64,000 bases of DNA from Actinotalea soli (GTDB lineage: Bacteria > Actinomycetota > Actinomycetes > Actinomycetales > Cellulomonadaceae), in assembly GCF_017565425.1 (NCBI RefSeq), contig NZ_JAGEMK010000008.1, forward strand, positions 62,001 to 126,000, given 5' to 3'. Made by a program: the position numbers and the translations under genes. Below, one piece after another: positions 1 through 64,000 of this stretch. The notes below the pieces were generated by a model. It was not told the origin of the DNA. It saw only the letters and a list, made by a program, of their open reading frames with translations, and did no database searches. Numbering within the stretch: the first letter of the stretch is position 1; every line of letters starts with the position of its first letter.

Positions 1-378
1 GGCCGTCGCGGCGTCGGCGAGGGCCATGGCGCGCTTCTCGAGACCGGTGAACAGGGGTGAGGCCGCGTACTCGGGGACGGCGAGCAGCTGCTCGCGCGTC
101 ACCCCGGCACGCAGCGCGAGCATCGCGCCGAAGTCGATGCACCACGGGCAGCCGATCACGACGGCGACGCGGTGCTGGACCAGGTCACGGAGGGTCTCGG
201 GCAGGTGGTGCCGGGACCGCATCAGGGTCACCTCGCCGAGGAGCTGGGACCAGAACACCCCGCGGTGGTGGGCTGTCACCATGCCGGGCTCCATGACCTG
301 GCCGAACATGCGGCGGGTCATCGCGGCGACGAGCCGCGTGGACAGGCGCTGACGGGCGGGCGGGTCGATCCGGGCCAT
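1..378 (-). CDS. Carboxymuconolactone decarboxylase (AhpD-like) family protein, 3' end beyond the window
   Basis: This gene is read on the minus strand and continues past base 1, so only its first 126 codons are visible. It starts with an ATG at 376-378 and has an AGGAGGA ribosome site just upstream. The product begins MARIDPPARQRL. It contains the stretch VIGCPWCIDFG, whose C-x-x-C pair within a helical context is typical of the carboxymuconolactone decarboxylase/AhpD fold, often peroxidase-like. A lyase role cannot be separated from a peroxidase role here. It lies 38 bp after the CPBP protease gene and may share its transcript. Confidence 0.75.
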   Translation of the reverse strand, partial: MARIDPPARQRLSTRLVAAMTRRMFGQVMEPGMVTAHHRGVFWSQLLGEVTLMRSRHHLPETLRDLVQHRVAVVIGCPWCIDFGAMLALRAGVTREQLLAVPEYAASPLFTGLEKRAMALADAATA

Positions 379-416
379 GACGTCCTCCTGGTGCCGGGCC
401 GCCGGGGTGGCAGCCG

Positions 417-1295
417 TCACCACCTCGACGTGCTGGGCGCCCGGGATGTGACAGCCATGGCGCCGCCGGCGGTGACGGCGAGGACGACCCAGGTGATGGC
501 CTGCGCCGCCCAGAAGGGGCCGTCCGCGAGCTCCCGTGCCGACGTGGTGAGGTTCGACTCGGCGAAGGCGAGGGTGGAGTTCATCAGGGCGTGCGCCCAC
601 GCCGCCGGCCACATGGACGAGGACGCGAGGCGCGCCGCCGAGAGCAGGACCCCCACGACGAGCAGGTCGACACTCGTGGCGACGACGTCACGCACGGCGA
701 GGTCGCCGGTAGAGGCGTAGCCGAGCGTCAGCGGCAGGTGCCACAACGACCAGAGCCCCGCGATGAGGAGGCTCGCACGCCACGCACCCCACGGTGCGAG
801 CGTCGTCTGCAGGGCGCCCCGCCAGCCGATCTCCTCCCCGACGACGGTGACGAGCGCGAGGAGCGCGAACGGGAGCACGAGCGGCGCCAGGCCCCACGCC
901 TCCGCCGTCGGCTGCCACTCGACGACCCCCGTGGCGACGCCGAGGGCAGTGGTCATGGCAGGGACGACGAGGAAGACGCCGAGCACCGACGCGCACGTCC
1001 CCGCGACGCGCCGCGACGCGAGAGGGCGCAGCGCCGTCCACCGGGCGAACGTCGTGCGCCTGCCGGTGAGGAGGTGCGCGGTGAGGGCCGAGAGCGCGGG
1101 CGCCCACGAGAGCAGGGGGACGGCTGCGTTGAACGCGTCAGCATCGGCACCGACGACCCACAGCGGGACCATCACGGCTGCCGTCAGGACTGCCAAGGTG
1201 CCGAGGAACCAGGCGACGGCGCGCCGTGCGACAGGATCGAGGCCTCGACCTGGTGGAGCGGTCGGTGGGGCCAGGGCGGGGCTGATGCGGGTCAC
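417..1295 (-). CDS. CPBP-family intramembrane metalloprotease
   Basis: The 292-residue product is a polytopic membrane protein with about seven hydrophobic segments. It carries the CPBP (Rce1/abortive-infection-like) motifs: EEIGWRG with Glu154-Glu155 and Arg159, LWSLWHLPL with His186, and AWAHALMNS with His235 and Asn239. These residues form the metal site of the family, which cleaves membrane-embedded or prenylated substrates; the substrate here is unknown. The GTG start at 1295 has GAGAGG six bases upstream. The gene lies 101 bp after the response-regulator gene on the same strand, so the two-component system may control it, but this is only positional inference. Confidence 0.85.
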   Translation of the reverse strand: MTRISPALAPPTAPPGRGLDPVARRAVAWFLGTLAVLTAAVMVPLWVVGADADAFNAAVPLLSWAPALSALTAHLLTGRRTTFARWTALRPLASRRVAGTCASVLGVFLVVPAMTTALGVATGVVEWQPTAEAWGLAPLVLPFALLALVTVVGEEIGWRGALQTTLAPWGAWRASLLIAGLWSLWHLPLTLGYASTGDLAVRDVVATSVDLLVVGVLLSAARLASSSMWPAAWAHALMNSTLAFAESNLTTSARELADGPFWAAQAITWVVLAVTAGGAMAVTSRAPSTSRW

Positions 1296-1393
1296 GACGA
1301 GCCTCTCGTTCGCTCGCGGCGGGTGGGGTCACCGCCGTCGAGACGAGACTTCCGCGTGACCGGGACCCTCGGCATCGCCCTGCGGGGCCTCGT

Positions 1394-1415
1394 CACTCAC
1401 CCCGGAGGGTGAGTG
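1394..1415 (-). terminator. Hairpin at the end of the response-regulator gene
   Basis: A perfect 9-bp inverted repeat (1394-1402 with 1407-1415) closes a four-base loop. It overlaps the stop codon of the response-regulator gene at 1397-1399. No T-run follows, so it may be a weak or factor-assisted terminator, or an RNA-stabilising hairpin between the regulator and the downstream protease gene. Confidence 0.45.
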
Positions 1416-2062
1416 CGGCCGACGAGCCCGTGCTCGTAGGCGAAGATGACCGCGTGCACGCGGTCCCGCAGACCGAGCTTCGCCAGGACGGCACGCACGT
1501 GCGTCTTGACGGTGTCGTAGGCGAGATGGAGCCGCTGACCGATCTCGGCGTTCGAGCATCCGGCAGCGAGCAGGTGGAAGATCTCGACCTCGCGGGTCGA
1601 CAACGTCGAGAGGGCGGAGGGGTCCATGGCGGGCGCCTTCCGCACGTGCTCGAGGACCGCCGTCGTGACGTGCGGAGCGAGCACGGAGCTGCCGCTGGCC
1701 ACGTCGCAGATCGCGGCGACGAGCGCCTCGGGCCGGGCGTCCTTCGTCAGGAAGCCGCTCGCCCCGGCGCGCAGCGCACCCATGACGAGGTCGTCGGAAT
1801 CGAACGTCGTCAGCACGAGCACGCGGGTGGCCGGCGAGAGGCGCACCACCCGCTCCGTGGCGCGGATCCCGTCGAGCCGTGGCATCCGGATGTCCATGAG
1901 CACGACGTCGACCCGGTGCGCGCGGACGGCCTCGACGGCCTCGTCCCCGTCCCCTGCCTCGCCGACGACGTCGATGCGCGGGTCCGCTCCCAGCACGGTG
2001 GCGAGAGCTGAACGCAGCAGCGCCTGGTCGTCGACGAGCAGCACGCGAACCCTGGTGGTCAC
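1397..2062 (-). CDS. NarL/FixJ-family two-component response regulator
   Basis: The 221-residue protein has an N-terminal receiver domain with the acidic pair Asp11-Asp12, phosphorylation site Asp57 in VLMDIRMP, Thr85 and Lys107 (LTKDA). A C-terminal LuxR-type helix-turn-helix runs from about residue 150 (LSTREVEIFHLLAAG, then SNAEIGQRLHLAYDTVKTHV). It would be phosphorylated by the adjacent kinase and bind DNA as a dimer. Its GTG start overlaps the kinase stop codon by 4 bp, showing translational coupling. The target genes are not evident; the downstream CPBP protease gene is the nearest candidate. Confidence 0.93.
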   Translation of the reverse strand: MTTRVRVLLVDDQALLRSALATVLGADPRIDVVGEAGDGDEAVEAVRAHRVDVVLMDIRMPRLDGIRATERVVRLSPATRVLVLTTFDSDDLVMGALRAGASGFLTKDARPEALVAAICDVASGSSVLAPHVTTAVLEHVRKAPAMDPSALSTLSTREVEIFHLLAAGCSNAEIGQRLHLAYDTVKTHVRAVLAKLGLRDRVHAVIFAYEHGLVGRTHPPG

Positions 2063-3228
2063 GTCACCGCCTCCCTCGGACCATCGGCGAGGGACGGCAC
2101 CGTAGCCCGAACCAGCCAGCCGTCACGGTCCCGGTCGATCTCGAGCTGGCCGCCAGCCGCCGCGACACGCTCGGCGAGACCGATGAGGCCCGACCCCGCG
2201 TCGCCCGCGGCGCGCACCCCGGCTCCCCCGTCGTCGTGCACCGCGAGGGTCGCGCCGGTAGCCGACCACGTCAGCCGCACCTCCACCGCGAGAGGAACCT
2301 CGAGGTGCCTGAGCGCGTTCGAGATGCCCTCCTGCGCCACCCGGACGAGAGCCACCTCAGCATCCGGCGCGAGCACCACGGGCGCCCCCTCCACGCGGAG
2401 CGTGACGTCATGCAGCGGTGTCACGGCCGCTCGGACGAGTGCGGGCAGGCCTTCCAGGGACGGTACGAGCGCCGTGCCCGACGGCTCGGCGTCCAGGACG
2501 CGCAGCATCGCGCGGAGACCCGCGAGCGCGTGCCGCCCCGTCTCGGCGACCTGCCCGATGGAGTCGCGCACCGCGTCGTCCCGGGCCCCCACGCGCGCCG
2601 CCTCGGCCTGCGCGACCATGAGCGCGAGCGAGTGCCCGATGACGTCGTGCAGATCCCGTCGGATGCTCGCCCGCTCGGCGAGCCGGGCGGCCACGAGGCG
2701 GTCCCGCTCCAGCTCCTCCGCACGCTCTCGACGGATCCTGGTGCGCTGGGCCGCGGACCACGTGCCCACGACGACGGCGAGCAGCAGACCTGCCTCGACC
2801 AGCTGCAACCCCGCCGGAGCGCTGTCGTCCATCCGCACGGCGGCGACGCCCTCCGCCAGCACGACGCCGCCGATGCCCACGACCAGGACCGCACGAGGCC
2901 ACGGGTCCGGGGCCACCAACGTCGCTCTCCACGACACCAGCAGGAAGCACACCGCCGACGGCATCAGGACCCCTGTCGACCACCCTGGCATCGGCACCAG
3001 CGCCAGCACTGCCATCGACGTCGATGCGAGGAGCATCGCGGGGCCGATCCGTCGACGAGCGCACGCGAGCGCGACGTGCAGCCCCGTCGCGGCGACCGCG
3101 ACGAGCGCGACGACCGACGCCGACGAGCCGATCTGGGCGAGGGCCACCACGACGAGCACGCTGGCGGGGCCCAGGACGAGATGGGCCGCGACGACGACCC
3201 GCGTCCAGGTCTTGCCACGGTCGCTCAT
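2059..3228 (-). CDS. DesK/NarX-type sensor histidine kinase (HisKA_3)
   Basis: The 389-residue product has about four to five transmembrane segments in residues 10-160 and a short helical linker. A HisKA_3 dimerisation domain follows, with phospho-acceptor His194 in RRDLHDVIGHSL, and then a C-terminal HATPase domain with the glycine-rich DDGGAGVR and GSGLIGLAERV boxes. There is no obvious extracellular sensory domain, so it probably senses within the membrane. I chose the ATG at 3228 because reading further upstream would run into the permease gene. The gene lies 59 bp after the iron permease and could be read through from that operon. Confidence 0.9.
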   Translation of the reverse strand: MSDRGKTWTRVVVAAHLVLGPASVLVVVALAQIGSSASVVALVAVAATGLHVALACARRRIGPAMLLASTSMAVLALVPMPGWSTGVLMPSAVCFLLVSWRATLVAPDPWPRAVLVVGIGGVVLAEGVAAVRMDDSAPAGLQLVEAGLLLAVVVGTWSAAQRTRIRRERAEELERDRLVAARLAERASIRRDLHDVIGHSLALMVAQAEAARVGARDDAVRDSIGQVAETGRHALAGLRAMLRVLDAEPSGTALVPSLEGLPALVRAAVTPLHDVTLRVEGAPVVLAPDAEVALVRVAQEGISNALRHLEVPLAVEVRLTWSATGATLAVHDDGGAGVRAAGDAGSGLIGLAERVAAAGGQLEIDRDRDGWLVRATVPSLADGPREAVT

Positions 3229-3287
3229 GGCCCTAGGGTGCCAGCCTCTCAGCCCTCCCTGGACGCCGTCGCGACAGCGGAGAGCTC

Positions 3288-5411
3288 CTAGGACTCGTTG
3301 CGCTGGGTCCGGGCCAGCAGCCAGAGGAAGTACGGGGTGCCCACCAGCGCGGTGACCAGCCCGGCGGGGAGCTGGGTGGGGGCGGCGGCCGTCCGGCCGA
3401 CGGTGTCGGCGACGAGCACCAGCAGGGCACCGAGCACGGCAGCCAGCGGGACGACGAGCCGGTGGCGACGGCCCACCAGAGCGCGTGCGGCGTGCGGGGC
3501 GACCAGGCCGACGAACCCGATGAGCCCGATGGCCGCGACGGCGACCCCGGTGAGCAGCACGGCGGCGATCAGCAGCGAGGCGCGGGTGCGCCCGGGCGAG
3601 AGGCCCAGCACGCGCGGGGTGTCCTCGTCGATCGAGATGAGGTCCAGGCGCCGGTGCTGGGCCCACAGGAACGGCACCAGCACCAGGCACCCCAGGGCCA
3701 GGGGGACGAGGTGCTCGAAGGTGCGGCCGTAGGTGGACCCCGCGAGCCAGGTGAGGGCCTTGGAGGCGTTGAAGGGGTCGGTGGCCACGACGAGGATCGT
3801 CACGAGCGCGGTCGTCACGTAGGAGATGCCGAGCCCCACGAGGATGAAGGTGTCCGAGGCCATGCCGCGCCGGGCGACCAGCCCGAACAGGACGGCCGAG
3901 GAGACCAGGGCCCCGAGGCCGGCCGCCCCCGCGAGGGCCCAGAAGCCCGCGAGCGGGGCGAAGGTCACGAGCAGCACCGCACCGACCGACGCACCGCCCG
4001 AGACGCCGATGATCGTCGGGTCGGCGAGCGGGTTCCGCGCCGAGGCCTGCACGGCGGTACCGGCGACGGCGAGCGCAGCCCCGGCGAGCACGGCAGCCAC
4101 CACCCGGGGGACGCGGGTGCCGAGCACCCCCTCGACCACGGGACCGGCCTCGCCGCGCAACCAGACGGCGACGTCGCCCAGCAGGAGCATCCGGTCACCC
4201 AGCAGCAGGGCACCGACCACGGCGGCCAGCAGCGCCCCGGTGGTCACGACCACGACAGCACGCCGGCGTCGGACACCCACCCCGTCGACAGGGAGCGCGG
4301 AGCGGGCGTCCCCGAGGGAGCGGGACCGCAGCCGGAGCGCGACGAGGATGACCACCACGCCCCCGACCAGGGCGGTGACCGTGCCGGTGGGGACCATGAC
4401 GGCGGCCTGCGCCCCGACGACGGCCCGGAGACCGACGTCGGCGGCGAGCACGAGGTCGGTGGCGGCCAGGGCAGCGACGAGCAGCAGGGCGCGGTGGCGG
4501 TGCAGCCCGCGCACCCACGGGATGAGCATCCGCACCAGGGCCGGGGCCGCGAGCCCGACGAAGCCCAGGGGCCCGGTCGTCGCGACGGCGGTGGCCGCGA
4601 GCAGCACGGCGGTGACGAGGGCGACCACGCGGGTGCGTCGCACGTTCATGCCCAGGGTCGCGGCCTGGTCGTCCCCCAGGCGCAGCAGGTCGAGCTGGCG
4701 GGCCTGGAGCAGCAGGAGGAGCAGGACTCCCACGATGATCGGCAGCGACCAGCGGACGGTGCCGAGGCCGTTCTGCCCGAGGGAGCCGGCCGACCACGCG
4801 ATGAGCCCGCGGGCCTCCATCGGCCACAGGATCACCATCGCGGTGGTCACCGAGGTCATGGCTGCTGCCAGCGCGGTGCCACCGAGCACGAGCCGGGTGC
4901 CGGCAGCCCCCGAGGTGCCGCTGAGCAGCAGGACCGCGCCCGCCGACAGCAGGCCGCCGGCGAAGGCGAGGACCACGTCTCCGAGGAAGGCGCCGGGCAG
5001 TCCGCCCAGGGCGCCGAGGGAGAGCGCGAGGTGGGCCCCGCTGTGCACCGCGAGGGTGTCCGGGGAGGCCAGGGGGTTGCGGGTGATCGACTGGAGGACG
5101 GTGCCCGCCGCACCGAGGGCCAGCCCGGCGGCCAGGGCTGCGAGCAGCCGTGGGGCCCGCGAGCTGAGGACCACCGCGGCAGCCTGGTCGTCCGACCGCC
5201 CCAGCGCCCACTGCCAGACGTCGGCCGCGCCCAGTCCTGAGGTCCCCTGGGTCAGCTGCCACAGGGACAGCGGGACCAGCAGGACGAGCAGGCCGAGGAC
5301 GAGGGCGAGGACCCCCGGGACGCGCGTCGCCTCGGGGGCACCGCCCACGACGTCGGTACCGGTTGGCGCCTCGCGGGAACCGACCGGGCCCGACGTCGTG
5401 GTGGTGGTCAT
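3288..5411 (-). CDS. FecCD-family iron-siderophore permease, fused double-length form
   Basis: At 707 residues this is twice the usual FecCD permease length. It contains two tandem permease units: the first spans roughly residues 35-365, with RAPRLLAALAAGLALGAAG and RNPLASPDTL, and the second roughly 375-705, with RVPRVVAAVLAGAALAVAG and RNPLADPTIIG. Each should give about ten membrane helices, so one chain may replace the usual heterodimer, as in FhuB. It would form the channel for a ferric-siderophore, using the upstream ATPase and binding lipoprotein. Its ATG overlaps the binding-protein stop codon by 4 bp. Confidence 0.93.
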   Translation of the reverse strand: MTTTTTSGPVGSREAPTGTDVVGGAPEATRVPGVLALVLGLLVLLVPLSLWQLTQGTSGLGAADVWQWALGRSDDQAAAVVLSSRAPRLLAALAAGLALGAAGTVLQSITRNPLASPDTLAVHSGAHLALSLGALGGLPGAFLGDVVLAFAGGLLSAGAVLLLSGTSGAAGTRLVLGGTALAAAMTSVTTAMVILWPMEARGLIAWSAGSLGQNGLGTVRWSLPIIVGVLLLLLLQARQLDLLRLGDDQAATLGMNVRRTRVVALVTAVLLAATAVATTGPLGFVGLAAPALVRMLIPWVRGLHRHRALLLVAALAATDLVLAADVGLRAVVGAQAAVMVPTGTVTALVGGVVVILVALRLRSRSLGDARSALPVDGVGVRRRRAVVVVTTGALLAAVVGALLLGDRMLLLGDVAVWLRGEAGPVVEGVLGTRVPRVVAAVLAGAALAVAGTAVQASARNPLADPTIIGVSGGASVGAVLLVTFAPLAGFWALAGAAGLGALVSSAVLFGLVARRGMASDTFILVGLGISYVTTALVTILVVATDPFNASKALTWLAGSTYGRTFEHLVPLALGCLVLVPFLWAQHRRLDLISIDEDTPRVLGLSPGRTRASLLIAAVLLTGVAVAAIGLIGFVGLVAPHAARALVGRRHRLVVPLAAVLGALLVLVADTVGRTAAAPTQLPAGLVTALVGTPYFLWLLARTQRNES

Positions 5412-6394
5412 CCGATCGCGTCGACGGCCGCGTCGATGGTGCGGATCATGGACTCGGGGCCACCGAAGCCCCAGATGCCGTCGGGGAACCGCACGGCATC
5501 GGCGGTGAAGGGCAGCGAGGTCCAGATGCTGTTCTCGGCGAGGGCCGTGGCGAAGACGTCGTCGTCACCGTTGGCCATGTACCAGAAGCGGGTGTCCTCG
5601 GGGAGCTGCGTGAGGCCCTCGACGTCGACCTGGGCGAGGCCGTAGGCAGGGTCGGCCTCGAGGTCGGGCAGCTCGGCCCAGGCGTCGGTGAACCCCAGGT
5701 CGCCCAGGACCCCACCGATGAGGGAGCCGCTGGTGAAGGGCCGGACGGTCACGGCCTCGCCGGTGTCGTAGCCGTCGGCGAAGGCCACCGGGACGTCCGA
5801 GACGTCACCGAGCTCGGCCCGGGCCGCCTCGACCGCGTCGTCGTACTCGGCCTGCAACGTCTGGGCTGCGTCCTGGGTGCCGGTGACCTCGGCGACCAGG
5901 TCGACGTTGTCGAACATGGATCCGACGGGGTCGGCGGCGTCCCCACCGGGCACGACGACGACCGGGATGGTCTCCTCGATCTGCTCGACCGCCCCTTCCA
6001 CGAGGGAACCGGTGACGAACAGGACGTCGAGGTCCAGGGCCGCGAGGGTGTCGATGCTGGGCTCGCCGCGACCGCCGATGTCCGCGACGTCCTCGGGGAG
6101 CTCGACCGTGGTGTCCCACGTCTCGAAGCCCGTGACGTCAGCCACGCCGACGGGCTCGACGCCGAGGGAGACGAGGTACTCGGCGACGTTCCACTCGGTC
6201 ACGGCCACCCGCTCGGCCGGGGCGTCCAGGGTGACCTCGACCCCGCGGGCGTCGGTGACGGTGACCGACGTGTCCGCGGTGCCCGCCTCGCCGTCGGGGG
6301 TCGTCGCGTCGCTCGGGGCCTGCTCGGTGGTGCCGCAGGCGGCGAGCGCCAGGACGCCCACCAGGGCGGCGGTCGCAGCGGGACGTGCTCTCAT
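5408..6394 (-). CDS. Iron-siderophore ABC transporter substrate-binding lipoprotein
   Basis: The 328-residue protein begins with an Arg-containing signal peptide and the lipobox LALAAC, placing the lipidated cysteine at residue 20; an acidic and Thr-rich linker follows. The mature part has the class III (FecB/FhuD-like) pattern: VTVTDARGVEVTLDAPAERV, then GVADVTGFETWD and the helix spanning the two lobes. It should capture the ferric chelate at the outer face of the membrane and deliver it to the double permease encoded directly downstream. It lies 52 bp after the ATPase gene and falls under the same iron box. Confidence 0.92.
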   Translation of the reverse strand: MRARPAATAALVGVLALAACGTTEQAPSDATTPDGEAGTADTSVTVTDARGVEVTLDAPAERVAVTEWNVAEYLVSLGVEPVGVADVTGFETWDTTVELPEDVADIGGRGEPSIDTLAALDLDVLFVTGSLVEGAVEQIEETIPVVVVPGGDAADPVGSMFDNVDLVAEVTGTQDAAQTLQAEYDDAVEAARAELGDVSDVPVAFADGYDTGEAVTVRPFTSGSLIGGVLGDLGFTDAWAELPDLEADPAYGLAQVDVEGLTQLPEDTRFWYMANGDDDVFATALAENSIWTSLPFTADAVRFPDGIWGFGGPESMIRTIDAAVDAIG

Positions 6395-6446
6395 CAGGTC
6401 TCCTCAGGGATGGATCAGCTGTGTGCCGGCAGCAGGTGCCGCGGGC

Positions 6447-7355
6447 TCAGGGGGTGGGGTTCTGGGGCGCCGGGGCGCGGCGGGTGCGCTCGTGGTGGCG
6501 GGCACGCACGCGGGTGCGCAGGAGGCCGGTCCGCGGGTCGTGGTCCACCTCGACGGCGATGCCGTACGCGGCGGTCAGGTGCTCGGAGGTCAGCACGACC
6601 TCGGGCGGACCGGAGGCGACCACCCGGCCGTCGACGAGCAGGACGACCGTGTCCGCGACGGCCGCGGCCTGGTCGAGGTCGTGCAGCACCAGGCCGACGG
6701 CGATGCCGTGGGTGTCGGCCAGGTCCCGGACGATGTCGAGCAGCTCGGCCTGGTAGCGCAGGTCGAGGAAGGTCGTCGGCTCGTCGAGGAGGAGCACCGG
6801 GGTGTCCTGGGCGAGGCAGGCGGCGAGCCACACGCGCTGCAGCTGGCCGCCCGAGAGGTTGTCGACCGGACGGTCGCCCAGATGGGTGGTGCCGGTGAGG
6901 TGCATGGCCCGGTCGACCGCCACGGCGCCCTCGGGGTCGGCGGACCGCCAGCGCCCGCGGTGCGGGTGGCGCCCGTACTCGACGAGCTCGCGGACGGTGA
7001 CCCCACCCGGCGTCGGGCGGCTCTGGGACAGCAGCGTGAGGCGGTGCGCGAGCTCGCGGCGGGAGAGGTCGCCGACGTCCTGGGCCTCGCCGGGTGCGCC
7101 GACGCCAACCTGCCCGCCCGAGCGGGGGTGCAGGGCCGCGAGGGTGCGCAGCAGGGTGGACTTGCCGCTGCCGTTGGGGCCGACCAGGGTCGTCACCTGG
7201 CCCGCCCGCAGGCGCAGGTCGACGTCGTGGACCACCGTCTCGCCGCGGTAGCCGGCGCTCGCACCAGCGGCCTCGAGCAGGGTCGGGTGCGCGGCGAGGT
7301 CCGGTGCGAGGGCGCCCGGAAGCACAGGGGCGTCGAGCAGGAGGTCGTCGGGCAT
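6447..7355 (-). CDS. Iron-siderophore ABC transporter ATP-binding protein
   Basis: The 302-residue ATPase has Walker A GPNGSGKST, a Q-loop (LLSQSRPTPGG), signature LSGGQLQR, Walker B VLLLDEPTTFLD and switch His in VLHDLDQ, all in the FecE/FhuC arrangement. It energises import through the fused permease. It is the first gene of a three-gene operon (ATPase, binding protein, permease). The ATG at 7355 lies only 5 bp from the iron box, with no Shine-Dalgarno sequence in the gap. Translation from a leaderless or very short-leader transcript is therefore likely. Confidence 0.93.
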   Translation of the reverse strand: MPDDLLLDAPVLPGALAPDLAAHPTLLEAAGASAGYRGETVVHDVDLRLRAGQVTTLVGPNGSGKSTLLRTLAALHPRSGGQVGVGAPGEAQDVGDLSRRELAHRLTLLSQSRPTPGGVTVRELVEYGRHPHRGRWRSADPEGAVAVDRAMHLTGTTHLGDRPVDNLSGGQLQRVWLAACLAQDTPVLLLDEPTTFLDLRYQAELLDIVRDLADTHGIAVGLVLHDLDQAAAVADTVVLLVDGRVVASGPPEVVLTSEHLTAAYGIAVEVDHDPRTGLLRTRVRARHHERTRRAPAPQNPTP

Positions 7356-7360
7356 GGGCC

Positions 7361-7379
7361 TAAGGTAAGGCTCACCTCA
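7361..7379. promoter_or_regulatory. DtxR/IdeR-type iron box
   Basis: The 19-mer TAAGGTAAGGCTCACCTCA matches 15 of 19 positions of the DtxR/IdeR consensus TTAGGTTAGGCTAACCTAA. It sits 5 bp upstream of the start codon of the iron importer ATPase. When bound by Fe2+-loaded DtxR/IdeR it would block the promoter, so the importer is expected to be expressed under iron starvation. The box is 123 bp from the divergent aldo/keto reductase gene, where an effect is less certain. Confidence 0.87.
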
Positions 7380-7502
7380 GTGCGGATCCAAACCGTCCGG
7401 CTGTCGGACAGGGGCCTACCGGGGCGACCCCTGGGCGGCGGGTCGAGCAGCGGGTGGGCCCGCCAACAGGCGAGGTCGGCGCCGAGGCTGTCGAATGGGG
7501 AG

Positions 7503-8336
7503 ATGAGCACCGTCCCGAACATCAGCCTGAACAACGGCGTCGAGATCCCCCAGCTGGGCTACGGCGTCTTCCAGATCGACCCGGCGGAGACCAAGGACGC
7601 CGTCCTGCAGGCCTTCGAGGTGGGCTACCGGCACATCGACACCGCCCAGATGTACGGCAACGAGAAGGGCGTGGGCGAGGCCGTCGCGGAGTCCGGCCTG
7701 GACCGCGACGAGGTCTTCATCACCAGCAAGCTCAACAACAACGCCCACGACCCCGAGGTCGCGGCCCAGGCCTTCGACCGGACCCTCGAGGAGCTCGGGC
7801 TCGAGCACGTCGACCTGTTCCTCATCCACTGGCCGCTCGCCACCGTGACGAACTTCGTGGAGACCTGGGGGGCCATGGAGGACTTCTACCGTTCGGGTCG
7901 CGCCAAGGCCATCGGCGTCTCCAACTTCCAGCCCCACCACCTGAACCGTCTGCACGCCGAGACGACGATCCCGCCCGCCGTCAACCAGATCGAGGTGCAC
8001 CCGTACCTCACCCAGGACGAGGTGCGCGCCTACGGCGCCGAGCACGACATCGCCACCGAGGCGTGGAGCCCGATCGCCCAGGGCCTGGTGCTCGACGACC
8101 CGACGATCGTGCGCATCGCCGAGTCCCACGGCCGCACCCCTGCCCAGGTGACGCTGCGCTGGCACCTGCAGCGCGGCGACATCGTCTTCCCCAAGTCGGT
8201 GACCCGCTCGCGCATGGAGGAGAACTTCGACGTCTTCGGCTTCGAGCTGAGCACCGTCGACCTCGCGGACATCTCCGAGCTCAACCGCGACCACCGCACC
8301 GGGCCGGACCCGGACACGTTCAACAAGATTCCCTGA
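7503..8336 (+). CDS. Aldo/keto reductase
   Basis: The 277-residue protein is the size of a 2,5-diketo-gluconate-reductase-type aldo/keto reductase. The catalytic tetrad is visible as Asp46 and Tyr51 (YRHIDTAQMYGNEKG), Lys76 (ITSKLN) and His109 (LFLIHWP). C-terminal NADPH-binding elements include FPKSVTRSRMEEN. It would reduce an aldehyde or ketone using NADPH; the physiological substrate cannot be read from sequence. The ATG at 7503 marks the first conserved strand. It is divergent from the iron operon and has a hairpin downstream. Confidence 0.93.
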   Translation: MSTVPNISLNNGVEIPQLGYGVFQIDPAETKDAVLQAFEVGYRHIDTAQMYGNEKGVGEAVAESGLDRDEVFITSKLNNNAHDPEVAAQAFDRTLEELGLEHVDLFLIHWPLATVTNFVETWGAMEDFYRSGRAKAIGVSNFQPHHLNRLHAETTIPPAVNQIEVHPYLTQDEVRAYGAEHDIATEAWSPIAQGLVLDDPTIVRIAESHGRTPAQVTLRWHLQRGDIVFPKSVTRSRMEENFDVFGFELSTVDLADISELNRDHRTGPDPDTFNKIP

Positions 8337-8359
8337 GACGTCGCGCCGGCCGCCCGCGC

Positions 8360-8383
8360 TCTGCCCGACGGGGCGCGGGCAGA
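8360..8383 (+). terminator. GC-rich hairpin after the aldo/keto reductase gene
   Basis: Perfect 8-bp arms TCTGCCCG (8360-8367) and CGGGCAGA (8376-8383) enclose an 8-base loop, 24 bp after the stop codon. There is no U-tract, as is common for hairpin terminators in high-GC actinobacteria. Confidence 0.5.
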
Positions 8384-8481
8384 CCGGACGGCGGGCGCGC
8401 GAGAACGTCCCCCCGGCCGCAGCCCCGTCCCGGACGGGTTTGAGGGAGAATCGGCTCAGACCCCGAGTCCGAGGAGGGCAC

Positions 8482-9708
8482 ATGTCACACCCGCGCGGCC
8501 TTGACCGGGACGAGCCAGGGCAGCTCGAGGACTCGTTCGAGCTCGAGCCGCCGTCGCCGACGACCGCGGTCACCGTCCACCAGCCGGAGAAGGTCGGCGG
8601 CATGGTGCTCGTGGATGCCGAGGCGCAGCGCAAGCACGCCGAGACGGCGCAGGCCCACCTCGACGACCTGCTCCAGGCCCCGCTGCACAGCCCGGAGTTC
8701 CAGGCCAAGCTCGCCCGTCTCACCCGGCTGGGGGAGGGCGTGATGCAGCAGGCCGGTGACTCCGCCAACCGGATGCTCCAGCGGCCGGCAGCGGCTCTGG
8801 CGGCCAGCGGCACCGACCCGGCCGCGCGCACGGGCACGACCCTGGCGGAGCTCCGGCAGATCGTCACCGAGCTGGACCCCAAGCGGCACGACCTCACCGG
8901 CGCCAGGCGGACCTTCAAGTTCATGCCCGGCGGCACCAGGCTGCAGCGGTACTTCCAGAAGTACGAGGCCGCCCAGGAGCAGCTCAACGCCATCACCAAG
9001 GCGCTCCAGGGCGGTCAGGACGAGCTGCGGCAGGACAACGCCGCCATCCAGACCGAGCGCGACGCCCTGTGGCAGGCGCTCAGCGAGCTGGCCGACGTGG
9101 CCGTCCTCGCGCGCCACCTGGGCGACGGTCTCGAGGAGCGCATCGCCGCCCTGCGCAGCGAGGGCAGGGGTGACGACGCCGCCGCCCTCGAGTCGGACGC
9201 CCTGTTCTCCCTGCGCCAGCGTCACCAGGACCTCATGACCCAGATGGCGGTCGCGGTCCAGGGCTACCTGGCGCTCGACGTCGTGAAGAAGAACAACATC
9301 GAGCTCATCAAGGGCGTGGACCGCGCCCTGGACACCACCATGGCCGCGCTGCGTGTCGCCGTGATCACCTCCCAGGCGCTGGGTCAGCAGCGGATCGTGC
9401 TCACCCAGGTCGACGCGCTCAACGCGACGACCTCGGACATGATCGTCGCCACCTCCGAGCTGCTGCGGGCGCAGGGCACCGCCATCCAGCAGCAGGCGTC
9501 CCGGGCCACCGTGGACACCGAGAAGCTGCAGCAGGCGTTCGACACCGTGTTCCAGGCGATGGACGAGATCGACCGGTACAAGGCCGAGGCCACACGGTCG
9601 ATGAAGCAGACGGCGACGGCCCTCGAGGGCCAGGTCAGCCGCGCCCGCCTGCACCTGGAGCGCAGCCACGCGTCCGACGCCGCCACAGCAGACCCGGGGA
9701 GGCGCTGA
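8482..9708 (+). CDS. TelA-family toxic anion resistance protein
   Basis: The 408-residue soluble protein is almost entirely alpha-helical. It shows the TelA/KlaA/YceH pattern, including FMPGGTRLQRYFQKYEAAQEQLNAI and long heptad-like stretches up to the end. TelA proteins are linked to tellurite and cell-envelope stress resistance, but the biochemical role is unclear. The ATG at 8482 has GAGGAGGG upstream and fits better than an in-frame codon at 8440. The next gene starts 2 bp after its stop, so the two form an operon. Confidence 0.87.
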   Translation: MSHPRGLDRDEPGQLEDSFELEPPSPTTAVTVHQPEKVGGMVLVDAEAQRKHAETAQAHLDDLLQAPLHSPEFQAKLARLTRLGEGVMQQAGDSANRMLQRPAAALAASGTDPAARTGTTLAELRQIVTELDPKRHDLTGARRTFKFMPGGTRLQRYFQKYEAAQEQLNAITKALQGGQDELRQDNAAIQTERDALWQALSELADVAVLARHLGDGLEERIAALRSEGRGDDAAALESDALFSLRQRHQDLMTQMAVAVQGYLALDVVKKNNIELIKGVDRALDTTMAALRVAVITSQALGQQRIVLTQVDALNATTSDMIVATSELLRAQGTAIQQQASRATVDTEKLQQAFDTVFQAMDEIDRYKAEATRSMKQTATALEGQVSRARLHLERSHASDAATADPGRR

Positions 9709-9710
9709 CC

Positions 9711-10496
9711 ATGTCGCGGCTGACGCTGGGCAACGTGGTCAAGGTGACGGCCGTCGTCGTCTTCTTCCCCCTCCTCGCCTACCTGGTGCTCGTCATCGGC
9801 GCGGTGCGCAAGAACCTCAGGACGACGCTCGAGGGCCTGCTCTACGCCGGGGCCTTCTCCGTGGCCGTGTTCGTGCTGGACTTCTGGGGGCCGCCCGCCC
9901 TGCTCGCGGTGACGGCCACGATCGCCTCGGGCGTCCGCTCGTGGCACCTGCGTGACCTGTGGCTGCCGGCACGTCGCCGGTGGTGGAAGCGCGGCCGCCC
10001 CAAGGCCTCCACGGACGTCGAACCGGCCCGCGCGCCGCGCACCACCGCCGTGGAGGGGTCCGAGCACCTGCCCTCGGCGGTCGCCTGGGTCCGCAGGCAC
10101 GCCGACCAGAACAGGCACCGCCTGCCGGGCAACACCCACCAGACCGTGCTGCACACCTGCCAGGTGCTGGACGCCGTGATCGCAGCCGAGCAGCACGAGC
10201 CGACCGCGGACCCGCGGTTCGAGTACGAGCTGGACGCCATGGCCCGGCGGTACCTGCCGAGCGTCCTCAAGCACTACCTGGCGATCGCGCCGAGCAGCGT
10301 GCAGGAGCGCCAGCCCAACGGGCGCACCCCCGACGAGGAGCTGACCGAGCAGCTGCGGATCCTCTCGGCCCAGGCCGACGCCCTCGACGCGAGCCGCCAC
10401 CGTCGCCTCACGGCCGAGCTGAGCACCACCGGCAACTTCCTCCGGGAGAAGTACGGCCTCGGCCAGCCGGACGCCGCCGAGTTCCGGATCCAGTGA
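9711..10496 (+). CDS. Membrane-anchored helical protein paired with TelA (XpaC-like position)
   Basis: The 261-residue product has two or three N-terminal membrane segments (about residues 10-30, 42-60 and 62-75). A basic stretch (RRRWWKRGRPK) and a cytoplasmic helical domain follow. In Bacillus a similarly built protein annotated XpaC is encoded next to the TelA homologue YceH. This gene has the same neighbour and architecture, though I cannot claim clear sequence homology. It probably brings the TelA-type partner to the membrane. The start lies 2 bp after the telA stop codon. Confidence 0.6.
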   Translation: MSRLTLGNVVKVTAVVVFFPLLAYLVLVIGAVRKNLRTTLEGLLYAGAFSVAVFVLDFWGPPALLAVTATIASGVRSWHLRDLWLPARRRWWKRGRPKASTDVEPARAPRTTAVEGSEHLPSAVAWVRRHADQNRHRLPGNTHQTVLHTCQVLDAVIAAEQHEPTADPRFEYELDAMARRYLPSVLKHYLAIAPSSVQERQPNGRTPDEELTEQLRILSAQADALDASRHRRLTAELSTTGNFLREKYGLGQPDAAEFRIQ

Positions 10497-10499
10497 CGG

Positions 10500-10592
10500 C
10501 CGTCTGCGGACGGCGGTGCACGCGGTCCGCGGCCGGGCCACGCACGACTGAACCCCCCGCAGGACGCCCTTCCGGGGCCCCGCGAGGGGTTC
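10500..10592 (+). terminator. Tandem hairpins ending the telA operon
   Basis: Directly after the stop codon at 10496 there is CCGTC-TGCG-GACGG (10500-10513). A larger stem follows, GAACCCCCCGC (10550-10560) with GCGAGGGGTTC (10582-10592), having one mismatch. Together they could stop transcription before the oppositely oriented tRNA gene. Confidence 0.55.
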
Positions 10593-10627
10593 TGTCACGT
10601 CAAGGGCCTGAGCTCGTCAGGACCCCG

Positions 10628-10717
10628 TGGCGGTAGCGGTGGGATTTGAACCCACGGTGGACTTTCACCCACACACGCTTTCGAGGCGTGCTCCTTAGGC
10701 CGCTCGGACACGCTACC
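10628..10717 (-). tRNA. tRNA-Ser (anticodon CGA)
   Basis: Read on the minus strand, the 90-nt molecule has acceptor arms GGTAGCG and CGCTACC, discriminator G and an encoded CCA. The anticodon stem CACGC/GCGTG holds the loop CTCGAAA, giving anticodon CGA for the UCG serine codon. The long variable arm (around GTGGGTGAAAGTCCAC) is typical of class II tRNA-Ser. The T-arm loop GTTCAAATC is canonical. Confidence 0.97.
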
Positions 10718-10782
10718 TCGCCAGAGAGGCTACCTGGTCAGGTGCGTGCGCTCCCAATCGAGCGCGCCTGGTTGCCTCGATC

Positions 10783-11619
10783 TCACCCCCAGGCGCCCGC
10801 CGCAGCCGCATCACGCGCGAACTCGGCGAGGCTGCGGGCCGGGCGCCCGAGGGCCGCCTGCACGCCGTCGACCGGGTGGACGTTGCGCCCGTCGAAGACC
10901 TCCAGGCACAGGTCGGTCAGCATGTCGGCGTAGTCGGCGCCGGCCTCGGCGGTGAGGACCGCACGGAACTCCTCGGGGTCCATCGCCAGGTAGCCGACCT
11001 CACGTCCGGTCGTCGTCGCGATCACCTCGGCGACCTCCGTGAACGTCAGGGCCTGCGGCCCGGTCACCTCGTGCACCCGACCGCGCAGGGCCGGGTCGGT
11101 GAGGGCGGCGACGACCAGGTCCGCGACGTCGTCGAGGTCGACGAAGGGCTCGGGGACGTGCCCGGCCGGCAGCGCGACCATGCCGCTGAGCACGCCGTCG
11201 CGCAGGGCGCCCTCGGAGAAGTTCTGCATGAACCACGAGGCGCGGACCACCGTCCACTCGAGCCCGGACTCCTCGAGCACGAGCTCGGCCCGGCGGGCGT
11301 TCGCCTCGCCCCGCCCCGAGAGCAGCACCACGTGCTCGACCCCGGCAACCCGCGCCAGGGTGACCAGCTCGGCGACGTCCTCGGGGGCGCCGTCGACGGC
11401 GAGGTCGGGCACGTAGGCGACGTAGAGGGCGGTGGCTCCGGCGATGGCCGGGGCCCAGGTGCTGCGGTCCTGCCAGTCGAAGGGCGGGGTCGATCGGCGC
11501 GACCGGCCGACGACGGGGACCCCGGCCTGCTCGAGCCGGGAGATGACGCGGTGGCCGGTCTTGCCGGTCGCGCCGAGGACGTGGACGGCGGTGGTGCTCG
11601 GGGCGGTGGTGCTGGTCAT
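10783..11619 (-). CDS. NmrA-family NAD(P)-binding oxidoreductase
   Basis: The 278-residue protein begins near a Rossmann fingerprint (VHVLGATGKTGHRVISRLEQAG) and continues with the NmrA/azoreductase-like motifs VEHVVLLSGRGE, LEWTVVRASWFMQNF and EPFVDLDDVADLVVAAL. It lacks the YxxxK catalytic pair of classical short-chain dehydrogenases, as is usual for this family. It could therefore be a redox sensor or a quinone or azo reductase. The ATG at 11619 follows an AAGGAG site. It is divergent from the AraC regulator gene, which is its probable controller. Confidence 0.85.
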   Translation of the reverse strand: MTSTTAPSTTAVHVLGATGKTGHRVISRLEQAGVPVVGRSRRSTPPFDWQDRSTWAPAIAGATALYVAYVPDLAVDGAPEDVAELVTLARVAGVEHVVLLSGRGEANARRAELVLEESGLEWTVVRASWFMQNFSEGALRDGVLSGMVALPAGHVPEPFVDLDDVADLVVAALTDPALRGRVHEVTGPQALTFTEVAEVIATTTGREVGYLAMDPEEFRAVLTAEAGADYADMLTDLCLEVFDGRNVHPVDGVQAALGRPARSLAEFARDAAAAGAWG

Positions 11620-11755
11620 GATCTGCTCCTTGGTCTGGGTGACGGCTCCACCTTCTGGCGCCCGGCTCGCACGATCCATGCCCTCACGTCCGCCCTCCTG
11701 TGCCGTTCGTCCGAGGGCCCTGGACGCACCCTTCCGGCGCTGCGAGGCTCGTCCC

Positions 11756-12781
11756 GTGACCAGCAACGCACCCCGCCAGCACGCGCGGTCCTTCCCTGCG
11801 CCGCGCCCCGACCCTGTCGGCGAGGCCCTCCACCTGCTGCGCCTCGACGGCGCGCTGTACTGCCGCTCGGAGCTCACGGCCCCGTGGGGCATCGACCTCC
11901 CGGCGGTCGACGACCTGCTCTTCCTGCACGTGGTGACCTCGGGCCGGGCGTGGCTCGCGGTCGACGGCGCACCGCCCAGGGCCCTCGACCAGGGCACCGT
12001 GGGCCTGGTGGCCCCCGGGGTCCGGCACCGCCTGACCAGCGACCCCGCGGCGCGCGCGACCCCCCTGTTCGACATCCCCGTCGAGACCCTGAGCGACCGG
12101 TACGAGGTGCTGCGTCACGGCGGCGGGGGCGAGCCCACCCTGGCGACCTGCAGCGCGTTGCGACTGGACCACGTGGCCGCCGGGCGACTCCTCGCCGAGC
12201 TGCCCCCCTCCCTCGTGGTCGACGTGTGGACCGACGACGACCTGGGCTGGGTGCACAGCACCATGCGACTGATCGCGCGCGAGGCCTCGGCCGACCGGCC
12301 CGGTGGGGAGACCGTCCTGACCCGTCTCGCCGACGTGCTGGCCGTCCAGGTGCTGCGGGCCTGGCTCGACTCCAGTCAGGCCGGGGCGCAGGGCTGGCTG
12401 GCGGCCCTGCGCGACGAGCACGTCGGGGCCGCCCTCGCCGCGGTGCACCGCTCCCCCGCGCACCCCTGGACCCTCGACCGGCTCGCGGCCCTCGCGCACC
12501 TGTCCCGCTCGGCCTTCGCCGCCCGCTGCACGGCCCTGCTCGGCGAGCCGGCCATGCGGTACGTCACCTGGTGGCGGCTGCGCCTGGCCCACGACCGCCT
12601 GGCCGCCGGGGAGGGCCCGGTGGCCAGCGTCGCGCACGAGGTCGGCTACGTCTCGGAGGCGGCCTTCTCGCGGGCCTTCCGGCGCGAGTTCGGCCTCGCC
12701 CCGGGCGAGGTCCGACGGCGCAGCCCGGCGCCGCTGCCGCGCTCCCCGGAGGTGACCAAGGAGCTCGCCGTCGTACCGTGA
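11756..12781 (+). CDS. AraC-family transcriptional regulator with cupin_6 N-domain
   Basis: The 341-residue regulator has an N-terminal cupin-like ligand domain (about residues 20-190) with the typical FLHVVTSGRAWLAVDG and GTVGLVAPGVRHRL segments. Its C-terminal AraC DNA-binding domain contains two helix-turn-helix units: WTLDRLAALAHLSRSAFAARC and VASVAHEVGYVSEAAFSRAFRREFG. This combination commonly sits divergent from the oxidoreductase it controls, matching the NmrA-like gene across the 136-bp intergenic region. The GTG at 11756 was chosen because homologues begin shortly before the cupin. The effector is unknown. Confidence 0.88.
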   Translation: MTSNAPRQHARSFPAPRPDPVGEALHLLRLDGALYCRSELTAPWGIDLPAVDDLLFLHVVTSGRAWLAVDGAPPRALDQGTVGLVAPGVRHRLTSDPAARATPLFDIPVETLSDRYEVLRHGGGGEPTLATCSALRLDHVAAGRLLAELPPSLVVDVWTDDDLGWVHSTMRLIAREASADRPGGETVLTRLADVLAVQVLRAWLDSSQAGAQGWLAALRDEHVGAALAAVHRSPAHPWTLDRLAALAHLSRSAFAARCTALLGEPAMRYVTWWRLRLAHDRLAAGEGPVASVAHEVGYVSEAAFSRAFRREFGLAPGEVRRRSPAPLPRSPEVTKELAVVP

Positions 12782-12785
12782 GGAG

Positions 12786-13682
12786 GTGAGCACCACCCCG
12801 CTGAGCAGCACTCCCCCGAGCCCTCCCCCCACACCCGTCCCCCCGCCCGACGCCGCCGCCGACGCGCAGCAGGTCGAGCGCGCCGCGGAGCTGCTCGCCG
12901 GCCGACCGTTCGTGGTGCTCACGGGGGCGGGGATCTCGACGGACTCGGGCATCCCCGACTACCGCGGGCCGGACTCCCCGCCGCGCACCCCCATGACGTA
13001 CCAGCAGTTCGTGGGCGACGCCGCCTTCCGGCGCACCTACTGGGCCCGCAACCACGTGGGCTGGCGGCACGTGCACCGCACCCGGCCCAACCCGGGCCAC
13101 GAGGCGATCGCCGCGATGGAGGGGCGGGGCGCCGTCGTCGGGGTGATCACGCAGAACGTGGACCGGCTGCACCAGCTCGCGGGCAGCCGCACCGTGATCG
13201 ACCTGCACGGCACCTACGCCGACGTGATCTGCCTGAGCTGCGGGACCCGGGTCAGCCGGGACGAGCTCGCGGTGCGGCTCGAGGCCCTCAACCCGGGCTT
13301 CGCCGAGGCGGTCGGGGCGGTGGCCGACGTCGAGATCGCTCCCGACGCGGACGCCGTCGTCGAGTCGACCGAGGGGTTCGTGGTCGCGGACTGCGCGGTG
13401 TGCGGCGGGCTGCTCAAGCCGGACATCGTCTACTTCGGCGAGAACGTGCCCAAGGAGCGGGTGGCCCGCGCGACGGCCCTGGTCGACGCGGCCGAGGCCC
13501 TCGTCGTCGCCGGGACCTCCCTGACGGTGCTCTCGGGCCGCCGGTTCGTCACGCAGGCCTCCAGGGCCGGCCACCCCGTGGTGATCATCAACCGCGGCCC
13601 GACCCGCAGCGACCACCTCGCCGACCTCCGCCTCGAGGCCGGCACCACCCCCACCCTCCGCGCCCTGGCCACTTACCTCTAA
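12786..13682 (+). CDS. Sir2-family NAD-dependent protein deacetylase
   Basis: The 298-residue sirtuin has the NAD motifs GAGISTDSGIPDYRG (from about residue 48) and TQNVDRLH, catalytic His141 in DLHG, and late motifs GTSL and INRG. A structural zinc site is formed by Cys149 and Cys152 (CLSC) with DCAVCG further on. It would remove acyl groups from lysines with NAD as co-substrate. The first 25 residues are a Pro/Ser/Thr-rich tail. The GTG at 12786 directly abuts AGGAG with no spacer, so the true start is uncertain. The stop is followed by three 50-bp palindromes. Confidence 0.92.
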   Translation: MSTTPLSSTPPSPPPTPVPPPDAAADAQQVERAAELLAGRPFVVLTGAGISTDSGIPDYRGPDSPPRTPMTYQQFVGDAAFRRTYWARNHVGWRHVHRTRPNPGHEAIAAMEGRGAVVGVITQNVDRLHQLAGSRTVIDLHGTYADVICLSCGTRVSRDELAVRLEALNPGFAEAVGAVADVEIAPDADAVVESTEGFVVADCAVCGGLLKPDIVYFGENVPKERVARATALVDAAEALVVAGTSLTVLSGRRFVTQASRAGHPVVIINRGPTRSDHLADLRLEAGTTPTLRALATYL

Positions 13683-13690
13683 CCCCCCAC

Positions 13691-13862
13691 CTCGTGTCAG
13701 ACGCTGGGATACCCAGAGCACCCGCTGCTTCTGACACGAGCTGGCCTCACTCTCGTGTCAGAACCTGGGATACCTGGGGCACCCTGAGCCTCTGACACGA
13801 GCCTCGCGGGATCTCGTGTCAGAACCTCAGATACCCAGGGCCACCTGTGCTTCTGACACGAG
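13691..13862. repeat. Three tandem copies of a 50-bp palindrome (family A)
   Basis: Copies lie at 13691-13740, 13752-13801 and 13813-13862. Each is exactly 50 bp, the two spacers are exactly 11 bp, and the period is 61 bp. Every copy begins CTCGTGTCAGA and ends TCTGACACGAG, its reverse complement. The middles share a GATACC-type core but differ at many places. The array fills the space between the converging sirtuin and deaminase genes, whose stops are 8-9 bp from its edges. It may act as a bidirectional terminator. Confidence 0.9.
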
Positions 13863-13870
13863 GTGGGGGG

Positions 13871-14332
13871 CTAGCGGTGGGGGGCGAAGAAGTCGCGGAG
13901 GAGGGCGGCGCAGTCCTGCTCGAGGACGCCGCCGAGCACCTCGACCTGGTGGTTGAGACGGCGGTCGCGGACCAGGTCGTGGACCGAGCCGGTCGCGCCC
14001 GCCTTGGGGTCCCAGGCACCCAGGACCAGCCGCTCGACGCGGGCCAGCACCACCGCACCGGCGCACATGGCGCAGGGCTCGAGGGTCACCACCAAGGTGC
14101 AGTCGTCTAGCCGCCACCGGCCCAGCCGCTCGGCGGCCTCCCGCAGGGCCAGCACCTCGGCATGGGCGGTCGGGTCCCCCACGGCCTCGCGCCGGTTCCG
14201 ACCCCGCCCGACGACGTCGCCCCCCGGCCCGATCACGACGGCCCCCACGGGCACGTCCCCGGTCGCCAGGCAGGCCCGGGCCTCGGCGAGGGCCACGCGC
14301 ATGTGCGCCAGATCGGCGTCGGACACCTTCAT
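13871..14332 (-). CDS. tadA: tRNA-specific adenosine deaminase
   Basis: The 153-residue protein has the zinc deaminase signature: His57 and the proton-shuttling Glu59 in TAHAEVLAL, plus Cys87 and Cys90 in [10 protein letters not shown]. Length and motifs fit TadA, which converts wobble adenosine 34 of tRNA-Arg to inosine. A related nucleoside or guanine deaminase is a minor alternative. The ATG at 14332 has GGAGG eight bases upstream, better than an upstream in-frame start. It is divergent from upp. Confidence 0.88.
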
Positions 14333-14373
14333 GGGCCCATCCTCCCGCGGCACGCAGCCGGTACGGTGCACCC

Positions 14374-15009
14374 ATGCGCCTGCACGTCGCCGACCACCCG
14401 CTGGTCGCCCACAAGCTGTCCGTCCTGAGGGACAAGGACACCCCCTCCCCGGTCTTCCGCCAGCTCGTCGAGGAGCTCGTCACGCTCCTCGCCTACGAGG
14501 CCACGCGAGAGGTCCGCACCGTCGAGATCGAGGTCCAGACCCCGGTGGCCGTCACCACGGGCACCCACCTGGCCGAGCCGCGCCCGCTGGTGGTGCCGAT
14601 CCTGCGGGCCGGGCTCGGGATGCTCGAGGGCATGACCCGTCTGCTCCCCACGGCCGAGGTCGGGTTCCTGGGGCTCCAGCGCGACGAGGAGACCCTGCAG
14701 GCCATCACCTACGCCAACCGTCTGCCGGACGACCTCTCGGGCCGCCAGTGCTTCGTCCTGGACCCGATGCTCGCCACCGGCGGCACGCTCATCGCGAGCA
14801 TCGACTACCTCTTCGAGCGTGGCGCGCGGGACGTGACCTGCATCTGCCTGCTCGCGGCCCCCGAGGGCCTGGCCCTGGTCGAGAAGCACGTGGGCGACCG
14901 GGCCGACGTGAACGTCGTCGTCGCGGCCGTCGACGAGCGGCTCGACGAGAAGGCCTACATCGTGCCCGGGCTGGGCGACGCCGGGGACCGCCTCTACGGC
15001 CTGGTGTGA
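14374..15009 (+). CDS. upp: Uracil phosphoribosyltransferase
   Basis: The 211-residue protein matches Upp end to end. It has an N-terminal [20 protein letters not shown], the flap region [13 protein letters not shown], the PRPP-binding loop [12 protein letters not shown], and a C-terminal [15 protein letters not shown] that contacts uracil. It salvages uracil to UMP using PRPP. A single ATG start lies 41 bp from the divergent tadA start. The 124 bp after its stop show no gene. Confidence 0.97.
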
Positions 15010-15133
15010 CCGCGCCCGCTTGCTGACGTTTTGTCCTGACAGGGTGCACCCGACCGGGTGAGAACCGTCCACCATGTGAGATCCGACGGGATCGACCTTG
15101 GTGGCCGGGCTCCGAGGCAGTCACACTCCTGTC

Positions 15134-15358
15134 ATGACTCGTGTCGACTCTGCCGTGACCGCCGGTTCGCCGGTGAGCCACCGTGAGCCGGCACGAGCCC
15201 TGGGCGCGCACGCCCCGTCGTCGCGCGCCCTCGATGGACAGGTGCGACGCCTGCGGAAGAAGCTGGGGGGCTTCTCGCACGTCGTCACCGTCGAGGGCGC
15301 GGGGCCCGTCGGCCCCGCGCCCGTGGACGTCCTCGTCGGCTCGGGGGATGCTGGCTGA
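15134..15358 (+). CDS. Small protein with a winged-helix-like C-terminal fragment
   Basis: This 74-codon frame encodes a product whose second half (RALDGQVRRLRKKLGGFSHV, then VTVEGAGP) resembles the recognition helix and wing of OmpR/PhoB DNA-binding domains, where V-x-x-x-RRLRxKLG and TVRGVGY are typical. The first helices of that fold are missing. It may be a remnant or a small DNA-binding protein. A strong inverted repeat begins 9 bp after its stop, which supports a real transcription unit. No clear Shine-Dalgarno sequence precedes the ATG. Confidence 0.4.
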   Translation: MTRVDSAVTAGSPVSHREPARALGAHAPSSRALDGQVRRLRKKLGGFSHVVTVEGAGPVGPAPVDVLVGSGDAG

Positions 15359-15366
15359 GGACTTAG

Positions 15367-15418
15367 GGCACTGTCGGGTCGCGTGACCAGGGGGCTTGCT
15401 CCGCGACCCGGCAGTGCC
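15367..15418 (+). terminator. 17-bp stem hairpin after the small winged-helix-like gene
   Basis: GGCACTGTCGGGTCGCG (15367-15383) pairs with CGCGACCCGGCAGTGCC (15402-15418); the only imperfect pair is a wobble in RNA. The loop is 18 bases. This is among the strongest hairpins in the window and a likely terminator. Confidence 0.6.
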
Positions 15419-15455
15419 GCTCCCCTGCGCCCGCATCACCCCCATCGCCCGCCAG

Positions 15456-15518
15456 CGTTGAGATGTCACTTCTTGGCACTTCCGCGGTGGCGATGCGCCA
15501 CAGAGTGACATCTCAACG
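15456..15518. repeat. 63-bp inverted-repeat element upstream of ddaH
   Basis: Perfect 15-bp arms CGTTGAGATGTCACT (15456-15470) and AGTGACATCTCAACG (15504-15518) flank an inner hairpin, GTGGCG-atg-CGCCAC (15487-15501). It ends 25 bp before the ddaH start. The arms are unlike those of the 50-bp and 68-bp families, so it may be a third type of short palindromic element or an operator/5'-UTR structure for ddaH. Confidence 0.7.
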
Positions 15519-15543
15519 AGGTGGGTGGGCCAGGATGGGCCCT

Positions 15544-16326
15544 ATGACGACGCGACCTCGCATCCTGGTCCGGCCCCCGTCGGGGCGACTCGAGGACGGT
15601 GAGCTGACCCACCTCGAGCGTCAGCCCGTCGACGCCGGGCTCGCCCGGACCCAGTGGGACGCCTATCGCGCGGCCTTCACCGCCCACGGCTGGGAGGTGC
15701 AGCAGATCGAGGCCGCCGAGGACCAGCCGGACGGGGTCTTCGTCGAGGACGTCGTCGTCATGGTCGACGACGCCGCGATCCTCACCTCCCCCGGGGCGGA
15801 CAGCCGCCGCGGCGAGGTCGAGAGCATGGCCCGCGCCCTCGAGGCCCTCCGCGCGCAGGGCGAGCCGATCACGATCCACCGGATCACCGCCCCGGGCACC
15901 CTCGAGGGTGGAGACGTGCTCAAGGTCGGCTCGACGGTCTACGTCGGCCGCAGCAGCCGCACCAACGACGAGGGCATCGCCCAGCTCACCGCGATCGTCG
16001 AGCCCCTCGGTCGGACCGTGGTGACGGTCCCGCTGACCAAGGCCCTGCACCTCAAGACGGCGGTCACGGCCCTGCCCGACGGCACGGTCATCGGCTACGA
16101 GCCGATCGTCGACGACCCGGGCATCTTCCCCAGCTTCCTCGCCGTCCCCGAGGCCGAGGGCACCGCCGTCGTCGTCCTCGACGAGACGACCGTGCTGCTC
16201 TCGGCCCACGCCCCGCGAACCGCCGAGCTGCTCCGCGCCCGCGGACTGACCGTCGTCACCACCCCGGTCACCGAGTTCGAGAAGCTCGAGGGCTGCGTCA
16301 CCTGCCTCTCCGTCCGCCTCCGCTGA
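15544..16326 (+). CDS. ddaH: Dimethylarginine dimethylaminohydrolase family protein
   Basis: The 260-residue protein belongs to the guanidine-modifying (amidinotransferase-fold) superfamily. Conserved elements are FVEDVVVM, GTLEGGDVLKVG, catalytic His169 in ALHLKTAVTAL, and C-terminal LEGCVTCLSVR, where Cys254 aligns with the DDAH nucleophile. It should hydrolyse N-methylated arginines to citrulline plus methylamines; other guanidine substrates are possible. No strong Shine-Dalgarno site precedes the ATG. The gene converges on the carotenoid operon across a perfect 50-bp palindrome. Confidence 0.88.
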   Translation: MTTRPRILVRPPSGRLEDGELTHLERQPVDAGLARTQWDAYRAAFTAHGWEVQQIEAAEDQPDGVFVEDVVVMVDDAAILTSPGADSRRGEVESMARALEALRAQGEPITIHRITAPGTLEGGDVLKVGSTVYVGRSSRTNDEGIAQLTAIVEPLGRTVVTVPLTKALHLKTAVTALPDGTVIGYEPIVDDPGIFPSFLAVPEAEGTAVVVLDETTVLLSAHAPRTAELLRARGLTVVTTPVTEFEKLEGCVTCLSVRLR

Positions 16327-16335
16327 CCCACCACT

Positions 16336-16385
16336 CTCGTGTCAGAACCTCAGGTACCCCTGGGTACCTGAGGTTCTGACACGAG
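16336..16385. repeat. Solitary family A palindrome with a perfect 24-bp stem
   Basis: This fourth 50-bp family A copy has the same CTCGTGTCAGA/TCTGACACGAG ends. Unlike the other three it is symmetric throughout: 24 bp on each side pair perfectly around a 2-base centre. It lies between the converging ddaH and crtEb stops, 9 and 19 bp away, and should be an efficient terminator hairpin on both strands. Confidence 0.93.
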
Positions 16386-16404
16386 AACGCGTGGGTGGGT
16401 TGGG

Positions 16405-17268
16405 TCAGGTGAGGGCGGTCCAGATGAGGAGCATCGTGACGAAGAAGCCGACGACGTAGTTCGCGCCGAGGAACTGGCGCCAGCCACGGTTGGCGGTCTC
16501 GGCCTCGGCCTCGGTGACCGATCGATAGGGCCAGCACAGCACCACGTAGGGCAGCACCAGCAGGCCGGCGAGGGGCCCGGGCCACGGGACCGCGATCATC
16601 AGCAGCCCGGCCGCGACGTAGCAGGCGAGGGCGAAGCGCACCGTGGTGCGCGGGCCCAGCACCGTGGCGATCGAGGAGATGCCCCCCTCGCGGTCCGCCG
16701 TGACGTCCTGCACGGCGCCGAAGGCCTGGCTCGCCACCCCCCAGAGGAAGAAGGCCGCGAGGATCAGCCACGTGCCGCGCCCGATGGGCTCCCCGGCGAG
16801 GACCAGGCCGTACAGGGCCGGGGAGGCGAAGTGGGTGCTCGAGGTGAGCGAGTCCAGGACGGGCCGCTCCTTGAACCGCAGCCGGGGCGCCGAGTACGCG
16901 ACCACCGCGAAGAGCGACCCCGCGAGCACCAACCAGGAGGCCGGCGACCCGACCGTCACGAGCCACACGACGAAGGGCACCGGCAGCAGGGTCGCGGCCA
17001 GGAGCGTGGTGCGGTGCAGACGACGGTCGAGCAGCGCCCCCTCGACCCCGCCCTTGCGCGGGTTCTTGAGGTCGGACTCGTAGTCGAAGACGTCGTTGAT
17101 CCCGTACATCAGCAGGTTGTACGGGATGAGGAAGAACAGGGTCCCGACCACGAGGACGACGTCGACCTCGCGCGTCACCATCACGTACGCCGCGGCGAAG
17201 GGGTACGCGGTGTTGACCCAGCTCAGCGGACGTGAGCTGAGGGTCAGCTGGCGCAACGTCTCGGTCAT
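16405..17268 (-). CDS. crtEb: UbiA-family lycopene elongase
   Basis: The 287-residue protein has about eight or nine membrane helices and the UbiA aspartate motif NDVFDYESD (Asn58 to Asp66), with a second acidic loop at AVQDVTADREGG. At the end of a crtI-crtYe-crtYf series, such proteins are lycopene elongases, which add two C5 prenyl units to lycopene to give the C50 flavuxanthin-type skeleton. The ATG at 17268 follows GGGAGG and overlaps the crtYf stop by 4 bp. The same cluster end is known from Corynebacterium glutamicum. Confidence 0.9.
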   Translation of the reverse strand: MTETLRQLTLSSRPLSWVNTAYPFAAAYVMVTREVDVVLVVGTLFFLIPYNLLMYGINDVFDYESDLKNPRKGGVEGALLDRRLHRTTLLAATLLPVPFVVWLVTVGSPASWLVLAGSLFAVVAYSAPRLRFKERPVLDSLTSSTHFASPALYGLVLAGEPIGRGTWLILAAFFLWGVASQAFGAVQDVTADREGGISSIATVLGPRTTVRFALACYVAAGLLMIAVPWPGPLAGLLVLPYVVLCWPYRSVTEAEAETANRGWRQFLGANYVVGFFVTMLLIWTALT

Positions 17269-17630
17269 GCCTCGTCCTCCCGACGACGCCGGCCCAGCAG
17301 GTGCCACAGCGCAGGGAGCAGCAGCACCGCAGCCACCGAGTACGCGAAGTCCTCGATGGGGGCGACCCCGATGCTCCAGCCGATCCGCTGCTCGTCGTCG
17401 TAGGCCACCAGGCCCGAGCGGATCATGAGGTTGTCGAAGACCGCCGTCATGACCAGCAGCACCACGGTCGTGATGCCCAGGGCCCGCAGCGAGGGCCGGG
17501 TCCGCACCCGCCCCGCACCCGCCCGACCGGCACCCGCCCCGCCCGCGCGACGCCCACCCCACCACCACGCGAGCCCGAGCACAGCCAGGGCGACCGGCAG
17601 GAAGATCGCGTTGATCACCAGGTAGGTCAC
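17265..17630 (-). CDS. crtYf: C50 carotenoid cyclase subunit (CrtYf/CrtYh type)
   Basis: The 121-residue membrane protein has three predicted helices and the lycopene cyclase-domain motif PIEDFAYS near residue 90. It would form a heterodimer with the subunit encoded just upstream to cyclise the ends of the C50 chain. Small gamma and epsilon cyclase subunits look alike at this level, so the ring type cannot be told. The GTG start overlaps the upstream gene by 4 bp. A Gly/Ala/Arg-rich loop at about residues 28-45 is unusually basic. Confidence 0.85.
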   Translation of the reverse strand: MTYLVINAIFLPVALAVLGLAWWWGGRRAGGAGAGRAGAGRVRTRPSLRALGITTVVLLVMTAVFDNLMIRSGLVAYDDEQRIGWSIGVAPIEDFAYSVAAVLLLPALWHLLGRRRREDEA

Positions 17631-17980
17631 CGACCCACCTCCGCAGCCCGACCCCGCCGACCCTGACTCCGGGCCGCGAGCACGTGCCCGGCCCCGGCGT
17701 ACAGGTTCATCGTGAGGTAGCAGAGCAGGGTGAGGAAGCCGATCTCCTCGACCGGGAGCTCGGGGGCGAGCTGGAGCCCGGTCATGAACTCGGTCTCCCC
17801 GCGGAAGAACACCCCGGTCGCGATGCCGACGAGGTCCCACACGACGAAGAACAGCACCCCCGCGACGAGCACGACGGCGGCGCGGCGCGCGTCGGCGAAG
17901 AAGAAGAGCCGGAACCGGTGGTCGAGGACCACCATCCCCGTGATCGAGATCAGGAGCGCGACGCCGTAGGCGAAGCTCAT
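17627..17980 (-). CDS. crtYe: C50 carotenoid cyclase subunit (CrtYe/CrtYg type)
   Basis: The 117-residue protein has three membrane helices and the cyclase motif LPVEEIGF. Like its partner it is one half of a heterodimeric carotenoid cyclase of the CrtYc/CrtYd superfamily. Its start overlaps the crtI stop by 4 bp and its stop overlaps the crtYf start by 4 bp, so the two subunits are translationally coupled. The product forms the rings of decaprenoxanthin- or sarcinaxanthin-like pigments. Confidence 0.87.
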   Translation of the reverse strand: MSFAYGVALLISITGMVVLDHRFRLFFFADARRAAVVLVAGVLFFVVWDLVGIATGVFFRGETEFMTGLQLAPELPVEEIGFLTLLCYLTMNLYAGAGHVLAARSQGRRGRAAEVGR

Positions 17981-19662
17981 GCGGCCCCCGCCGGCGGAGG
18001 CTGACCCGGCCCGGGGGCGACGACGTGGCGCGGCGGGGCGAGGGGTTCGGGCAGCGGCCCGGTCGAGGTGTCCCCGCGCAGCCTCTTGACCACGAGCTCG
18101 GCGCTGATGAGGCACATGGGCAGCCCGATCCCGGGGATCACCGACCCACCCGCCAGGTAGAGGCCCTCGACGCGCCGCGAGACGTTGCCGGCCCGGAACA
18201 TCGCGCTCTGCCGCAGGGTGTGCGCCGGGCCCAGGGCGGTGCCGCGCCAGGAGTTGAGGTCCCCGGCCCAGTCCCCCGGGCCCACGGTGCGCCGCACGAC
18301 GACGCGCGCGGCGAGGTCCGGGATCCCGGCCCAGGCGGCGAGCTGGGAGATGGCCGCGTCGGCGACCTTCTCGACCCAGGGGTCCCCCGCGCCGTCGATC
18401 CCGCCACGGCCGAGCCGCTCGTCGGGCGGCACGGGCACCAGCACGACGACGTTCTCGTGGCCCGCGGGCGCCGCGTCGGGATCGGTCGCGGTCACCCGGG
18501 AGACGTACACCGAGGTCGGGTCGGGCATGACGACGGGGCCCTCGTCGCGCGGGGCGAAGATCCGGTCGAAGGTCTCGTCCCAGTTCTCGGCGAAGAACAG
18601 GCTGTGGTGGGCGAGCTCGGGCAGCTCGCCCTCGACGCCGAGGTAGATCATCACGGTGCTGGGGCCGGGCACCTGCTTGTCCCACCAGCGCCGCGAGTGG
18701 CTGCGCAGGTGCGGCGGCAGCAGGTCCCGCTCGGTGTGGTGCAGGTCCGCGGTCGAGACGACGACCTCGGCCGCGAGCTCGTGGACGCCCTCGCTGTCGC
18801 TGTACCGGACCCCGGTGGCGCGGGCCTTGCGGTGCCCGGGCAGGCCACGGCGCTCGCTGCCGCCGACCCGGCCCGTGGGCTCGGTGGTGATCGCGAGCAC
18901 CTCGGCCCCGGTCCGCACCTCGACCCCCTCGGCGATCGCGAGGTCACGGATCGCGGTGATGAGGGTGCCGAAGCCGCCCTGCGGGTAGAGCACGCCGTCG
19001 ACCAGGTCCAGGTGGCTCATCAGGTGGTACATGCTCGGCGTGAGGCTCGGGGCCGAGCCGAGGAACACCGCGGGGTAGCCGAGGATCTGGCGCAGCCGGG
19101 TGTCCTGCGCGGTGGCGTGGATGCGCTTCTCGAGGGACTGGGTGAGCAGCTTGGCCAGGCGCGGAGCGCGCGTCGTCACGTCGGCCTTCGCGAGGGGCAG
19201 CAGCGAGGCGAAGGTCGTGTAGAGGAAGTACTGCAGGGCCGTGGTGTACGTGTCCGAGGCCGAGTCGAGGTACTCGCGCAGCCTCGCGCCGGCCCCGGGC
19301 TCGACCTCCTCGAAGAGGCGCACGGCGTCCTCGACGTCGGAGCGCACGTCCAGCGGGTCGTGCTTCTCGTAGTACACCCGGTAGGCAGGGTCCAGGCGCA
19401 CCAGGTCGAGCTGCTCGGCGGTGGTGGTGCCGAGCAGCTGGAAGAAGTGGTCGAAGACCTCGGGCATCAGGTACCAGGAGGGCCCGATGTCGAAGGTGAA
19501 CCCGTCGGACTGCCAGGTGGCCGCCCGTCCGCCGACGTCCTCGCGGGCCTCGAGCAGGGTCACCTGGTGGCCCTCGCGCGCGAGGAGCGCCGCGGTCGCG
19601 AGCCCCGAGATGCCCCCGCCGATGACGACGGCGGTGCGGTCGGGAGCGCCGTGCCGAGTCAT
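17977..19662 (-). CDS. crtI: Phytoene desaturase
   Basis: The 561-residue flavoprotein has an N-terminal dinucleotide-binding motif (VVIGGGISGLATAALLAREG) and the CrtI sequence GGRAATWQSDGFTFDIGPSWYLMP. The C-terminal signature GGSVIPGIGLPMCLISAELV is typical of bacterial desaturases. It introduces four double bases' worth of desaturation steps to convert phytoene to lycopene. It follows crtB with a 4-bp overlap. The length agrees with the usual CrtI, apart from a short Pro-rich C-terminal tail. Confidence 0.96.
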   Translation of the reverse strand: MTRHGAPDRTAVVIGGGISGLATAALLAREGHQVTLLEAREDVGGRAATWQSDGFTFDIGPSWYLMPEVFDHFFQLLGTTTAEQLDLVRLDPAYRVYYEKHDPLDVRSDVEDAVRLFEEVEPGAGARLREYLDSASDTYTTALQYFLYTTFASLLPLAKADVTTRAPRLAKLLTQSLEKRIHATAQDTRLRQILGYPAVFLGSAPSLTPSMYHLMSHLDLVDGVLYPQGGFGTLITAIRDLAIAEGVEVRTGAEVLAITTEPTGRVGGSERRGLPGHRKARATGVRYSDSEGVHELAAEVVVSTADLHHTERDLLPPHLRSHSRRWWDKQVPGPSTVMIYLGVEGELPELAHHSLFFAENWDETFDRIFAPRDEGPVVMPDPTSVYVSRVTATDPDAAPAGHENVVVLVPVPPDERLGRGGIDGAGDPWVEKVADAAISQLAAWAGIPDLAARVVVRRTVGPGDWAGDLNSWRGTALGPAHTLRQSAMFRAGNVSRRVEGLYLAGGSVIPGIGLPMCLISAELVVKRLRGDTSTGPLPEPLAPPRHVVAPGPGQPPPAGAA

Positions 19663-20531
19663 GCCGGGACCGCCGTCGCGCGCAGGGCCTGGGCCGCGAC
19701 CCGGAGCTTGACCGGCCCGGGCACCCGGATGCGCGTGCGGGCGATCTCGACGGCCGGGGTGGCCGCGAGGCGGCTGGTCAGCTCGGCGAACAGGCCGTAG
19801 GCGACGCCGACGGCGCGGCGCGCGGGACGGGGCAGCTGGGGCAGGGCGGTGGCGGCGACCCTCAGGTCGGTGTCGATGTCAGCCAAGATCTCGGCCTTCT
19901 GCTCCTCGGTCAGGTGGGCGGGGTCGACGTCGACGAAGTAGCTGCGGCCGAGGCGGTCCGCGTCGTCGGCGAGGTCCCGCAGGAAGTTGATCTTCTGGAA
20001 GGCGGCGCCCAGGGCCCGCGCCCCCGGGGTCAGCTCGGCGTAGCGCGCGTCGCGGACCGCCGCGGGCTCGTCGAGGAGGAAGACGCGCAGGCACATCAGC
20101 CCGACCACCTCGGCGCTGCCGTAGATGTACGCGGCCAGGCTCGCGGCGTCGTGCGCCGTCTGCTCGAGGTCCATCCGCATCGAGGCGAAGAAGGGCACCG
20201 TGAGGTCGGCGCCGAACCCCGCCGTCCGCGCCGTCCGGGCGTAGGCGTGGACCAGCACATTGGTGCTGTAGCCGACCTCGACGGCCTCGAGGGCCTCCTC
20301 CTCGAGCCGGTCGAGCAGCCGGCGCGCGGTGGTGACGTCGCCCCCGGCCTCGGCCGTCGCGCCGTCGACCACCTCGTCCGCGAGACGCACCAGGGCGTAG
20401 ACGTTGCGGATGTGGGTGCGGCTGCGTGCGTCGAGCAGACGCGTGGCGAGGCCGAAGCTCGTCGAGTACTCGCGCACGACGAGGTCGGCCGAACGCTCAG
20501 CCACAGCGTCGTACAGGTCGAGCCTGCTCAC
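19659..20531 (-). CDS. crtB: Phytoene synthase
   Basis: The 290-residue protein contains the two aspartate-rich motifs of squalene/phytoene synthases: VRLADEVVDG near residue 50 and LRDLADDADRLGRSYF near residue 190. YSTSFGLATRLL lies near the N terminus. It condenses two geranylgeranyl diphosphates into phytoene. The GTG start at 20531 overlaps the crtE stop by 4 bp and its stop overlaps the crtI start, both consistent with coupled translation. Confidence 0.96.
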   Translation of the reverse strand: MSRLDLYDAVAERSADLVVREYSTSFGLATRLLDARSRTHIRNVYALVRLADEVVDGATAEAGGDVTTARRLLDRLEEEALEAVEVGYSTNVLVHAYARTARTAGFGADLTVPFFASMRMDLEQTAHDAASLAAYIYGSAEVVGLMCLRVFLLDEPAAVRDARYAELTPGARALGAAFQKINFLRDLADDADRLGRSYFVDVDPAHLTEEQKAEILADIDTDLRVAATALPQLPRPARRAVGVAYGLFAELTSRLAATPAVEIARTRIRVPGPVKLRVAAQALRATAVPA

Positions 20532-21634
20532 CGGCGGCACCGGGCCTCCTCGACGTGAGCCAGCACCGTCTCGAGGGAGCCGTCGACCTGGTCCACCACC
20601 GCACCCACCACAGGGGCGAGAGTACGGGGCAGCACCCCCAGGGAGGCGCGGACGCTCTCGAGGTCGGCCCGCACGTGGTCGGCCACCATCCCGGGGGCCG
20701 CGCTGCGGGCGAGGGCGACGCGCAGCCGGTCCGCGGTCGCGGCGTCGAGGTCCGCGCGGCCGAAGTCGGGCTCGATCTCGGACCACTCGGGCAGGGTGCG
20801 GGCGTGCAGCACCAGGGCGGTGAGCTTGCCCTCGCGCAGGTCGCTCACGTTGGACTTGCCGATCAGCTCCTCGGGGGCGAAGACGCCCAGCAGGTCGTCG
20901 ACCAGCTGGAAGGCGCGGCCGAGCATGCGTCCGATGCGGTCGAGCTCGCGCAGGACGTCGGCCCCTGCCCCGGCGATGATCGCCCCGGCCCGCAGGGGGG
21001 CGCGGAAGGAGTACATCGCGGTCTTGGACTCGCAGACCAGCAGGGCCTCGCGCAGTCCCGGGGCCCCGATGCCCAGACCGAAGGCGGTGTCGTCGAGCTC
21101 GCCGCCCGCCGAGACCAGCAGGGTCTCGTCCATGAGGTCGAGCAGGGCGGTGCGGCGGCGCTCGCACAGCCCGACGCCGGCGACCAGGCGGTGCGCGCGG
21201 CTGAGCGCGAGGTCCCCCGCGAGGACGGCCGCTGCCTCGGACCAGCGCTGCGCGCGCTCGTCGTCGGCCCCGGTGGCCAGGGCCGAGGCGCGCATGGTGG
21301 CCGCGAGGTTGGGCTCGCCGCGGCGCACGGTGTCCCGGTCGATGAGGTCGTCGTGGATGAGGAAGGCCGTGTGCAGCAGCTCGAAGGCCGCCGCGACGGG
21401 GACGGCGTCCTCGAGGGCCGTGCCGCCCAGGGCCCGGTGGGTGCCCAGGACGATCGAGGAGCGGAACCGCTTGCCCCCGCAGACGCTGCGCTCGATCTCC
21501 GACCACAGCCGCTGGTAGTCCGAGCCGAAGGCCCCTGCCTGCTCGCGCGCCCCGCCCAGCACCTCGCGCAGCAGGTCCTCGACCCGCTGGTCCGGGCTGG
21601 TGGCCTGCGCGGCCCGTGGGGCGGTCATGGTCAT
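20528..21634 (-). CDS. crtE: Geranylgeranyl diphosphate synthase
   Basis: The 368-residue polyprenyl synthase has a first aspartate-rich motif HDDLID (Asp95, Asp96, Asp99) followed by RDTVRRGEPN, a GGKRFR motif, and a second motif LVDDLLGVFA in which the last Asp of DDxxD is Gly, as in many actinobacterial CrtE/IdsA proteins. It extends farnesyl or shorter diphosphates to C20 for crtB. The first ATG at 21634 overlaps the idi stop; a second in-frame ATG lies two codons later. Confidence 0.94.
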   Translation of the reverse strand: MTMTAPRAAQATSPDQRVEDLLREVLGGAREQAGAFGSDYQRLWSEIERSVCGGKRFRSSIVLGTHRALGGTALEDAVPVAAAFELLHTAFLIHDDLIDRDTVRRGEPNLAATMRASALATGADDERAQRWSEAAAVLAGDLALSRAHRLVAGVGLCERRRTALLDLMDETLLVSAGGELDDTAFGLGIGAPGLREALLVCESKTAMYSFRAPLRAGAIIAGAGADVLRELDRIGRMLGRAFQLVDDLLGVFAPEELIGKSNVSDLREGKLTALVLHARTLPEWSEIEPDFGRADLDAATADRLRVALARSAAPGMVADHVRADLESVRASLGVLPRTLAPVVGAVVDQVDGSLETVLAHVEEARCRR

Positions 21635-22197
21635 GGTCTACCCGCTGTCGGCCCCGCAGGCTCCCCCGCCAGCATCGCGAGGCTCAGGTCCGCGGCGTGC
21701 TCGACCAGCCACGGGCTCAGGGCCCAGTGCGCGACCGCGACCACGTGGTGCAGGTCCTCGGGGCGGATCCACGCGACGTCCATGACCTCGTCGGGGTTCG
21801 GCAGCGGGGCGCCACCGGTCCGCGCGGTGTAGACGGGGCAGATCTCGTTCTCGACGATGCCCGAGGCGTCGACCGCGCGGTAGCGGAAGTCCGGCAGCAC
21901 GAGCTCGACGTCGGTCACGGTGAGGCCGAGCTCGAACTCGGCGCGGCGTCGGATCGCGTCCTCGAAGGACTCGTCCGGGCCGGGGTGCCCGCACACCGAG
22001 TTGGTCCACACCCCGGGCCAGGTCTTCTTGCTCAGCGCGCGACGCGTCATGAGCAGGCGCCCCTCGCCGTCGATCACGTGGCAGCTGAAGGCCAGGTGGA
22101 GATGGGTGTCCGCGGTGTGCACGGAGGCCTTGTCGGCGGTGCCGATGCGCGCACCGTCGTCGTCCAGAAGAACGACAGTCTCCGTCGTGGGGGGCAC
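21631..22197 (-). CDS. idi: Isopentenyl-diphosphate delta-isomerase (type I)
   Basis: The 188-residue Nudix-fold enzyme has catalytic Cys69 in TNSVCGHP, metal ligand His71, the RRAEFELGL Nudix-like helix and a second conserved Glu in VENEICPVY. It equilibrates isopentenyl and dimethylallyl diphosphate, supplying starter units for crtE. As first gene of the pigment operon it couples precursor supply to carotenoid synthesis. The GTG at 22197 is the start, and a 14-bp palindrome lies 56 bp upstream. Confidence 0.95.
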   Translation of the reverse strand: MPPTTETVVLLDDDGARIGTADKASVHTADTHLHLAFSCHVIDGEGRLLMTRRALSKKTWPGVWTNSVCGHPGPDESFEDAIRRRAEFELGLTVTDVELVLPDFRYRAVDASGIVENEICPVYTARTGGAPLPNPDEVMDVAWIRPEDLHHVVAVAHWALSPWLVEHAADLSLAMLAGEPAGPTAGRP

Positions 22198-22252
22198 GTG
22201 CTACCTCTCGTCGCCGGACCGGACAGCCTCGTCAGGGAGATCGACTCACATC

Positions 22253-22266
22253 CTCAGCATGCTGAG
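22253..22266. promoter_or_regulatory. Palindromic operator candidate upstream of the carotenoid operon
   Basis: CTCAGCATGCTGAG is a perfect 14-bp palindrome in the 216-bp space between idi and the divergent glycosyltransferase gene. It is 56 bp from the idi start, where a repressor could act. No regulator gene is adjacent, so the binding protein is unknown. Confidence 0.45.
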
Positions 22267-22413
22267 CATATTCGACGTCGCCCCGCTCGCGCGCGCGATG
22301 CCGCTCTCGCGTTGGCACAGGACACCACGAGCACGGCGACCTGTCGAGGCGAACACAGCAGTGCGCGGGCTCGCAGGGCCGGCGCACGCACCACGAGGAG
22401 GCAGGATGGCCCC

Positions 22414-23169
22414 GTGCCCCTGACCCTCTCGGTCGTCATCCCCGCCAAGGACGACGCCCCCGCCCTCGAGCGCTGCCTCACCCTCCTCGACGCCCAGACC
22501 CTGCCGCCCCTCGAGGTGGTCGTCGTCGACAACGGCTCCCGCGACAGCACCGCCGAGGTCGCCCTGGCTCACGGCGCACGTGTGGTCCCCGAGCCGGCCC
22601 GCGGCATCCCCGCGGCCGCCGCCACCGGCTACGACGCGGCCCGGGGCGAGGTCGTCGTCCGGTGCGACGCGGACTCCCGCCCCCCGGCGGACTGGCTCGT
22701 CCGCATCGCGCGGGCCTTCGAGGACTCCCCCGAGCTCGAGGCCCTCACCGGCTCGGGGGACTTCTACGACCTGCCCCCGGGCCGCTCGAGGCTGCACGGG
22801 CGCCTGTACCTGTGGTCCTACTACGTGACCATGCACGCCGCCCTCGCCCACCGGCCGCTCTGGGGCTCGAACATGGCGATGCGCCGCTCCCGCTGGGAGG
22901 CGGTGAGTGCCGAGGTGCACCGCACCGACCCCGAGCTGCACGACGACGTCGACCTGTCCTTCGTGCTGGGGCCGCGCCTGGTCGTGCGCTACGACCCGAC
23001 CCTGCGGGTGGGCGTCTCCGGCAGGTCGCTGCAGGGCGGGGAGCTGCTCCGACGACGGTTCCGTCGCGCGTTCCGCACCCTGGCCGTCAACTGGCGGGAC
23101 ACCCCGCCGTGGTCGCGGTGGGCCCAGCGGCTGGGGCCTGCCCGCGCTGGTTCGCCCCCGCGGGCTTAG
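22414..23169 (+). CDS. Family 2 glycosyltransferase
   Basis: The 251-residue protein has a GT-A fold: SVVIPAKDDAPALERCL and VVVVDNGSRDSTAEVA at the N terminus, the metal/nucleotide-sugar DxD region as VVRCDADSRPP, and a later acidic ELHDDVDLSF. There are no clear membrane helices. It could transfer sugar to a lipid, polysaccharide or carotenoid. Its position divergent from the C50 carotenoid operon makes pigment glycosylation possible but unproven. The GTG start at 22414 fits the beginning of the fold; GAGGAGG lies 12 bases upstream. Confidence 0.83.
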   Translation: MPLTLSVVIPAKDDAPALERCLTLLDAQTLPPLEVVVVDNGSRDSTAEVALAHGARVVPEPARGIPAAAATGYDAARGEVVVRCDADSRPPADWLVRIARAFEDSPELEALTGSGDFYDLPPGRSRLHGRLYLWSYYVTMHAALAHRPLWGSNMAMRRSRWEAVSAEVHRTDPELHDDVDLSFVLGPRLVVRYDPTLRVGVSGRSLQGGELLRRRFRRAFRTLAVNWRDTPPWSRWAQRLGPARAGSPPRA

Positions 23170-23179
23170 CGTGGGAGGC

Positions 23180-23875
23180 ATGCGCATCGTCATCGCCGGA
23201 GGCCACGGGAAGATCGCCATGCACCTGAGCCGGATGCTCGCCGCCCGCGGCGACACGGCCGTGGGGCTGGTCCGCAACCCTGACCACGTTCCCGACCTCG
23301 CCGCGATCGGCGCGGAGGCCGTGGTGCTCGACCTCGAGCACAGCACGCCGAGCGAGGTGGCGGCGGTGCTCGACGGCGCCGACGCGGTGGTCTTCGCCGC
23401 CGGCGCCGGCCCGGGCTCGGGCCCCGCCCGCAAGGACACGGTCGACCGCGCGGCCGCGGTGCTCCTGGCCGACGCCGCCGAGCAGGCCCAGGTGCGCCGC
23501 TACCTGCTGGTCTCCTCGATGGGGGCCGACGAGGCCGACCAGGTCGAGGACGAGACCTTCCGCGCCTACCTCGAGGCCAAGCACGCCGCCGAGGTCGAGC
23601 TGCGCACGCGGGACCTGGACTGGACGATCCTGCGTCCCGGCGGGCTGACCGACGACGCCGGCACCGGCCACGTGACCCTCGAGGCGAGCGTCCCGCGCGA
23701 GCAGGTGCCCCGCGAGGACGTCGCCGCCGTGCTCGTCGGCATGCTCGACGAGCCTGCGACGTCGGGGCTCACGCTCGAGCTCGTGTCCGGTGAGGACCTG
23801 GTCGATGCGGCCCTGCAGGCCGCGTCACGGGGTGAGCCGGGAGACGGGTCCGCGGAGGCCGTCGCGGAGGGGTGA
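23180..23875 (+). CDS. NAD(P)H-binding (NmrA/SDR-like atypical) protein
   Basis: The 231-residue protein starts with a Rossmann motif, MRIVIAGGHGKIAMHLSRML. It also has VVFAAGAGPGSG, YLLVSSMGAD and LDWTILRPGGLTDDAGTG, the pattern of small single-domain atypical SDR proteins such as YwnB/HSCARG types. An active-site Tyr-x-x-x-Lys is seen as AYLEAK. It probably reduces or binds a small metabolite; the substrate is not evident. It lies 10 bp after the glycosyltransferase gene, with GGGAGG before its ATG. Confidence 0.83.
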   Translation: MRIVIAGGHGKIAMHLSRMLAARGDTAVGLVRNPDHVPDLAAIGAEAVVLDLEHSTPSEVAAVLDGADAVVFAAGAGPGSGPARKDTVDRAAAVLLADAAEQAQVRRYLLVSSMGADEADQVEDETFRAYLEAKHAAEVELRTRDLDWTILRPGGLTDDAGTGHVTLEASVPREQVPREDVAAVLVGMLDEPATSGLTLELVSGEDLVDAALQAASRGEPGDGSAEAVAEG

Positions 23876-23896
23876 GGACGCGGGCGCCGGCGCCCG

Positions 23897-26800
23897 TCAG
23901 GGACGGAGCTGGACGACGCGCCACCAGGTGAGGAGGCCCGACGGCTCTGTCCCCGCCTCGCCCGGACCGCCGTACCTCTCGTAGAGCACGCCGTTGTGGA
24001 TGACGCGGTCGCCGTTCTCGTACCAGGCGCCCCGCCGCCACTCGCGGATGACGTCGATCTCCTGCGGACCGGACTGCACCCCTGCGTCCGCCCGCGCGGT
24101 GACCGCGAGGGTCGGCGTCCGGTCGTGGTGGCTGTTGTCCCGCGCGGAGAGCCGTCCGGCCAGCACCGCCTCACCGCCAGGGCTGATGCCCGGACCGCCG
24201 AGGGCGCAGGTGACCGCGAGGCCCGACTGGGAGCAGCTCCACGCGTTGCTCTGACTGGTCCACCCGATCCTGTCGGAGAGCTGGACCGTCATGGTGACGC
24301 CCGTGGCCACCGACTCACCGCTGTTCGTGACCCGCAGGGACAGCGGCACCTGATCTCCGTGCTCCACCACGACCTCGCTCGGCGCTGCCACGGCGAGCCG
24401 GGCCGGCCCCTGGACGACGACCCGCAGGGTGCCGCCCGGGACGTCCTGGCCCGCGGCCCCCACCGAGACGGACAGGTCAGCGGCCCCGGGCCGGGCGGTG
24501 CCCGACGCGAGCACGGCCGAGACGGTGGTCGGCGCGACGCCCCCGGGGGCGATCACCCCGGCGTCGGCGCACACGGTGCTGGTGCCGCACGTGGTCCAGG
24601 CAGCGCCGTCCGGGGTGGTCACCGACAGCCCGGCGGGCACGCCCGCGAGGCGCACCTGCGCCGGCGCGCTGGTGGTGCCGCCGGTGTTGGTGACCTCGAA
24701 CCGGACGGTCCTCGGGGCATCGAGCCGCACAGGATCCGGGCCGACGTCGACCGGGGTCACCGCGAGCGCGGCCGGGGCCGAGCGCACCGAGACCGCCTGG
24801 ACCGCCTCCCTCTCGCCGGCCCGCACCTGGACGTCGACCTGCTCGTCGACGTCCAGCAGACCGGGCGCGGCGCTCACGGGGAGGGGGACGGCGACGGCTC
24901 CGCTTGCCGGGACGTCCACGGTCGCGCAGAGCTGCCCGTCGCAGGGCGCCCAGGCCGACGGCGCGACCTGGAGACGACCCGCCGGGACGGACGCGCGGAG
25001 CTGCACCGCCCGCGCGTCAGTCCCCCCGACGTTGGTGGCGCGCACCGTGAGCGACTGCGGTGCACCCGGCAGCACGGGGTCCGCGGATCCCGTCATCTCG
25101 AGGTTCACGTCGGCCGGTGCCGAGGTCACACGGCCCCTCAGCGTCGCGCGATGCACCTGCCCGTCGCCCTGGATCCAGGTCCGCAGCCCGATCGACGCGG
25201 TGGTGTCGGTGTTGGGGGTGGAGCTGTACCCGAGCGTGACCCGCGCGCTCAGCCTGGCCGTCGCCCCCGGCGCGATCCCCGAGGTCTCGCAGGTCCAGGT
25301 CTGGGAGGCGGCACCGCCCGGCTCGCAGGACCAGGACGCTGACACCGAGGTCCGTGCACTGCCGAACCCGGGAGCGGTGACGATCGGTTCGACGGATCCC
25401 GGAACGTCGGCCGGGAAGTCGAAGGCGATCAGCACGGCACCCGACAGGACCTGGCCCTCGTTGGTGATGGGGATGTCGACCACCGAGGCCGGGCCCGAGG
25501 AGACGGAGGTCTCCGCGACCGACCCACCGATCGTCACGACGGCCGGGCCGCGTGGCGTCTCGGGCTCTGCGGGCGGCGCAGGGGGACCAGGGGGCGGCTC
25601 CTGCGGGGCCTGCGGCTCGGGCACCGGCTCGCCAGGCACCGGTGCGGGGTCGGGCACCGGCGCGGGCTCGGGAGCGGGCGCCGTGTCTCCGGCCGTCGGC
25701 GGCTCCGCGGCCGGCGGGGGCTGCGGCGTGAACGGCGGGATCGACGTCGGGTCCGTCGGGTCGGCCACCTCTGGGGCTGTCTCGTCAGGTGTGGTCGAGG
25801 GGTCCTCGAAGAGGTCGGTGCCACCAAGGTCCTCGCCGGAGGCGACGGTCTCGTCGCCCGTGGTGCCGGTGTCCGGGTCGGTCTGCTGCTCGACGGCGGT
25901 GGGCCCGGGCTCGGCACCGGAGAACACGCCCATGGCACCGGCGACACCGACGGCCCCCGCCACGACCACGGCAGCAGCGACGAGCCCCAGGGCCAGCGGC
26001 GCCCCGGCGATCGCGGCGACGATGCCGGTGGCCGCCGCCGCTCCGGCACCGACGGCCCCGGTCGCCCCGGCACCCGCACCGGCTGCTGCGACGGTCCCGC
26101 CGACGCCCGCACCGCCCGCCGTCGTCCCGGCACCCGCTCCAGCGGTCGTCGCGCCGGCACCTGCGCCGGAACCACCGGCCCCGGCACCTCCCGCGCCCGT
26201 GCCGGTACCGCCACCGGTGCCCGTGCCCCCGCTGCCACCCGCGCCGTTGCCCGTCCCGGCCGCCACCGTCGCCCCGGAGGCCGAGACCGCCGTCGCGCTG
26301 GCACCGACCGCACCGCCGAAGCCCAGGCCGTGCAGCACCACGTACGCCGCGCCACCGAGGACCAGGGGGGCGATGACCACGCGCATGCCGTGGTTGACGT
26401 CGCCGAGCTCGAGGACGAGCCCGCGGCAGTGGCCGCAGTCGTCGAGGTGCAGCTCGACCATGGCGGTCTCGCGCTTGGCCAGGCCACCACGCACGTAGGC
26501 GCCGAGCTTGGGGTTGACGATGGTGCAGGCCTCGTCCTGGGGGGCGGCGAGGTGCTGCTGGAGGTAGGCCTGGCGCAGGCCCTCCCGGGCGCGGTAGGCC
26601 AGTGCGGCGACGCCGTTGGCGGTCAGGCCGAGCACCGGAGCGATCTCGGCCGGGCTGAGCTCCTCGACCTCGGTGTACCAGAGCACCGCCTGCCACCGTT
26701 CAGGCAGGGACTTGTACGCGTCGGAGACCAGGCCGCGCTCGAAGCCGACCATGGTCGGCTCCTCGGTCGACTCGACCGCGCCGGCCGCCGTCTCGAAGGC

Positions 26801-27121
26801 CTCGAGGTCGTCGGTGGGCTCGGTGCGACGGCCCGTCTCGATCCGCTTGAGGGCGACCCGCCGCAGGGCCGTGAAGAGGTAGGCCCGGAAGGCGACGTCG
26901 GGCCCGCCGCCCTGCTGGACGGTGGCGAAGACGTTGGAGAAGGCGTCGGCGACGGCGTCCTCGGCGTCGGCCGCGGAGTTCGAGTACTGTCTGGCGACGG
27001 CTCGGGCAGCGTCGACGTGCCGCTCGTAGAGCGTGCCGAAGGCCGCGGACTCCCCGGAGCGCACCGCGGTGATGAGCTCGGCGTCGGAAGCGAGCTCCCA
27101 ACCGCTGGCGATGCTCGTCAC
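23897..27121 (-). CDS. ECF sigma factor fused to zinc anti-sigma motif, membrane segments, beta repeats and a carbohydrate-binding module
   Basis: This 1074-residue protein opens with sigma region 2 (about residues 12-95, DAEDAVADAFSNVF) and sigma region 4 (about 130-185, LPERWQAVLWYTEVEELSPAEIAPVLG split across the helix-turn-helix). A zf-HC2 anti-sigma motif follows, H225-x3-C229-x2-C232. Hydrophobic segments lie at about 247-268 and 366-400, separated by a Gly/Ala-rich stretch. A Pro-rich linker (about 455-525) leads to four DUF11-like repeats, each with a Trp-x-Cys...Cys pair, and a final 45-residue chitin-binding-type module (WYENGDRVIHNGVLYERYGG). It looks like a one-protein cell-surface sugar sensor and transcription switch. 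The GTG has GAGGAGG five bases upstream. ECF groups with such extensions are known in actinobacteria. Confidence 0.9.
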   Translation of the reverse strand: MTSIASGWELASDAELITAVRSGESAAFGTLYERHVDAARAVARQYSNSAADAEDAVADAFSNVFATVQQGGGPDVAFRAYLFTALRRVALKRIETGRRTEPTDDLEAFETAAGAVESTEEPTMVGFERGLVSDAYKSLPERWQAVLWYTEVEELSPAEIAPVLGLTANGVAALAYRAREGLRQAYLQQHLAAPQDEACTIVNPKLGAYVRGGLAKRETAMVELHLDDCGHCRGLVLELGDVNHGMRVVIAPLVLGGAAYVVLHGLGFGGAVGASATAVSASGATVAAGTGNGAGGSGGTGTGGGTGTGAGGAGAGGSGAGAGATTAGAGAGTTAGGAGVGGTVAAAGAGAGATGAVGAGAAAATGIVAAIAGAPLALGLVAAAVVVAGAVGVAGAMGVFSGAEPGPTAVEQQTDPDTGTTGDETVASGEDLGGTDLFEDPSTTPDETAPEVADPTDPTSIPPFTPQPPPAAEPPTAGDTAPAPEPAPVPDPAPVPGEPVPEPQAPQEPPPGPPAPPAEPETPRGPAVVTIGGSVAETSVSSGPASVVDIPITNEGQVLSGAVLIAFDFPADVPGSVEPIVTAPGFGSARTSVSASWSCEPGGAASQTWTCETSGIAPGATARLSARVTLGYSSTPNTDTTASIGLRTWIQGDGQVHRATLRGRVTSAPADVNLEMTGSADPVLPGAPQSLTVRATNVGGTDARAVQLRASVPAGRLQVAPSAWAPCDGQLCATVDVPASGAVAVPLPVSAAPGLLDVDEQVDVQVRAGEREAVQAVSVRSAPAALAVTPVDVGPDPVRLDAPRTVRFEVTNTGGTTSAPAQVRLAGVPAGLSVTTPDGAAWTTCGTSTVCADAGVIAPGGVAPTTVSAVLASGTARPGAADLSVSVGAAGQDVPGGTLRVVVQGPARLAVAAPSEVVVEHGDQVPLSLRVTNSGESVATGVTMTVQLSDRIGWTSQSNAWSCSQSGLAVTCALGGPGISPGGEAVLAGRLSARDNSHHDRTPTLAVTARADAGVQSGPQEIDVIREWRRGAWYENGDRVIHNGVLYERYGGPGEAGTEPSGLLTWWRVVQLRP

Positions 27122-27305
27122 GCCGGCCTCCTCACCGCGCCCGGTGCACGGTTTTCCATCGCACAGGTTCTCATGCTGCGTCAAGCCGTGGCTGCCGCCG
27201 TCCGAGGGATGACACCGCACGTCCGGCACGCTGGGACTTTGCAGGGCGCGAAGATTTTTTCCCGGAGTCGCGTCATGACTCGACGGTTCGCCGCTCTCAT
27301 CCTCC

Positions 27306-28073
27306 GTGAGACCTTCCGAGCAGCTCCACGACGCGCCGGCCGCGAGCCTGCGCGAGCAGTGGCGCGCCACGACGGTGGACTCCGTCTGGCTGCGACCCGG
27401 TGACTGGTACCACCCCGCCGTCGACGCCCTGACCGAGGCAGTCAGCGCACGCCGCGACGCGACCGCCCCTGCCTTCCGTCTGGGCGAGGTGCGCGGCGCC
27501 GCCGGGGTCGGGATCGCCGAGACCCTCGACGATCTGGCCGTCCTGTACCGCCTGGTCGACGCCGAGCCCGGCCTCGACGTGCTGCGCTCGCTGTGCGAGG
27601 GCTGGTCCGCCGCGAAGGACACCACCGCGGTGCACGGCGGCTGCATGGACGCCGAGTCCGGCCTGCCGACCGTCGACTACCTGGGTGTCCGCCTCGCCGA
27701 GACCTACGGGCTCGCCGGCAAGCACGCCCACCACGCCTTCATGACCCACTGCCTGGTCCTCATCGACGTCGCCGCCGGGGACGTCCCGCCGTGGCGGCGC
27801 ATGGCCCGGTCGGCCGCGATGGGCCGCGCGCTCACGTCAGCCCTGGCCCCCGGGCACCCGATGGCCGCGCTCGGTGGCGGGGCCTTCGCCGTCCTCGTCG
27901 GGCGGGACTGGGAGCTCGGCGAGACCGTGCGCCGCATGCGCGACCAGGTCAACGAGCACGCCGACCGGCTCCAGATCGCCGAGCTCATGCGCCAGCCCCC
28001 GCGCATCTGGATCGAGCCCCTGCCCGAGACCCACGCCCGGGCCGTGAACCTCCTGGACGACCTGCGCCGCTAG
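27306..28073 (+). CDS. Degenerate GGDEF-domain protein
   Basis: The 255-residue protein has an unassigned N-terminal half. From about residue 115 its segments align with a diguanylate cyclase fold: DAESGLPTVDYLGVRLAE (usual DxLTGLxNRxxL), CLVLIDVA (LLxDID), and MAALGGGAFAVLVGRD at 186-201, where GGDEF has become GGGAF. With the catalytic Asp and Glu lost, and no RxxD inhibitory site, it is unlikely to make cyclic-di-GMP. It may be a scaffold or a degenerate nucleotide sensor. It is divergent from the fused sigma gene. No Shine-Dalgarno site precedes the GTG. Confidence 0.68.
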   Translation: MRPSEQLHDAPAASLREQWRATTVDSVWLRPGDWYHPAVDALTEAVSARRDATAPAFRLGEVRGAAGVGIAETLDDLAVLYRLVDAEPGLDVLRSLCEGWSAAKDTTAVHGGCMDAESGLPTVDYLGVRLAETYGLAGKHAHHAFMTHCLVLIDVAAGDVPPWRRMARSAAMGRALTSALAPGHPMAALGGGAFAVLVGRDWELGETVRRMRDQVNEHADRLQIAELMRQPPRIWIEPLPETHARAVNLLDDLRR

Positions 28074-28136
28074 GTGTGACGTGGACCCTGGCCCGTTCGT
28101 TTGCCGGGAAGGGTCGACGCACCCAAGGATGACCCG

Positions 28137-30266
28137 GTGACCTCCCCCACCTCACCGTCCTCCGGGCCGCGCGACAGCTCCGTGGCGACCGCCCCCGCCG
28201 ACCCGTACCTCTGGCTCGAGGAGGTCGAGGGCCCCGAGGCGCTGCGGTGGGTCGAGGAGCGCAACGCCGAGGCGATGGCCGCCCTCGAGGGGCCCGAGCT
28301 CGAGCGCATCCGCGGGGAGGTCCTCGAGGTCCTCGACTCGCAGGAGAAGATCCCCGTGGTCGTCGAGGCCGACGGTCACCTGTACAACTTCTGGCGCGAC
28401 GCCGAGCACGTGCGCGGGCTGTGGCGACGCACCACCCTCGACGAGTACCGCACACCCACCCCCACGTGGGAGGTGCTGCTGGACCTGGACGCCCTGGCCG
28501 AGGCCGAGGGCGAGAGCTGGGTGTGGCACGGCGCGAGCCGCCTGCGCCCGGGCTCGACCCGCGCCCTGCTCGACCTGTCCCGCGGGGGCTCGGACGCCGA
28601 CGTGACCCGCGAGTTCGACCTCGAGACCCGCACCTTCGTCACCGACGGGTTCGTGCGCCCCGAGGCCAAGGGCGGGGTCAGCTGGATCGACCGGGACACC
28701 CTGTTCGTCGCGACCGACACCGGCCCGGGCTCGACCACGACCTCGGGCTACCCGCGCATCGCACGTCGCTGGCACCGCGGCACGCCGCTCGAGCAGGCCG
28801 AGGTGGTCTTCGAGGGCACGGTCGAGGACCTCGCCGTGAGCGCCCACCACGACCGCACCCCCGGCTTCGAGCGCGACATCGTGGTCCGCGCCCTGGACTT
28901 CTACCACCAGGAGGTCTACCTCCTGGGGCCCGACGACGTCGCGACCCGCCTCGAGGTGCCCACCAGCGCCGAGGTCAGCCTCAAGCGCGAGTGGCTGCTG
29001 GTCGAGCTGCGCGAGCCCTGGGAGGTCGACGGTGCCACCCACCCGGCCGGGGCCCTGCTCGGCACCCGCCTGGTCGACTTCCTGGCCGGCGGCCGTGACC
29101 TCGAGGCCCTGTTCACCCCGACGCCCTCCTCCTCCCTGGCCGGGACCAGCTGGACCCGCAGCCACCTGGTCCTCACGGTGCTCGACGACGTGACCCACCA
29201 CCTCGAGGTCCTCACCCCGCGCGACGGCGGGTGGTCCCGCCGCACCCTCGGGGCGGCCGACGTCGGCGCCCCGGCCCTCGGGACGCTGAGCGTCGCCGCG
29301 GTCGACTCGAACGACTCGGACGACCTGTGGCTCACGGGCACCGACTACCTGACCCCCACCACCTTCTCCCGGGTGAGCCTGGGCGAGGTCGCGGACGCCC
29401 GTGGGGCCACCGAGGCCACGGACCCGACGTCGGCCGTGCAGGTCGAGCACCTCAAGCGCGGGCCGGCCTTCTTCGACGCGAGCGGCCTGACCGTGGCCCA
29501 GCACATGGCGACCTCGGCCGACGGCACGCGCATCCCCTACTTCCTGGTGCGTCCCGTCGCCGCCGAGGGCCCGGTGCCGACCCTGCTCTACGGGTACGGC
29601 GGCTTCGAGATCTCCCTGACCCCCGCGTACTCGGGCGGGGTGGGTCGTGCCTGGCTGGCCCGGGGCGGTGCGTACGTGGTCGCCAACATCCGGGGCGGCG
29701 GTGAGTTCGGGCCGGGCTGGCACCAGGCCGCCCTCGGCAAGGACCGCCACCGCGCGTACGAGGACTTCGCCGCCGTGGCCCGCGACCTCGTCGAGCGTGG
29801 CATCACCACCCACGCCCAGCTCGGCGCCCAGGGCGGCAGCAACGGTGGGCTGCTCATGGGCAACATGCTGACCCAGTACCCTGAGCTCTTCGGCGCGATC
29901 GTCTGCCAGGTGCCCCTGCTGGACATGCGCCGCTACAACCAGCTCCTCGCCGGCGCCTCGTGGATGGCCGAGTACGGCGACCCCGACGACCCCGAGCAGT
30001 GGGAGTTCGTCCAGACCTTCTCCCCGTACCACCTGGTCGACCCCGAACGCGCCTACCCCCCGGTGCTGTTCACGACCTCGACCCGCGACGACCGCGTGCA
30101 CCCCGGCCACGCCCGCAAGATGGCGGCCCTGCTGATCGACGGCGGCCGCGAGGTGCTCTCCTACGAGAACATCGAGGGCGGGCACGGCGGAGCGGCGACC
30201 AACGCCCAGGCGGCGCACATGGCGGCCCTGGCGTACACGTTCCTGTGGCAGCGGCTCGGGGGCTGA
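28137..30266 (+). CDS. Prolyl oligopeptidase family serine peptidase (S9A)
   Basis: The 709-residue protein combines an N-terminal seven-bladed propeller (beginning PYLWLEEVEGPEALRWVEERN) with a C-terminal alpha/beta hydrolase domain. The nucleophile is Ser568 in GGSNGGLL, the Asp is in STRDDRVHP (residues 651-652), and the His is His683 in EGGHGG. It should cleave short peptides after proline. There is no signal peptide, so it is probably cytosolic. AAGGA eight bases before the GTG at 28137 supports that start over an upstream TTG. A strong terminator follows. Confidence 0.94.
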   Translation: MTSPTSPSSGPRDSSVATAPADPYLWLEEVEGPEALRWVEERNAEAMAALEGPELERIRGEVLEVLDSQEKIPVVVEADGHLYNFWRDAEHVRGLWRRTTLDEYRTPTPTWEVLLDLDALAEAEGESWVWHGASRLRPGSTRALLDLSRGGSDADVTREFDLETRTFVTDGFVRPEAKGGVSWIDRDTLFVATDTGPGSTTTSGYPRIARRWHRGTPLEQAEVVFEGTVEDLAVSAHHDRTPGFERDIVVRALDFYHQEVYLLGPDDVATRLEVPTSAEVSLKREWLLVELREPWEVDGATHPAGALLGTRLVDFLAGGRDLEALFTPTPSSSLAGTSWTRSHLVLTVLDDVTHHLEVLTPRDGGWSRRTLGAADVGAPALGTLSVAAVDSNDSDDLWLTGTDYLTPTTFSRVSLGEVADARGATEATDPTSAVQVEHLKRGPAFFDASGLTVAQHMATSADGTRIPYFLVRPVAAEGPVPTLLYGYGGFEISLTPAYSGGVGRAWLARGGAYVVANIRGGGEFGPGWHQAALGKDRHRAYEDFAAVARDLVERGITTHAQLGAQGGSNGGLLMGNMLTQYPELFGAIVCQVPLLDMRRYNQLLAGASWMAEYGDPDDPEQWEFVQTFSPYHLVDPERAYPPVLFTTSTRDDRVHPGHARKMAALLIDGGREVLSYENIEGGHGGAATNAQAAHMAALAYTFLWQRLGG

Positions 30267-30283
30267 GCCCACACGTCGAGAAC

Positions 30284-30328
30284 GCCGTCGGGCCCGGGGC
30301 CCCCGGGGGGGCCCCCGGGCCCCACGGC
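30284..30328. terminator. Bidirectional terminator between prolyl oligopeptidase and nrdF
   Basis: A nearly perfect GC-only palindrome extends from GCCGT at 30284 to ACGGC at 30328, with GGGCCCGGGG-type arms and a G-run centre. It lies 17 bp past the peptidase stop and 15 bp from the nrdF stop, so it can serve both converging genes. Confidence 0.75.
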
Positions 30329-30343
30329 GGTGCTGGGCTGGGC

Positions 30344-33533
<3,190 letters not shown>

Positions 33534-34058
33534 AACCGCTCCAATCCGTCGCGGACGCGCTCGACGTCCTCGCTCGTTCCCAGAAGCTCGAAGCGGTACA
33601 GGTACGGGACCTGGCACTTCGCGCTGATGATGTCGCCGGCGATGCAGAAGGCCTCGCCGAAGTTGGTGTTGCCCGCGGCGATGACGCCGCGCAGAAGGCC
33701 CCGGTTGTGCTGGTCGTTGAGGAACTTGATGACCTGCCGAGGCACTGCGCCCCCCTCGTTGCCGCCTCCGTACGTCGGGACGACGAGCACGTACGGCTCG
33801 TCGACGCGCAGGAAGGGGTCGGTGGGACGCAGAGGGATCCGGCGGGCCGGCAGGCCCAACCGTTCCACGAAACGCTGGGTGTTGCCCGAGACGCTGGAGA
33901 AGTACACGAGCGAGCTCATGGTCGACCTCTCTGCTCCCCGGTGGGACGACGCGCCACCGACCAGAACCGGCCGGTGGCGCTAGGGGTGGTGCTGCCGGCG
34001 GTGGACTGCCGGGGTGGCGGTGGCGACGCTCAGAGCGCCGGGACCGCGAGAGTGGTCG

Positions 34059-34304
34059 TCAGGCGCTGGCGAGCGCGCGGGTCTCGAGAAGTCCCGAGAT
34101 CCGGTCGGGCCGGTACCCCGACCAGTGCTGCTCACCGGCGACGACCACGGGCGCTGCCTGGTGACCCAGCGAGACGACCATGTCGAAGGCCTCGGTGTCC
34201 GTCGTGAGGTCGACGATCGTGTAGTCCAGGCCCGCCTTGTCCAGGGCGCGGTAGGTGGCCACGCACTGCACGCAGTTCGGCTTGCTGTAGACGGTGATCG
34301 TCAC
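34059..34304 (-). CDS. nrdH: Glutaredoxin-like NrdH
   Basis: The 81-residue redoxin begins VTITVYSKPNCVQCVATYRAL, carrying the C-V-Q-C active site typical of NrdH, and has the thioredoxin-reductase-compatible WSGYRPD segment near the C terminus. It reduces the NrdE disulfide. The GTG at 34304 has GGGAG eight bases upstream, which fits better than longer in-frame forms. It is the first gene of the operon and lies 53 bp from the first NrdR box. Confidence 0.95.
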   Translation of the reverse strand: MTITVYSKPNCVQCVATYRALDKAGLDYTIVDLTTDTEAFDMVVSLGHQAAPVVVAGEQHWSGYRPDRISGLLETRALASA

Positions 34305-34356
34305 GGTGGTATCTCCCAGATGGTTCGTCCCGCAGTTCGCGTCTGCGGCGAGAACA

Positions 34357-34404
34357 ACACTACCTCTAGTGGTGCCCCCCGCCAAGTGCCACTAGGACTT
34401 GTGT
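34357..34404. promoter_or_regulatory. Pair of NrdR boxes upstream of nrdHIEF
   Basis: Box 1 at 34357-34372 (ACACTACCTCTAGTGG) and box 2 at 34389-34404 (CCACTAGGACTTGTGT) both resemble the 16-bp NrdR palindrome ACACTATATATAGTGT. Their starts are 32 bp apart, about three helical turns, the spacing described for cooperative NrdR binding. NrdR with (d)ATP should repress the operon. The nrdR gene is not in the window. Confidence 0.8.
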
Positions 34405-34483
34405 TGCAACCGTGTAGTTACGTCACCGGGAGCCACACTGGATATGTCCGTTTCGTCCCCGGCCCCGGCGGCGGAAGTGCCGG

Positions 34484-35344
34484 TCAGAGGCTTGCGGCCC
34501 GTGACGTGACGACGCCGCGAGGGGCCTGATCTTCACCCGTTCGGCCCCCAGATGTCGAGTCGGCAGACCCCAGCTGCGGGACCTGGGCCGGCAGGGCGTA
34601 CGAGGGCAGGCCCCGGCGCCGCACGAGCCACTCGGCGACGACCAGGTTTGGCAGCCAGCAGAGGAAGGGCACCGCCGCGTAGGCGTTCGAGAACAGTGCC
34701 TCGGCGTCGGTCTCCGGCCCGGCGAACGGCACCTGGACCCCGATCAGCACCCCGAGCCACAGCCGCAGCATCACGGCCGCGAAGGTGAGGGCGTAGTTGC
34801 GGATCATCCACGCCTGGTGCCCGGCCAGGTCCCCGGAGCGGACGGCCCGCAGGGCCCGGAGGCCGGTGAGGAGCCAGAGCACCGCGAGCGCCCCGAAGCC
34901 GAAGGCCCCGACGAACCCTGCCGAGTTCACCGGGAGGAGGACCAGGCTCGAGAGGCCGCCGAGACCCACGGAGAACATGTACACCCGACCGACGGCCCGG
35001 TGCAGCCCCAGGGCGCGCCGTCGCAGGGCGGCGACGAACTGCAGCGGACCAAGGAGCAGCGCGACCGATGCCGTGACGATGTGCACGTACAGCGCACCCT
35101 GGAACACGGGGCCCGCCGCCGCGTAGGCGCCCCCGAGGCCCACGCCGTCCTCCGCGAGCTGGTCGAGGCTCGCCGTCCCGTACAGGCCGAGGGAGAACAC
35201 CGCGACGCCGAGCGCGAGAACGCTGGTGAGGGCGAGGCCGGCGCGGCCGCGCGAGGGGCGCCGCGAGGGCGATCGGGCCCGCGGGCCGCCGGGCCGGAGA
35301 GGGCCAGGGCTGGGCTGGGGCAGGGCGGGCTGGGTCGAGACCAC
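34484..35344 (-). CDS. DUF2306 membrane protein
   Basis: The 286-residue product has a Pro/Arg-rich N-terminal tail of about 37 residues and six or seven membrane helices. It shows the DUF2306 features YVHIVTASVALLLGPLQFV, LHRAVGRVYM and HQAWMIRNYALTFAAVMLR. The histidine-rich helix pattern suggests a haem- or quinone-linked membrane protein, but function is unknown. The GTG at 35344 has GGAGGA four bases upstream. It shares a 73-bp promoter region with the divergent TetR gene, its likely regulator. Confidence 0.8.
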   Translation of the reverse strand: MVSTQPALPQPSPGPLRPGGPRARSPSRRPSRGRAGLALTSVLALGVAVFSLGLYGTASLDQLAEDGVGLGGAYAAAGPVFQGALYVHIVTASVALLLGPLQFVAALRRRALGLHRAVGRVYMFSVGLGGLSSLVLLPVNSAGFVGAFGFGALAVLWLLTGLRALRAVRSGDLAGHQAWMIRNYALTFAAVMLRLWLGVLIGVQVPFAGPETDAEALFSNAYAAVPFLCWLPNLVVAEWLVRRRGLPSYALPAQVPQLGSADSTSGGRTGEDQAPRGVVTSRAASL

Positions 35345-35373
35345 GGGGTCCTCCGATGCGAGAGCCGTTCACA

Positions 35374-35419
35374 TTGTAAGCGGTCGCAACATATGGCGCG
35401 ATGTTACGGTCGTCAACAT
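35374..35419. promoter_or_regulatory. Twin operator-like sites between DUF2306 and TetR genes
   Basis: Two related 19-mers, TTGTAAGCGGTCGCAACAT (35374-35392) and ATGTTACGGTCGTCAACAT (35401-35419), share TGT, CGGTCG and CAACAT and are each partly palindromic. The second overlaps the ATG of the TetR gene. They are good candidates for binding of that regulator and hence for autoregulation. Confidence 0.55.
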
Positions 35420-36011
35420 GCCGTCCACCCCTCGACCCGCGCGCACGAGCTACCACCACGGGGCGCTGCGGGAGGCTCTGCTCGACGGCGCGCGCGAGCT
35501 GCTCGCCGAGGGCGGGGCGGACAGCTTCAGCCTGAGCGCCCTGGCGCGGCGCCTCGGCGTCAGCACCGCGGCGCCCTACCGGCACTTCGCGGACAAGGAC
35601 GCGCTCGTCGACGAGCTCTGCGGAGAGGGCTACCGCGAGTTCGGCCGCGCGCTCACCCAGGCGGCGAGCTCGACCACCGACGCCCGCGAGCGGCTCGATG
35701 CGCTCGGTGTGGCCTACCTTCGCTTCGCGCGGGAGCACCCGGCGGTCTTCGGGATCATGTTCACCGACCGCGGTCCCGCCGTGCTGGCCTCGGGCGTGCC
35801 GACCTTCGAGGTCCTCGTGGACGCCGTCGTCGCCGCGCAGGACGCCGGGGCTCTGCCTCCGGGGGCGGACCCGCGCGTCCTCGCGCGGACCGTGTGGGCC
35901 ACCCTCCACGGACTCGCGGTGCTCGGCCGGCGCGGAGGCTTCACCAAGCTCGCCATCGACGACGACGAGGCGAGGCTGGTCGCGGACGCGCTGGCCCTCC
36001 TCACCCGGTGA
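35418..36011 (+). CDS. TetR-family transcriptional regulator
   Basis: The 197-residue protein has an N-terminal helix-turn-helix (ALREALLDGARELLAEGGADS, then FSLSALARRLGVSTAAPYRHF and ADKDALVDELC) and a C-terminal TetR_C-type ligand domain containing FAREHPAVFGIMF. The ATG at 35418 lies inside an operator-like repeat and has no usable Shine-Dalgarno sequence, so the transcript may be leaderless. It probably represses itself and the divergent DUF2306 gene. The ligand is unknown. Confidence 0.88.
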   Translation: MPSTPRPARTSYHHGALREALLDGARELLAEGGADSFSLSALARRLGVSTAAPYRHFADKDALVDELCGEGYREFGRALTQAASSTTDARERLDALGVAYLRFAREHPAVFGIMFTDRGPAVLASGVPTFEVLVDAVVAAQDAGALPPGADPRVLARTVWATLHGLAVLGRRGGFTKLAIDDDEARLVADALALLTR

Positions 36012-36074
36012 GGACGGCGGTGCGACCGCAGCCCGGGGACGTGGGGATCACCCGCGGTCGGGGGGACGGCGAGC

Positions 36075-36488
36075 TCAGCGCCCTGACGGCCGCCAGACGA
36101 CCAGGGCGCCGCTCGAGGTGACCCGTGCGGGACGGTGCCCGCGGGGCAGGGCGACGACCTCGCCCTGGGGGCCGGCCGCGAAGACGCGGTGACCGGGCTC
36201 GGCGCCGGCGCGGAGCCTCTCGACCTGCTCGGTCAGGCGCTCGACCTCCGCCTCGAGGGCGAGGATCCGTTTGATGCCGACCAGGTTGATGCCCTCCTCC
36301 TGGGAGAGCCGCTGGATCTCGCGGAGGGTCTCGACGTCCCGCAGGGAGTAGCGCCGGCCACGGCCTCGGGCTCGTCCGGGAGAGACGAGCCCGAGGCGGT
36401 CGTACTGACGCAGTGTCTGCGGGTGCATGCCGGCGAGGTCAGCCGCGACCGAGATCACGAAGACTGGTGCGTCGTACCCCGTCGCCAT
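36075..36488 (-). CDS. hspR: HspR heat-shock repressor (MerR family)
   Basis: The 137-residue protein has the MerR helix-turn-helix VFVISVAADLAGMHPQTLRQYDRLGL, the wing RGRRYSLRDVETLREIQRL, and a C-terminal coiled coil (about residues 75-95). It closes the dnaK-grpE-dnaJ-hspR operon, the standard actinobacterial arrangement. HspR with DnaK as co-repressor binds HAIR sequences and shuts the operon off; two HAIR boxes lie upstream of dnaK. It starts 1 bp after the dnaJ stop. Confidence 0.95.
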   Translation of the reverse strand: MATGYDAPVFVISVAADLAGMHPQTLRQYDRLGLVSPGRARGRGRRYSLRDVETLREIQRLSQEEGINLVGIKRILALEAEVERLTEQVERLRAGAEPGHRVFAAGPQGEVVALPRGHRPARVTSSGALVVWRPSGR

Positions 36489-36489
36489 G

Positions 36490-37512
36490 TCACTGCACCG
36501 CTCGTGCCCGCAGCTCGCTGCGGACGTCCGCACCCTCGGTGGCCCTCGCGAACTCCTCGACCGCCGTGCGGGCGGCGTCGGACAACCGCTGCGGGACAGC
36601 CACCTGGACGCTGACCAGCAGGTCCCCGGTGCGCTCCCCCACGGTGATCCCGCGGCCGCGCACCCGCAGCGTCCGGCCCGACGGCGTGCCCTCGGGCACC
36701 TTGACCCGCACGGTCCCGCCGTCGAGGGTCGGCACGTCGACCTCGGCCCCGAGGGCAGCCTCGGCGAAGGTCACCGGGACCGTCACGCGCAGGTCGTGCC
36801 CGTCGAGGGTGAAGACGGGGTGCGGCTCGACCTTGACCGCGATGACCAGGTCGCCGGCCGGGGCTCCCCCGGCCCCGGGCCGACCCTTGCCGCGCAGGCG
36901 GATCTTCTGACCGTCCCGCACCCCCGCGGGGATGCGGGCGTTGACCCGACGCCCCTCGACCGAGAGCGTGATGGTCGAGCCGTCGACCGCCTTGCGGAAC
37001 GGCAGGGTGGTCGAGGCCTCGAGGTCGGTCCCGCGCTGCTGGCCACGGGCACCGCCGCCACCGAAGAGGCCACCGAGGATGTCCTCGAAGCCAGCGCCGC
37101 CGGCGCCGCCCGGGGGCGCCCCGCCCTGGGAGTACCGGACGCGGGGCCCGCCCCCGGAGGTCGCCGGGCCACCGCCGGGGTGCCCGCCGCCGAAGAGCCC
37201 GCCGAAGAGGTCCTCGAAGCCGGCGCCCCCCGCCGCGCTGGGCCCGCCCGAGCCGGCCGAGAACCGGGCACCGCCACCGGCCATCGCGCGGATGGCGTCG
37301 TACTGCTGGCGCTGCTCGGGGTCGGAGAGCACCGCGTAGGCCTCACCGACCTCCTTGAACTTCGCCTCGGCGGCGTCGTCCCCGGGGTTCTGGTCGGGGT
37401 GCAGGCTCCGGGCCTTCTTCCGGTACGCCTTCTTGATGGCGCTCGCGTCCGCGTTCTTGGGCACGCCGAGCGCCGCGTAGAAGTCCTTCTCGAACCAGTC
37501 CTGGCCTGTCAT
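36490..37512 (-). CDS. dnaJ: DnaJ-type co-chaperone lacking the zinc finger
   Basis: The 340-residue protein has a J domain with His38-Pro39-Asp40 and a Gly-rich region that contains a near-duplicate (GAGFEDLFGGLFGGG and GAGFEDILGGLFGGG). The C-terminal substrate-binding domains begin at about residue 160. The four CxxCxGxG repeats of classical DnaJ are absent, so it is of CbpA/type II form. It stimulates the DnaK ATPase. It lies in the dnaK operon between grpE and hspR. Confidence 0.93.
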   Translation of the reverse strand: MTGQDWFEKDFYAALGVPKNADASAIKKAYRKKARSLHPDQNPGDDAAEAKFKEVGEAYAVLSDPEQRQQYDAIRAMAGGGARFSAGSGGPSAAGGAGFEDLFGGLFGGGHPGGGPATSGGGPRVRYSQGGAPPGGAGGAGFEDILGGLFGGGGARGQQRGTDLEASTTLPFRKAVDGSTITLSVEGRRVNARIPAGVRDGQKIRLRGKGRPGAGGAPAGDLVIAVKVEPHPVFTLDGHDLRVTVPVTFAEAALGAEVDVPTLDGGTVRVKVPEGTPSGRTLRVRGRGITVGERTGDLLVSVQVAVPQRLSDAARTAVEEFARATEGADVRSELRARAVQ

Positions 37513-37546
37513 CGCCTACCCCCTCCCTGCTCTCGTCGCACGCCTC

Positions 37547-38178
37547 TCAGGACTCGGGCTCGGCCACGGCCACCCGCGCCGCCCGCACCACGCGCTCGCC
37601 GACCCGGTGGCCGGGCTGGAGCACCTGGACGACCGTCGGCTCGCTGACCTCGTCCGAGTGGGAGTGCATGAGGGCCTCGTGCACGTTCGGGTCGAAGGCC
37701 TCGCCCACGGCGCCGAACCGCTCCCAGCCGAAGCGCCCGAGGGCTCCCTCGAGCTTCTCGGCGATCGAGGCGAAGGGCCCCTCGGCGAGCTCCCCGTGCT
37801 GCCGGGCCAGCTCGATGTCGTCGAGCACCCCGAAGAGGGACTCGATGACGTCGCTGACGGCCTTGTCCCGCGAGACCTGACGGTCCCGGTCGACGCGGCG
37901 CCGGTAGTTGACGTACTCGGCCTGGAGACGCTGCAGGTCCTCGAGCCGCTCGGCGGCCTGGGTCTGCGCCGCCGCGAGGTCGCCCTCGACGGCGGGCTCG
38001 TCGTCGATCAGGCTCGAGGCGTCGTCCGGGACGGCCTCGCCCGTCGGGGCGTCGTCGGGCGTGCCAGCCGGGGTGGGCTGCTCACGCACCGCGTACGTCT
38101 CGGGGTCGATGCGTCGCTTGTCGGTGAACCGCGGCCGGTCGGAGTCCTCGTCCCCGACCGGCGGCGTGTGCTGGTCGC

Positions 38179-38182
<4 letters not shown>
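37547..38182 (-). CDS. grpE: GrpE nucleotide exchange factor
   Basis: The 211-residue protein has an acidic, disordered N-terminal region, a long helix ([20 protein letters not shown]) and a C-terminal domain. The latter carries [30 protein letters not shown], split by the usual loop, and ends in [20 protein letters not shown]. It releases ADP from DnaK. The GTG start overlaps the dnaK stop by 4 bp. Confidence 0.95.
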
Positions 38183-40041
<1,859 letters not shown>

Positions 40042-40063
40042 GGGTGGTGCCTTCCTCTACGTG

Positions 40064-40147
40064 GTTGAGCCTGCTGCGCTCAAGTCTGCGGCGCTCCGCC
40101 GTGCTGCGCAAGTTCAGAGGCCTAGAGTTGAGTCCACCAGGCTCAAC
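40064..40147. promoter_or_regulatory. Two HAIR boxes (HspR operators)
   Basis: HAIR1 at 40064-40084 reads GTTGAGC-N7-GCTCAAG, and HAIR2 at 40127-40147 reads GTTGAGT-N7-GCTCAAC. Both fit CTTGAGT-N7-ACTCAAG with two or three changes. They lie 22 and 85 bp upstream of dnaK, and HAIR2 is 59 bp from the divergent gene at 40207, which may share HspR control. Confidence 0.88.
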
Positions 40148-40206
40148 CTCAGCCACGGGGGGGCTATTCCGTCGGACCCCGCAGCCCGCCGCTACCCTCG
40201 CGTTTC

Positions 40207-40620
40207 ATGATCTCCCTCGACGACGTCCTGTCTCGCACGGTCGACGACGCCCTGCCGCTCCTCACCATCGACGAGTTCTTCCTCGGCAACGACGAGGAGG
40301 AGTCGCTCGCGCCCAACCAGTGGGGGTACGGCCGGCCGGCCCTCGCGGCGATCGCCGAGCGGCTGCGCTCGGTCGAGGCGCACCCCGACGTCGACTGGGT
40401 GCGGGTCCAGCTCCACGACGAGACGGCCGAGGGCAGCGACCTGGTGCTCGCCGAGGCGGTCGCGGTGTGCACCAGCCTCGACGCCGAGGATCTCGCCGGC
40501 CTCGTCGACACCGACTGGCTCGAGTCCGACGGCCTCGTCGAGGGCTACGTCGTCGAGCACCGTGTCGGCGCTCCCGCCGTCCCGGAGGGCAGCCGCGTGC
40601 TGTCGATCACCTGGGACTGA
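40207..40620 (+). CDS. Hypothetical acidic protein divergent from dnaK
   Basis: I do not recognise this 137-residue protein. It is acidic, has no membrane segment or signal peptide, and has an alternating helix-strand pattern. It begins MISLDDVLSRTVDDALPLL and ends in a strand, SRVLSITWD. Codon use matches that of neighbouring genes. It shares the 165-bp region containing both HAIR boxes with dnaK, so heat-shock control is plausible. Confidence 0.65.
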   Translation: MISLDDVLSRTVDDALPLLTIDEFFLGNDEEESLAPNQWGYGRPALAAIAERLRSVEAHPDVDWVRVQLHDETAEGSDLVLAEAVAVCTSLDAEDLAGLVDTDWLESDGLVEGYVVEHRVGAPAVPEGSRVLSITWD

Positions 40621-40663
40621 CGACGACCGCCTGCATCGACGTCCACCCGGACGCGCCCACCCG

Positions 40664-40813
40664 TCACTCGCCGTAGACCACCGAGAGCAGCGACTCCCCC
40701 GCCGACGGACGGCCTGCGAGAGCCGCCGCCGCACGCACCTGCTCGGGAGCGAGCTGCGTCTCACGGACGAGGTCGATCGCGTCGCGCAGCCGGTCGCCGT
40801 CACCATGCTGCAG
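40664..40813 (-). pseudogene. Possible C-terminal remnant of an unknown gene
   Basis: On the minus strand an open stretch of about 49 codons reads like protein (DRLRDAIDLVRETQLAPEQV and ending LLSVVYGE) with normal high-GC third positions. An in-frame TGA closes its 5' side and no ATG or GTG start precedes it. It may be the tail of a decayed gene. It is too short to assign. Confidence 0.3.
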
Positions 40814-40868
40814 TCATCCTGCTCGCCACGGGGGTCGCCCCGCCCGGTCGCAGGTGCATAGTGGCGTC

Positions 40869-41621
40869 ATGCCCTCCCAGCCCGTGACCGCGACAGCGCC
40901 CGCGCTGGGTGGTCGGCCGATCATGCGGCAGTCGTGGCGCGACCTCACCTTCGTCCACTGGTGCGTCGCACCCGACGTCGTCGCGCCGTTCATGCCGCCG
41001 GGCACGCGACCGGACGTCCACGACGGGTCGAGCTGGGTCGGCCTCGTGCCCTTCCGCATGGTCGGTGCGGGGGCCGCGCGTGGGCCCGGGCTCCCGTGGC
41101 TCGGGACCTTCCCCGAGACCAACGTCCGCCTCTACTCGGTCGACGAGCGAGGCCGTCGGGGCGTGGTCTTCCTGACGCTCGAGGCGTCCCGGCTGGCGTT
41201 CGTCCTCGGCGCGCGTGGGGTGTTCGCCCTCCCGTACACGTGGGCGCGGATGCGCGTGACCGAGGCCGACGGTGTCCTCACGTACGCCTCGCAGCGCCGC
41301 TGGCCAGGCCCGCGGGACGCCACGACGCGCGTCGTCGTCCGGCCGGGCGAGGCGCTCGCGCCCGGCGACCCGGTCGCCGAGTTCCTCACCGCACGCTGGG
41401 GCCTGCACGCGCGTGCGTTCGGTCGCACCCTCTACGTGCCCAACCGTCACGAGACCTGGCCGCTGCGCGCCGCCGAGCTGCTCACCCTGGACGACCGGCT
41501 CGTCGAGGCGTGCGGACTCTCGACGACGGCGCACCGGCCCCCCGACTCGGTGCTGTTCTCCCGCGGGGTCCGCACGGAGTTCGGCACGCCTGTCGACGTC
41601 CGTCGGCCCGTGCCCGCCTGA
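40869..41621 (+). CDS. DUF2071 (YqjF-like) protein
   Basis: The 250-residue protein fits the YqjF/DUF2071 family, with the opening RQSWRDLTFVHWCVAPDVVAPFMPPG, the central WVGLVPFRM and FPETNVRLYSVDERGRRGVVF, and PLRAAELLTLDDRLVEACGL near the end. The family has an acetoacetate-decarboxylase-like fold, but no enzymatic function is established. It has no membrane segments. The ATG at 40869 is the likely start, and a 68-bp palindrome follows its stop. Confidence 0.82.
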   Translation: MPSQPVTATAPALGGRPIMRQSWRDLTFVHWCVAPDVVAPFMPPGTRPDVHDGSSWVGLVPFRMVGAGAARGPGLPWLGTFPETNVRLYSVDERGRRGVVFLTLEASRLAFVLGARGVFALPYTWARMRVTEADGVLTYASQRRWPGPRDATTRVVVRPGEALAPGDPVAEFLTARWGLHARAFGRTLYVPNRHETWPLRAAELLTLDDRLVEACGLSTTAHRPPDSVLFSRGVRTEFGTPVDVRRPVPA

Positions 41622-41635
41622 CCCGGGTCACCTCC

Positions 41636-41703
41636 CGAGGACGCACGTCTGCACCCAGGTCGCCCTGGTACACGTGCGTTCCCGATGCAGGTGTGCGACC
41701 TCG
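41636..41703. repeat. 68-bp palindromic element (family B, copy 1)
   Basis: The element begins CGAGGACGCACGTCTGCAC and ends with CGATGCAGGTGTGCGACCTCG-type sequence, whose reverse complement matches the start imperfectly. It lies between the converging DUF2071 and kinase-like genes, 14 bp after the first stop. It has the same 68-bp length as three other copies. Confidence 0.75.
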
Positions 41704-41786
41704 GTCAGATCCGGCGGGCCTAGCGCCCGTCCCACTGCGGGCCGCGGCGCGCCCGCTCTCACGCGGCTCAGCCTCGCCTCGTCCGG

Positions 41787-42809
41787 CTACGGTCCAGCCC
41801 TGCGGCCGGAGTACTGAGCACGGATGTCACCGTCGACCAGGCGCCAGCAGAACTCGTTCATCCGGGCCGCGGCAGCCGCGTGCCGGGCAAGGAGGCCTGC
41901 CACGGGCTCCGGCACCGCAGACGGGATCTCGCCCTCGGCGCACCGGCGCACGTACGCGTTGCGGGCCACCGGTCCCCCGCTGGTCGGCACCGGCACTCCG
42001 CACACCGTGGTGACCAGCCAGTTGACCAGTCGCATCGCGGCGTAGTCGGGATCGTGGTCGGCGTTCTGCGCGACGACGTCCCGCTCGGCCTCGGACAGGT
42101 CGAACCGTGGTGAGATCGCCAGCCCGAAGTCGACGAGGTAGATCCTGTCGCCGTCTGCCCGCAGGTTCCCGAAGTGCCCGTCCATGTGCAGCAGCTCGCG
42201 GCCACGCAGGAAGGTGACGATCTCGAGGAGCTGCCGCGCGAGCCACTCGGCACTGCCCAGCGGGTCGGTCAACCTGTCGGCCAGCGCATCGGGGAGGTGC
42301 TCGGAGAAGAGCACGAGGCTGGAGGTCGCGGCCGCCAGCTCCTCGAGCCGGATCCGCACGGCCGGGTCGCCCCCGAACTGGGCGACGACCGCCTCGACGT
42401 CCCGGTGCTCGGGCGCGACAGGCGGGCGGCCCGGCAGAACCCGCCAGTGGTGCAGCAGGGCGAAGGACTCGGACTCACCGGCGAGGACCCCCTCGGTGAC
42501 GGAGGTGGTGGCGGCCAGCTCGCGCCACGCCCCGAAGCCCGGGCCGGCGAGGCGGTGCATCCCGTACTGGCAGGAGGTCGGCAGACCGAAGAGGTTCGCG
42601 GTGCTGCGGGGATGCGCCAGCTCCCGGTCGGTGATCGGGATCCGTTTGGCGAACACCGGCACACCGTCGACGTCGAGCACCGAGGTGCCACCGCCCACGC
42701 CGGCGACGCCGGTGGGTGCGGCACGGAGGGCAGCCACCAGCTCGTCGTCGTCGCGGGCGGCGAGCGAGGCCTGGACGAGCTCGTGACGGCGTCGTCGGGC
42801 GGGGAGCAT
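41787..42809 (-). CDS. Protein kinase-like (aminoglycoside-phosphotransferase-type) protein
   Basis: The 340-residue protein keeps the core of the kinase fold: a possible ATP-binding Lys55 (VFAKRI), the catalytic loop LHMDGHFGN (His208, Asp210, Asn215), and YLVDFGLA with Asp227-Phe228-Gly229. The glycine loop is replaced by VGGGTSVLDVDG. It may phosphorylate a protein or small molecule; substrates are unknown. It has no membrane segment, so it is not a classical receptor Ser/Thr kinase. Confidence 0.75.
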   Translation of the reverse strand: MLPARRRRHELVQASLAARDDDELVAALRAAPTGVAGVGGGTSVLDVDGVPVFAKRIPITDRELAHPRSTANLFGLPTSCQYGMHRLAGPGFGAWRELAATTSVTEGVLAGESESFALLHHWRVLPGRPPVAPEHRDVEAVVAQFGGDPAVRIRLEELAAATSSLVLFSEHLPDALADRLTDPLGSAEWLARQLLEIVTFLRGRELLHMDGHFGNLRADGDRIYLVDFGLAISPRFDLSEAERDVVAQNADHDPDYAAMRLVNWLVTTVCGVPVPTSGGPVARNAYVRRCAEGEIPSAVPEPVAGLLARHAAAAARMNEFCWRLVDGDIRAQYSGRRAGP

Positions 42810-42981
42810 CAGGCCATCCTGCCCGTCGCCGAGGACCGCACACCGACGACAGACCGACCGCTACGCGCGTCGCCCACCCACGACCGGGCTGGTGATGAGC
42901 GAACGGCCCCCGCACACTGGATCCCACCGCGGATGACCAGCGTGGCGGCGCGGCACGAGCTGTAACGAGCAGGGGGACACC

Positions 42982-43872
42982 ATGACCGCACCTTCACGAC
43001 GCCTCGCGCGGGCCCTCTGCGCCTTCGCGCTCACGGTGACAACCGCCGTGGCGGGAGCGTTGGCCGCAGCAGCGGCACCCGCCACCACCGGAGAACCGTT
43101 GCTCTGCACCGGTCTCATCCAGAGCCAGCAGGTGTACTCCGACGTCCGCGTCCCCGACGGCGCGACCTGCTCGATCTACCTGGTCGGGATCCATGGGGAC
43201 CTGCTCGTCGACCGGGGCGGCTCGGTCCGGGTCACCCGGTCTTCCGTCGTCGGGGACCTCATCAGCTCAGAGACGGCCTCGCTGACCGCCAGCACCGTGC
43301 ACGGGCGGGTCTGGCTCGACGACGCCGGCTACCTGGCGCTCACCGAGGCCACGGTGGTGGGCTCGGTGATGGGCCGGTCGAACGGGATCGACTTCTACCA
43401 GGCCGACGTCGGGCAGTCGCTGAACGTCACCGTGCTCGGGGCGGCCATCCTGCGCGAGGTGAGCGTGGGCGGGTGGTTGAACCTGCCGAGCAAGCCGGGG
43501 ACGCGGATCGACCTGAGCGAGATCACCGCGCACCGAGGCCTGACCGTCAAGGACGCGGGCACGCTGTCGCTCTGCTCGGTAGACGTGGCTGAGCACCTGA
43601 TCATCCGCGACGTCAGGCGGGCGGCTGCCGGCTACCCGAACAGCGACGGCGGCAGCTGCCAGGGCCGGCAGCCCTCGTGGGGCCCGGACTCGTACGTGGT
43701 GGACGTCGGGGGGTCCGCGCTGCTCGAGGGCAACGGGACCTTCCAGCTGCGCCGGCTCGACGTCGCCGAGTACCTCGCCTGCGTGGACAACGGCGAGATC
43801 GTCCTCGACGCAGGTAGCGGCCCGGACGAGCCCCTGGTCACCGCTGGCCTGGGCCGCCGCGGCCAGTGCTAG
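42982..43872 (+). CDS. Secreted beta-helix-like protein
   Basis: The 296-residue product has a signal peptide (residues 1 to about 32, ending in an Ala-rich AxA stretch) and an otherwise repetitive body. Short units recur, such as GDLLVDRGGSVRVTRSSVVG and GRVWLDDAGYLALTEATVVG. Each is about 20-25 residues with alternating hydrophobic residues, which suggests a right-handed beta-helix or bactofilin-like fold. Six cysteines could form disulfides. No catalytic motif is seen. AGGGGGACACC precedes the ATG. The 155 bp after its stop are C- and G-rich and hold no gene. Confidence 0.7.
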   Translation: MTAPSRRLARALCAFALTVTTAVAGALAAAAAPATTGEPLLCTGLIQSQQVYSDVRVPDGATCSIYLVGIHGDLLVDRGGSVRVTRSSVVGDLISSETASLTASTVHGRVWLDDAGYLALTEATVVGSVMGRSNGIDFYQADVGQSLNVTVLGAAILREVSVGGWLNLPSKPGTRIDLSEITAHRGLTVKDAGTLSLCSVDVAEHLIIRDVRRAAAGYPNSDGGSCQGRQPSWGPDSYVVDVGGSALLEGNGTFQLRRLDVAEYLACVDNGEIVLDAGSGPDEPLVTAGLGRRGQC

Positions 43873-44027
43873 GAGCCTGAGAAGAGGTCCCCCCTCCCCC
43901 TCCTCCTGCAGCCCGCGACGTCGCACATCGGGCGCAGGACCGAGCGGGGCTGGCCGCGCGGGACCGGCGGGTCGGGGCTGGCGGGGCGGGGCGGGGTCGT
44001 CTAGGTGCGAGTCGCCCAGCCTGCAGA

Positions 44028-44372
44028 TCAGTCGTCCAGGGCGTCGATGACCTCGTCGAGGACCTGCCGGGCACGGCGGATCTCACGCTCGGCGGCGTCC
44101 AGGCGCGCGCGCTGCTCGAGGAGGTCAGCCAGCAAGGCCGGGGTGCGCGCGCGCTGCGGCGCCTGCAGGCAGGGCAGCAGGCTGGCGATCTTCGAGCTGC
44201 AGAGCCCGGCGGCGAACAGCTCCTGCACCCGGATGACGGCGTCGACCATGGCCGGGTCGTAGCGCCGGTGGCCCGCGGGGGTCCGTGCGCTCGTGATGAG
44301 GCCCTGCTGCTCGTAGTAGCGCAGCGACCGGGGGCTGACGCCGGTGCTCGCCGCGAGCTCGCCGATCCGCAC
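44028..44372 (-). CDS. MerR-family transcriptional regulator
   Basis: The 114-residue protein has the MerR helix-turn-helix (VRIGELAASTGVSPRSLRYY), the wing (EQQGLITSARTPAGHRRYD) and a dimerisation coiled coil ending IDALDD. A cysteine is present in GLCSSK, but no conserved metal pair is evident. The GTG at 44372 has GGAGG eight bases upstream, while an in-frame GTG at 44378 is too close. It is divergent from the VOC gene and probably regulates it through the palindrome between them. Confidence 0.87.
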   Translation of the reverse strand: MRIGELAASTGVSPRSLRYYEQQGLITSARTPAGHRRYDPAMVDAVIRVQELFAAGLCSSKIASLLPCLQAPQRARTPALLADLLEQRARLDAAEREIRRARQVLDEVIDALDD

Positions 44373-44412
44373 AACCACCCCTCCCTCGATCAGGACCACC
44401 CATGCTGGCACC

Positions 44413-44426
44413 TGACACCGGTGTCA
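44413..44426. promoter_or_regulatory. MerR operator candidate
   Basis: TGACACCGGTGTCA is a perfect 14-bp palindrome midway between the MerR and VOC genes. MerR proteins bind such dyads within promoters that have long spacers. I could not define -35 and -10 elements around it with confidence. Confidence 0.6.
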
Positions 44427-44443
44427 CGTCCTACCGTCGCGAG

Positions 44444-44974
44444 ATGAGCGACGACGACGCGCGATCCCCTGACCCGACGGCGAGCCCGGTGCCGGCCGAC
44501 CTCGCCCTGACGAACCCCGCACCGGTCAGCCCGGTGCGGCAGCTGCGGCTGGTGGTCGAGGCGGCCGACTACGAGCAGGCGCTCGCCTTCTACCGCGACG
44601 TGCTGGGGCTGCCCGAGCAGGCCGCGTTCCAGGGGGAGGGCGGCGCCCGCGTGGCGATCCTCGACGCGGGTCGCGCCACCCTGGAGATCGCCAACCCCGC
44701 CCAGAAGCGCATGATCGACGAGGTGGAGGTCGGGCGTCAGGTCGCCCCGCACCTGCGCGTGGCCTTCGAGGTCGACGACGCGGAGGCGACCACGCAGGCG
44801 CTGGTCGAGGTCGGCGCGGAGGAGCTGGCGCCCCCGACCGTGACGCCGTGGCGATCGCTGAACGCCCGCCTGGAGGCGCCCGCCGGCCTGCAGATCACCG
44901 TGTTCCAGGAGCTCGAGCCGCTCGAGGACCGCGCCACCCAGCCGGGCTTCGGCACGGACGACGCACACGACTGA
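44444..44974 (+). CDS. VOC-superfamily (glyoxalase/bleomycin-resistance-like) protein
   Basis: The 176-residue protein has about 28 disordered residues and then a glyoxalase-type domain: RQLRLVVEAADYEQALAFYRDVLGL, VAILDAGRATLEIANP and LRVAFEVDDAEATTQALVEVGAEEL. It could be a metal-dependent isomerase, dioxygenase or antibiotic-binding protein. Divergent pairing with a MerR regulator is typical for resistance or detoxification genes. Confidence 0.83.
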   Translation: MSDDDARSPDPTASPVPADLALTNPAPVSPVRQLRLVVEAADYEQALAFYRDVLGLPEQAAFQGEGGARVAILDAGRATLEIANPAQKRMIDEVEVGRQVAPHLRVAFEVDDAEATTQALVEVGAEELAPPTVTPWRSLNARLEAPAGLQITVFQELEPLEDRATQPGFGTDDAHD

Positions 44975-45008
44975 CGGACGACGGCGTCAGGTGGCCCATC
45001 CTGGGACC

Positions 45009-45989
45009 ATGGACCCGACGATCCACCTGGGCACCGCCGCCGTCGCGGCGACCTACCGGGCGTTCGGCGAGCGCGAGGCGCGCGGCAGCTCCCCGACCTT
45101 CGAGCGATGGGCGCTCGCACTCAGCGAGGACGACGTCGTCGCGGATCTGATCGCGACGTTGCCGGCAGGCAAGCGGCAGCCGAACCTCGTCTTCGCAGCG
45201 GCACGGTGGCATGGTGCCGCAGGGACCTACGCGAGCCTCCGCGCGACGCTGCTCGATCGGTGGCCCGAGGTGCAGGCCACGATCCTCGCCCGCTCGACGC
45301 AGACCAACGAGGCCGGCCGGTGCGCGGTCCTCCTGCCCTTCCTGGCCGAGCTCCCGCAGCCCCTCGCCCTCCTCGAGGTCGGGGCGTCGGCCGGGCTGTG
45401 CCTGCTCCCGGACAGGTACTCCTACCGGTACGACGACGGGACCGCTCTCGACCCCCAGGACGGGCGGTCGGAGGTCGTCCTGCCCTGCTCGCTCGGACCC
45501 GGGGTGTCGGCGCCCACCCGCATGCCCGAGGTCGCGTGGCGCGCCGGGATCGACCTCGCACCGGTCGCCGTCACCGACCCCGACGCGAGGGCCTGGCTCG
45601 AGACACTCGTCTGGCCCGAGCACGAGGACCGGCGCTCCCGGCTGCGGGCTGCGCTGGCCGTCGCCCGGCGGGAGCCACCACGCGTCGTCGCGGGGGACCT
45701 GCTCGAGACCCTGCCGTCCGTCGCGGCCGAGGCTCCCGCTGACGCAACCCTCGTCGTGGTCCACAGTGCCGTGCTCGCCTACCTCGACGCCGACGCCCGC
45801 TCAGCCTTCGTCGACATGGTCACGGCACTGCCAGGCCACTGGGTCAGCAACGAGGGCGAGCGCGTGCTCCCCGCGAGCGCTGCCCCGACCCCGGGCGCGA
45901 GCGACCCCCGCTTCGTCGTCATGGTCGACGGGGTGCCGCGCGCTCGCAGCGACCCCCACGGCCGATCCCTGCACGCCCTCAGCACCTGA
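45009..45989 (+). CDS. DUF2332 family protein
   Basis: The 326-residue protein resembles DUF2332 proteins, with TNEAGRCAVLLPFLAEL, LALLEVGASAGLCLLPDRYSY and DATLVVVHSAVLAYL. The glycine-rich VGASAG suggests a Rossmann-like methyltransferase fold, though function is not established. The ATG at 45009 was preferred to an in-frame GTG at 44991; neither has a clear ribosome site. A 68-bp palindrome follows 36 bp after its stop. Confidence 0.75.
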   Translation: MDPTIHLGTAAVAATYRAFGEREARGSSPTFERWALALSEDDVVADLIATLPAGKRQPNLVFAAARWHGAAGTYASLRATLLDRWPEVQATILARSTQTNEAGRCAVLLPFLAELPQPLALLEVGASAGLCLLPDRYSYRYDDGTALDPQDGRSEVVLPCSLGPGVSAPTRMPEVAWRAGIDLAPVAVTDPDARAWLETLVWPEHEDRRSRLRAALAVARREPPRVVAGDLLETLPSVAAEAPADATLVVVHSAVLAYLDADARSAFVDMVTALPGHWVSNEGERVLPASAAPTPGASDPRFVVMVDGVPRARSDPHGRSLHALST

Positions 45990-46025
45990 CCCCCACGCTC
46001 GTCCCGCCCACCTCCCACACCCCGC

Positions 46026-46093
46026 CGAGGTCGCACGTCCCCCGCGAGGACGCACCTGCTCCGGTGCGTCCTGGGCGCAGATGTGCGACCTCG
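46026..46093. repeat. 68-bp palindromic element (family B, copy 2)
   Basis: Outer arms CGAGGTCGCAC (46026-46036) and GTGCGACCTCG (46083-46093) are perfect. A nested hairpin AGGACGCACC/GGTGCGTCCT lies inside. The element sits between the DUF2332 and DUF559 genes, both on the plus strand. Confidence 0.88.
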
Positions 46094-46149
46094 ATGTGGG
46101 GGATGTGGACAACCTGCCTGGCGAGGGCGCGGCACGGGAGGGTCGGGGG

Positions 46150-47148
46150 GTGGGGACGCGAGGTGGGGCGCAGGTGGCGGGACCGTGGGGTCCGGCCGCA
46201 CAGGGGACGAGGGCACGAGAGACCGGGGCGCTGGGTGCCGTGGCGTCGCCGCTGCCGCGGGTGCACCTGGCACGGGACCATCATCGGTCCGTGGTGGCGG
46301 GCCTCGTGCGGGACGGCACGTGGGTGCGCGTCCGGCCGGGAGCCTTCGTCGACGCGACGACACTCGAGGTCGCTGACCACCGCCGGGCCCTCGCCCTCGC
46401 GCGCATCGCCGCGCTCGGTACCCAGCTGACCGCAGACACCGTCCTGAGCCACACGTCAGCCGCCCTGCTCTGGGGGCTACCGACGCTCCGCACACCGACG
46501 GTCACCCACGTCGTCCAGCACTTCCGCGCGCGGTCGGGCGCGAGCCCGGACGTCGTCCGCCACCGACGCGACCTCTCGCCCGACGACGTCGTCGTCCTCC
46601 ATGGCGTGCGGGTCACCAGCCTCGAGCGCACGGTGGTCGACTGCGCGATGGCCGAGTCGGTGCGTGGCGGGGTGGTCGTCGCGGATGCTGCCCTCCGCCG
46701 GGGCGCGGACCGGCAGAGGTGCGCCCGGCTCCTCGCCTCGATGCCCGGCCGCCGCGGCGTCGTCCGGGCCCGGCTGACCCTCGATCTCGCCGACGACGGC
46801 GCGGAGTCGGCCGGGGAGAGCCTGGCTCGCCTTGAGCTCGTCGAGATCGGACTCCCCCGCCCGCAGACCCAGGTCCCGGTCCAGACGCACCTCGGCACCT
46901 TCTGGGCCGACCTCGGCTGGCCCGCCGAACGGGTGCTCGCCGAGTACGACGGCCGCGGCAAGTACGCCGACCAGCCGGCCGACGTCGTCATCGAGGAGAA
47001 GCGGCGCGAGGACGCGCTCCTCGACCAAGGGTGGCGCCTCCTCAGGCTCACCAAGGAGGACCTTGCGCGCCCGCACGTCCTCGCGGCCCGCGTCCGCCGC
47101 ACCTTCCCAAGCCTCCGCCTCACGCCCCGCCCCGCCCTCACCCACTAG
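46150..47148 (+). CDS. AbiEi-antitoxin-like/DUF559 domain protein
   Basis: The 332-residue protein has an N-terminal domain of the type annotated AbiEi antitoxin (LVRDGTWVRVRPGAFVDA, then VLSHTSAALLWGLP and RVTSLERTVVDCA). Its C-terminal DUF559/PD-(D/E)XK-like part includes VLAEYDGRGKYA and EEKRREDALLDQGWRLLRLT. No toxin partner gene is adjacent, so it is probably one of the numerous stand-alone actinobacterial members. The GTG at 46150 has GGGAGG eight bases upstream, but the exact start is uncertain. Confidence 0.75.
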   Translation: MGTRGGAQVAGPWGPAAQGTRARETGALGAVASPLPRVHLARDHHRSVVAGLVRDGTWVRVRPGAFVDATTLEVADHRRALALARIAALGTQLTADTVLSHTSAALLWGLPTLRTPTVTHVVQHFRARSGASPDVVRHRRDLSPDDVVVLHGVRVTSLERTVVDCAMAESVRGGVVVADAALRRGADRQRCARLLASMPGRRGVVRARLTLDLADDGAESAGESLARLELVEIGLPRPQTQVPVQTHLGTFWADLGWPAERVLAEYDGRGKYADQPADVVIEEKRREDALLDQGWRLLRLTKEDLARPHVLAARVRRTFPSLRLTPRPALTH

Positions 47149-47199
47149 CCCAGCCCCCTCCGCGGCCAGCCCTGCCAGCACCGCCAGCCCGGCCAGCAC

Positions 47200-47267
47200 C
47201 GAGGTCGCACTTCTGCACTGAGGACGCACGCGCGCATGGACGACCTCGGTGCAGATGTGCGACCTCG
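47200..47267. repeat. 68-bp palindromic element (family B, copy 3)
   Basis: Arms CGAGGTCGCAC and GTGCGACCTCG are perfect, and most of a longer stem (with TTCTGCAC opposite GTGCAGAT) pairs too. It lies 51 bp after the DUF559 stop and upstream of the TauE-type permease gene, next to a G-rich tract. Confidence 0.88.
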
Positions 47268-47275
47268 GCGAACGG

Positions 47276-47336
47276 GAGGGCTGGGGTGGGGCTGGGGTGG
47301 GGGCGGGGTGCGCGGGTGGGGCGGGGGCGGGGCTAG
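47276..47336 (+). other. G-run tract upstream of the TauE-type permease
   Basis: About ten runs of three to five G residues on the plus strand end a few bases before the GTG start at 47346. The runs could fold as a G-quadruplex in DNA or in the mRNA leader and hide the ribosome site. No canonical Shine-Dalgarno sequence is seen. Confidence 0.45.
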
Positions 47337-47345
47337 CCTCGCGGC

Positions 47346-48143
47346 GTGAACCACGTCGTCGCCGGGGTCGCGGACCTCGACACCACCACCATCCTGCTGC
47401 TGCTCGCCGCGGCGTTGCTCGCGGGCTGGATCGACGCCGTCGTCGGGGGCGGGGGGCTCGTGCAGCTGCCCGCGCTGCTGCTCGTCCCGGGGATCAGCCC
47501 GCTGCAGGCCCTCGCGACCAACAAGCTCGCGGGGATCATGGGTACGAGCGTGAGCGCGGCCGTGTTCTACCGACGCGTCCAGCCCGGGCTACGGACGGCG
47601 GCGCCGATGGCGCTCGCAGCCCTGCTCGGCGGAGCGGGCGGGGCGGCGCTGGCGAGCTTCCTGCCCGGGGAGGTCATCACGCCGATCGTGCTGGTGGCCC
47701 TGGTGGTCGTCGCGGTGTGGACCGTGGCCCGCCCCGGCGCGGGGCGGGTCACGAGGCTGCGGTACTCCGGCGTGCGGCACACCGGGACGGCAGCGGCGCT
47801 GGGCCTCGGGATCGGCGCGTACGACGGGCTCGTCGGTCCCGGCACGGGCAGCTTCCTGGTGATCGGGCTCGTGGGGCTGCTGGGGTACGCCTTCCTCGAG
47901 GCCTCGGCCAACGCCAAGATCATCAACACGGTGACCAACCTCGGCGCGCTGATCATCTTCGCCCTGCAGGGCGCCCCGTTGTGGGTGCTCGGGCTGATGA
48001 TGGGCGTCGCGAACATCCTGGGCGCCTACGTCGGGGCGCGGATGGCCGTGGCCCGGGGCAGCGCCTTCGTCCGGGCGGTGTTCCTCGTCGTCGTCGGCGG
48101 GCTGATCCTGCGGCTGGGCTGGGACGTGCTCGGGCTGGGGTGA
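47346..48143 (+). CDS. TauE/SafE-family sulfite exporter-like permease
   Basis: The 265-residue protein has about eight membrane helices and the two TauE/SafE half-motifs. The first is AGWIDAVVGGGGLVQLPALL with LATNKLAGIMGTS. The second is GLGIGAYDGLVGPGTGSFLVI with ASANAKIINTVTNLGALIIF. It probably exports an organic or sulfur anion; the substrate is unknown. The start is GTG immediately after a G-rich tract. Confidence 0.9.
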   Translation: MNHVVAGVADLDTTTILLLLAAALLAGWIDAVVGGGGLVQLPALLLVPGISPLQALATNKLAGIMGTSVSAAVFYRRVQPGLRTAAPMALAALLGGAGGAALASFLPGEVITPIVLVALVVVAVWTVARPGAGRVTRLRYSGVRHTGTAAALGLGIGAYDGLVGPGTGSFLVIGLVGLLGYAFLEASANAKIINTVTNLGALIIFALQGAPLWVLGLMMGVANILGAYVGARMAVARGSAFVRAVFLVVVGGLILRLGWDVLGLG

Positions 48144-48185
48144 TCCGGCCCGACGACGGCGCCCCGCGCCCCGTACCATCCCCGC

Positions 48186-48638
48186 GTGGGCATCACGATC
48201 GAGACCAGGACCGCGACGCAGATCACGGCCGCCGAGCTCTACCCCCTGCTGCAGCTGCGGGTCGACGTGTTCGTCGTCGAGCAGGAGTGCCCGTACCCGG
48301 ACCTCGACGGGCAGGACCTGCTCCCCGACACCCTCCAGGTGTGGGCCCACGAGGACGGCGCCGTGCTGGGCTGCATCCGCGTGCTGCGCACCGGGAGCGA
48401 CTCCCCGTCGATCGGCCGCGTGGCGACCAGCCCCGCTGCCCGCGGTCGCGGCGTCGCCGGACGGCTGCTCGAGGAGGGCATCACGCTGTGCGGCCCGACG
48501 GCGACCATCCACCTGGGCGCCCAGGCCCATCTCGAGCAGTGGTACGGCCGGTACGGGTTCGTCCGCGCGGGCGAGAACTACGACGAGGACGGCATCCCGC
48601 ACGTGCCGATGGAGCGGCGACCCACGACGGCAGGCTGA
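48186..48638 (+). CDS. ElaA-like GNAT N-acetyltransferase
   Basis: The 150-residue protein matches ElaA-type GNATs, with LYPLLQLRVDVFVVEQECPYPDLDGQD, IGRVATSPAARGRGVAGRLLEEG (acetyl-CoA loop) and AHLEQWYGRYGFVRAGENYDEDGIPHVPM. It transfers an acetyl group to an unknown amine. The GTG is 42 bp from the upstream permease stop. A tandem repeat and a terminator hairpin follow. Confidence 0.88.
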   Translation: MGITIETRTATQITAAELYPLLQLRVDVFVVEQECPYPDLDGQDLLPDTLQVWAHEDGAVLGCIRVLRTGSDSPSIGRVATSPAARGRGVAGRLLEEGITLCGPTATIHLGAQAHLEQWYGRYGFVRAGENYDEDGIPHVPMERRPTTAG

Positions 48639-48640
48639 CG

Positions 48641-48685
48641 GCCGGGCCTCCTCGTGCAGGGAGCCGGGCCGCCTCGTGCAGGGAG
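48641..48685. repeat. Two copies of a 23-bp direct repeat
   Basis: Units at 48641-48663 and 48663-48685 begin GCCGGGCC, continue with CTCGTGCAGGGAG, differ at one position and share one base, giving a period of 22 bp. They lie directly after the GNAT stop codon and before a strong hairpin. Confidence 0.75.
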
Positions 48686-48686
48686 G

Positions 48687-48722
48687 AGGGCCCGCCGCGC
48701 AGGGGGGGCAGCGGCGGGCCCT
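48687..48722 (+). terminator. Terminator hairpin after the GNAT gene
   Basis: A perfect 12-bp stem, AGGGCCCGCCGC (48687-48698) with GCGGCGGGCCCT (48711-48722), encloses a G-rich 12-base loop. There is no U-tract. The following 221 bp to the exporter gene contain no gene and presumably its promoter; a TTGACG at 48861-48866 is a possible -35 element. Confidence 0.65.
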
Positions 48723-48943
48723 CGCGGTGAACGCTAGCAACCGCACCTGTGAGGACGCTGTGCGTGGACGGGTGTCACCGCCGCCCGATCATCAGACCCC
48801 GATGAGTTTCCTCGATCGACCCGGTCTTCTCTCGTGCGACCCGGTGCGCCCGAATTGTCGTTGACGCGCGCCGAGGGACCCGGGAGGGTCGCGCTGTCCG
48901 GCGTCGGGTGGGCCCGGGCACTCATCGACGGGAGGGGATCCTC

Positions 48944-50037
<1,094 letters not shown>

Positions 50038-50041
<4 letters not shown>

Positions 50042-50856
50042 CCGCCACGACGAGCGCGCCCAGCACGGGCCTCGACGTCCCGCTCGAGCGCGGCCCCGCG
50101 GCAACCTTCCTGCGCGAGAGCCACATCGTGTTCCGTCGCCAGCTGCGGATGAACCTGCGCAACCCGGCCTGGGTCATCATCGGGATGCTCCAGCCGGTGC
50201 TGTACCTGCTGCTGTTCGGCCCGCTGCTCGAGCCGCTGATCGACCAGTTCGGCGCGACGAACGCGTACACGTTCTTCGTCCCCGGGATGCTCGTGCAGCT
50301 CGGGATCTTCGGGGCGTTCTTCGCGGGGTTCAGCCTCATCGGCGAGTGGCGCGAGGGGGTCATCGAGGCCGAGCGCGTCACCCCGGCCAACCGCACGGCC
50401 CTGCTGGTGGGCCGGCTCTACCGTGATCTGCTCCAGCTCTGCGTCCAGGCCCTGATCCTCGTGGCCCTGGGCTGGGCCCTGGGCATGCGCGCCTCGGCCG
50501 TGGGCATCGTGATCGGCGTGCTGATCACCCTGCTGCTGGGCGGGGCGTGCGCGGCGGCCTCGAACGCGCTGGCCCTGACCGTGAAGTCCGAGGACGTCAT
50601 GGCCCCGGTCATCAACATGATCATGATGCCGGTGCTGCTGCTCTCGGGGATCCTGCTGCCGATGACCATCGGGCCGGACTGGCTGGTGCGGGTCAGCGAC
50701 TTCATGCCGACCCGGCACGTGGTCGACGCCGTGCGCGCGTCCTTCGCCGGTGACTTCGCCTTCTCGGCCCTGGGCTGGGGGATCGCGTGGTCGGTGGGCA
50801 TGTTCGTCCTGGCGGTGTGGTGGGGCACGGCGACCTTCCGCCGCGAGAACGCCTGA
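50038..50856 (+). CDS. DrrB-type ABC-2 transporter permease
   Basis: The 272-residue protein has six membrane helices and the ABC-2 pattern of DrrB: FRRQLRMNLRNPAWVIIGMLQPVLYLLLFGPLL, EWREGVIEAERVTPANRTALLVGR, and LSGILLPMTIGPDWLVRVSDFMPTRHVVDAVR, each split by loops. It forms the exporter with the preceding ATPase, whose stop overlaps its ATG by 4 bp; GAAGGAG lies upstream. The substrate is unknown. Confidence 0.92.
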
Positions 50857-50930
50857 CCGGCGCCCGAGCCCGCTCCGGGGCACCTGCGCGCCCCTCCCGT
50901 CGTGTCGGTGCCCCGGGGCACCATGGACCC

Positions 50931-51563
50931 ATGGCCATCGAGCTTCCCGAGCTGCTGCTCCCCGACGCCGCGGCGTGGCACACGTGGCTGCGCGAGCACC
51001 ACACGGAGTCGACCGGGGTGTGGCTGGTGCTGCACAAGAAGGGTGGGACGGTCACCTCCCTGACCTACGCGCAGGCCCTCGACGAGGCCCTCTGCTTCGG
51101 CTGGATCGACGGCCAGGCCCGGTCCCGTGACGCCGAGACCTCGGCCCAGCGCATGACGCCGCGCCGCGCCCGCAGCCGCTGGTCGGCCCGGAACGTGACC
51201 CATGTCGAGCGGCTCGAGCGGGAGGGCCGGATGCAGGAGGCCGGCCGGGCCCAGGTGCGGGCCGCCCAGGCCGACGGTCGCTGGGACGCCGCCTACCCGG
51301 GCCCCGCCGACGCGGTCGTCCCCGAGGACCTCGCGCAGGCGATCGCCGCCGAGCCGCGCGCGCAGGCCTGGTTCGAGGTGCTGACCTCGAGCAACCGCTT
51401 CACCCTGATCACCCAGGTGAACGACGCCAAGCGCCCCGAGACCCGCGCCCGCCGGATCGCGACCTTCGTGGAGGCGCTCAGCGAGGGCCGGACCCCGTAC
51501 CCGCAACGCCGTCGGCCCGAGGGCCCCGACGTCGCCCCCAGCGCAGCACCCCGGGGGAACTAG
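50931..51563 (+). CDS. YdeI/OmpD-associated family protein
   Basis: The 210-residue protein fits the YdeI (bacteriocin-protection, OmdA-like) family: AAWHTWLREHHTESTGVWLVLHKKG, YAQALDEALCFGWIDGQARS and MTPRRARSRWSARNVTHVERLEREGRM, the last two typical. It is cytosolic, and its biochemical role is not established. The ATG at 50931 is used; no strong ribosome site is visible. Confidence 0.83.
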   Translation: MAIELPELLLPDAAAWHTWLREHHTESTGVWLVLHKKGGTVTSLTYAQALDEALCFGWIDGQARSRDAETSAQRMTPRRARSRWSARNVTHVERLEREGRMQEAGRAQVRAAQADGRWDAAYPGPADAVVPEDLAQAIAAEPRAQAWFEVLTSSNRFTLITQVNDAKRPETRARRIATFVEALSEGRTPYPQRRRPEGPDVAPSAAPRGN

Positions 51564-51575
51564 GTCGACGCCCGG

Positions 51576-51602
51576 TGTCGATCTCGACCGACCTCGCGCG
51601 TC
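51576..51602 (+). promoter_or_regulatory. Candidate ECF42-dependent promoter
   Basis: TGTCGA at 51576-51581 and CGTC at 51599-51602 are separated by 17 bp. This fits the published ECF42 promoter description (TGTCGA at -35, CG[A/T]C at -10). It lies about 50 bp before the first DGPF gene of the ECF42 operon, which suggests autoregulation. Confidence 0.7.
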
Positions 51603-51651
51603 ATCCTGATGACCGGGCGCACCCGACGCCCCGCACCGCGGAGGAACCACC

Positions 51652-52086
51652 ATGACCACGACGCCGACCCCGGACCACAGCACGGCGGACGAGGCAGCAC
51701 CGGCCACCCCGTCGCCGAGCGAGTACGTCGTCCTGCTGTACGCCGACGAGGCCGCCTGGCTCGCGGCGAGCCCTGAGGAGCAGGCGGCGGTGTTCAGCCA
51801 GCACGAGCGGTTCTCGACCCGGTGCGAGGAGCGCGGGCACCGCATCACGGGCGGGGCCGAGCTCCGCCCCAGCAGCACCGCACGCCTGGTCCGCCGCGAC
51901 GCCGCCGGGTTCCCCACGGTGACCGACGGCCCCTACGCCGAGACCGTCGAGCGCTTCGGCGGCTACTACCTCGTCGAGAGCAGCGACGTGGACGACCTCG
52001 CCGCCCTGGTCACCGAGCTGCTCGAGCCCGGCGAGACCGCAGAGATCCGCGCCACCACCAACGACGTCGACGGGCAGGGGGCGTGA
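51652..52086 (+). CDS. YCII-like DGPF protein 1 of the ECF42 operon
   Basis: The 144-residue protein has a disordered first 22 residues and a YCII-type domain with VVLLYADEAAWLAA, ITGGAELRP and the motif TDGPYAETVERFGGYYLVE, a DGPY variant of the DGPF signature. DGPF proteins are the characteristic genomic partners of ECF42 sigma factors, but their function is unknown. It has a GAGGAAC ribosome site and overlaps the next gene by 4 bp. Confidence 0.9.
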   Translation: MTTTPTPDHSTADEAAPATPSPSEYVVLLYADEAAWLAASPEEQAAVFSQHERFSTRCEERGHRITGGAELRPSSTARLVRRDAAGFPTVTDGPYAETVERFGGYYLVESSDVDDLAALVTELLEPGETAEIRATTNDVDGQGA

Positions 52087-52427
52087 GATTCGTCGTTCTG
52101 CTCCACCAGGACGAGCAGGTCTGGCGGGACGCCTCACCCACCCAGCGCGAGGAGTACTACCGCCGGCACGACGCGTTCGCCCAGGTCACGTCCCGCACGG
52201 GCTGCACGATCCTCGCCGGGGAGGCCCTCGCCGGGGTCGAGACCGCGACGACGGTGCGCCGACGGGGCGAGCAGGTCAGCGTGACCGAGGGGCCCTTCGC
52301 CGAGACCGCCGAACAGCTCGGCGGCTTCTACCTGGTCGAGGCGCCCCACCTGGACGCCGTGATCGAGGCCAGTCGTGAGCTGCCCGAGTACACCGTCGAG
52401 ATCCGTCCGGCGATCGACGTCGCGTGA
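52083..52427 (+). CDS. YCII-like DGPF protein 2 of the ECF42 operon
   Basis: The 114-residue protein is a single YCII domain: RFVVLLHQDEQVWRDASPTQ, ILAGEALAG and TEGPFAETAEQLGGFYLVEA, an EGPF variant. It probably pairs with the preceding homologue. The GTG start overlaps the upstream stop by 4 bp, and its own stop overlaps the sigma-factor start by 4 bp, so all three products are coupled. Confidence 0.9.
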   Translation: MRFVVLLHQDEQVWRDASPTQREEYYRRHDAFAQVTSRTGCTILAGEALAGVETATTVRRRGEQVSVTEGPFAETAEQLGGFYLVEAPHLDAVIEASRELPEYTVEIRPAIDVA

Positions 52428-53746
52428 CCACGCCACCGTCGGGCCCGCACGAGGCGTCCGCCCAGGACGACCCCCTCGCGCGGGCCTGGCGGGAGCACTG
52501 GGGGCGCACCGTCGCCCTGCTGCTGGGCCAGTTCGCCCGGCCCGACCTCGTCGAGGACGCCGTCGCGGAGGCCTTCGCGAGCGCGGCCCAGCGATGGCCT
52601 CAGGACGGCGTCCCCGACTCCCCCGGGGCGTGGCTCCTCACCGCCGCGCGCCGCCGCGTCGTCGACCGGCTGCGGGCCGAGGCCGTGCACCGCCGCAAGG
52701 AACCACTCATGGTGGTCGACGCCCGCACCCGCGCCGCCGCCTCCGCCTCCGCGACGGATCCCAGCACCGGGCCGGCGGAGGACGAGCACCTGCTCGACGA
52801 GCGGTTGCGCCTGATCTTCACCTGCTGCCACCCGGCGCTCTCGGCCGAGGCCCGCGTCGCCCTCACGCTGCGTTTCGTCATCGGCCTCGACGTCCCCGAG
52901 ATCGCACGGCTCATGCTCGTGCGGCCCACGACGATGGCCGCGCGGATCACCCGGGCCAAGAAGCGCCTCACCGCCTCGGGCATCCCGTTCGACGTACCCC
53001 CGGCCGGCCGCCTCGACGAGCGCCTCGACGTCGTCGCCACGGTGCTGTACCTGGTGTTCACCGCGGGCTACCACCCGCAGCCCGGTGACGAGCCGCTGCG
53101 GGGTGACCTGGGGGACGAGGCGATCCGCCTCGCACGGGTGCTCGACAGCCTGCTCCCCGGCCACGGCGTGGTCCGGGCCCTGCTCGCCCTGATGCTCCTG
53201 CAGCACTCACGCCGCGACGCACGCCTGGACCCTGACGGGCACCTCGTGCTGCTGCACGACCAGGACCGCTCCCGCTGGCGGCGCACCGAGATCGAGGAGG
53301 CCCTCCCGCTCCTCCGTGGACTTCCCCGCACCACCGGGCAGGCCGAGGCGTACCGGCTCCAGGCCCTCGTCGCGGCCGAGCACGCGACGGCCCCCGCAGC
53401 CGCGAGCACCCGGTGGGACGTCATCGCCGGTCACTACGCCGAGCTCGAGGACCTCACGGGCTCCCCGGTGGTGCGGCTCGCGCGGGCCGTGGCGGTCGCC
53501 GAGCTCGACGGCCCGGACGCAGCGCTCGCCCTCCTCGAGGGCCTCGAGACCCGCCTGCCCGACCACCACCGCCTCGAGGCCGTCCGGGCCGAGCTCGCCT
53601 GGCAGGCGGGCAGGCCGCAGGAGGCCGCGGCCGGTTTCCTCCGAGCCCTCGCCCTGGTCCCCGGCGGACCGGAGCACGAGCACCTGACCGAGCGCCTCGC
53701 CGCCCTGCGCACGGAGGCCCTCACGCCAGAGGCCGAGGCCGGCTAG
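52424..53746 (+). CDS. ECF42-group RNA polymerase sigma factor
   Basis: The 440-residue protein has sigma region 2 (about residues 20-95, LVEDAVAEAFASAAQRWP) and region 4 (about 125-190, FVIGLDVPEIARLMLVRPTTM). A roughly 230-residue C-terminal extension has TPR-like helices (DGPDAALALLEGLETRLPDH, EAAAGFLRALAL). No anti-sigma gene is adjacent. ECF42 factors are regulated through this extension and act with DGPF proteins. The GTG overlaps the preceding gene, and a matching promoter lies upstream of the operon. Confidence 0.93.
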   Translation: MTTPPSGPHEASAQDDPLARAWREHWGRTVALLLGQFARPDLVEDAVAEAFASAAQRWPQDGVPDSPGAWLLTAARRRVVDRLRAEAVHRRKEPLMVVDARTRAAASASATDPSTGPAEDEHLLDERLRLIFTCCHPALSAEARVALTLRFVIGLDVPEIARLMLVRPTTMAARITRAKKRLTASGIPFDVPPAGRLDERLDVVATVLYLVFTAGYHPQPGDEPLRGDLGDEAIRLARVLDSLLPGHGVVRALLALMLLQHSRRDARLDPDGHLVLLHDQDRSRWRRTEIEEALPLLRGLPRTTGQAEAYRLQALVAAEHATAPAAASTRWDVIAGHYAELEDLTGSPVVRLARAVAVAELDGPDAALALLEGLETRLPDHHRLEAVRAELAWQAGRPQEAAAGFLRALALVPGGPEHEHLTERLAALRTEALTPEAEAG

Positions 53747-53786
53747 ACCGTCGAGGCGGTGCCCGCCATCGCCGGGCACCTCACGC

Positions 53787-54527
53787 CTACGGCGTCAGGT
53801 CGTCCTCGACGGTGGTGGGAGCCCACCACGCGGTCCAGCGCTGCTCGACCTGGGCGATCCTCGCGTCGTCGAGGCCGTAGGTGTTGAGCACGAACATCGC
53901 GACGCCGTGCGGAGGCGCCGCCGACGGGGGTGTGCGCGCGACGACGAGCAGGGCGTGCTCCTCCTCCGCGACGGTCAGGCCGATCTGCAGGTCGGTCTGG
54001 AAGGCGATCTCGCCGGTGAAACGGGACCCGTCGGCGCGTTCGACCGCGTAGGCCGAGCCGACGGGGGCGTCGCCCAGCGGGCGCAGGCCCAGGTCCTTCA
54101 GGAGGGCGTGGTCCTCGGAACCGAGGTCCACCCCGAGGGCTGAGACCGTGCGGCGCTCGGCCCCGGGGTGGCGCTCGAGGGCGAACTGGAGCTGGTGGGC
54201 GAAGGTGATCCACCCCTCGTCGACCGCGTCGTAGGCGCCGACCATGTCGCCGTCGGTGGTCCCGTCCTTGCGCGAGATGACCAGCCGGGTGGAGAGCTCG
54301 CTGATGGGCTCGAGGGCGATCCGGTCGCCGTCGGGCCACACGAGGGTGCGGGCGGCAGGGTCCTCGGTGGGCTCGTCGACGAAGATCTGCTGGATCTCGG
54401 CGGCGAGGCCGTCGTCGTCCCAGCCGAACCAGCGGTGGATCTGGTCGGGGTCGCGCAGGGCCGCCCACACGGCGTCCGGTGTCGCGCGCACCGCGATGTC
54501 GACCAGGACGCGGTCCTCGGTGCTCAT
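53787..54527 (-). CDS. SRPBCC/AHSA1-like domain protein
   Basis: The 246-residue protein starts with an SRPBCC domain (residues 1-150): VLVDIAVRATPDAVWAALRDPDQIHRWFGW, followed by the AHSA1-type pattern VDEGWITFAHQLQFAL. The remaining 95 residues form a second, unassigned alpha/beta part. These folds bind hydrophobic ligands; the ligand is unknown. It converges with the ECF42 operon, its stop 40 bp away. ECF42 clusters sometimes include SRPBCC proteins, so a link is possible. Confidence 0.72.
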   Translation of the reverse strand: MSTEDRVLVDIAVRATPDAVWAALRDPDQIHRWFGWDDDGLAAEIQQIFVDEPTEDPAARTLVWPDGDRIALEPISELSTRLVISRKDGTTDGDMVGAYDAVDEGWITFAHQLQFALERHPGAERRTVSALGVDLGSEDHALLKDLGLRPLGDAPVGSAYAVERADGSRFTGEIAFQTDLQIGLTVAEEEHALLVVARTPPSAAPPHGVAMFVLNTYGLDDARIAQVEQRWTAWWAPTTVEDDLTP

Positions 54528-54644
54528 GGTTCCTCCTCGGTGGACGTGGCCGACCCGAGCATGGCACCGGGCCGACGCGCGCGCGAGCGAAGGCCGTCGA
54601 AATGGCGTGGCGCGGACGCCGCCGGTCGGAGCACAGTGGCCCCC

Positions 54645-55754
54645 ATGCGCACGTGGTCTGTCACCCGGTCCCCCGTCCCACCGTCCCTCGAGGACCCGGC
54701 GGCCTGGGCCCTGCACGGCGCCTCCGCGGTCTCCTTCGCGGTCGACCACGACACCTACGGCAACGACGACGTCGCCTACACCGCTCAGTACCTGCACGTG
54801 GGCCTCACCCGGACCGAGTACACGACGCGGGTGCTGCTCGTCGCGCACCGCAGCGACCTGGCCTCCCCCACCGCCCAGGACGTCGTCGGCCTCGCGAACC
54901 TGCACATGCAGCGCGCGAGCAACGAGCGCATGGCCTACGTCGAGCTCGTCGTGCACCCCGAGCACCGACGCCAGGGGGTCGGGGCCGCCCTCCTGGCCGA
55001 GGCCGAGCAGGTGGCCCGGGCCCACGGGCGGAGCGTCGTCATCGCGAGCTCCGACCACCGCGGCGAGCCAGCCGCCGACGCCCCCGGTGCCCTCGAGGCG
55101 CCGACCGGCAGCGGGCGGATCGACAGCGCCGAGCCCGGGGCCGCCTTCGCCCACCGTCACGGCTTCGTCCTCGAGCAGGCCGAGCGCTACAGCGTGCTGG
55201 ACCTGCCCGTCGACCCCGACCTGCTCGACCGGATGCACGCCGAGGCCGCCGACCGGGCCGGCGCGGACTACCGCCTGCACGCCTGGAGGGACAGTCTCCC
55301 CGAGGAGTGGCTCGAGCACTTCGCCGTCCTCGAGACGCGGATGTCCACCGATGCGCCGTCTGCGGGCCTCGAGCTCGAGGAGGACGTGTGGGACGCCGCC
55401 CGGGTGCGCGCGGCCGAGGAACGGATCGCCGCCGCCGGGCACGCGTTCCTCGTCGTGGCCGCCGAGCACGAGCCCACCGGCACCCTCGCGGCCTTCACCA
55501 TGGTCGAGATGCCCCACGACCGACCCGCCGTGGTGTTCCAGGAGGACACCCTCGTGCTGCGGGAGCACCGCGGTCGCCGGCTGGGCATGCTGGTCAAGGC
55601 CGACATGCTGCGGCGCCTGGCCGCCTCCCACCCGGGCGCCGAGCGCGTGCACACGTGGAACGCCGAGGAGAACAGCTACATGCTGGCCATCAACGTGGCC
55701 CTCGGCTTCCGGCCGACCGGCGTCTCGGGTGAGTGGCAGAAGCACCTGACCTGA
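54645..55754 (+). CDS. Tandem GNAT acetyltransferase
   Basis: The 369-residue protein contains two GNAT-type domains. The first, at about residues 20-185, has VELVVHPEHRRQGVGAALLAEAE. The second, at about 190-369, has LVLREHRGRRLGMLVKADML and NSYMLAINVALGFRP. Similar two-domain GNATs occur widely in actinobacteria, often with unknown substrates or in mycothiol-like acetylation. The start is ATG at 54645, divergent from the SRPBCC gene. Confidence 0.83.
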   Translation: MRTWSVTRSPVPPSLEDPAAWALHGASAVSFAVDHDTYGNDDVAYTAQYLHVGLTRTEYTTRVLLVAHRSDLASPTAQDVVGLANLHMQRASNERMAYVELVVHPEHRRQGVGAALLAEAEQVARAHGRSVVIASSDHRGEPAADAPGALEAPTGSGRIDSAEPGAAFAHRHGFVLEQAERYSVLDLPVDPDLLDRMHAEAADRAGADYRLHAWRDSLPEEWLEHFAVLETRMSTDAPSAGLELEEDVWDAARVRAAEERIAAAGHAFLVVAAEHEPTGTLAAFTMVEMPHDRPAVVFQEDTLVLREHRGRRLGMLVKADMLRRLAASHPGAERVHTWNAEENSYMLAINVALGFRPTGVSGEWQKHLT

Positions 55755-55793
55755 GCCCCGGGCGCGGCCCGCGAGGGCCGGGAGGGGGCGGCG

Positions 55794-56843
55794 TCAGCCC
55801 AGCCGCGGCACCGCGTCGACGTCGACCGTGAGCCGCACCTGCTCCCCGGGCCCGACGACGGCGCGGTCCGGGGCGCTCGGCTCGACCACCGTGACCGGTC
55901 CGATCCCCTCGACCTCGACCACGACCTCGACCACACCGCGTCGGAACCCCGCGCTGCGCACCGTCCCGCGCAGGTCCCCCGCCGGGTCGAGCCGCAGGGA
56001 GCCGGGGCCGAGGGCCACCAGGGCGTCGTCCTCGACCCCGGGGAGCACCCCGGCCGGCACGAAGGCCTCGTAGCCGAGGAACTCCGCGACCCGCTGCGAG
56101 GCCGGGCGGTGCCACAGGTCGACGGGCCGGGCGACCTGCAGCAGGTGACCGAGGTCCATCACGGCGATCCGGTCGGCCACCGCGAAGGCCTCGTCGTGGT
56201 CGTGGGTCACGAAGACCGCCGTCGTGCCCGTGGTGGTCAGCGCCTCGCGCACCTCGGCCGCGAGACGCTCGCGCAGCGCGCGGTCCAGGGCCGAGAGCGG
56301 CTCGTCGAGCAGCAGCAGCCGGGGCCGCGGCGCGAGGGACCGGGCGAGGGCCACCCGCTGCCGCTCCCCGCCGGACAGGGTCGAGACCGCACGGTCCGCG
56401 AACCCGCCGAGGCCCACCAGCTCGAGCAGCTCGGTCACCCGTTCGCGGCGCCGGGCCCGCGGCTCCCCGGCCATCTCGAGGCCGAAGGCCACGTTCGCGG
56501 CGACGTCCCGGTGCGGGAACAGCTGCCCGTCCTGGAACATCAGCCCGAACCCGCGGCGGTGCACCGGCACCCCGGCGAGGTCCGCGCCGTCCCAGGTGAT
56601 CGACCCCGAGGAGGCCGGCTCGAGCCCCGCGACGGCCCGCAGCAGGCTCGACTTGCCGCTGCCCGAGGGCCCGAGCAGGCCCAGCACCTCACCGGGCTCG
56701 ACCTCGAGGCTCAGTCCGTCGACAGCGGTCGCCGTCGTGCCGTCGTCGTCCCGGTAGTGCACGACGAGGTCACGGACGGCCAGGCCGCGGCCGGCCGAGG
56801 TGGTGGACGACGGGTCGGTGGGCGACGGGTGCTGCGGTGTCAT
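55794..56843 (-). CDS. thiQ: Thiamine ABC transporter ATP-binding protein
   Basis: The 349-residue ATPase has Walker A GPSGSGKSS, Q-loop FQDGQLFPH, signature LSGGERQR, Walker B LLLLDEPLSALDR and switch VTHDHDEA. A C-terminal TOBE-like domain with GGVEV-type strands also places it in the Fe3+/polyamine/thiamine importer class. The riboswitch-controlled thiB and thiP upstream identify thiamine or a precursor as the cargo. Its ATG overlaps the permease stop by one base. Confidence 0.88.
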   Translation of the reverse strand: MTPQHPSPTDPSSTTSAGRGLAVRDLVVHYRDDDGTTATAVDGLSLEVEPGEVLGLLGPSGSGKSSLLRAVAGLEPASSGSITWDGADLAGVPVHRRGFGLMFQDGQLFPHRDVAANVAFGLEMAGEPRARRRERVTELLELVGLGGFADRAVSTLSGGERQRVALARSLAPRPRLLLLDEPLSALDRALRERLAAEVREALTTTGTTAVFVTHDHDEAFAVADRIAVMDLGHLLQVARPVDLWHRPASQRVAEFLGYEAFVPAGVLPGVEDDALVALGPGSLRLDPAGDLRGTVRSAGFRRGVVEVVVEVEGIGPVTVVEPSAPDRAVVGPGEQVRLTVDVDAVPRLG

Positions 56844-58528
56844 CAGAACTCCCCTGCCGCGCCGGCGCGCAGCCGTTCGGTGAGGGCCATGACGCTCGCG
56901 GTCACCAGCGCCAGCAGCACCGAGGCGGCCAGGGCCATGCCGAGGTTCTCGGCCCCCGGGCGTCCGATCAGGCGGAAGATCACCACGGGCAGTGTCGGCC
57001 GGTCCGGCCGGGCCAGGAAGGACGTCGCGCCGAACTCCCCGAGGCTGACCGCGAAGGCCAGGCCCACGGCCAGCCCGAGGGAGCGCGCGGCGATCGGCCA
57101 GTCCACCAGCCGCAGCACCCTTCCCGGGGAGGCGCCGAGCACGGCGGCGGCCTCGTGGAGCCGGGAGTCGATCGCGCGGAGCACGGGCAGCACGGTACGC
57201 ACCACCAGCGGGGTCGCGACCACGGCCTGCGCGACGGGGATGAGCAGCGGGTGGGTGCGCAGGTCGACGTCGAGCCCGAGGGGACGGTCCAGGGCGATGA
57301 GGAAGCCGAACCCGACGGTCACGGCCGAGACGCCGAGGGGCAGCATAAACACCGCGTCCAGGGCCCGGACCGCGCGCCGCGTCCCCCGGCCCCGAGGACG
57401 GCGCGAGACCACGAGGGCCACGAGCCCGCCCACCACCACGGCCATGACCGTCGCGTCCACCGCGATGCGCAGGGAGTTGAGCCCCGCCTCCCACACGGTC
57501 ACGCTCAGCGCGTTGCTGCCCCCCGTGGTGCCCAGGTTGACGTAGTTGCCCAGGCCCCAGCCGGTCGGCGTCCGGAAGGACCGCACCAGCACCGTGACCA
57601 GCGGCAACGCGAGCAGCACCACGACGACGACGGCGGTCACCCCGACCGCGAGCAGGTCGCCGGCGCTGCGCTCGGGTCCGCGCAGGGCGAGCCGGCGGTG
57701 GGCCACCCGCTCGGGCCGACCCAGCTGCAGCGCGCGCTCCCGCCGGGCCCGGGCCCGCCCCGCGGTGCCGAGGGCGACCGCGACGACGACGAGCTGCACC
57801 ACCGAGAGGACGGCGGCGGCTCGCAGGTCGAGGAACTGGGTGGTCTGCACCCAGATCTCGGTCTCGACCGTGCCGTAGCCCGTGCCACCGAGCACCAGGA
57901 CCACCCCGAAGGCCGTCGCGCAGAAGAGGAAGACGATCGAGGCGGCCGAGGCGATCGCCGGGGTCAGCGCCGGCAGGGTCACGGTGAGGAAGGCCCGCCA
58001 GGGCGGGGCGCCGAGGGAGCGGGCAGCCTGCTCGGCCCGCGGGTCGAGGTGCGCCCAGAACCCGCCGACGGTCCGCACCACCACCGCGTAGTTGAAGAAG
58101 ACCAGCGCGGCGACGACGGCCGCGAAGGTGCCGTCCCAGTCGAGGAAGCCCAACGGCCCGGAGGGGGCGAGCACCGACCGGAAGGCCACCCCGACCACGA
58201 CCGTCGGGAGCACGAAGGGCACGATGACGAAGGCCCGCAGGGCGGCGCGGCCGCGGAACTGGCAGCGGTAGAGGAGGTAGGCACCGGGGATGCCGACCAG
58301 CACCGCGATCGCCGTGCCCACGGTGGCCTGGGCGAGGGTCAGCCCGATGATCCGCCAGGTGCGCGGCCGCCCGAAGACCTCCGCGAACCCGCCCAGGTCC
58401 AGGCCGCCGTCGGCCACGAAGCCCCGCAGCACCAGGCTCCCCACCGGCAGGGCGAAGAACAGCCCCAGGAAGGCCAGCGGCACAGCGGCCGCCAGCCCCC
58501 ACACCAGGCCTCGCCCCAGGCCTCTCAC
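56843..58528 (-). CDS. thiP: Thiamine ABC transporter permease
   Basis: The 561-residue double permease has about twelve membrane helices in two halves, each carrying a binding-protein-dependent transport motif (EQAARSLGAPPWRAFLTVTLP in the first half, EAAAVLGASPGRVLRLVDWP in the second). This two-in-one architecture is typical of ThiP and FbpB. The GTG at 58528 begins VRGLGRGLVWGL; codons further upstream belong to a 68-bp palindrome and look like an artefact. It follows thiB in the operon. Confidence 0.9.
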   Translation of the reverse strand: MRGLGRGLVWGLAAAVPLAFLGLFFALPVGSLVLRGFVADGGLDLGGFAEVFGRPRTWRIIGLTLAQATVGTAIAVLVGIPGAYLLYRCQFRGRAALRAFVIVPFVLPTVVVGVAFRSVLAPSGPLGFLDWDGTFAAVVAALVFFNYAVVVRTVGGFWAHLDPRAEQAARSLGAPPWRAFLTVTLPALTPAIASAASIVFLFCATAFGVVLVLGGTGYGTVETEIWVQTTQFLDLRAAAVLSVVQLVVVAVALGTAGRARARRERALQLGRPERVAHRRLALRGPERSAGDLLAVGVTAVVVVVLLALPLVTVLVRSFRTPTGWGLGNYVNLGTTGGSNALSVTVWEAGLNSLRIAVDATVMAVVVGGLVALVVSRRPRGRGTRRAVRALDAVFMLPLGVSAVTVGFGFLIALDRPLGLDVDLRTHPLLIPVAQAVVATPLVVRTVLPVLRAIDSRLHEAAAVLGASPGRVLRLVDWPIAARSLGLAVGLAFAVSLGEFGATSFLARPDRPTLPVVIFRLIGRPGAENLGMALAASVLLALVTASVMALTERLRAGAAGEF

Positions 58529-58543
58529 CCGCCCGCACCCCCG

Positions 58544-58611
58544 CGAGGTCGCACATCTGCACCGGGGACGCACTTCTGAACGTGCGACCTCGGTGCGAGT
58601 GTGCGACCTCG
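58544..58611. repeat. 68-bp palindromic element (family B, copy 4) inside the thiamine operon
   Basis: Arms CGAGGTCGCAC and GTGCGACCTCG are perfect, and the stem continues with minor mismatches. It lies 16 bp upstream of the thiP start and 69 bp after the thiB stop, between two genes of one transcript rather than at its end. It may dampen read-through and so lower permease levels. Confidence 0.88.
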
Positions 58612-58613
58612 GC

Positions 58614-58672
58614 GGGCCGGGGCCGGGCCCGGGGCCGGGGCCGGGGTGGGGGTGGGGGTGGGGGTGGGGGTG
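58614..58672 (+). other. G-run tract between thiB and thiP
   Basis: Repeated G-runs end in about five TGGGGG units on the plus strand. The operon is read from the minus strand, so the mRNA is C-rich here. The DNA could form a G-quadruplex on the template strand. Confidence 0.45.
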
Positions 58673-58679
58673 GGCACGG

Positions 58680-59792
58680 TCAGCCGATGACCGTGTCCGT
58701 CCAGGCCTGGATCCAGGCCTCGCGGTTCTCGGTGATGACGGCCGGGTCGAGGGTGTACGGGTCCTCGGGCAGCGGGGCGAACCGCTCCCAGGACTCGGGC
58801 AGCTCGATCGAGGAGTCCGCCGGGTACACGTACATGTTCTCGGGGATGTCGGCCTGGACCTCGGGGCTCAGCAGCCAGTCGATCACCTGCTGCGCGCCCT
58901 CGGGGTTGGCAGCGCCGGCCAGCACCCCGGCGTACTCGACCTGCCGGAAGCAGGTGTCGAGCATCGCGCCGGTCGGCGCCTCCTCGGCGCCCTCGCCGAC
59001 CTCGTACGGCGGGGAGGAGGCGTAGGACAGCGCGATGGGCCGGTCACCCTCGCTCGAGGGGCCGGAGAAGTCGACGTAGTACGCGTCCGACCAGCCGCTG
59101 ACCACCTTGAGACCGTTGGCGCTCAGGTCCGCCCAGTACTGCTCCCACCCGTCCTCGCCGAACTCGGCGACGGTCGCCAGGAGGAAGGCCAGCCCGGGGG
59201 ACGAGGTCGCGGGGTTGGTCGTCACGACGAGGTCGACGTAGGCCGGGTCGGTGAGGTCGGTCAGGCTCGTGGGCTCCTCGAGCCCTTCCTCGGCGAACCA
59301 CTCGTGGTCGATGTTGAGGCACACGTCGCCCACGTCGACCGCGCTCAGGTACCCCTCGTCGTCGACCGCGAGGGCCTCGACGTCGGGCCCGGCGTTCGGC
59401 GAGGTGTACGGGTCCAGGACCCCCTCCTCGATCGCGCGCGAGGCGAAGGTCGTGTCGATCCCGAAGACGACGTCGCCCAGGGGCGAGTCCTTGGTGAGGA
59501 TCAGCTGGTTGACCAGGGCACCGCCGTCCCCCGGGGCCTGGGTCTCGAGGGTCAGGCCCGAGGACGACTCGAAGTCCGCGATGACGTCCTCGCTGAGCGC
59601 GAAGGAGTCGTGCGTGACGAGGACGACGGTGCCGCCGCCCTCCCCGGTGGTGGCGCCGTCCTCGGATGCGCCGTCGTCGTCGCTGCCCGTGCCGATGGTC
59701 GAGCAGCCCGCGAGCAGGGCGCCCGCCGCGACGAACGCGCCGAGGCGCAGGTGGTTCCCGGTGCTGGCCGGGTGGGCGAGGGTCCTCGCCAT
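58680..59792 (-). CDS. thiB: Thiamine-binding ABC transporter lipoprotein
   Basis: The 370-residue protein has a signal peptide with lipobox LLAGC, lipidated Cys30, and an acidic linker. The ThiB/TbpA pattern includes VVLVTHDSFALSEDVIADFE, GVLDPYTSPN and the aromatic DAYYVDFSG. It captures thiamine or its phosphate outside the cell. It is the first gene after the TPP riboswitch, with GAGGAGG six to ten bases before its ATG, and is followed by a palindrome and G-run tract before thiP. Confidence 0.9.
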   Translation of the reverse strand: MARTLAHPASTGNHLRLGAFVAAGALLAGCSTIGTGSDDDGASEDGATTGEGGGTVVLVTHDSFALSEDVIADFESSSGLTLETQAPGDGGALVNQLILTKDSPLGDVVFGIDTTFASRAIEEGVLDPYTSPNAGPDVEALAVDDEGYLSAVDVGDVCLNIDHEWFAEEGLEEPTSLTDLTDPAYVDLVVTTNPATSSPGLAFLLATVAEFGEDGWEQYWADLSANGLKVVSGWSDAYYVDFSGPSSEGDRPIALSYASSPPYEVGEGAEEAPTGAMLDTCFRQVEYAGVLAGAANPEGAQQVIDWLLSPEVQADIPENMYVYPADSSIELPESWERFAPLPEDPYTLDPAVITENREAWIQAWTDTVIG

Positions 59793-59829
59793 GGTGTGTC
59801 CTCCTCGTGGTGGCAGGAGGGGGGCCCAG

Positions 59830-59871
59830 CACCAGCGTCGTCGACCGGCAGCACCCGTCGACGACGACGGT
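59830..59871 (-). terminator. Hairpin between the TPP riboswitch and thiB
   Basis: Perfect 10-bp arms, CGTCGTCGAC (59836-59845) and GTCGACGACG (59857-59866), with CACC/GGTG outside, form a strong stem after the aptamer and before thiB. It is a candidate terminator of the expression platform, though no U-tract is present. Translation control is an alternative. Confidence 0.55.
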
Positions 59872-59889
59872 GGCAGGCCTGAGACGTCC

Positions 59890-59991
59890 CGACTCCCTAC
59901 GCCGGTACCAACCGGATCAGGTTCGAGGGTCTGCGGATGTCCGCACTCTCAGCGTCCAGCGTCCGGCGAACCGGACGACGCTCCCCTGTCG
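59890..59991 (-). ncRNA. TPP (thiamine pyrophosphate) riboswitch
   Basis: On the minus strand the thi-box core is conserved: CTGAGAGTGCGGA, then CGAACCTGATCCGGTTGGT and ACCGGCGTAGGGA. The ends CGAC (59991 downward) and GTCG (at 59890) close stem P1. It binds thiamine diphosphate and should turn off thiB-thiP-thiQ when thiamine is plentiful. It begins 98 bp upstream of the thiB start. Confidence 0.95.
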
Positions 59992-60117
59992 TTCACCCCG
60001 AGCCTACCGCCGCGACGCCGGTGCCCCGGCCGCCGTGGTGCCACGGACCACGCCGCGTCCGCGGCTACGCTCGGGGCGGGCAGGGCCCGACCTGCAACAT
60101 CCGACCGAGGAGGAGCC

Positions 60118-60561
60118 GTGGCCGTCCAGGCTGAGCTGTTCGCCGCCAAGCACGCTGCCGCCCTGGCACGCTCCGAGGCCCTCGAGGCCGGTGGCGTGAC
60201 CCCGACAGGGGACGCCTCCCACCTGGCCCTCGTGGACCTCGGACCGATCGAGCTCGAGACCCTCGGCGAGATCGTCGCGCGGGCCGTGCGCTTCGGCTCG
60301 GGCGACCTCGAGCTCGAGGAGGTGGACCTCGACCACGAGGCGCTGCTGCTCCTCCCCGACTTCCTGTGCGAGGCCCTGGCCGAGCTCAGCCGCAGCGAGG
60401 ACCCGGACCTGGCGACCGAGGTCGCGACCGAGTGGGCGCAGGCCGAGGAGGTCGACGCCTCGGCGACGGAGCTGCTCCCGGTGCTGCGCTCGATCGTCGC
60501 GCTGGTGCTGCTGGCGGAGAAGACCGGCGAGCGCCTCTACCTGTGGACCGCCGAGGGGTGA
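60118..60561 (+). CDS. Conserved hypothetical acidic protein
   Basis: I do not recognise this 147-residue protein. It is strongly acidic, helical and lacks membrane segments. It starts VAVQAELFAAKHAAALARSE and contains a run of acidic residues around LELEEVDLDHEALLLLPDFL. GAGGAGG precedes the GTG by five bases. It faces the riboswitch region from the opposite strand and precedes the DUF4235 gene. Confidence 0.65.
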   Translation: MAVQAELFAAKHAAALARSEALEAGGVTPTGDASHLALVDLGPIELETLGEIVARAVRFGSGDLELEEVDLDHEALLLLPDFLCEALAELSRSEDPDLATEVATEWAQAEEVDASATELLPVLRSIVALVLLAEKTGERLYLWTAEG

Positions 60562-60635
60562 CCCGGCCGCACTGCGCCACCCGGTAGGCAGGGCTACGGT
60601 GAGCGGAGCAGCTCACCCATCGGCGGAGGTAGATC

Positions 60636-60884
60636 GTGTCGGACAAGAAGCAGGGCGTCGCAGCCAAGGTCATCGGCGGTGTCGTCACCCTGGTCGGCGT
60701 GTGGGCCGCCCAGAAGGCCGTCGCGAGCGCCTGGAAGATGGTCAGCGGTCACGAGCCGCCCCACGCGGAGGACGACGACGACTCCCGCCTGGCCGAGGTG
60801 ATCGGCGCGGCTGTGCTGTCGAGCGCCATGGTCGCGCTGGCCCGCGTGCTGGCCACGCGAGGGACCGCCAAGTTCCTCAGCTGA
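60636..60884 (+). CDS. DUF4235 membrane protein
   Basis: The 82-residue protein has two hydrophobic helices (about residues 10-30 and 52-75) separated by an acidic stretch (EDDDDSRLAE). It fits the DUF4235 family of small actinobacterial membrane proteins of unknown function. GGAGG is six bases before the GTG. Its last 8 bp overlap the converging mnhG gene. Confidence 0.82.
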   Translation: MSDKKQGVAAKVIGGVVTLVGVWAAQKAVASAWKMVSGHEPPHAEDDDDSRLAEVIGAAVLSSAMVALARVLATRGTAKFLS

Positions 60885-61341
60885 CGGGTCCGTCGCCGTC
60901 CTGATCGGCGCGGGCCGGAGGGTCTGCCTCGTCCTGCGCCGCTCGGTCGGGCGCGGACTGCGCGACCTCTGCCTGCGCGACCTCGGCGTGGGCCAGCTCC
61001 AGGTCGCGGGTGAGCTCGTCGACGACGAGCAGCTCCTTGCGGACCTTCCCGGTGCGGTATCCCGCGCGCGCCACCATGTGCGCCGCGACGGGCGAGGTGA
61101 GCATCTGGAACAGGGCCACGAGCAGCAGCATCCACATCACCGGGCCGCTGCGCAGTCGCAGGGCCAGGCCCAGCATCATGAGGATGAGCCCGAGCACCTG
61201 CGGCTTGGTCGCGGTGTGCATGCGGGCGAGCAGGTCGGGGAACCGGACGAGCCCGACCCCGGCCGCGAGGGTCAGCACGGCGCCGCCCAGCAGGCACACC
61301 GCGGCCAGCACGTCGAGCACCACGTCCAGGGTCTCGTTCAC
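60877..61341 (-). CDS. mnhG: Na+/H+ antiporter subunit G
   Basis: The 154-residue protein has three N-terminal helices and the MnhG motif VGLVRFPDLLARMHTATKPQVLGL, followed by SPVAAHMVARAGYRTG. The extra 50-residue C-terminal tail is Ala- and Asp-rich and not typical of the family. It is part of the Mrp-type multi-subunit antiporter. The GTG start overlaps mnhF by 4 bp. Confidence 0.92.
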   Translation of the reverse strand: MNETLDVVLDVLAAVCLLGGAVLTLAAGVGLVRFPDLLARMHTATKPQVLGLILMMLGLALRLRSGPVMWMLLLVALFQMLTSPVAAHMVARAGYRTGKVRKELLVVDELTRDLELAHAEVAQAEVAQSAPDRAAQDEADPPARADQDGDGPVS

Positions 61342-61730
61342 TCGCGCACCTCCCCCTGGGCCGGCCCGCCGTGGTGCTCGGGGTCGCTGGACTCGAGTGC
61401 CGTGGTCTCGGCGTCGAGACGCTCGCTCTCGGCGGCAGCGATCTCCTCACGGGTGAGGACGCGCCCCTCGCCCTCGGGCTCGACCGAGGCGAACCTCGCG
61501 ATGGTCACCGAGCCGACGAAGCCCACGAGGGCCACCGCCACGAGGATCGGCACCGTGTCGATGCGACGCGACCACGCCGCCTCGAGGGCGATGGCCCCGA
61601 CGATGGTGCTGGTCACGATGTCCAGGGCGATGGTGCGGTCGAGCATGCTGGGGCCCTTCTCGGCCCGGACCAGCGCGAGTCCGGCACTGATGGTGAGCAG
61701 CACCGCGCAGATGATGACGACGACGATCAC
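61338..61730 (-). CDS. mnhF: Na+/H+ antiporter subunit F
   Basis: The 130-residue protein has three helices and the MnhF signature GPSMLDRTIALDIVTSTIVG and GFVGSVTIARF. A hydrophilic tail with TREEIAAAE extends beyond the usual length of about 90. It would sit in the membrane as part of the Mrp complex. Its GTG overlaps the mnhE stop by 4 bp and its stop overlaps mnhG. Confidence 0.92.
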   Translation of the reverse strand: MIVVVIICAVLLTISAGLALVRAEKGPSMLDRTIALDIVTSTIVGAIALEAAWSRRIDTVPILVAVALVGFVGSVTIARFASVEPEGEGRVLTREEIAAAESERLDAETTALESSDPEHHGGPAQGEVRE

Positions 61731-62419
61731 GGGCGCTCCCCCTTCTCCTCGACGGCCCCGTCGCCGCCCTTCTCGACGGGCGGCGCGACCTCTCCGATCT
61801 CGGTGAGGCAGACCGGGGCGGCTGCCTGCGACGGAGCCCCCTGGAGGCCCGGGTCGGCGACCCCGCGCTGCGGTCGACGGGTGAGCCCGGCCTCGGCCAG
61901 CTCGGCGTCCGAGGCGAGGGCCCGCAGGATGCGCGCCTCGGTGTCCAGGACGTTGCGCCGCGCCGCCTCGACCCCGCCGGCGATGTCGACGTCGAGCACG
62001 TGGATGTAGAGCACCCCGGAGACGCGGTGCGCCTCGACGACGATCGACCCGGGCACCAGCGAGCACAGCTCGGCGGTCAGGGTCAGGTACAGGTCGGAGT
62101 GGCTGCGCAGGTGGACCGCGAGCACCGCGCTGCGCGGGGTCCTGCCCACCCGGAAGGCCTGGTAGGCCACCTGGGCGCTGGCCACCACCAGGTCGACGAC
62201 GAACCGGTACGCCAGGTAGGCGACCGAGGGCAGGTGCACCCGGCCGTGGAAGTCCACCGCGGGCAGGGGCATCAGCCGGGTCACCACGACCGCCAGGACG
62301 AGGCCGCTGAGCACGTTGGCGATCGAGAGGTCACCCCAGACGAGCACCCAGATGACGGCCAGCCAGACCGTCATGACGAGGTTGACGCCGAAGGAGCGGC
62401 GGCGCGGGTGGAGGCTCAC
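61727..62419 (-). CDS. mnhE: Na+/H+ antiporter subunit E
   Basis: The 230-residue protein has two or three N-terminal helices and a cytoplasmic domain with the MnhE features LVVASAQVAYQAFR, SHSDLYLTLTAELCSLVPGS and VLYIHVLDVD. The last 60 residues are Pro/Glu-rich and dispensable-looking. It belongs to the Mrp antiporter. The GTG overlaps the mnhD stop by 4 bp. Confidence 0.92.
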   Translation of the reverse strand: MSLHPRRRSFGVNLVMTVWLAVIWVLVWGDLSIANVLSGLVLAVVVTRLMPLPAVDFHGRVHLPSVAYLAYRFVVDLVVASAQVAYQAFRVGRTPRSAVLAVHLRSHSDLYLTLTAELCSLVPGSIVVEAHRVSGVLYIHVLDVDIAGGVEAARRNVLDTEARILRALASDAELAEAGLTRRPQRGVADPGLQGAPSQAAAPVCLTEIGEVAPPVEKGGDGAVEEKGERP

Positions 62420-64000
62420 TCGTCCTCCTCCTCGACCGGCTCGTCGGGCAGCTCGGCGTCGGGGGTGTCCTCGGCGAGGTCGGAGGACACCCCGGCGCCG
62501 CGGGCGCGGTCCGGGAGCACCGAGACGATGTACTGGTTCGGGTCCCGCAGGGTGGCGGCGGCCCGCTGGGTGTAGTCGTACATGGGCCCGGCCACGACCG
62601 TGATGCTGACCCCCAGGAGCACGAGGGAGGCCGCCGAGCCGACCATCGCCCGCGGCAGCCGCATGGGTGCGGGCTCGACCGGGGCGACCTGCCAGAAGGC
62701 CTTGTTCCAGGCCTTGACGATCGCGTAGAGGGTCAGCAGCGAGGTCACGACCCCCGCCCCGACCAGGGTGAGGGCCAGCGGCCCGCCGTCGGCCACCCCC
62801 GCCTGGAGCAGCCCGGCCTTGCCGAGGAAGCCCGACAGCGGCGGGATCCCGGCGAGGTTCATCGCCGGGACGAAGAACAGCACGGCGAGCAACGGCGCGA
62901 GCCGGGCCAACCCGCCGAGCTGGTCCAGGCTGGTGGACCCACCCCGGCGCTCGACCAGCCCGACGACGAGGAACAGCGCCGTCTGCACGGTGATGTGGTG
63001 GGCCACGTAGAAGATCGAGGCGCCCAGCCCCTGCTCGCTGGACAGCGCGATGCCGAAGATCATGTAGCCGATGTGGCTGACCAGGGTGAAGGACACCAGC
63101 CGCTTGATGTCGTTCTGGGCCACGGCCCCGAGGATCCCGACCACCATGGTGAGCAGCGCCGCGACCATGAGCAGGGTGTCGGCCCGGCCGTCGGGGAACA
63201 GCAGGGTCTGGGTGCGGATGATCGCGTAGACGCCGACCTTGGTCAGCAGCCCCGCGAACACCGCCGTGACGGGGGCAGGGGCCGTGGGGTAGGAGTCCGG
63301 CAACCAGGCCGAGAGCGGGAAGATCGCGGCCTTGATGGCGAAGGCCAGCAGCAGCAGGAGCTGCAGCACGAGCTGCACCCCCGGGTCGATCTCGGGCAGC
63401 CGGATCGCGAGCTGGGCCAGGTTGACCGTGCCGGTCGCGGCGTAGATCAGGCCGATCGCGAGGAGGAAGATGATCGAGGACACCAGCGAGACGACCACGT
63501 AGATGGTCCCCGCGCGGATGCGCTCCCCCGTGCCGCCCAGGGTGAGCAGCACGTAGGAGGCCGCGAGGAGCATCTCGAAGCCGACGTACAGGTTGAACAG
63601 GTCCCCCGAGAGGAAGGCGTTGGCCACGCCCGCGCTCAGCACCAGGTACGTGGGGTGGAAGATCGCCACGGGGGTGCCGCGGTTGCCGTCGGCGAGCCCC
63701 TGGGCGAGGGAGTAGATCAGGACGCACAGGGTCACCGCCGCGGAGACGGTGAGCATGAGGGTCGAGAGGCGATCGGCGACCAGGTCGATCCCGACGGGTG
63801 CCGCCCAGTTCCCCACGTCGAGGACGACAGGCCCCTGGTCGGCCGCGACGAGCAGGGTCAGCGAGGCGAGGAGCACCACGGTCAGGGCGACGACGCTGAT
63901 GATCTGCTGGGCCTTGGGGTGCCGCCACAGCGCGAGGGCCAGGCCCGCGGCCGAGAGCGGGACCAGCACCGGCAGGGGCACCACCCAGCTGAGGTCGGTG
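62416..64000 (-). CDS. mnhD: Na+/H+ antiporter subunit D, 5' end at or beyond the window edge
   Basis: At least 528 codons are visible. The protein has about fourteen membrane helices and the proton-translocating NADH-dehydrogenase-like motifs: SWVVPLPVLVPLSAAG at the start, KAAIFPLSAWLPDSYPTAPAPVTAVFAGLL in the middle (with a key Lys), and DIKRLVSFTLVSHIGYM. The frame is open to the last base, so the true start may lie just past the window; an in-frame GTG at 63984 is an alternative. It exchanges Na+ for H+ within the Mrp complex. Confidence 0.93.
   Translation of the reverse strand, partial: TDLSWVVPLPVLVPLSAAGLALALWRHPKAQQIISVVALTVVLLASLTLLVAADQGPVVLDVGNWAAPVGIDLVADRLSTLMLTVSAAVTLCVLIYSLAQGLADGNRGTPVAIFHPTYLVLSAGVANAFLSGDLFNLYVGFEMLLAASYVLLTLGGTGERIRAGTIYVVVSLVSSIIFLLAIGLIYAATGTVNLAQLAIRLPEIDPGVQLVLQLLLLLAFAIKAAIFPLSAWLPDSYPTAPAPVTAVFAGLLTKVGVYAIIRTQTLLFPDGRADTLLMVAALLTMVVGILGAVAQNDIKRLVSFTLVSHIGYMIFGIALSSEQGLGASIFYVAHHITVQTALFLVVGLVERRGGSTSLDQLGGLARLAPLLAVLFFVPAMNLAGIPPLSGFLGKAGLLQAGVADGGPLALTLVGAGVVTSLLTLYAIVKAWNKAFWQVAPVEPAPMRLPRAMVGSAASLVLLGVSITVVAGPMYDYTQRAAATLRDPNQYIVSVLPDRARGAGVSSDLAEDTPDAELPDEPVEEEDE

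Follow-up and report, generated by a model that had tools for sequence, protein, structure and literature searches.

The window analysed here is a stretch of 64,000 nucleotides from Actinotalea soli. It carries on the minus strand a gene for a fusion of a sigma factor with anti-sigma, membrane and surface parts, and on the plus strand a divergent partner gene preceded by a predicted promoter. The features are listed below with their positions in the window, their strand and, for the fusion, the residues concerned.

23897..27121, minus: ECF sigma / anti-sigma / membrane / surface fusion, 1074 aa, GTG start, one open frame
26825..27031, minus: sigma region 2, residues 31-99 (Pfam PF04542 Sigma70_r2, 4.6e-10)
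26582..26719, minus: sigma region 4, residues 135-180, with helix NGVAALAYRAREGLR (Pfam PF08281 Sigma70_r4_2, 6.7e-6)
26423..26527, minus: zinc-binding anti-sigma domain, residues 199-233 (Pfam PF13490 zf-HC2, 6.6e-8)
26318..26392, minus: first hydrophobic segment, residues about 244-268, possibly not spanning (hydropathy)
26066..26317, minus: Gly/Ala-rich, uncharged, Cys-free linker, residues about 269-352
25913..26065, minus: second hydrophobic segment, residues about 353-403, probable membrane span, then an acidic stretch (hydropathy)
25517..25912, minus: Pro/acid-rich linker, residues about 404-535 (translation; Pro density)
24062..25516, minus: four DUF11-like beta repeats with one Cys pair each, residues about 536-1020 (DUF11 and Cys pairs)
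23900..24043, minus: chitin-binding-type (CBM5/12-like) tail, residues 1027-1074 (Pfam CBM_5_12 below cut-off; profile built from seven tails)
27270..27298, plus: predicted target promoter GCGTCAT-N16-GCTCTC (conservation before the partner; genome pattern scans)
27306..28073, plus: divergent partner, 255 aa, with a helical N-terminal domain and a degenerate GGDEF-like domain (locus conservation, profiles, AlphaFold2)

The fusion gene is a single open reading frame running from a GTG at 27121 to a stop at 23897, with the Shine-Dalgarno-like sequence GGTGAGGAGG immediately 5' of the GTG. Its zinc set (C199, H225, C229, C232) is complete and was invariant in all 33 rows of an alignment of the window protein and 32 relatives. 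The fusion has the features of the ECF48/52/53 type, namely sigma regions 2 and 4 (Pfam) and a C-terminal zinc finger with one or two membrane helices, the helices being predicted by hydropathy only. Loci of relatives were fetched (n = 79), of which 61 had closed frames and 18 frames running off the contig; a few of the closed frames (L031, L060, L069) have broken-looking ends. No sign of a frameshift was found in the window gene, and one relative, L014, aligns across almost all of the outside half (33% identity over residues 2-515 of 539 searched). The first-pass annotation had proposed that one polypeptide joins sigma, zinc anti-sigma, membrane and surface parts unless a frameshift splits the gene; the open frame, Pfam, hydropathy and Cys pairs agree with this, and by the L014 alignment the gene looks intact.

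The partner gene, which also starts with GTG, adjoins the fusion in 75 of the 79 loci of relatives and is present in 51 of the 53 loci with long flanks on both sides, while the counts for other neighbours among the 79 loci were 10 (SDR), 8 (IDI), 5 (S9) and 5 (glycosyltransferase) in a comparison that was not distance-matched. Partner homologues scoring above 40 bits and extending past the GGDEF part numbered 13 among 118 genomes of the class. All 13 adjoin a sigma-zinc fusion, nine divergently and four on the same strand, and the link between partner and fusion therefore survives rearrangement; a local scan added two further cases. By the searches run, the partner was not found in 20 of the 35 class genomes with a sigma-zinc profile match at 1e-25, some of which match the sigma part only. 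The promoter and the partner, which are the conserved parts, lie outside the fusion gene to which the first-pass annotation was confined.

The partner resembles degenerate GGDEF proteins in that its profile matches GGDEF structures (3.8e-7) as well as GGDEF domains of its own genome, with hhalign giving 90.5%, and in that the order of elements in its AlphaFold2 model (pLDDT 85.8) is compatible with the GGDEF fold. It differs by the loss of the signature GG(D/E)EF, in place of which the consensus has LGxGxxAVL, and by its helical N-terminal domain. The window protein had no match in Pfam or NCBIfam; judged by these comparisons, the partner looks like an inactive GGDEF-like protein of a family without a name. 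GGDEF-like domains without the catalytic motif often bind ligands or proteins. It is possible, though not the likelier case, that the partner acts directly on the fused sigma factor as a second anti-sigma or as a co-sigma factor, so that the two would form a switch that includes a feedback promoter. The two genes are adjacent in both arrangements, and a helical domain is paired with a GGDEF-like domain lacking the catalytic motif, both of which argue for such a switch, but the partner was not found near the Streptomyces-like fusions or the f5 fusions, which must work without it.

The predicted promoter ends 7 nt before the GTG of the partner, which implies a leaderless transcript, and its general form, GCGTCAT-N16-(C/G)NTCTC, has the shape of an ECF-type promoter. 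GCGTCAT was found in 69 of the 76 regions upstream of the partner; the exact heptamer is missing in the other seven, and L080 and L084 have GCGTCAC. In rows that were not anchored on it, a TCTCA box 18 nt further on was conserved at 81-100% per base, against 36-64% at most neighbouring positions. In five genomes the element also lies before the partner-sigma pair, and at three loci that showed no partner (L103, L104, L087) it lies before the sigma gene itself; both positions suggest positive autoregulation. The architecture of the fusion, its conserved partner and the conserved element in these recurrent places are all evident from sequence comparison. The form used initially, GCGTCAT-N17/18-TCTCA, had one site in the whole genome and was replaced after comparison with other families. 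GCGTCAT-N16-SNTCTC has a second, intergenic-looking site in the same genome, before a GerE gene, and a looser pattern gave 16 matches versus 2 for its reverse, most of the 12 loci inspected looking like coding sequence. The region 4 helix contains LASRARE in the Streptomyces-like loci as against LAYRARE, a difference that is only suggestive because Arthrobacter relatives keeping the element have LAVRARE; in Arthrobacter, a supposed correspondence of a residue in region 4 with the final -35 base was not borne out.

The strict pattern was then counted in 41 genomes of the family, with 55 matches versus 4 for the reversed pattern. Of these 55, 14 lie before the partner, 17 before a solo LuxR-type (GerE) regulator and 1 before a sigma paralogue (32 in all), and the remaining 23 fall in likely coding sequence (15) or elsewhere (8). 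In 21 Streptomyces-like control genomes, which are without the partner, there were 26 matches versus 15 reversed, and none of the 26 precedes a partner, GerE or sigma gene. Matches assigned to these genes occurred in 21 of the 33 genomes with a close fusion and in none of the 8 without (p 0.0013, by tallies made by hand on related and hence non-independent genomes, and partly circular since the partner travels with the fusion); for the GerE matches alone the figures were 13/33 and 0/8 (p 0.03). No strict match at the expected genes was found in 12 of the 33 genomes with a close fusion. An adhesin (L144), an EAL protein (L131, whose frame runs over the element) and an ATPase (L130) were each found behind the element in one genome and are not claimed as targets. 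The link between sigma factor and element is drawn by comparing sequences, and the genome has 23 matches to sigma region 2, so a different sigma factor or regulator might read the element, with fusion and partner being neighbours under separate control. We consider this unlikely, as the element has the ECF shape, accompanies the fusion in all three of its positions (ahead of the partner, ahead of the pair, ahead of sigma), and has gene-assigned matches only where a close fusion is present.

The outside half behaves differently from the sigma part. Between Actinotalea and its near relatives the sigma part is about 77-82% identical, versus about 30-38% for the outside part where it can be aligned, which was the case in only 7 of the 79 loci. 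Pfam matched DUF11 in the last of the four repeats only (916-967, 2.1e-5), and the four-repeat arrangement is particular to the branch of the window. As judged from these alignments, relatives differ by swaps of the outside half, and neither repeats nor tail are conserved. The C-terminal chitin-binding-type module of the first-pass annotation scored 18 bits with CBM_5_12 (1027-1048, 0.0029), below the curated Pfam cut-off of 26.2, although a profile of seven such tails (five found by pattern, plus L014 and L034) matched chitinases and chitin deacetylases in their chitin-binding regions (best 3.6e-6; chitinase C 2e-5; ChiA1 8e-4), with weaker matches to some unrelated chains as well.

A CBM5/12-like tail in a member of the Cellulomonadaceae, which are polysaccharide degraders, would fit a sensor in which binding of chitin or beta-glucan frees the sigma factor and induces degradation genes, and NPCBM is fused in both of the Streptomyces-like relatives run through Pfam. 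Such sensing is reportedly tied to sigma control in the SigI/RsgI system of Clostridium thermocellum; that system consists of two proteins with a different sigma family, whereas the fusion is one ECF polypeptide. The tail, however, was found in only 7 proteins, that of the window among them, of the 62 that are complete, and the modules seen in other ectodomains are of the Ig, Big, collagen-like or DUF3344-like kinds. No glycoside hydrolase was among the eight downstream proteins run through Pfam, a check covering a minority of the 23 unassigned matches. Because so few relatives carry the tail, chitin sensing was rejected as a general function and dropped as the main reading. The glycan sensing proposed earlier is not supported as a general role, and a polysaccharide sensor appears improbable.

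Eight Cys are present in the ectodomain, as four pairs (599/611, 727/732, 845/851, 963/972) spaced 118-128 residues apart. Each repeat has its pair as first noted, but W-x-C holds for two repeats only, the other two having W-x-x-C. The number of Cys C-terminal of the second hydrophobic segment is even in 55 of the 58 complete proteins having any (window counted), and none of the 62 linkers between the segments contains Cys, in agreement with the oxidising outside location suggested at first. The net charge of these linkers (11 positive, 8 negative, 43 neutral) is not decisive on topology. Two hydrophobic segments are present in most relatives and, if both spanned once, the C-terminal half would be cytoplasmic and the fusion no surface sensor, but this is very improbable and was rejected on the even Cys counts and the acidic flank past segment 2, to which the adhesin-type modules and the mostly positive short linkers before segment 2 in distant relatives (L075, L077, L078, L083, L084, L085; not L081) can be added.

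The design of a fused ECF receptor is already known, as the first-pass annotation had suspected: ECF52/ECF53-type fusions are described in the available text of PMC8999054 and PMC5826349. According to the same text, ECF52 (SCO4117 of Streptomyces coelicolor) shares with the window fusion the whole order in one protein, from ECF sigma through zinc finger, membrane region and Pro-rich extension to a C-terminal surface module; sigma release through proteolysis has been proposed for it, its trigger is given as unknown, and the ECF fusion groups are mostly predicted only. ECF53 and ECF48 of Actinobacteria are likewise predicted to be fusions with an anti-sigma, zinc finger and membrane extension at the C-terminus, and some ECF52/53 members have a carbohydrate-binding domain or a glycosyl hydrolase domain (PMC8999054, PMC10766802, in the parts available). 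Those parts mention neither a GGDEF-like partner nor a GCGTCAT-type promoter for ECF53 or ECF48, and among the papers listed by the literature searches none was seen to name a GGDEF partner or GCGTCAT-N16-SNTCTC promoter for ECF sigma fusions. Three loci that we take to be ECF52-like (L110-L112) have no detectable GGDEF-like partner or GCGTCAT element, unlike the window locus, and differ from it in the region 4 helix; L111 and L112, both tested, end in NPCBM, which Pfam did not find in the window fusion. In an unrooted tree they form their own branch (100/100), apart from the window protein, and the exact place of this branch is uncertain because of long branches.

Overall, the fusion is probably a one-polypeptide surface receptor with a conserved partner and a small predicted regulon. 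The zinc anti-sigma domain fused to the N-terminal ECF sigma factor would keep it inactive at the membrane, while the long, Pro-rich, disulfide-bonded, adhesin-like ectodomain would reach outside. An outside event, which may be binding, pulling, shedding or wall damage, would release the sigma part, most likely via proteolysis. The freed sigma factor, we infer, would read GCGTCAT-N16-SNTCTC and transcribe the divergent degenerate GGDEF gene and, from the same type of promoter elsewhere in the genome, the solo LuxR-type regulator; in other families, where the element stands ahead of sigma or of partner and sigma together, it may also transcribe its own gene. The partner could act as a cytoplasmic modulator of the sigma factor or as a downstream effector. 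More tentatively, with a likelihood somewhat short of even, there may be an actinobacterial receptor family in which interchangeable adhesin-type ectodomains are joined to a conserved sigma core that repeatedly reports to one small circuit, made up of a catalytically dead GGDEF protein and a solo regulator of the LuxR type, each expressed from a dedicated promoter.

From the comparison of genomes come a concrete promoter, two targets that recur and a partner family without a name, which opens the pathway to direct testing with a reporter. That the inside stays constant while the outside is swapped rapidly suggests that surface contact or the state of the cell wall is sensed rather than one sugar. 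If such a receptor family exists, with its swappable outside and constant inside, a sigma factor would be what links surface contact to a c-di-GMP-type domain.

The region studied comprises the following features:

27121..23897, minus strand: a single gene of 1074 codons for an ECF sigma, zinc anti-sigma, membrane and surface protein (the fusion)
27270..27298, plus strand: predicted ECF-type promoter, GCGTCAT-N16-SNTCTC (the element, or strict pattern)
27306..28073, plus strand: divergent gene for a 255-residue protein (the partner)
28101-30266: prolyl oligopeptidase (S9) gene adjoining the partner
30344-33617, minus strand: apparent ribonucleotide reductase subunit frames (by eye), coincident with a local GC drop and ordinary

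The fusion is of an already known type. Everything that the first-pass annotation had listed for its product (sigma regions 2 and 4, an anti-sigma zinc motif, hydrophobic segments, a Pro-rich linker, four repeats and a chitin-binding-type module) was present, except that the W-x-C spacing claimed for each repeat was found in two of the four, the other two reading W-x-x-C. The zinc set C199, H225, C229 and C232 was invariant in all 33 aligned rows. In its own genome (3.63 Mb, 32 contigs) the fusion returned one match, and the nearest named relative, Actinotalea sp. C106, was 97% identical across the 297 residues that its contig contains.

A single scan across named genomes yielded 119 relatives, of which the 80 best were retained; they are represented by 79 loci, mostly from Cellulomonadaceae, Promicromonosporaceae, Demequinaceae, Micrococcaceae and Nocardiopsidaceae. 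Closed frames were found in 61; the other 18 leave the contig, many of them in Gly/Ala-rich or Pro-rich linkers, and since assemblies often break there, such proteins may be under-annotated. The inside half was strongly kept across relatives, and the outside half varied in length, total proteins measuring about 460 to 2149 residues from the match start (omitting L069 and L031, at 308 and 443 residues, whose ends appear to be artefacts). Among 16 relatives searched against Pfam, DUF11 exceeded the cut-off in eight, and CARDB, CBM5/12 and DUF3344 occurred in some (the latter two below cut-off); seven more distant relatives gave Ig, Big_6 and NPCBM above cut-off and collagen below it. Simple patterns, which overlook some members (e.g., L014, L034), sorted the tails of 62 complete proteins, the window's included, into CBM5/12-like (5), DUF3344-like (20; a label derived from one weak match in L025), Trp/Cys (8) and none of these (29). 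L025 is a MAG labelled Proteobacteria that carries the fusion and a partner copy and groups among Cellulomonas sequences in the tree; it is probably misbinned. Many family genomes also encode a second, weaker-scoring fusion paralogue (frames about 540-980 aa).

Two hydrophobic segments were found in most relatives. Of the 58 proteins that have Cys beyond segment 2, 55 carry an even number there (p 1e-13, although the sequences are related), the exceptions being L023, L027 and L060, whose tail looks out of frame. The 40 residues past segment 2 were net acidic in 59 of 62 proteins and net basic in none, and none of the 62 linkers between the segments contained Cys. Linker charge was mixed, with 11 net positive, 8 net negative and 43 neutral. 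From Cys parity, acidic flank and Cys-free linkers we conclude that the repeats lie outside the cell; segment 2 alone probably spans the membrane, once.

Partner homologues were detected by tblastn in 75 of the 79 loci, every one divergent from the fusion, and by profile in L075, upstream and on the same strand; neither search found one in L039, L071 or L087. Of the 53 loci with long flanking sequence at both ends, 51 had the partner. The S9 gene is probably unrelated, because it was seen in only 5 of the 79 loci. The partner sequence alone had no match in Pfam or NCBIfam. A 71-row family profile matched GGDEF proteins of solved structure (best 3.8e-7) and, within the own genome, six GGDEF domains (probability 90.5%), and Pfam GGDEF_2 matched 6 of the 71 members (best 6.5e-4). 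The AlphaFold2 model (mean pLDDT 85.8, pTM 0.55) begins with five helices, and the order of the elements that follow we read as a putative GGDEF domain; the consensus has LGxGxxAVL where GG(D/E)EF would stand. Some partner match (E 0.001) occurred in 68 of 118 genomes of the class, most limited to the GGDEF part, and absences are soft as at most 22 candidates were scored per genome. All 13 matches above 40 bits and extending past the GGDEF part, a cut chosen after the list was seen, lay beside a sigma-zinc fusion. A local scan added two partners; in both, and in 4 of the 13, the partner came first with both genes on the same strand.

GCGTCAT was located within 400 bases ahead of the partner in 69 of 76 cases, 35-36 bases before the assigned start in 63 of these and at 85-168 bases in the remaining six, for which a wrong start may have been assigned. 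The variant GCGTCAC occurs in L080 and L084. A TCTCA box stands at a fixed distance from it, and in other families a second box (CGTCTC, CGTCGT or similar, by eye) lies 16 bases past the first. Judged by eye, the two boxes resemble an ECF promoter. In the window the partner start codon lies 7 bases past the second box, a spacing that implies a leaderless transcript. The element also precedes the partner-sigma pair in five loci (group f23). In L103, L104 and L087 it is found ahead of the sigma gene instead, and L106 has a variant of it there; none was seen in the 300 bases inspected in L105 and three Streptomyces-like loci.

In 41 family genomes the strict pattern had 55 matches, compared with 4 for the reversed pattern. 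Classified by the genes that start no more than 250 bases downstream, these comprised the partner (14), a solo GerE regulator (17), a sigma paralogue (1), likely coding sequence (15) and others (8). The own genome had two, at the partner and at G000:C22:338587-338615 (L128:1501-1529), ahead of a gene (L128:1588-1821) for a 78-residue solo LuxR-type (GerE) regulator downstream of apparent glycine-cleavage genes; the element recurs ahead of its homologues in other family genomes. Matches at the partner, GerE or sigma paralogue genes occurred in 21 of 33 genomes with a close fusion (E below 1e-90) versus none of 8 without (six with the weaker fusion type only, two with no fusion); for the GerE gene alone the numbers were 13 of 33 versus 0 of 8 (p 0.03). 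Across 21 Streptomyces-like genomes the strict pattern gave 26 matches versus 15 reversed, none of the 26 ahead of a partner, sigma or GerE homologue. The partner part of this control is weak because the partner family was not seen in those genomes; the GerE gene alone accounted for 17 of 55 family matches versus 0 of 26 (p 0.0005). Among single cases, the element stood before the weaker-scoring fusion paralogue (L173), before a gene whose product combines DUF5979 with an adhesive domain of ice-binding-like type (pAdhesive_15; L144:2-1453), and either immediately ahead of or inside the frame for an EAL-domain protein (L131:1537-2157), where a c-di-GMP link is possible.

The partner, promoter and targets were not found in the literature searched, and ECF classification papers may record them. 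In the simplest reading, an outside event would release the sigma factor, which would then transcribe the partner and the GerE regulator. Release might occur by proteolysis, by analogy with IutY, for which it is reported, and the Streptomyces coelicolor ECF52 fusion SCO4117, for which it is proposed (PMC8999054, PMC5826349). The varied outside modules speak against one sugar as the trigger.
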